Source: Jimgerdemannia flammicorona (taxonomy: Eukaryota; Mucoromycota; Endogonomycetes; Endogonales; Endogonaceae). From it: a stretch of DNA of 25,125 nucleotides. The notes below the pieces were generated by a model. That model was not told where the DNA came from, ran no database searches, and worked only from the letters and a program-made list of their open reading frames with translations. The position numbers and the translations under genes were made by a program. Positions 1 through 25,125 of the stretch are shown piece after piece. Positions within the stretch are counted from its first letter, which is position 1, and each line of letters starts with the position of its first letter. The DNA lies in contig RBNI01001013.1 of NCBI GenBank assembly GCA_003990745.1, positions 1 to 25,125 on the forward strand, read 5' to 3'.

Positions 1-45
1 AATCTCTCTTCCCGTACCCCTATCAAAAAAAAAAAAGGGCCTCAC

Positions 46-997
46 CGACCTTGCATCCATCATACCAATGTAATTCATACTTGACTCCGCTCTTCACCAG
101 CGCGGCCTCCAATTTAACGGCGTTCACCGGGTCCGAGAACCCCTTCTGCTCGTCCTCGCGGCCAAAGTGCGCCTGCACGGGAACGCGTGTCTTGGTAGGA
201 TCGGCGATCTCTGCGGGCGGTATACCTGGTTAAGGTGAGGAATGGGGTTAAGCAAGAGGTGAAATGTGGCTCGAGAGAATGCGGATAGGACGTACCGTAG
301 AAGGGCGCGGCGGCGGAAATCTCAGGGTCGTTGACGGCCGCGGCAACGGTAATAGCGCCGCCCTGTGGACGCGCGTGAGTTTTAAGGATTTTGAAGGTGT
401 CATCATACGGTTACCAACGACGCCATCCCAATTCCAACGGCCAGAAAGACTCACTCACCATGCAGAACCCCGTGACGCCGACTGCCTTCGCGCCCTTGCT
501 CTTGAGCAGCCTAGCGCCAGCAGAAACCATGGCTTGGGCGTCATGCCAGTCGAGACCATCCATAAAGTGGTGAGCCTCGTCGGCATTATGCTTGTGTACG
601 TTTTTTTTTTGCATTTGGGGTGAATACGAGAGATCGGTAGGATTTAGAACGGCAATGAGGGAAGGATACATACGGCGATCTTGCCGTAGTAGAGGTCGGG
701 GGCAAGGACGAGGAAGCCTTCCTTGGAGTAGCGAGTAGCGATGGACTTGATGTCTTCATTGAGGCCCCACCTGTGAGGTAGTGGGGGAATACAGTACGTA
801 TATGATCTCGAGGTGGATTGAACAGGATATAATTTGAACGAATAGGTCGATTGTTTCTCATTCAATGTTGCCCATACTTATCCGCCTTCTAGATCCATAA
901 ACAGCACTTACCACTCCTGGATAACAACCAACCCGCGTGTGGCGCCCTCCTCACCAACGAGGTACCCGTGGAACTTTTCGAATGCGACGATGGACAT
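46..997 (-). CDS. Dienelactone hydrolase family protein, 5' five exons (3' end outside window)
   Basis: Alpha/beta-hydrolase of the dienelactone hydrolase (carboxymethylenebutenolidase) family, which hydrolyses lactone or ester bonds and is usually cytosolic. I assembled exons 997-912, 770-674, 590-459, 362-296 and 225-46. Every junction is GT..AG and keeps phase, for example GTAAGT at 911 and an acceptor at 771. The protein begins MSIVAFEKFHGYLVGEEG. Visible family landmarks are the oxyanion-side Glu in VVIQEWWGLN, the nucleophile Cys in GVTGFCMGG and the catalytic Asp in HFGREDE. The catalytic His and C-terminus should lie in a further exon left of position 1. The start at 997 fits the family N-terminus; the open frame continues upstream to 1195 but does not look like the family there. 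The exon 5 donor could be at 45 (GTGAGG) or 49 (GTCGGT); 45 is preferred. The physiological substrate is unknown. It is divergent from the glycosyltransferase gene. Confidence 0.9.
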
Positions 998-2132
998 GGT
1001 TTGCTTGACGGTTTGGCTAAGAAACTGATGCGTTTTACAGGCACTGGCCCAATCATAGCGTGGTATGACGTAGTTGGGTAAAGCAGTCCCGATCATTTTA
1101 CGCCAGTGCACGCAACGATAAAAGGAGACTTTACGCCCAGTAAAGCAACCCCGAACAATTATCAAAGAAAACCGGAATATGAACAAACTCCACACTCCTG
1201 ACGACGTGTCCCAGAACCCAACTCAGGATCCGTTTACGTCTCCCACCCAAGCCTCGTCGGGGAATGGATGCGGCACGACCATGTCCTGGCTACTGGCAGG
1301 GTTCGTGGGCCTGTTCGATCAGATTGGACGGAAGTTCACGAGGATTTTTTCCGGGAAGAAGGGGGGGACGGGAACAGAGAGCGAGGCGACGAGCCGTGGG
1401 GGTTGAGAAACGACACTTTCGGAGCTCACCCGTGGGGATGATTTGTGGTAGGGGACGTGCACTGTATTGATTGATGCGGAGGTCATTGTGGAGATGGTTT
1501 ACAGACTTCCCTGCTTTGTACCGGACACTTTATGAACATTGTAACCACCGAAGCTTATGCTCTCCTCTAATTACCAAAGACGCAACTTATAAAACGACTT
1601 ACCTGCGTTTGACGAGACAGACAATGTGTCATTGTATATACATGTTTTTGGATGGATCGATCTAACGCCGAATTGGTGCTAAGATGCTATCAGAACGGTT
1701 GTAAACAACGCCAACCTCAAGGGGCAAGCTGATAAGGCTTGCGGCCGATTCTCAATTGATTCGATGGCCAGTCACAGTAAGGCTCGAGTATGCCCCCATG
1801 GCGCCAGGTTCAAGGGACCATCAACGTTGCGATGAATGATGTCAGATCGGTTGCTTCAAGGAGCCCGATTTGCTGTCGATGACGGCGGTGTGCCGAGTGT
1901 GACGGAACACTTTGGTTTGACCCATTAGAAAGGGCGGTGGATGCTTGTTACGCGTGCGCGGTGCCTAAAAAAGTGAAGCCAAAGACGCAGCGTCGTAGCA
2001 CTACAACGAAGATGGCTCGGGCGGCAATGGAGGAACGAGATAGAAAAAGGGCACCCTTCCTTCCCTTCTCCGCTTATCTCTACTCCTCTCGGGCAGCGTC
2101 CCCCACCTCCCTTCTCTCCCCCAATCGCAACC
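998..2132. other. Divergent intergenic region between two host genes
   Basis: About 1.1 kb separates the start codons of the hydrolase and glycosyltransferase genes, so it must hold both promoters and 5' leaders. An open frame of 75 codons occurs at 1179-1406 (plus) and others of similar size lie nearby, but none shows a recognisable domain or clear coding pattern. I do not call a gene here. Base composition is balanced and CpG is present, unlike the repeat block to the right, so this stretch has not been mutated in the same way. Confidence 0.6.
2054..2132 (+). promoter_or_regulatory. CT-rich leader/core promoter tract of the glycosyltransferase gene
   Basis: A long pyrimidine-rich stretch (runs such as CCTTCCTTCCCTTCTCC and CCCCCACCTCCCTTCTCTC) ends directly before the start codon context CGCAACCATGC. 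CT-rich tracts just upstream of the ATG are typical of strongly expressed filamentous-fungal genes and often surround the transcription start. The exact start site cannot be fixed from sequence. Confidence 0.5.
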
Positions 2133-3596
2133 ATGCTGTACCTGACCAATGATGCGGAGCTGCTCCCCTTCTTCCTGCCATTGGGCATCATCGGCTTCTA
2201 TCGGTACCTCTGGTATGCAATCAAGCTCATTGCCTGGATCTTGTACCGCCCGATCCTTCCCAAAGAGTCGCCAACGTACACGGCCGAACACGATGTGACC
2301 ATCATCGTCCCAACGATCGACGCTGGTGAAGAATTCAAAATCGCAGCGCGCAGCTGGATGGCCAACAACCCGAAGGAGATCCTGATCATCACAGAGGAGA
2401 AAATGCTCGGCCCGCTTCAGAACTTTGCAAACGAAGTGAACCCCGACAAGATTCGTGTGCTGACTGTCTCACGTGCCAACAAGCGGCTGCAGATGACGGC
2501 AGGGATCAACGTGACAACGACGGAGATCATTGTCTTCGCCGACGACGACGCCATCTGGAAGCCGACCTTTTTGACCTACGTCCTGGCGTGTTTTGAGGAC
2601 CTCAAGATGGGAGGCGTGGGGACGTGCCAAACGGTGCATGCCGTTAATCCTTCTGGTTACCAGACGGTGTGGGAGGTACTTGCCGGTTTCCGTCTTACGA
2701 TCCGCAACATCGAGGTGGCGGCGTCTACACACATCGACGGCGGTGTGTGCTGCATCTCCGGACGGACGGCGGCGTACCGCACGCTGATCCTCCAAGACCC
2801 CGCGTTTCAGTATAGTTTCACGAACGACCTCTGGTTGGGCAAGTATCCGCTGAATTCTGGGGACGACAAGTTTCTGACGAGGTGGATGGTGTCGCATGGG
2901 TGGAACATGTACATCCAGGTGTGTCCCGAAGCGGAGATATCCTCGACGTTCAAGAACAACTGGCGGTTCATCAAGCAGGTACTTCGGTGGACGCGTAATA
3001 CGTGGCGATCGGACTTCCGGTCACTGTTCACGGAAAGGCACATTTGGACGCGGCACCCCTATGTGGCCTTCACAATGGTGGACAAGTTTTTCAACTCGCT
3101 TACTCTGCTCTCGGGACCTGTCATGGTCTCCATCCTCGCCGCCCAGAAATATCAGCACCCGCTTTGGAACACCCTCGTATCCTACGTGTGCTGGCTACTG
3201 CTTACTCGCGCCCTCAAGCTATCCCCCCACCTTTGGCGCCGCCCGCAGGACATCATCTGGATCCCGGCATGGCTTATTTTTGGCTACTATTTCGCCATTA
3301 TGAAGCTGTACGCCCTGTTTACCCTCCACGAGGTCGGATGGGGTACCCGTGCCGGCGTCGGCACCACCCTCGCCGCAGATATTGCTAAAGAGGACGCTAT
3401 GGGCGAGAAGGTAGCGCAGGGACAGCAGGAGGTCAAGATCGAGCTGGAGCAGCTGAACAACGACCAACAGGTCAACCGCGTCGGTCCCAACGGCAGCACC
3501 TACTACGCGCAGGACGGATACCCTAAATACATAGGCCCAGAGATCGATATGGGGATACCGGTAGGAAGGTTTAAGAGCAGGGGTATTAGTAAATGA
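2133..3596 (+). CDS. Family 2 membrane glycosyltransferase (Cps1/GT2, hyaluronan-synthase-like)
   Basis: Intronless 487-residue protein. Predicted to be an integral membrane polysaccharide synthase that polymerises a UDP-sugar and feeds the chain across the plasma membrane. An N-terminal hydrophobic segment (about residues 10-40) is followed by a cytosolic GT-A domain. That domain has VTIIVPTIDAGEE (55-67), the nucleotide/metal-binding FADDDA motif (135-140), the acceptor-site GDDK (243-246) and the product-binding QVLRW (282-286). About three hydrophobic segments follow (roughly 320-335, 345-360, 375-398), then a WGTR motif (403-406) like that at the end of hyaluronan and chitin synthase pores. 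Tail residues about 415-450 are charged. The start is supported by the CAACCATGC context and the membrane segment directly after it. Known relatives are the Cryptococcus Cps1 type and the GT2 proteins needed for hyphal growth in plant-pathogenic ascomycetes. The polymer made here cannot be told from sequence. Confidence 0.93.
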   Translation: MLYLTNDAELLPFFLPLGIIGFYRYLWYAIKLIAWILYRPILPKESPTYTAEHDVTIIVPTIDAGEEFKIAARSWMANNPKEILIITEEKMLGPLQNFANEVNPDKIRVLTVSRANKRLQMTAGINVTTTEIIVFADDDAIWKPTFLTYVLACFEDLKMGGVGTCQTVHAVNPSGYQTVWEVLAGFRLTIRNIEVAASTHIDGGVCCISGRTAAYRTLILQDPAFQYSFTNDLWLGKYPLNSGDDKFLTRWMVSHGWNMYIQVCPEAEISSTFKNNWRFIKQVLRWTRNTWRSDFRSLFTERHIWTRHPYVAFTMVDKFFNSLTLLSGPVMVSILAAQKYQHPLWNTLVSYVCWLLLTRALKLSPHLWRRPQDIIWIPAWLIFGYYFAIMKLYALFTLHEVGWGTRAGVGTTLAADIAKEDAMGEKVAQGQQEVKIELEQLNNDQQVNRVGPNGSTYYAQDGYPKYIGPEIDMGIPVGRFKSRGISK

Positions 3597-4038
3597 CGCG
3601 GTGGCGTTTCAAATAGTTGGAATCTTTCTCTTTTTTCACTTGTTATCTTAATCCTCCTCCACCTCAACTACTCTTTGCTAGTAACACGTACATTTTTTTT
3701 TTTTGGAGTGGAACAATGTTGGTTTTATGAAATGTTATGCTATCGCGTAACATGGGGTTATACATGAGATGCACGAATAGTGGGAGTACTTGATCAGCAT
3801 CCAACCGAACGCCAAATGGCAGGCCGAACAAGATCCTTGATGGCCCTCGTTCGGGTATGAAAAAGATTGGCCAGGATAGTTTTGCTACCGTCTGGAAGGC
3901 TAGTTCATGGGTGTTAGTGGTACTCGATCGTGACTAACGTGTTGAACTTCTGTATACCCCTTCAATGCAGAATATGTATCACTGATACCAGCAGCAGTCA
4001 CATGACTAGAAATACTTGTCATAGTATAGGACAAAGAC
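3597..4038. other. 3' flank of glycosyltransferase gene, last host DNA before the repeat block
   Basis: Contains the 3' untranslated region and intergenic DNA, with a T-run near 3693 and no convincing coding frame. Base composition is like that of the host genes. It ends exactly at the target-site duplication of the poly(A) element at 4039. Confidence 0.6.
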
Positions 4039-4054
4039 AATGGCATCATCACAG
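4039..4054 (+). repeat. Target-site duplication, left copy, of poly(A) element
   Basis: AATGGCATCATCACAG; matched by 5261-5276 with two transitions. Confidence 0.85.
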
Positions 4055-5260
4055 CGGGCGCTCCTTTCTCTGCTACCTTACTGGTCACAAGGTTTGGTAG
4101 GCAACCTTCTGAGTCCCTTTCCCCTTTTATTACCCTCTCTATCTTGGGTTGGTTTGCTGTGTCTGCATGGGCATGGCAGGAGGAGGGTAATGGTAATGAG
4201 TTATCTCTTTATTGGTGTTGGATTGGTGTCTTCTCCACTTTTTCACAGTTTCTGGTGCCTTCAGTTGCATCTGGAGTACATCTGTTTTGGTGTGGCATCT
4301 TCTTCCTTTTGCTATTGTCAACAAGATGCTGTCTCAGTATATCTCGGACTATATAGGAAGTCGGCCGACCTTGGGTATCAAGTGCTCAGTATAGGTTATC
4401 TGTAGATCCTCAGTATCTGTGGTGGGGCCCTCTGGCTTTGGCGAGCTTCCCGGCAAGCATGGTTCTGGTGTAGGTGACTGTTTTTCAGGTGTTGTCAGGA
4501 TGAGAGGGGAGATGGCTGTCATAGATAAGAGAAAGGGTGATAACAGTAAACCAGTAGAGTATTAGGCTGAGGGTAGTCATCAGGGCTGGGGTAGATAATA
4601 TTTCAGTAGGGCCTTTTGATTGGCTGGTGGGGGATGAGGTAGTACAGAGACCGGTATCCTGGCTGTACTCAACTAGAACTGGGAGCTGATGTGGTAATGT
4701 AATTGAGACCTGCAGGCTTGAGGAGTGGGACCTTTCTCATTTAACTATACCTAACTAGAACCGGGAGCTGACATAGCAATGTGACCGAGGCCCACAGGCT
4801 CAGGGAGTGGAAATGGAGTCTTTTCTAGCTCTAGCCCATGTGTAAGTCCTTTATAGAAGGTTCTGTGTATAAGTCTTTTACTTATCTGCTTTGAATCTAC
4901 TCTGCTCTCTATTGGTTGATTGGGGGTTTTTTCTTTGCCTCAGGCTTTCTTTTGGGGTCTGGGGGGCTATTCTTTATTCAGTCTCAGTGTTTCTAGATCT
5001 GACACATAAGTGTGCTCTTATGTGTAAATGATGATCTAGCCCTGGTGAGCAGACAAGTCTAGTCTATGTCATGAGGGTCAATATAGCCAGTGTTTGGTAG
5101 ATATAGCTGAAGCAGTGGGACTGCTGGACAATTTAGTAGCCTAGATTAATGGGGGGATATTGTTCAGTTGATGGTGGGAGAGAGTTTTGGCCTATATAGT
5201 CTAGGTTCCCTTCTAATAAAATCTGTGGGACTATGAGTCCATTAAAAAAAAAAAAAAAAA
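4055..5260 (+). mobile_element. Poly(A)-tailed retroposed element (non-LTR type), family unrecognised
   Basis: A 1.2-kb unit ending in AATAAA (5215-5220) and, 23 bases later, a run of 17 A. It is bracketed by a 16-bp duplication: AATGGCATCATCACAG at 4039-4054 and AATGACATCATTACAG at 5261-5276, differing by two transitions. Poly(A) signal, tail and long TSD are the hallmarks of target-primed reverse transcription by LINE machinery. No reverse transcriptase or other domain is visible. The open frame at 4040-4405 starts in the TSD and has no domain. It could be a SINE-like element, a severely 5'-truncated LINE or a retroposed non-coding transcript. A diverged partial copy of its 5' region lies near 11431, so it belongs to a repeat family. 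A perfect 9-bp stem with a 6-base loop occurs at 5002-5025. Confidence 0.75.
4670..4811 (+). repeat. Two imperfect direct repeats of about 60 bp inside the poly(A) element
   Basis: Units at 4670-4730 and 4752-4811 share AACTAGAAC-GGGAGCTGA, then a variable stretch, then CAGGCT(C/T)-AGG-AGTGG. Most differences are transitions. Confidence 0.75.
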
Positions 5261-5276
5261 AATGACATCATTACAG
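5261..5276 (+). repeat. Target-site duplication, right copy, of poly(A) element
   Basis: AATGACATCATTACAG directly after the A-tail. It overlaps the hAT target site that begins at 5270. Confidence 0.85.
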
Positions 5277-5277
5277 A
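5270..5277. repeat. hAT 8-bp target-site duplication, left
   Basis: ATTACAGA, matched by ATCACAGA at 11150-11157. Confidence 0.85.
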
Positions 5278-5351
5278 TAGTGCTCTGCAAATCTGACCCG
5301 ATTAACCTGAAACCCAACCCATAAAACAGCCAATCCAGAATTAGACGTCAC

Positions 5352-5549
5352 CTATCTTTAACCCAACTCAGAATTATATATCACTCATCTTTAACTCAAC
5401 CTGGAATTATATGTTACCCATCTTTAACCCAACCTGGAATTGTATATTACCCATCTTTAACCCAACCCAGAAAGATATATTATCCATCTTTAACCCAACC
5501 TGGAATTAAACATAACTCATCTTTAACCTAACCTGGAAATATATGTCAC
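5352..5549. repeat. Left subterminal array of the hAT element, six 33-bp units
   Basis: Six consecutive units of 33 bp on the pattern CATCTTTAACCCAACCTGG followed by AATTATATGTTAC. The right end carries the same unit in reverse complement. Arrays of short subterminal repeats in hAT elements are known transposase-binding sites; that role here is inferred. A looser CTGAACCCAACC-type repeat continues to about 5660. Confidence 0.85.
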
Positions 5550-5725
5550 CTGATCTGTTATTTACCCTTAACCCAAACCTAAATCCAACCCCTGAACCCA
5601 ACCCTGAACTCAATCTCTGAACCTGACTCTGAATCTGACCCTCTGAACTCTGCCCTGAAAAAATAATTCAGAAAATATTTGGATAATATTCAGAGTAATT
5701 GAAAGTGAAAAATATCTGAAGACTA

Positions 5726-8011
5726 CTAAGAATCCAAACACATATATGCATGAATTGTATTTACACACAAGCTATTTCGATGTTCAGTCACTAGCTCACT
5801 AGTAATAGAAAAAATATGTTCAAATAGAACAGATGTCGCTAAAATAGCAAGATAATTGTGAGCTATTTGTGAAAGATTAGGATATACCAACTGATTTCGC
5901 TGCCACCAATCTAGTATATCTATATGAGAATCAGCTGGATTCTCTGACAAATAACTGAAACAGAGAAATATAAGTGAAAATTAATCAAGCCAACCAAAAA
6001 ACATAAAAACAACATCCACTATTCAAGCTCATCATCTACATTGATATGCTATTTCTTCTCATATATTGAGTTGATAAAATCATTAGCATCACAAGATATT
6101 GAGGGTATAATGACAGCATTAACAGGCTTACACTCCTTTTTCCAGATATGTTCCATCTGATTCTTCCATTCATCAATTAAGGATTTTTTCCATTGTTTAT
6201 AATGGAAATAACATATGTTGATATATAGATCTAAGGCCAAAGTTATGCTGTATAATGGTGTCATCTTGTAGTAATACTTTAGAAGTTTCATACATACATT
6301 TTCAGCAGTAGTAAGCATTATCTATAAAAAATAAAAATATACACATATTACTTTCCAATTACTTACTAAATTAGTTTCTAAATTCACAAATAAATTACTT
6401 TCAAAATCATATATATACCTGATTAAAATGTTCACCAGTTTGATATATATCAATGACATCTTCGAGGTGATCACATAGCTGATTAAATAGTGGAATAATA
6501 GCCAGTATTGTAAGATACTTCGAAGCTGACATCACAGTTGTCACTTTGGCAAAAGGCTCGAGAAATCAGCAAATCAATTCAAATTATTGCTATGCATCTT
6601 CAGATATATTGCTCATTTACTTATTCATGGCACACAATATATCCAAGCCCTATTTGGATGTAATATCAATTTATTTAGTACCAAAATACTTCTGAATTAT
6701 ATTTCAAAATCTATACAAATAGATTCAAAATCTTACCTTATGAATCTCCAGAGCATATACTAACATTTCATGTGTAGAACTCTATCTCATCATAACATCT
6801 AAGAGAGGCTTCAAAATGGGAATTCTGAAGGATTCACAGACCTTCACCAGTTGTGCTTATTGTTGTACTGAATTTTTGATCTTCTTTATCAACTTCTATA
6901 ACTTTCCAATAGGCTTGCTAAGAGAACCAAGAGTATTATGAATGACAAGATTCAATACATGTCCAAAACAGCATATATGAGTGAGCAGATAATGGAGATT
7001 CTCAAACAGAGTATTGTTGTTACTAGTATTGTCACATATAATAGCAATGATTTGATTGTCACTAGGCAATAAATCATCTATTACCAGCTCCAGACTTTTC
7101 ACAAGATTGACACCCATGTGTATTATTTCACTAATATTCACAAAGTCTAAGATAATGTCATATATCTTCCAATTACTATCAATCCAATGGGCTGTTATTC
7201 CAAGAAAGACCTTGATGTTAATATCCAATGTCTAACAATCAAGTGTAAGTGACATCTTTGACTTGAGCCCTACTAGTCTTACTTTCACTTGAGTCCACAA
7301 TAGTTTGAATTCCTTTTGAATAACTTGTGAAATCATATCAGCTGATGGAAGGGCCAGATCAGAGCATAATATGTGAAAGAGATACTTGAAGCCAGCATTT
7401 TCGATAGTAGAGAATGGCTGATATCTAGTGACAATGAAGTTGGCAATTAACCGATGGAAATTTTCATCACTTAAAGTCTTGCTAGTGTGTTCCTATTTGT
7501 AATAATAAAATTTGATAAATTATTTTTCTAATAACCTCCTAAGTACTTCTTGAATTCCATTCTATCCATACTTACAATATCATCTTTCTTAGACTAGCAA
7601 GGATTCTCAGCATGCTGGAGAGGTAAGAGCATAGCATTGTAATGCTTCCAGAGATGTTGTTTAAGATTGTTAATATTGCTATCCTTTGATATATAGCTCC
7701 AAGTTATGCAATGGTTACAACTGATGAGCTTACTTTGTAAATTCTATTTGAATAGAGAGATATGAGACTATATTAAAACCTCAATCACTTACAACCGACC
7801 ACCCACTCTTATGACTGATGAGACCAATTATCTCTATGAATGCAACCATTAGCACAATATATAAAACTACCTTTGTGACATGATTCCACATCCAGCTATT
7901 ACCAGGTTTTGTTTTTATTTTTATTCTCATACTCATTGGTGATAACAAACTAGTGGAGATATCTGACAGTTCTGAGATTTCTCCTAAATGTACTTCTTGA
8001 TCTTTAGACAT
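5726..8011 (-). pseudogene. hAT transposase with BED zinc finger (degenerate, spliced)
   Basis: Reads from MSKDQEVH at 8011 down to a stop at 5726. The N-terminal BED finger spans an intron (7792-7744, GTAAGT..ATAG): WMWNHVTKV, then SHKSGWSV, then CNHC..NNLKQHLWKHY. The catalytic core follows, with FLGITAHWIDSNWK, IIAICDNTSNN-like sequence and HICCFGHVLNLV near 7228-6900. A degenerate R*SSTHEMLVYALE motif (normally RWNST) lies near 6790. The C-terminal dimerisation region shows NQLVYPNLSQIAHNYLAI and SVLFEHIFS at 5950-5726. Likely further introns lie at 7577-7495, 6367-6321 (GTAAGT..ATAG) and up to an acceptor near 5958. Stops sit where Trp or Gln is expected (TGG to TAG, CAA to TAA), so the gene is inactive. 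It would have cut and pasted its own element. Confidence 0.85.
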
Positions 8012-8354
8012 TTCGAATATTTGATGATAGCAGGGACTGGGAGCTTGAGTGAGAGGCCAAGAGCTGGAAAGTGGCTAGAAAGTGGTGAGCTAGGGAGTGG
8101 CAAACTGGAAAATAAGCTGGGGGGCAGTGAACTAGGGAGCAGAGAGTTGGGGGGAGATAGCAAGTGGTGGGAAAAGTCAGGAACTGTGAGGCCTGGAACA
8201 GGAGTCAGTAAGCTGAGGGGCAGTGAGAGAGAGAGCAGTGAGGTGATATATGATAGCCAATGATCAATTGTGGATAGAGGATGGATGAATAAATACACAT
8301 GGGTGATAAACTGGTACCCATCACACAACTGCAAACAGCAAACATACTTTGGAG

Positions 8355-8779
8355 ATTCAGTATGTTCTGCATAAGCCCCAATTGAGCAAGGTTTGCAATG
8401 ACATTTGAGCAAGGTTTGTGGTGCATTTGAGTAAGATTTGCAGTGAGATTTAAGCAAGATTTGCAAGCAAGATTTGCACATAAGATTAAAGTGAGATTTG
8501 CATAAGCCAGGCTTTGCAAGCCTTGTGCTTGCAAGCCTGGACAAGCTCAGTCACAAGCTGATATGACATATATATAAGCTGATATCATATGATATTAGCT
8601 ATTGGCTGAGCTTGCAAGTATAAGGCTTACAAAGCCTGGCTTATGCAAATCTCACTTACAAATCTTGCTCAAATCTTACTACAAATCTCACTGCAAATCT
8701 TACTCAAACATACTACAAACCTCACTCAAATGTCATTGCAAACCTCACTCAATCAGAGCTTATGTAGAACCTACTGAAT
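8355..8779. repeat. Large palindrome (foldback structure) 1
   Basis: The left arm from ATTCAGTATGTTCTGCATAAG (8355) is the imperfect reverse complement of the right arm ending at 8779 (CTTATGTAGAACCTACTGAAT). Within the arms, GGTTTGCAATGACATTTGAG pairs with CTCAAATGTCATTGCAAACC exactly. Arms are about 200 bp, with centre near 8567. No open frame with a recognisable domain crosses it. Confidence 0.85.
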
Positions 8780-8788
8780 TATGCAGAG

Positions 8789-8990
8789 AGGAGTGGAATG
8801 CAGTAAGGAAAGCTCCAGATTGTAAGTATAAGCATAAGTATAAGCTTTGCTCTGCTCAGTCTGATAAGCTGATAATAAGCTAATATCACATGATATCAGC
8901 TATCAGCTGAGCGGAGCAAAGCTTGTGCTTACACTTATGCTTACGCTTATGCTTGCAATCCAGAGCTTTCCTCACTGTGTTCCACTCCTC
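8789..8990. repeat. Palindrome 2, related to palindrome 1
   Basis: The left arm AGGAGTGGAATGCAGTAAGG pairs with CCTCACTGTGTTCCACTCCT. AAGCATAAGTATAAGCTTTG-type sequence pairs across a centre near 8890. The centre, ATATCACATGATATCAGCTA, resembles the right centre of palindrome 1 (ATATCATATGATATTAGCTA), so the two structures share a core but have different arms. Confidence 0.8.
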
Positions 8991-9317
8991 TTGTGTTCTA
9001 CTCCTCTTACATTCCACTTCTCTTGTACAACTCTCATGTATTTCTCCACCTCCCTCACCCTCATTCCTCAGATTGCAAACAACATACAATTTAGAAATGG
9101 GTTTTGAAAGAGATTTTGAAGAGATTCTGAAAGAGATTTCGAAGAGATTCAGAAAGAGCTTCTGAAAGAGATTTCGGAGAGATTCTGAAAGAGCTTCTGA
9201 AAGATGTTATAGCTTTTGAACATTTAAGATATTGAAAGCTTACTTTTGCCTCTTGTTCTTTTCACCTCATTCTTTGTTTCACCTCATCTTTTGCTTCACC
9301 TCACTTAATTTACTACT

Positions 9318-10642
9318 ATGTTGAGAAAACATAGATATGACCACCCGGCCAATAAGTATTTACTTGGCTCCCCCTAAGCTCAACGTGCTTCAGCTTGCTG
9401 TCCCAAAGCTTGGCACCCTAAAGATGCCCAGCTTGCCAACACCCAGCCTGCTGAGCTTGCTGACACCCAGCCTGCTAAGCTTGCCAACACCCAGCCTGCC
9501 AAGCTTGCCAACACCCAGCCTGCCAAGCTTGCTGACACCCAGGTTGCCGAGCTCGCTGACTCTCAGCTTACTGACCCTCAGCTCTCTGATCTCCAGCTTG
9601 ACCACTAGCTCACCACCAGTCTGCAAGTACAAGGTCCCTCACCAGATCCCAATAATGCAACTCAAAAAAGTTAGTTTTTTTTTTTTTTCTTTTTAAATCA
9701 ATGTCTGAATTTTTTTCCTAATAACATTTGAAATATACATATTCTCCAGCTTCTAAGCCTGGGCCAGAGTGTAAATCTTACTACAATTGCTATTTTTGCC
9801 ATCAAGTTTGCCTAAGTACCACCTAGAAGTATTACCAAACCAATTTCCCAGATGCCCCAAACCTCATGGAGAAAAGGCCTTATAAATCGGACAATAGGTA
9901 TGCTTTTGCTGTGGCCAACAAATGTATTAAGAAAGTACATAATGACCAACTGAGGCAAGAAGTCATAAGAGTGATAGAAAACTATGCAAAAATCGTGGAA
10001 TATTCATCATACCACACCAGCTTCAAGGTGAATACCAAAGCATAGAATAAGCAAGGTTGTCTAGATAGAATTGACATCATGGATGAACACGAAAAACTGC
10101 TGGCCATATTTGAACGAGTACCAGTGAAGAATGACAAAATACTTTATATGCGACTGATGGATGACAGGCTTGTACATTTTGTTGAGGGGGGTGGTGGTGG
10201 AGGAGATGGAGAGGTGAGAGAGGTCAGTGCTAGTAGAGGAGTCGGTGCCAGTAGAGAGGTTGGTGGAGAGGTCAGCATGGGGAAGGTCAGCACAGGGGAG
10301 GTCAGCATAGAGGAGATCAGCATGGAGGAATATGAGGAGGTCAGTGCAGGGGAGGTTGGCATGGAAGAACATAGGGAGGTCAGCATGGAAGAATATGAGG
10401 AGGTTGGCACAGAGAAGGTCGGTGTGGAGAAACATGGGGAGGTTGGTACAGGAGAGGTCAGAATGGAGGAATACAGGGAGGTTGGCACGGAGGACAAAAT
10501 AGAGGTTAGCATAGAGGAGGTCAGCACAGAGGAGGATATGGAGGAGGAGGATATAGAGAAAAGCAGTTCAGAATATATAGAGGAAGATAGTTCAGAATAT
10601 GAGAAGGAGGAGGATCAGTTGGTTTATAGTGATGAAGAGTAA
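9318..10642 (+). pseudogene. Second gene of the hAT element, two exons, function unknown
   Basis: Exon 1 runs 9318-9669 and exon 2 runs 9750-10642, joined by GTTAGT..CTCCAG (intron 9670-9749). The frame after splicing is the same as the open frame from 10079 to the stop at 10640-10642, supporting the model. The protein starts MLRKHRYDHPANKYLLGSP, then carries about five 8-residue repeats (TQPAKLAN). Exon 2 starts with a Cys cluster (C-x5-C-x2-C-x3-C in ECKSYYNCYFCHQVC), then a charged helical region (about 9890-10180), a Gly run and a long acidic tail rich in EV, EE and SEY. Four in-frame stops (TAA near 9377, TAG near 9605, 9817 and 10045) show decay. I recognise no family. It may be an accessory protein of the transposon or captured host sequence. 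Confidence 0.55.
9428..9556 (+). repeat. 24-bp coding minisatellite in exon 1 of the second hAT gene
   Basis: About five units on ACACCCAGCCTGCCAAGCTT plus GCCA; 24 bp keeps the reading frame and gives TQPAKLAN-like repeats. Variation is mainly CTGA/CCAA and transitions. Confidence 0.8.
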
Positions 10643-10827
10643 GATCTATTCACACCAGTAAGTTCTTTATTTTCCTAATTTACTTCCTATTTATTTCTGA
10701 TTTCATTTTGATTTCTGATTCCTAATTATGTTTTTGTTTATTTATTCTAAATATATATCTTAGATGTGTAATATATATTTTTTTGGTGTCTTGTAGCTTA
10801 AAGGCCAATTAAAGACAGGTCTGTGTT

Positions 10828-11115
10828 AGGTTAAATATGGGTCAGGGTCAGGTCACATATATTTCTTGAGTCAGATCATGTATATTTTTTGGGTCAGGTC
10901 ACCTATATTTCTCGGGTCAGATCACATATATTTCTTGGATTGAGTTAAAGATGGGTTATATATAATTCCAGGTTGGGTTAAAGATGGGTGATATACATTT
11001 CTAGGTCAGGTTAAAGATGGGTAATATATAATTCTGGGTCAGGTTAAAGATGGGTGATATATTATTCTGAGTCGGGTTAAAGATGGGTGACATATAATTC
11101 CAGGTTGGGTTAAAT
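10828..11115. repeat. Right subterminal array of the hAT element, inverted 33-bp units
   Basis: Repeated GGTTAAAGATGGGT(A/G)ATAT units with 33-bp period in the better preserved part (about 10935-11115), and more diverged GGGTCAGGTCACATATAT units before it. They are the reverse complement of the left array. Confidence 0.82.
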
Positions 11116-11149
11116 ATGTACATGGGTCAGCTCAGGTTGTGATGCACTA

Positions 11150-11157
11150 ATCACAGA
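11150..11157. repeat. hAT 8-bp target-site duplication, right
   Basis: ATCACAGA. It keeps the C that became T in the left copy, so it likely shows the original target. Confidence 0.85.
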
Positions 11158-11766
11158 CTTCTTTTGCTCAAACCACATGGAGTGGGCTAATCCACACAAG
11201 TATCTTTCAGGAAAAAGCAATATGTTTTCAAGTTTTTACTTCATTAATACTAATATATAAGGTATAGCAGAAGTTTAGCAATTATATATAATAAGTTTTA
11301 ATAAGCTTTGATAAAATAGTGAAATAAACTAGAGTGTTTGGCCTTCTTAAGAGTTTTGTAGTGACTGCTGAAACTGGAGGTGCTGGAGAAAGTAGAGGTG
11401 AACAGAGAACAACTGAGATAAAGAATTAATAAGGTCTTTTTCTCTACTACTTTACTAGTTATAAGATTTGATAGACAATCTTCTGAGTCTACTTTCTACA
11501 ACTAATACCCCCCTATATCTCAGGTTGGTTTGCTGTACTTGTTACAGAGTAGTGAGAGAGAGATAATAGTGATGAAAGTTCTCAGTAGAATATAGAGATT
11601 GGTGAGATTGAGATATATCTATTATAGACTTACTAGTTTCTTTATCTCTTTATATACCAAGTCTATCAAAAATCACTATAGAAGATCTAATAATAACTTT
11701 ATCAAAACTACCAATCTATAGACTAGTTACTAAGTTCACTTACCTTAGTAATATTATAAAAAAACA
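11158..11766. other. AT-rich remnant between the hAT element and the retrocopy
   Basis: No gene is visible. The first part follows directly from the hAT target (CTTCTTTTGCTC..). A diverged partial copy of the 4055 element starts near 11431. The last part (about 11600-11766) has the same decayed composition as the chromovirus sequence right of the retrocopy, so it may be that element's 5' leader or LTR. I could not identify an LTR border. Confidence 0.45.
11431..11590 (+). repeat. Second, decayed copy of the 5' part of the poly(A) element
   Basis: TTTCTCTACTACTTTACTAG and CAATCTTCTGAGTCTACTTTC, then CTCAGGTTGGTTTGCTGT, match 4065-4165 in the same order and spacing. Nearly all differences are transitions. 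Similarity fades after about 11560, and no poly(A) tail is visible. Confidence 0.65.
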
Positions 11767-11780
11767 ACCATATATCACAC
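11767..11780. repeat. Target-site duplication, left, of the riboflavin synthase retrocopy
   Basis: ACCATATATCACAC, next to the T-run. It matches 12618-12631 with one transition. Confidence 0.9.
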
Positions 11781-12617
11781 TTTTTTTTTTTTTTTTCAGG
11801 ATTACTTATTTTAATTATAATGCAACTATCCAGGAAAGGCACAGCCACAGAGTCGAATGTAACTGAAATGGCGTTTATCGCTATTCATACAACCAAATTA
11901 AATCTTCTCCCTCTCTTCTAACACATTCCTTACCAATTTCTCTAATATACTCTCTTCTCTCTCCCTCCCCTTCCTAGTCAAACCTGTAAATAACTCCTCA
12001 ACGTGCTTAAGTGTGTACTTGCCCACCATGTCTACCTCAATGTTGGCACTGTCTCCCACTTGCTTTTTTGCCTATATAACGTGATTCTGCATATGAGCAA
12101 TCATCAAGATGGTAAACCAGCACTCGCGATCGTTCACATCACAGACCATCAATGATGTACCATTGATGGCAATAAATCCTTTGGGGATAATATAGGGCAG
12201 CAGGCTGGAGTCTAGGAGGGTGAATCGGAGCCAGAGAGAGTTTTCTTTAGGGGTGATAGAGGTAATGGTTGCTGGAGAATCAATGTGGCCCTACACTATG
12301 TGCTCGCCAAAACGTTGGCCAGCTACCATTGCCCATTTGAGGTTGACCTTGTCACCAACTTTGAGGTCACCCAGATTCGTTTTTCGCAGTGTCTCAGGTG
12401 CAATACTGAGCTTAAACCAATCCTTGTTGAACTTGGTAACAGTTAAACAAGTGCCATTCACAGTAATGCTATCTCCAATGTGGCAGTTGGTCAAGACAAT
12501 AGAGAAGTCGCCCACAGTAACGCTCCAGCCATTCCCACCAGAGGAGGAGGTATCTTGTAGAATGATGGACACAACTGTGTCCATATGCTCAATGATGCTA
12601 GTGAACATAGTAATTTG
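11781..12617 (-). pseudogene. RIB5: Processed (retroposed) pseudogene of riboflavin synthase
   Basis: Reading minus, a 9-base leader precedes ATG at 12608. An intronless frame then runs to TAA at 11898-11900 (236 codons), followed by a 3' untranslated region of about 100 bases and 16 A (T-run at 11781-11796). Riboflavin synthase converts two 6,7-dimethyl-8-ribityllumazine molecules into riboflavin and a pyrimidine. Its two lumazine-binding repeats are visible: MFTSIIEHMDTVV, GDSITVNGTCLTV and APETLRKTNLGDLKVG in the first; GHIDSPATI, FIAINGTSLMV and QVGDSANIEVDMVGKY in the second. Two in-frame TAG codons (12291-12293 and 12072-12074) stand where Gln is expected (EHIV-Q-GHID), consistent with CAG-to-TAG mutation. 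The copy is flanked by 14-bp duplications, so it is a retrocopy. The active parent gene must lie elsewhere. Confidence 0.92.
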
Positions 12618-12631
12618 ACCATATGTCACAC
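12618..12631. repeat. Target-site duplication, right, of the riboflavin synthase retrocopy
   Basis: ACCATATGTCACAC, nine bases upstream of the retrocopy ATG. Confidence 0.9.
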
Positions 12632-15600
12632 TACTCCTAAGATAATAATATCTGAAGAAAGTTTACTATTATCTTACTATATAAGTGATGAGAATAATAA
12701 AATAATATTAGTAGACAAAAAGATAGCAGCTCTGACTAATCAAGTAGTCATACTTATCCAAGTCCTCTACCTTAGTATCAAAACAAATAAGCTCACAAAA
12801 GATCTCTGATTTATATTATTTAAAGATAAAGCAGACTAAGTAACTATATTCATAAGATAAGTTGATACTAATTACTATATCAATGGATGAAATAATAATC
12901 AAAACCCTGACAGTACTCTCAATAATAATAAGTACTATGAGATTGAAGTTCTCTATACAACTACAGGCTCACAAGTAGAGAAAGTCATCACCTATATTAT
13001 ATATAGAAATAACTACTCAGTAGTAGTACAATATCTCAGTATATCTTCTTATATACTTAGAAAATCTGTACTGAAATCAATATAAGTAAAGGAAATAATG
13101 ATCACTCTGACTATAAAGTCTACTCAGCTACCATAAACCTAAAAAAGCTAATTATTCAATAGTTCTATAGCTCTACTCACATCTCCAAAGCTAAAACTAA
13201 ACTCAAAAACCTCTGATTCTATAATGATGGAAAAGAAAGTATTTGTAACAAGATTAGAAACTCTTCTGAATACTATAAGAGTAGAATATAGCTGATATAA
13301 CAAACTGTAAATAGAATCAGAGCAGCATACTTCTTTGATACTATAATTCTTAGATAGTTATTAGAAAAGATCTAAGAGCATAAATAACTATATGATTACT
13401 TATATAAGTAATAATGCTTAGAATAAGCCATTACTAGAGTATATACTATCTTAGTAGACCAAAGACTAAAAAATAACAGAAATAATAACAAAGGAGATAA
13501 GTGATATTAATTTAAAAAGAAATATAAATCTTGGAATAACTTCTGAAATTGCAAGAAAATTTTAAGAAATTGTCCAATAAGTAAATAGAGAAACTTATAA
13601 AGAAAGGAGTATATTTCTACTATAAAAAGAGAGGACATATGTCTTGTAAATACTCTAATAAGAAGACCAATATAAACAAAAGACCATTCTCCTCACACAC
13701 TATCACTATAATAGGAGATAATCTTAAAGAAATCTCTGAAAAAATCAAAGTGAAGAGATTCTATATTGCTGCAAAAATTCTAGATAAAGTATATAAATCT
13801 GATGCTAACTATGACCTCTACTCTAGTATAAAAGTAACCATCAAACTAAACAAATAAGTAACTATTAGCATAGGTATTAGAATAGAAGTCTCTAAAGAAA
13901 TCTATATCTATCTTATAGAAAGAAGCAGTCTGATTAAGGAAGAGAGACTCTGTATAGCTAGAGGAGTTATAGACTAAGAATTCAAAGACAAAATCAAGGT
14001 CCTGCTATATAATACTGGACAGAAAGCAGTCAAAATTATATATGGAAAATAAATTGTCTAAGCTATTATCAAGGTAATATATAATAATCTTAAAGTCAAA
14101 GAAATAAATAAACTATCACTCTCTGATAGAGAGAAAAAGCTTTCAGATTAATAAAAAAAAGTACTCTAACAAGACTAAGAAGAAGATCAAGATATAGAAG
14201 ATTGTTTGTATTGAAGACTGAGATCAGAAATAATAACAGTATATATATTCTAGCAGAATGATATTCTCATAGAGTCAAGATATACTATTTCAAATATATA
14301 GAAGAATATATTATATGTCTTCTTGAATTTAAGAAGTATAAGTCAACTATTCCAGAATAATAAAATGAAGAAATCAAGAATATTAATGATGAAGATGAAG
14401 ATGTACAAGATTGGGAAGAAGAAGTCTCTTTAGAAATAATTATTACTTGACAAGACAGTAATCCTGAATATATTCACTTATAAGAGAAAATTGAAAGAAA
14501 CTCTGTTAAAGTTCTCATTGACAGTAGAGCAAGCAAGTGCTATCTTGATAAGGAGACTGCTGATAAGTTTAGACTCAAGATATAAAGAAACTCAGAAAGA
14601 AACATTATTATATTTAGAAATAAAATAACTCAGAAACTCTCAAAAATCTGCAAGAATATACTTCTATAACTAGAGACTATACTATAAAGCAGACCTTCTA
14701 TATTGTATATCTTTCAGAATATAATCTCATTCTTAGAAAATCCTGACTCACTTAAAAAAATCTACTTATTAACTAAAACCCAATACAATCTCTCTAAGAT
14801 ATATTAAGCTATAGCCAGAACAGATTAAGAAGAAAGCAAAACCCAAGTATAACATTATCTCTACTATTTAAATAAAAAAGCTAATCTGGAAACCAGAGTA
14901 GTATATCTATATATATACTATTAAAGAGTTACCAGTAGAAGATAATGATAATGATGATCTTTCCAAACTATTAAAGGATGAAGATAAAAAAAAAGAAAGC
15001 CTCCAGGAACTACTCAAAGACTATGAAAATATCTTTTAAAAACTTAAAGAACTATCACCTATCTAAGTAGTAGAATATAACATCAAAACTACTCTAGAAG
15101 TAGACCCTCTCTACTATAAAATCTATTGATTAGCTTAGTCTGAGCTAGAAACTCTTGAAGAATAGTTAGTAGATCTATTAAATAAAGATCTTATATATCT
15201 ATCAAAATTACCATATGGTATACTAATCCTCTTTATTTATAAGAAAGATAGAAGTCTCTATATATATATTGATTACTAAGTACTCAATAAGATATCTATT
15301 AAGAACTGATATATATTTTTATAAATCAATGAACTACTCAACTAAATATATAATGTCAAGATCTTTTTACTCATCAATCTTATATCTGGATATCACTAAA
15401 TTTATAATAAGAAAGAAAATATTCCAAAAATAGCATTTTGAACAAGATTTAGATATTACAAATTCTGTATAATATCTTTCAGACTTACTAATATATCAGT
15501 AACCTTCTAGATACTAATAAATAACATATTTTAAAAATACCTTAAAGTATTCATTTTAGTATACTTGGATAATATTATAATATATAGTATAAGCAGTACT

Positions 15601-16733
15601 ACTCACTGATAATATTTACAGATAATTTTGATATACTTTAAGAATATAAGCTCTTAGTAAAAAGAAAGAAGTATTGCTTCTTCAAAAAGAAAATTAAATA
15701 TCTAGAACACATTGTCTTAGTAAATAGCATTGATATTGACTCCAAAAAGACTGAAGCAATCTGCAACTAATCTATTCTGAAGACTCTTAAGTCTCTATAA
15801 GAATTTAATTAATTAACTAAATATTACTGAAAATTTATTTAAGAATTCTCAGTAATTATCTCTCTACTCATAAGCCTTTATAAGAAAGAAACCAATATTA
15901 AAAAAATAGATAGAAGAATGTACTACAGTAATATATAAATACTCTTAAGAGAATACTAACTAATATGTCAATCTTGATCAGCCTAGATCTTATAGAACTC
16001 TTCACTATTACTACAGATATCTCAAATATCACTATTAGAACTATATTGATCTAGTATGAATATCTAGTTATATACCTGTCCCAGAAGCTAAATAAGTATA
16101 AAAAGAACTATATAATATAAGATAAAGAACTTCTTACTATTATCTGATCTCTGTAATTATAAAGATATTTTCTTTTCAGTAAAAAATTTACCTTATAGAT
16201 AGACTATCAAGCTTTGTAATATATTTAGATATAACTAATTCTTATAGAAAAACAAGTATGATAGATGCAGATCCTTGCATCTTTCAATATTAAAATCAAG
16301 CATATTACCAGTACTAAGAATAAAGTAACTGATATACTTTTCTTATAATAATTAGTAACATCACTATTAGTCTATTTGAGAAAGTTAAAAAAGAGTATAC
16401 CAAGAATACTAATATATATAAAATTATTAAAAAAATTCTCAAAGAAAGAAGTAATATTATGAAGAAGATATATAAGAATATTTTTATTCAAAATAGATAT
16501 ATATATCTTGATAATATAAGAATTTGAGTTTCTGATACTCTTATCTATTTATAAATTCTATAAGAATTATATAATATACTTACAGCTAGTTATATGAGAT
16601 TTGATAAGATATACTAACATATTATTTGAGATTTCTACTGGTCTAAGATAATAGCTAATATTAAAAACTATATTATATTTTATGATATTTACCAATGATA
16701 TAAGCCTAGAAATCAAGCTTTAGCTAGAATACT
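12632..16733 (+). mobile_element. Decayed Ty3/gypsy chromovirus, 5' part (gag to mid-integrase)
   Basis: Plus-strand remnant of an LTR retrotransposon polyprotein, riddled with stops. In order I see a zinc-knuckle remnant (YYKKRGHMSCKY, near 13610-13655), an aspartic protease active site VLIDSRASKCYLDKE (about 14508-14552; DSG changed to DSR), then reverse transcriptase. RT landmarks are LPYGILILFIYKKD, IDY-VLNKISIKN, RFRYYKFCIISFRLTN and VYLDNIIIYS (15559-15588, where YLDD has become YLDN). Decayed RNase H and the integrase zinc-binding region (NYIIFYDIYQ-YKPRNQA) run to 16733. Gly-to-Arg, Asp-to-Asn, Trp-to-stop and Gln-to-stop changes are what G-to-A and C-to-T mutation gives. The element continues at 23504 after two insertions. 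Its start is left of 12632, probably beyond the retrocopy. Confidence 0.87.
16729..16733. repeat. Target-site duplication of the dUTPase element, left
   Basis: ATACT, identical to 23099-23103. Confidence 0.9.
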
Positions 16734-18225
16734 TGTAAGAGGGTTGCTTTTTGATAACTGTTATATAGTTCTGAAAGGGTTTTCTGGAAGTTCTGGATAT
16801 TCTGGAAGACTGTTTTCTTATGGTCAAGATCAATTTCATATGGAGTACGTCCTCTACGCTTATTGATTTCAAGATCAGGTTGACGTCTCAACCAAAGTCC
16901 TTTTTCAGACTAGTTCTGGATGTTCAGGATTTTCTGTATTTCAGGAAGTTCAAGAAACCAAGACCAGCTTAGTTGAATTAGCATATCACTACAGACAATA
17001 CCCAATTAGGAATTTTCATAATGGGGTTAGGAGTGGGACCTAATGGGGAGTGGATTTACTTAAGAGTGGTTTGTGGGTTATTAAATAGATTTATTTGCTA
17101 TTCATGATATTGCTATACTAGGAGTAGTTGTGTGAAGGAATATTGTAGAGAAGTGCTCAGGAGTTGTGTTTGGATTGTTCAGGTCTGAGATTCTAAGGTC
17201 TGAGGGAGGGAGTATTTATACTAGTGAGGGACTATCTGGACTATGCTAGATATGAATGTAGCACTAAGTGCCTTGCTGAGTCGGAATGCAGTCACATAGT
17301 ACAAGTGTGATCTGACATGTCAAGAGATCGTCTGACTACTGAGTCAGTTCACAGTCACATCATATAAGGCTAATCTAACTATACTATGACTGCTAAGCTA
17401 TTTATAGGTTTAGATGCTGTCTGGGTAGTCTTCGATAACATTACTATTGATGACATCATTGCTGGCAAAGTCTGAGCAGTTTTCTGACTTCTGACATCAT
17501 CAGTTTCAAGGTGTCGTCACTTCTATCTCTTGCAAGATTAAGGCTGTCCCTGGTGGCGGTGGTTATATAAGGATAACAGGTCTTGGTTCTCTTTTTTTTT
17601 TGGTCTGCTGGTGCATTTGTGAGGACTGGCCATTCTTGTCTAGGGTGAGGGCTCCCAATGTCGCGGCTGGGAGTTCAAACCTCTCAGAAATGATATTTTC
17701 TATAATTCAAGGCAATTTCTAGTAGTAATATCTGTCACATGGATGACTTAAGATTGGTTTCAATGATGTCGGCTTTCTTGAGTTCAGATGAAGCATCCAT
17801 CACTCTCCAATGGAGGTGATACAGATAGAGCATACAGAGTTGTTCAAATACATTTTGCTTCTGCTAAGTAATAAGGTCTTGTATAATCATAGTGTATCTT
17901 GGTCTCAAGTTGATAAGTATAGTTTGTGAACCTTTTGATAGATAAGATAGGGTTCTTTTTGTCTCGATTTGAGTTTGGTACTTCCAGTTTCCTTTTGTAA
18001 TAGTACAGTATACCAAACTAGTTATAGCAGTTTAGAGTCAGTCTTATAGTTGTAGTACTTCTTCTAGTATTCTTGTATCTTGGTGGTGGGTTCTCGTACT
18101 TACTGGCATATTTTGTATAACCAGATGATCTCTTCAGTAACTTGTTTTGTAGTCTCACATGTGGTTTCCAAATTAGTTCTGAGGATACCATGCAATTTTG
18201 GTGGCTTGGAGGTTGTACACTTACA
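16734..18225 (-). repeat. 3' LTR of the dUTPase element (minus-strand orientation)
   Basis: Starts TGTAAGAGGG and ends CACTTACA on the plus strand, giving a 6-bp terminal inverted repeat (TGTAAG/CTTACA). It aligns along its length with 21619-23098; differences are mostly transitions, plus a 12-bp indel near 17320 and a 1-bp indel near 16757. A TATA box for minus-strand transcription, TATAAATA, lies at 17213-17220. A TGAGTCA word (Gcn4/AP-1-like) occurs at 17340-17346. Confidence 0.93.
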
Positions 18226-18226
18226 A

Positions 18227-18239
18227 CTCTCTCCTTCTT
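18227..18239 (-). promoter_or_regulatory. Polypurine tract
   Basis: AAGAAGGAGAGAG on the minus strand, one base before the 3' LTR TGTAAG. Position and composition fit the plus-strand primer of an LTR element. Confidence 0.8.
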
Positions 18240-19182
18240 AGCTTTCGACGTCCTCGTCAGGGCCTTCTAATTTGTTCTGGTGTTGTTGTACCATTTGGAT
18301 GGTTCTTGTGGCTGTATTTGTTGAAGATTTGTTCAACTTTGTATTCTTCTTGGTCATTAATAATGACAGATACAGGTGGTTCTGTAGTTTGGTTCAGAAA
18401 TGTGTCTCGGATCTTCTGGAGTAGTGGTCTGACATGGCTGTCAACTTTGGAAAAGTCTTCTTCAGAGTTCTTGGGTTCTCCTTTGGATGGATGGATGGAG
18501 ATAGTAAAAAGGGAGCATTTCTTGGCCAATTTCTTGAGTTGTAGCTTGTTGATATGGGTGATCTTTGGTCCAGAGTCACTAGAGTTGAGTGGGTCCTTTT
18601 TACCTTACAGCTTGAAGTTGTGGTATCCTTTCTTGATGGTCAGAGAATGGTTTACCCAATCAATCATGAGGTTCTCTTGTTTTAACCATGTGGTTCCAAG
18701 AATGATCTCATTGTCAGGAAGTAGTACAATTTGGAGGGTAACATATACTCGATAGTCATCAATTCAGAAGGGTAGGTTGTGGACTTCTTTGCTAATGACA
18801 TGTGAGGTTCTATCAGCTATGGTAACTGCTTGAGTTTGTTGTACTGGAGAGGTGAAGACCTTGAGTCTGTTGGCTGTTTCTTCATTGATAAAGTTGCCTG
18901 AGGCACCACTGTCTATCATAATCTTGACAGGTGCTCGGTTGACAAAAGCTTGGAGTGTAAGCAGTTTGTCAGATCCAATGGTAGTGATTTCAGTTGTAGG
19001 AGCTTTCCTTCTGTTGGTTCTTCTTTGAGCCAGTTCATTGACACAAGAGAAGCAATCATCAATCATTCAGAAAGAGTACATTCTAATGCCATGGGGACAT
19101 CGGCCACTTGGTATATATCCATCTTCGATTTTCTTATAGAATTGTTCTTTTTTGTTCATGTTAGGTTGGGCTGGGGCTTTAT

Positions 19183-19598
19183 TTGATAAGCCAAATCCTT
19201 TGGATCCTTGGATAGTAGGTAGTAGTTCAGGGACTTCCTTGACTGTCAGGTTTGACTCAATTCTTTCAAATAGGATCTGGGCAATGCAGAAGCCTATAGG
19301 GATCTTGAAGGGTGTCCAACTGTGGTTTCGGATAAGGACAATGATTTTGCCTGTATAATCTTCGTCAATGACTCCTCCTTCTACTGAGAGTCCTTTCAAT
19401 ACTAGGCTACTGCAACAGCATATTCTTCCAACATGTCCTTCAGGAATTTGGATACTGATTCCTATAAAGACTTGCTTGACTTCTTGGTTGGAAACTGTAG
19501 CTTCTTCAGCTGTATACAGGTCATATCCAGCTGCTTTTTGACTTCCTTTGGTTGGGGCCTTAGCAGTTTGTCTTAACTTGACAAAGTCTAGTGTTCTG
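19183..19598 (-). other. dUTPase domain embedded between nucleocapsid and protease
   Basis: About 138 residues, the usual length of a trimeric dUTPase subunit, with all five motifs in order. Motif 1 is AGYDLYTAEE (19534-19501), motif 2 GRICCCSSLVLKG, motif 3 EGGVIDEDYTGKI with the catalytic Asp, motif 4 IPIGFCIAQILFER and motif 5 GSKGFGLSN (near 19206-19183). The enzyme hydrolyses dUTP to dUMP and pyrophosphate, limiting uracil in DNA. This stretch has no stop. Motif 2 lacks the usual Arg (PRSSL reads CCSSL), and motif 5 lacks the usual Arg before the glycines, so activity of this copy is doubtful. Confidence 0.88.
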
Positions 19599-21603
19599 GT
19601 GGTCAGATTGTTGAGGTGGTGCAGAGTAGTAACAGTTGCTCATGTTGCTGTTTGGGGTTTTCGATTAGGGCAGGCACTGGCTATGTATCCTGTCTTTCGG
19701 CAATAGAAGCATGCTCTGCTTCTTCAAAGTTCATTTCTTTTGCCTTCAGTGAGTTTCTTGAAGGTACTCAGCTGGGTGGGTTCATGATTTCTGGGTGTCC
19801 ATGAGGTGGATATAGAGGGAGCTCAGGATGCTTCATACTTGGGTTCTTCTTTCTTGGTCCAAGTCTTTTCCTTGTTATTGAATTATCTTCAGGGTAGAAT
19901 TGGTCCAGCTGTTAAGATTCGCTTGACCATAGTCTTGATTCTTGCCAGGCACCATTGTTGGTGATCGCAATCAACTGGGCAGTCTTGTTCTCAGATTTTT
20001 CTAGTAAGCCATTCAGGCAGGGCATCGAATAAATGGTCTGCTCTTGTACCATTTTGTATTTCATCATTGGCAATATATCCTAGGCCAACAGTGTTCAGGA
20101 GTGACTCAAGTTTTGTACAGAAGGTTTCAAATTCTTCTTTGCTATGTATATTGAATTTGAGATTGCAGAGTTTTACTTGGGATTCAGTGATCATGGTTTC
20201 ACTGCAGTATTGAGCAATCATGAGTTGTTTGAGTCCAGGGGCTGCAGGATGGGCTCTATATCCTAGGGCATTGTTTGCTACATTCTGAGCAACTACTGCA
20301 GGTCAGGTGTCCCATGTGAGGGGTTTTTCAGGAAGGGTTCACTACCATTCCTCAGCAGGTCCTTGGAAGAATGTAACAACTTGGCAGACATAGGCTGTAG
20401 TGGTAGCAAATAGTTGTTCCAGAGTGTGGTCTTGATTGTTTGTCAGAAGGTAGTCAGCAACTCACTCATTGGTCCATTGATTGGCTTCGAAGTTGGTGTC
20501 AACTATACTAATAAAGCTTTGGACTTCTTGTGCAGTACCATTGAAGGTAGATAGGCTCAGATTTTTGGTAGGTCGGGTCTGTTCAGCTAAGGCAGTAATG
20601 GTTGCTGCCATTATCACTACCTGGGCTGTGAGGTCTAGAATCTCTTGGTTCACCATGTTGTTTACTAGAGGCAGTTGGACTGCTGGTAATGGTGTTACTG
20701 GTACTACTTGAGGTACTGGTGCAGAGTGTGAGGGTGTTCTTTGGGTCTATGTAAGTTGCTGGAGTAATAGTTGTGGGTCTGGAGTAAGGGCTTGATAGAT
20801 AGCTGTTTGTTGCTGTATAGGTGTATTCTGTTCTGATGGAGGTGCATCTCCTTTGGTGGTGTATCTGGGATCGAATTCACTGAGATACTCCTCCTTCTCT
20901 TCAGTTTGGTCTCTGTGTAATTGGGTTTACTCAGTGTCAAAGTAGACAGAATCAGTTATATATCTGATTTCAGATAGACTTAATTCAAAGTCAAGTTCTG
21001 ATTCAGTATTGGTTTCAGATTCAGGTAGAGCAGTAGCAGGGCCTGCTTCTGGTTTGGGGTCAGGTAGTTGATGAAGGGTTTCTCTTGCTTCTTCTTTAAG
21101 AATATGGTGGGTCTTACTGTTCTGGAATTGGTAGTATAATGCAGTCTTGGTCCTGGTATGGTGAAAGTTGGTAAAGTTGAGCCACTTGGCTACAGAGGCT
21201 TGGGCTTCATGAGGAACTAAGGCTAGAAAGACTGCTGATGGTTGTCCTAGGTCACTTGGATTTGTGGAGCTGACAAAACTCTTATTGAGAAGAGTAAAGA
21301 AGGCTTCTATAAGACCTTCTTCATCTTGACTTGTTGGGTGTAGTGCAAGGAGTTCAGTAAATAGGGTTTCGCCTATTTGCTGATTTAATCAGAGTACTTC
21401 TTTCTTTGAGTGAAGTTTGTCCCACTTGTTGCAGGTGTGGAGGTCAAATTGTCCTTGTATATCAGGTTCAATTCTCTCCAGATTGTCAGATAGTTCAGGA
21501 TAAATTCCAGTTCAGAGGTTGGACTTTATACCAACTTGTAGGAATTCGCAGAAGAGTTTGTAGTGGGGTGAGGAAGCGTCTTGAAGTGGAATTGGATTGT
21601 AAA

Positions 21604-21615
21604 CTGCTGCTACCA
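21604..21615 (-). promoter_or_regulatory. Candidate primer binding site
   Basis: On the minus strand, three bases after the LTR, TGGTAGCAGCAG begins with TGG, the complement of a tRNA CCA end. The next bases resemble those used with initiator methionine tRNA primers (TGGTAGC..). The exact tRNA needs comparison with this genome's tRNA set. Confidence 0.65.
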
Positions 21616-21618
21616 AGT

Positions 21619-23098
21619 TGTAAGAGGGTTGCTTTTTAGGTAACCATTACATAGTTCTGGAAGGGTTTTCTGGAAGTTCTGGATATTCTGGAAGACCGTT
21701 TTCTTATGATCAAGATCAATTTCATATGAAGTATGTCCTCTATGCTTATTGATTTCAAGATTGAGTTGATGTCTCAACCAAAGTCCTTTTTCGGACTAGT
21801 TCTGGATGTTTAGAATTTTCCATATTTCAGGAAGTTCAAAAAACTAAGACTAGCTTAGTTGAATTAGCATATCGCTGCAGACAATACCCAATTAGGAATT
21901 TTCGTGATGGGGTTAGGAGTGGGACCTAATGGGGAGTGGATTTACTTAAGAGTGGTTTGTGGGTTATTAAATAGATTTATTTGCTATTCATGATATTACT
22001 ATACTAGAAGTAGTTGTGTGAAGGAATATTGTGGGGAAGTGCTCAGGAGTTGTGTTCAGATTATTCAGATCTGAGATTCTAAGGTCTGGGGGAGGGGGTA
22101 TTTATACTAGTGAGGGGCTATCTGGACTATGCTAGATATGGATATAGCACTAAGTGCCTTGCTGAGTCAGAATGCAGTCATGTAGTATAAGTGTGATCTG
22201 ACATCTGACTGCTGAGTCAGTTCACAGTCATGTTGTACAAGGCTAATCTAACTATACTATGACTGCTAAGCTATTTATAGGTTTAGATGCTGTCTGGGTA
22301 GTCTTCGATGACATTACTATTGATGATATCATTGCTGGCAAAGTCTGAGCAGTTTTCTGACTTCTGACATCATCAGTTTTAAGGTGTCATCACTTCTATC
22401 TCTTATAAGATTAAGGCTGTCCCTGGTGGTAGTAGTTGTATAAGGATAACAGGTCTTGGTTCTCTTTTTTTTTTGGTCTGCTGGCACATTTGTAAGGACT
22501 GGCCATTCTCGTCTAGAGTGAGAGCTCCCAATGTCGCAGCTGGGAGTTCGAACCTCTCGGAAATGATATTTTCTATAATCCAAGGCAATTTCTAGTAGTA
22601 ATATCTATCATGTGGATGACTTGAGATTGGTTTCAACAATGTTGGCTTTCTTGAGTTCAGATGAAGCATCTGTCACTCTCCAATAGAGGTGATACAGATA
22701 GAGTAAACAAAGTTGTTCAAATGTATTTTGCTTCTGCTAAGTAATGAGGTCTTGTATAATCATGGTGTATCTTGGTCTTAAGTTGATAAGTACAGTTCAT
22801 GAACCTTTTGGTAGATAAGATAGGGTTCTTCTTGTCTTGATTTGAGTTTGGTACTTCCGGTTTCCTTTTGTAATAGTATAGTACACCAAACTAGTTATAG
22901 TGGTTCAGAGTTAGTCTTATAGTTATAGTACTTCTTCTAGTATTCTTGTATCTTAGTGGTGGGTTCTCGTACTTGCTGACATATTTCATGTAACCAGATG
23001 ATCTCTTCAGTAACTTGTTTTGTAGTCTCACATGTGGTTTCCAAATTAGTTCTGAGGATGCCATGTGATTTTGGTGGCTTGGAGGTTGTGCACTTATA
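21619..23098 (-). repeat. 5' LTR of the dUTPase element (minus-strand orientation)
   Basis: Matches the other LTR end to end and ends CTTATA where the partner has CTTACA. The TATAAATA box lies at 22099-22106 (minus). Open frames seen inside (for example 22329-22583) are not conserved in the partner LTR and are not called genes. Confidence 0.93.
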
Positions 23099-23103
23099 AT
23101 ACT
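23099..23103. repeat. Target-site duplication of the dUTPase element, right
   Basis: ATACT, directly after the LTR end. It overlaps the TACTAT that flanks the MITE-like element. Confidence 0.9.
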
Positions 23104-23105
23104 AT

Positions 23106-23497
23106 AACTTAGTGCTCAAAATGAATCAAATTGAATTAAATTTATCTTTAATTTAATTCAATTCAAAATATTTAAATTAAATTAAGAGTTAATTCAATTC
23201 AATTTAAACTTAATTTTTCAAAATTCAATAACTCAACCAAAATATATTCAAATTTAATAAATTTTAGCTTATTCAATATACCTTATAATAGAGAATATAG
23301 TATAATAAAAAATATTAAATTTGGACATATTTCTATTGAGTTATTATATTTTAAATTTGGGATAAATATTTCAAATTGAATCAGACCTTAATTTAATTTG
23401 AATTTAATTTGATTTAAATTTAAAAATTTCTAATTCAATTCAATTTGAATGACTCTTAATTCAATTCAATTCAAATTGATTTAATTTGTTTTGAGAG
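23106..23497. mobile_element. MITE-like AT-rich inverted-repeat element
   Basis: About 392 bp built from AATTCAATT/AATTTAAATT words. Its two ends are imperfect inverted repeats: TTAGTGCTC-AAAAT on the left and the reverse complement TAGTACTCTCAAAAC on the right. It contains no coding frame. TACTAT occurs on both sides (23100-23105 and 23498-23503). Removing the element together with one copy restores a continuous chromovirus integrase frame. Superfamily uncertain. Confidence 0.7.
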
Positions 23498-23503
23498 TAC
23501 TAT

Positions 23504-24600
23504 TATAGCTACTATTGATTTCTATCTAAAATTGAGACTATATTAGAATGGACTTTATTATCTAACTATCAAAAATGAAGAAGAGAAGAGATATAATTAT
23601 TGTTTTTATCAATCACCTTAGTAAGCAGACTTATTTTGTTATAACAATTACTACTGCAATAGCTCCAGAAATAGTATAATTATTTATTGATAATATATTC
23701 TATCTTTATAAGTTACTATTAGCAATTATCTCTGATAAAGATATAAAATTTACTAGTAACTTCTAATAAATACTCTTCAAAGAACTAGAAGTATAACTCA
23801 AGCTATCATATATAGATAGATGGTTAAACAGAATGAATTAATTAAATTTTAAAGCAAATGCTTAGTATCTACTATAGCTATAAGTAGAATAATTGAGACA
23901 AAAAACTAATCCTAGCTAAATTTATATATAATAACAATATAAGTGCAAGTATAAAAATGACCCCATTCTATTTGAACTATAGGTAACTTCTCTAAATTCT
24001 CATAACTATTACATGAGCAATAGTATTAGTAGTATAAAAGTTACTAATACTATATAAGATACTATTTAGCAAGTATATAATATCCTTATAAAGGTATAAG
24101 AATATAAGTAGTATATATTGATAAAAATAAAAGAGAAGCCATATATAAAAAGGTAAATAGGTATTACTCAGTATATAATACCTGACTCTAAAGAACATAG
24201 AACTAAAAAAGAAACTTAGACTCTACTATATTGAACTATTTAAGATCTTAAAGAAGTATAATCCTATTATATATAAGTTAAACCTCTCAGTAACTTTAAA
24301 AAAAATTTATCCAGTATTTCATATATCTCAACTCTAGCTAGATATTAAAAATACTCTTAAAAGAAGAATAGTACTACTCCTAGATTTAATTATCATTAAC
24401 TAAGAATTAGAATATAAAGTTAATTATATTTTAGATCACAAGGACTATTAATTTAGATGAGCTATCAAGCCCACCTGATACTATATATCTCATAAAATAG
24501 AAAGGATACTCTGAGTATAATACTATTTGAGAAAAAGAAGATAATCTTTTATCAAATATAGAATATATAGTAACTTAATATAGATATCTGATATAATGAA
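23504..24600 (+). mobile_element. Decayed Ty3/gypsy chromovirus, 3' part (integrase core to chromodomain)
   Basis: Continues the element interrupted at 16733. The integrase core reads MDFII at 23548, then IIIVFINHLSKQTYFV (Asp of the catalytic VDRL changed to Asn), APEIV-LFIDNIFYLY, ISDKDIKFTSNF and, after frame shifts, IDRWLNRMN near 23815-23845. The C-terminal part shows ELFKILKKYNPIIYKLNL and YPVFHISQLQ (to about 24345). A chromodomain follows: ELEYKVNYILDHKDY (about 24405-24449) and YLIK*KGYSEYNTI*EKEDN (to about 24546), with stops at two conserved Trp codons. The chromodomain places it among chromoviruses. Distal sequence to about 24890 is AT-rich with no domain; it may include the decayed 3' LTR. 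Confidence 0.87.
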
Positions 24601-24891
24601 AATTCTTATTAAATTTCTAAAAGACAGTTATACCTCTGAATATCTCTAATAAAGAGAAGTATAAATAACCCAAACAATCTTATACAAATAATCCACTATA
24701 ATATGAGTATCCAGCAAAGACATCAAGAACAAACTAAGAACAAAATTACTATCACTATTCTTATAGCTATTAAATACTAATGGAATTCTACCAAACTGCT
24801 CTTTGTTAATATACAAATCTCTAGAGATTCAGATCTAAATAAAGCCCAACAATATCTTGAAAGAATTCAATATTTCCAGGCCTTTTACTAT
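24601..24891. other. AT-rich remnant after the chromovirus coding region
   Basis: No gene or clear repeat border. Composition matches the decayed element, so this is probably its 3' leader and LTR remnant. I could not pair it with a 5' LTR. Confidence 0.4.
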
Positions 24892-25125
24892 TGTAATGGT
24901 GACCCCAGAATGATGACATCAGCACAGGAGACAGCCTTTCCTCGCAAGCCACCAGATCGGAGCACGAGAAGATCATACGGTATACAAGATGAGCAACGAT
25001 GACCAACTGTGAGTCATTGTGACCACAGCACAAGCATCCTGAAGAATATAAAAGAAGGATCAAGGAACCGCAGTAGCAGCAACCAACAAGAACCACCAAT
25101 CCCAAAATAGCTCAAAGACTTACCA
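24892..25125 (+). mobile_element. Partial, little-mutated LTR-like sequence running off the right edge
   Basis: At TGTAATGGTGACC (24892) the sequence changes abruptly from AT-rich, CpG-less DNA to balanced composition with CpG and CpA intact. It starts TG and contains a TATA box (TATAAAAG, 25047-25054) about 155 bp in, as in fungal LTR promoters. No coding domain is seen; the minus-strand open frame at 24821-25105 crosses the boundary and is not credible. The other LTR would be outside the window. Confidence 0.5.

Follow-up and report, generated by a model that had tools for sequence, protein, structure and literature searches.

Results

Here we describe a minus-strand LTR element that spans positions 16734–23098 of a 25,125-nt stretch of DNA from Jimgerdemannia flammicorona (contig RBNI01001013.1), referred to below as the window. 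The element carries a Gag-like frame, a dUTPase and a protease and is without pol; all of its parts named below lie on the minus strand. Like other LTR retrotransposons it has LTRs whose tips match; the 5′ LTR at 21619–23098 (1480 nt) and the 3′ LTR at 16734–18225 (1492 nt) are enclosed by a perfect 5-bp target site duplication (TSD), ATACT, located at 23099–23103 on the left and at 16729–16733 on the right in element sense, which bears out the LTRs and the duplication reported in an earlier note on this DNA. The U3 of the 3′ LTR (17460–18225) is of the type found in a pol-less lineage, and a different U3 is present in the pol-containing copies L002, L014, L021 and L024. A primer-binding-site candidate (21598–21615), recognized by its sequence, begins TGGTAGCAGCAG, and its TGG sits 3 nt inside the LTR edge; an ARAGORN search of the window returned no tRNA gene, and hence none there to match this candidate.

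A single frame, interrupted by 18 in-frame stops in the window copy, runs from 21619 to 18231. Its upstream part (20657–21511) is open except for scattered stops, and a Pfam search with pieces of it gave no match. In-frame ATGs that are kept in at least 20 of 25 copies are missing from the interval between the leader stop (21514) and position 20656. The first conserved in-frame ATG, at 20656, marks the beginning of the Gag core (19640–20656), a name given from position and general look, as three pieces of the Gag region had no match in Pfam. This core includes a CCHC-type zinc knuckle (19670–19711), the His position of which is altered in the window copy and which falls below the cut-off (PF00098, E=0.12). 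The dUTPase domain (19184–19564) is matched by PF00692 (E=7.3e-30, residues 26–152 of the translation of 19070–19639, minus strand), and the region matches dUTPases in the PDB at 9e-24; judged by the conserved dUTPase motifs, the motif-2 arginine is absent in the window copy and present in L061. A protease is recognized by PF13975 (E=2.7e-7) within 18767–19066, with an aspartic protease core containing DSGA at 18779–18952 and a C-terminal part at 18608–18763. The single frame with gag, zinc knuckle, dUTPase and protease proposed in the earlier note, which had made its main point depend on a dUTPase profile match, is thus confirmed by profiles for the dUTPase and the protease; for the knuckle and Gag such a match was not obtained.

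The gap of about 380 nt between the protease and the LTR is too short for RT, RNase H or integrase, in agreement with the earlier reading that there is no room for them. It consists of the protease–RT linker with a stub of the RT start (18397–18604; L061 is 90.5 % nt identical over 18393–19591 and runs on into RT), the N-terminal half of a chromodomain (18297–18401; 85.7 % nt identity to L063 over 105 nt) and a pre-PPT stretch with the polypurine tract (18226–18296, the tract itself at 18226–18242; 89.5 % nt identity to L064 in an 86-nt stretch that extends into the LTR). At deletion joint 1 (18387–18402), which leads from the RT start to the integrase C-terminus, a microhomology of 10 nt, TATTCCCGAA, is the point where RT start and chromodomain are fused in frame; in pol-containing copies this sequence stands on both sides of the deleted part. 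Deletion joint 2 lies at the upstream edge of the pre-PPT stretch.

We use N for the pol-less lineage that has the deletion joint and Y for the pol-containing copies with the other U3. Twenty-six N copies and five pol-containing copies were read, and since 30 of these were picked as the best window matches, the likeness of the Y copies to the window copy is partly a matter of choice. Among the 40 matches listed, 36 span the whole internal region and four end at the joint. All 26 fetched N copies lack pol and have joint 1 at an identical position (L030 has a substitution beside it), while it is absent from all five pol-containing copies. The joint was found at no fewer than 273 places in the 134.8-Mb genome (none with the reversed control), so that the gag-dUTPase-protease arrangement without pol is shared by many copies. 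The TSDs were readable in 19 of the N copies and not in the other seven; 13 of the 19 have a perfect 5-bp TSD, all of them different, three have one mismatch and three have none, among the latter L009, for which the outer edge was extrapolated. Independent insertions, each with its own TSD, which the earlier note had proposed to look for, are therefore present, and the differing TSDs rule out segmental duplication as the source of the copies. LTR divergence amounts to 4.3–8.1 % (18 copies), making the measured copies old, and in-frame stops number 10–19 in each of 25 N copies and 18–21 in three pol-containing copies, so that no active pair is seen among them.

Pol-containing relatives, the existence of which had also been raised in the earlier note, differ by 7–9 % and, according to a marker count, have the intact site at about 602 places. 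The order dUTPase-PR-RT is seen in L061, in which the succession of PR and RT of the parent type was read, and RT follows in L002 (only the first 147 of 231 residues), L014, L021 and L024. The L063 protein contains a chromodomain (PF00385, E=1.3e-16), the domain found at the integrase C-terminus of Ty3-type chromoviruses, the probable lineage of the parent. Both pol-containing 3′ ends that were read, C3307 and C444 minus, are Y-type. A direct derivation of N from Y copies was considered and dropped, as L061, a second pol-containing subtype, carries most N alleles; the RVT_1 loci L031–L060 belong to other families. The long LTR of the partner carries, unexpectedly, a reading frame of about 400 aa, for which an AlphaFold model made without an alignment was uninformative (mean pLDDT 30).

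Discussion

We consider it probable that N is a non-autonomous LTR family with one origin and two internal deletions, which spread by retrotransposition with the enzymes of its relatives. N would have arisen once from a chromodomain-bearing element of the order gag-dUTPase-PR-RT-(RNase H)-IN, through one deletion from RT to integrase, with the joint at TATTCCCGAA, and another at the chromodomain end, which would have left Gag-dUTPase-PR in frame plus a short tail. Multiplication by retrotransposition would have followed, with N RNA entering particles together with the RNA of pol-containing relatives, whose RT and integrase would copy and integrate it; the window copy would then have been made when RT switched templates between N and partner RNAs. 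The Gag-dUTPase-PR of N itself may contribute to the particles, of which we are less sure, and N may package itself, a possibility raised in the earlier note.

Two features of the sequence, the scarcity of indels that break the frame and a bias towards third codon positions, favour the view that N's own proteins may act. Among the 26 copies, one indel event falls in 3224 coding columns versus nine in 913 columns of tail and U3, under a third of that length (Fisher p=1e-5), and the coding alignment is free of indels in 25 of them. Transversions within N that are absent from Y, the window copy and L061 are distributed 33:28:62 over the codon positions, a count to which inheritance from pol-containing parents may have contributed; singletons give 23:23:50 and the dUTPase 4:2:16. 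These figures speak against N being a pure passenger, for which the partner supplies all proteins including Gag and in which the frame is kept by youth relative to the deletion or is refreshed by recombination. This alternative nevertheless has a substantial, if lesser, claim: recombination with pol-containing elements is observed, there is no conserved ATG upstream of 20656, and N transversions occurring in at least two copies show only a weak third-position bias (10:5:12). The selection signal itself may be inherited from pol-containing parents via repeated recombination. The high share of third-position changes among those separating N from Y (46 of 56) was dropped as proof of selection in the pol-less state, since most of these changes predate the deletion. 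We suggest only tentatively a two-part system, in which the pol-less element would give Gag, dUTPase and protease, the pol partner would bring the LTR-borne frame, their RNAs would share particles and recombine, and both protein sets would be under selection, as in a segmented element.

The window copy is a mosaic, with upstream alleles of the pol-containing type, downstream alleles of the deletion-lineage type and a breakpoint interval at 18557–18602. Fifty of 54 informative sites are Y-type in one run and the last three are N-type (chance 1.6e-4); the longest Y run in the other 25 N copies is four, and the Y copies, left out in turn, give 50 Y-type and 0–5 N-type sites. Both window LTRs carry an N-type U3 and are Y-type at four of five R-U5 sites, indicating that the mosaic was present already at insertion, although decay could mimic the C-to-T change that underlies two of these four sites, and some N copies share the Y letter at two of them. 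The mosaic fits template switching between co-packaged RNAs and strengthens the earlier idea that a partner's pol is borrowed, which our data support.

It is improbable that the window copy is instead an early pol-less branch with ancestral alleles and no mosaic. Its two LTRs and body mutually agree, and its distance to other N copies exceeds that within N in tail and U3 (8.96 % versus 7.26 %) as well as in the body (8.8 % versus 7.4 %), as such a branch would have it; however, the switch at the breakpoint is clean, and private transversions are in excess in the body (16, others 1–7) and not in tail and U3 (1, others 0–3). Reverse transitions do not separate the two parts (14 and 4 in the window copy, 4–18 and 0–5 in others). 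In addition, at 16 of 22 sites the allele of L061 is N-type, from which it follows that most of the differences concerned predate the deletion, and its possession of most N alleles is a further argument that the window copy is more than a basal branch.

That similar repeats were misassembled to give the mosaic and the hybrid-LTR copies is very unlikely: the assembly has 7754 contigs and many repeats, and two hybrid-LTR loci, L004 and the C444 minus element, were recognized by their LTRs, not by a TSD, but a simple misjoin would not yield the perfect TSD of the window copy together with an N-type U3 and mostly Y-type R-U5 in both of its LTRs. Finally, although internal deletions are common in LTR elements, neither one event confined to a single insertion nor a series of separate events can be credited here, as the shared joint and the differing TSDs refute both for the copies read.

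An element of the kind proposed here is known from plants, in the pol-less Athila families and TR-GAG, and N represents this kind in a fungus, with the difference that dUTPase and protease are retained, neither of which is known to be kept in pol-less Athila. N is the reverse of BARE2, the non-autonomous partner of BARE1 in barley, which derives from the autonomous family by recombination and, without Gag, keeps pol; N has kept Gag and lost pol. The position of the dUTPase before the protease is that of betaretroviruses. For Athila in Arabidopsis, the account in PMC2410132 gives whole pol-less families, for which movement with the enzymes of pol-containing families is inferred and in some of which the gag (and env) frames are intact, and reports recombination between both as well as purifying selection; a Hordeum case is alluded to there. 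Like these, N has a gag frame without pol in all 26 fetched copies and a pol-containing partner in the same genome, but Athila has a plant host, keeps Env and shows purifying selection, whereas N is fungal and shows a codon-position bias only. TR-GAG elements of plants are described in PMC8704663 as LTRs with a single Gag ORF and no pol; one such element was observed to move in a mutant of Arabidopsis, where a full-length element resembling it exists. N differs in also encoding dUTPase and protease and in its fungal host.

A dUTPase has been found in the polyprotein of fungal chromodomain Ty3 elements, in Postia placenta and, as cited there, in Phanerochaete and Tuber (PMC2864245), in line with the statement in the earlier note that some fungal Ty3-type elements have one. 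In these elements, as far as PMC2864245 describes them, the dUTPase sits at either terminus of Pol or else between PR and RT, and Pol is present, whereas in N it precedes the protease and pol is absent. The bdelloid rotifer LTR retrotransposons Juno, Vesta and TelKA share a dUTPase with N, in their case between PR and RT, but according to PMC5408684 have pol and no chromodomain. Subfamilies of the fungal LTR family crapaud in Podospora have the LTR in common save for the part of U3 that precedes the TATA box, and seven of 150 copies have two different LTRs (PMC10787394); N and Y similarly differ in U3 and hybrid-LTR loci were seen, but crapaud has Gag and Pol, and neither a dUTPase nor a pol-less family is part of its description in PMC10787394.

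The retention of a dUTPase without RT raises the question whether this enzyme acts for the particle and not for the RNA that encodes it, and the LTR-borne frame of the partner raises a second one. N is a well-marked pol-less coding family in an early-diverging fungus, and since its pol-containing relatives, the microhomology at the deletion and a mosaic copy are found in one genome, sequence counts can be used there to test co-packaging and to ask what a non-autonomous element gains from having a Gag, dUTPase and protease of its own.

Structure of the element in the window

The element lies on the minus strand, with the 5' LTR at 23098-21619, an internal part at 21618-18226, the 3' LTR at 18225-16734 and a perfect target site duplication (TSD), ATACT, at both outer ends. 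The internal part is a single frame throughout, with 18 in-frame stops, in which Pfam finds a dUTPase (E=7.3e-30) and an aspartic protease (PR; E=2.7e-7). The zinc knuckle is visible, its Pfam score (0.12) being under the cut-off, and three pieces of the Gag region given to Pfam had no match. The window dUTPase matches 63 distinct solved sequences in the PDB, and among the 60 shown most are named dUTPases and one is a POL polyprotein; Pfam and solved structures thus bear out the dUTPase which the earlier note had recognized in a pol-less element.

A frame of about 285 codons at 20657-21511 (minus strand), ahead of the Gag core, has no conserved in-frame ATG, and a leader stop upstream of it is common to 29/29 copies tabulated, pol-containing ones among them. 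Its translation may start through splicing, at a non-ATG codon or in another frame.

Elsewhere in the window, the 2133-3593 protein matches a Jimgerdemannia flammicorona protein, a putative polysaccharide synthase, with 100% identity over 99%, the next match being from Endogone (79%); the host assignment is based on this one protein. The lumazine-binding domain at 12294-12629 (minus strand; Pfam E=9e-21) is probably a riboflavin synthase exon. Arrays of a 33-bp minisatellite at 5317-5550 and 10944-11151, with 5.4 kb between them, have opposite orientation and are ~83% complementary, and two nested inverted repeats at 8355-8779 (arms of 97 and 71 nt, 83-87% complementary) could form a hairpin or represent a small inverted element.

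A family of independent insertions

In the assembly that contains the window (134.8 Mb, 7754 contigs), the internal part used as a DNA query gave 2626 first-look candidates; of the best 40, 36 cover the whole query and four end at query 3223-3227. We fetched 30 loci (L001-L030), chosen as the closest window matches rather than as a random draw: 26, the window copy counted in, carry the deletion (lineage N) and four do not (L002, L014, L021 and L024; the pol-containing relatives Y, with another U3). The joint has an identical position in all 26 N copies, with one adjacent substitution in L030; in the four Y copies and the later-fetched L061, a second pol-containing subtype, the sequence continues into reverse transcriptase (RT) with no joint (5/5). 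A 34-letter joint pattern with at most three mismatches occurs at 273 places in the genome (136 + 137; reversed control 0), which is a lower bound because of the mismatch limit in decaying copies.

TSDs were read by eye from printed flanks, and both outer flanks were legible in 19 of the 26 N copies. Thirteen of these have a perfect 5-bp repeat, each of a different sequence (L001, L006, L010, L011, L012, L015, L016, L017, L020, L023, L025, L028 and L030), three have one mismatch (L005, L007 and L026), and three have no match (L009, where the outer edge was extrapolated, L018 and L019). Eighteen copies have two long LTRs; these LTRs diverge by 4.3-8.1% (median 5.8%), and nearly all differences are transitions, with 27 transversions in 26657 sites. 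The mobile pol-less unit proposed in the earlier note is thus supported by its further copies and by their separate insertions: N is a family of independent insertions and not one deleted copy.

Origin of the deletion

Relatives with pol, which the earlier note had imagined as partners, are present. L061 (contig C2241) matches window 18393-19591 at 90.5% identity, its dUTPase-PR region then running into a normal RT (RVT_1 E=1.1e-34). L063 (contig C3307) represents the C-terminal end of integrase in a copy with pol and has a chromodomain (PF00385, E=1.3e-16). The first half of this chromodomain matches the window tail (85.7% over 105 nt), and L064, directly downstream of L063, matches the last window stretch ahead of the LTR (89.5% over 86 nt); as the tail is split between these two matches, N was made by two deletions. 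At joint 1, where the RT start is fused to the chromodomain, both sides, as in L061 and L063, have TATTCCCGAA in common, and the frame is unbroken across the joint; TATTCCCGAA is exact in 2/73 loci. The undeleted integrase-side sequence is present at 602 places in the genome (reversed control 0), and the dUTPase and RT profiles each have at least 150 scored places.

In 26/30 of the RT loci L031-L060, tblastn matches the window dUTPase at 32-55% identity, which places these loci in other families.

Selection and decay

Across 26 copies, the coding part has a single indel event (L022) in 3224 columns and the tail plus U3 has nine in 913; R-U5, which contains short repeats, has 18 in 749 columns (24 copies). 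Transversions of N absent from Y, the window copy and L061 show a third-position excess (33:28:62 by codon position), which is strongest in the dUTPase (4:2:16). Taken together, the sequence comparisons lend moderate support to the idea that Gag-dUTPase-PR was formerly useful to N. The codon-position bias may also have been inherited from pol-containing parents through recombination; transversions common to at least two N copies have a weak third-position bias (10:5:12).

The stops in N copies are largely decay: in 223/317, C-to-T/G-to-A alone separates the stop from the commonest codon (24 copies), and a stop is the commonest codon at 6/1073 positions. Singleton C-to-T/G-to-A changes have no third-position excess (133:104:82), which fits decay after insertion. 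They are the largest class of private changes (319/526 singletons), and CpG is retained in 1020/2526 cells at CpG sites; the CpG loss and C-to-T excess hint that decay in this early-diverging fungus is linked to methylation.

The nearest precedent, in the available part of PMC2410132, is the pol-less Athila families, in which gag and env are under selection and recombination is present. The available parts of other reports describe a TR-GAG element that transposed in Arabidopsis (PMC8704663), fungal Ty3-type elements with dUTPase (PMC2864245) and, in a survey of fungal LTR elements, incomplete sets of domains, taken there to indicate non-autonomy or decay (PMC3248453). A literature search of titles and abstract openings, covering few subscription journals, found no pol-less fungal gag-dUTPase-PR family.

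A reading frame in the LTR of pol-containing copies

The LTR of Y copies is longer (about 2.06 kb in contig C444), and its U3 holds a sense reading frame of ~400 aa ending just ahead of a TATA-like box (L014:114-821, plus strand; L062; C444:10883-12943; C3307:543-1250 and 9005-9712). In C3307 it flanks one dUTPase on both sides, as expected for an LTR location. A 236-residue part has at least 150 scored places, from 3372 first-look candidates; 84 of the best 150, counted by eye, are stop-free over the tested part, and among the matches listed the frame is often 412 aa and up to 453 aa long. Pieces of the frame gave nothing above cut-off in Pfam, and the 236-residue part had no match in the PDB; a word-based search through 5.8 billion proteins gave it a single relative (62% identical). 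N retains about the final 16 codons (by eye). By its U3 position the frame recalls MMTV sag and lentiviral nef; titles and abstract openings yielded no fungal LTR-U3 frame of this sort.

Two loci, L004 and C444:2789-10811 (minus), have unlike U3 types in their two LTRs, in reciprocal combination. They look like genomic recombination or assembly joins and were kept out of the evidence; they resemble copies of crapaud in Podospora, for which the available part of PMC10787394 gives 7/150 with two different LTRs and proposes recombination.

The window copy is a mosaic

N (≥18/25) and Y (4/4) differ at 56 informative sites, 54 of them scorable in the window copy, which has the N allele at 21547, 50 consecutive Y alleles from 21410 to 18602, and N alleles at 18557, 18527 and 18491. 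By chance, all of the final three sites would belong to the four N ones with a probability of 1.6e-4. In each of the remaining 25 N copies, Y alleles number 1-11, in runs of at most four, and each Y copy, when omitted in its turn, scores 50 Y-type sites and 0-5 N-type. The Y copies were retrieved through resemblance to the window, so that the body similarity is partly selected; the sharp switch is not. Private transversions number 16 in the body of the window copy (1-7 in other N copies) and one in its tail plus U3 (0-3); counts of reverse transitions (14 and 4, against 4-18 and 0-5) do not tell the two parts apart. Pol-containing L061 has N-type alleles at 16/22 sites, and most N/Y differences are therefore older than the deletion.

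Both window LTRs have an N-type U3 and are Y-type at four of five R-U5 sites, although two of these four are C-to-T and at two the Y letter also occurs in 5-6/42 N LTRs. As both LTRs share this combination, the mosaic most likely formed before or at insertion and not via later gene conversion of one part. Mosaics of this sort usually come from template switching between two co-packaged RNAs, as in retroviral biology. The window copy would accordingly have arisen if RT had switched templates between an N RNA and a pol-containing RNA packaged together.
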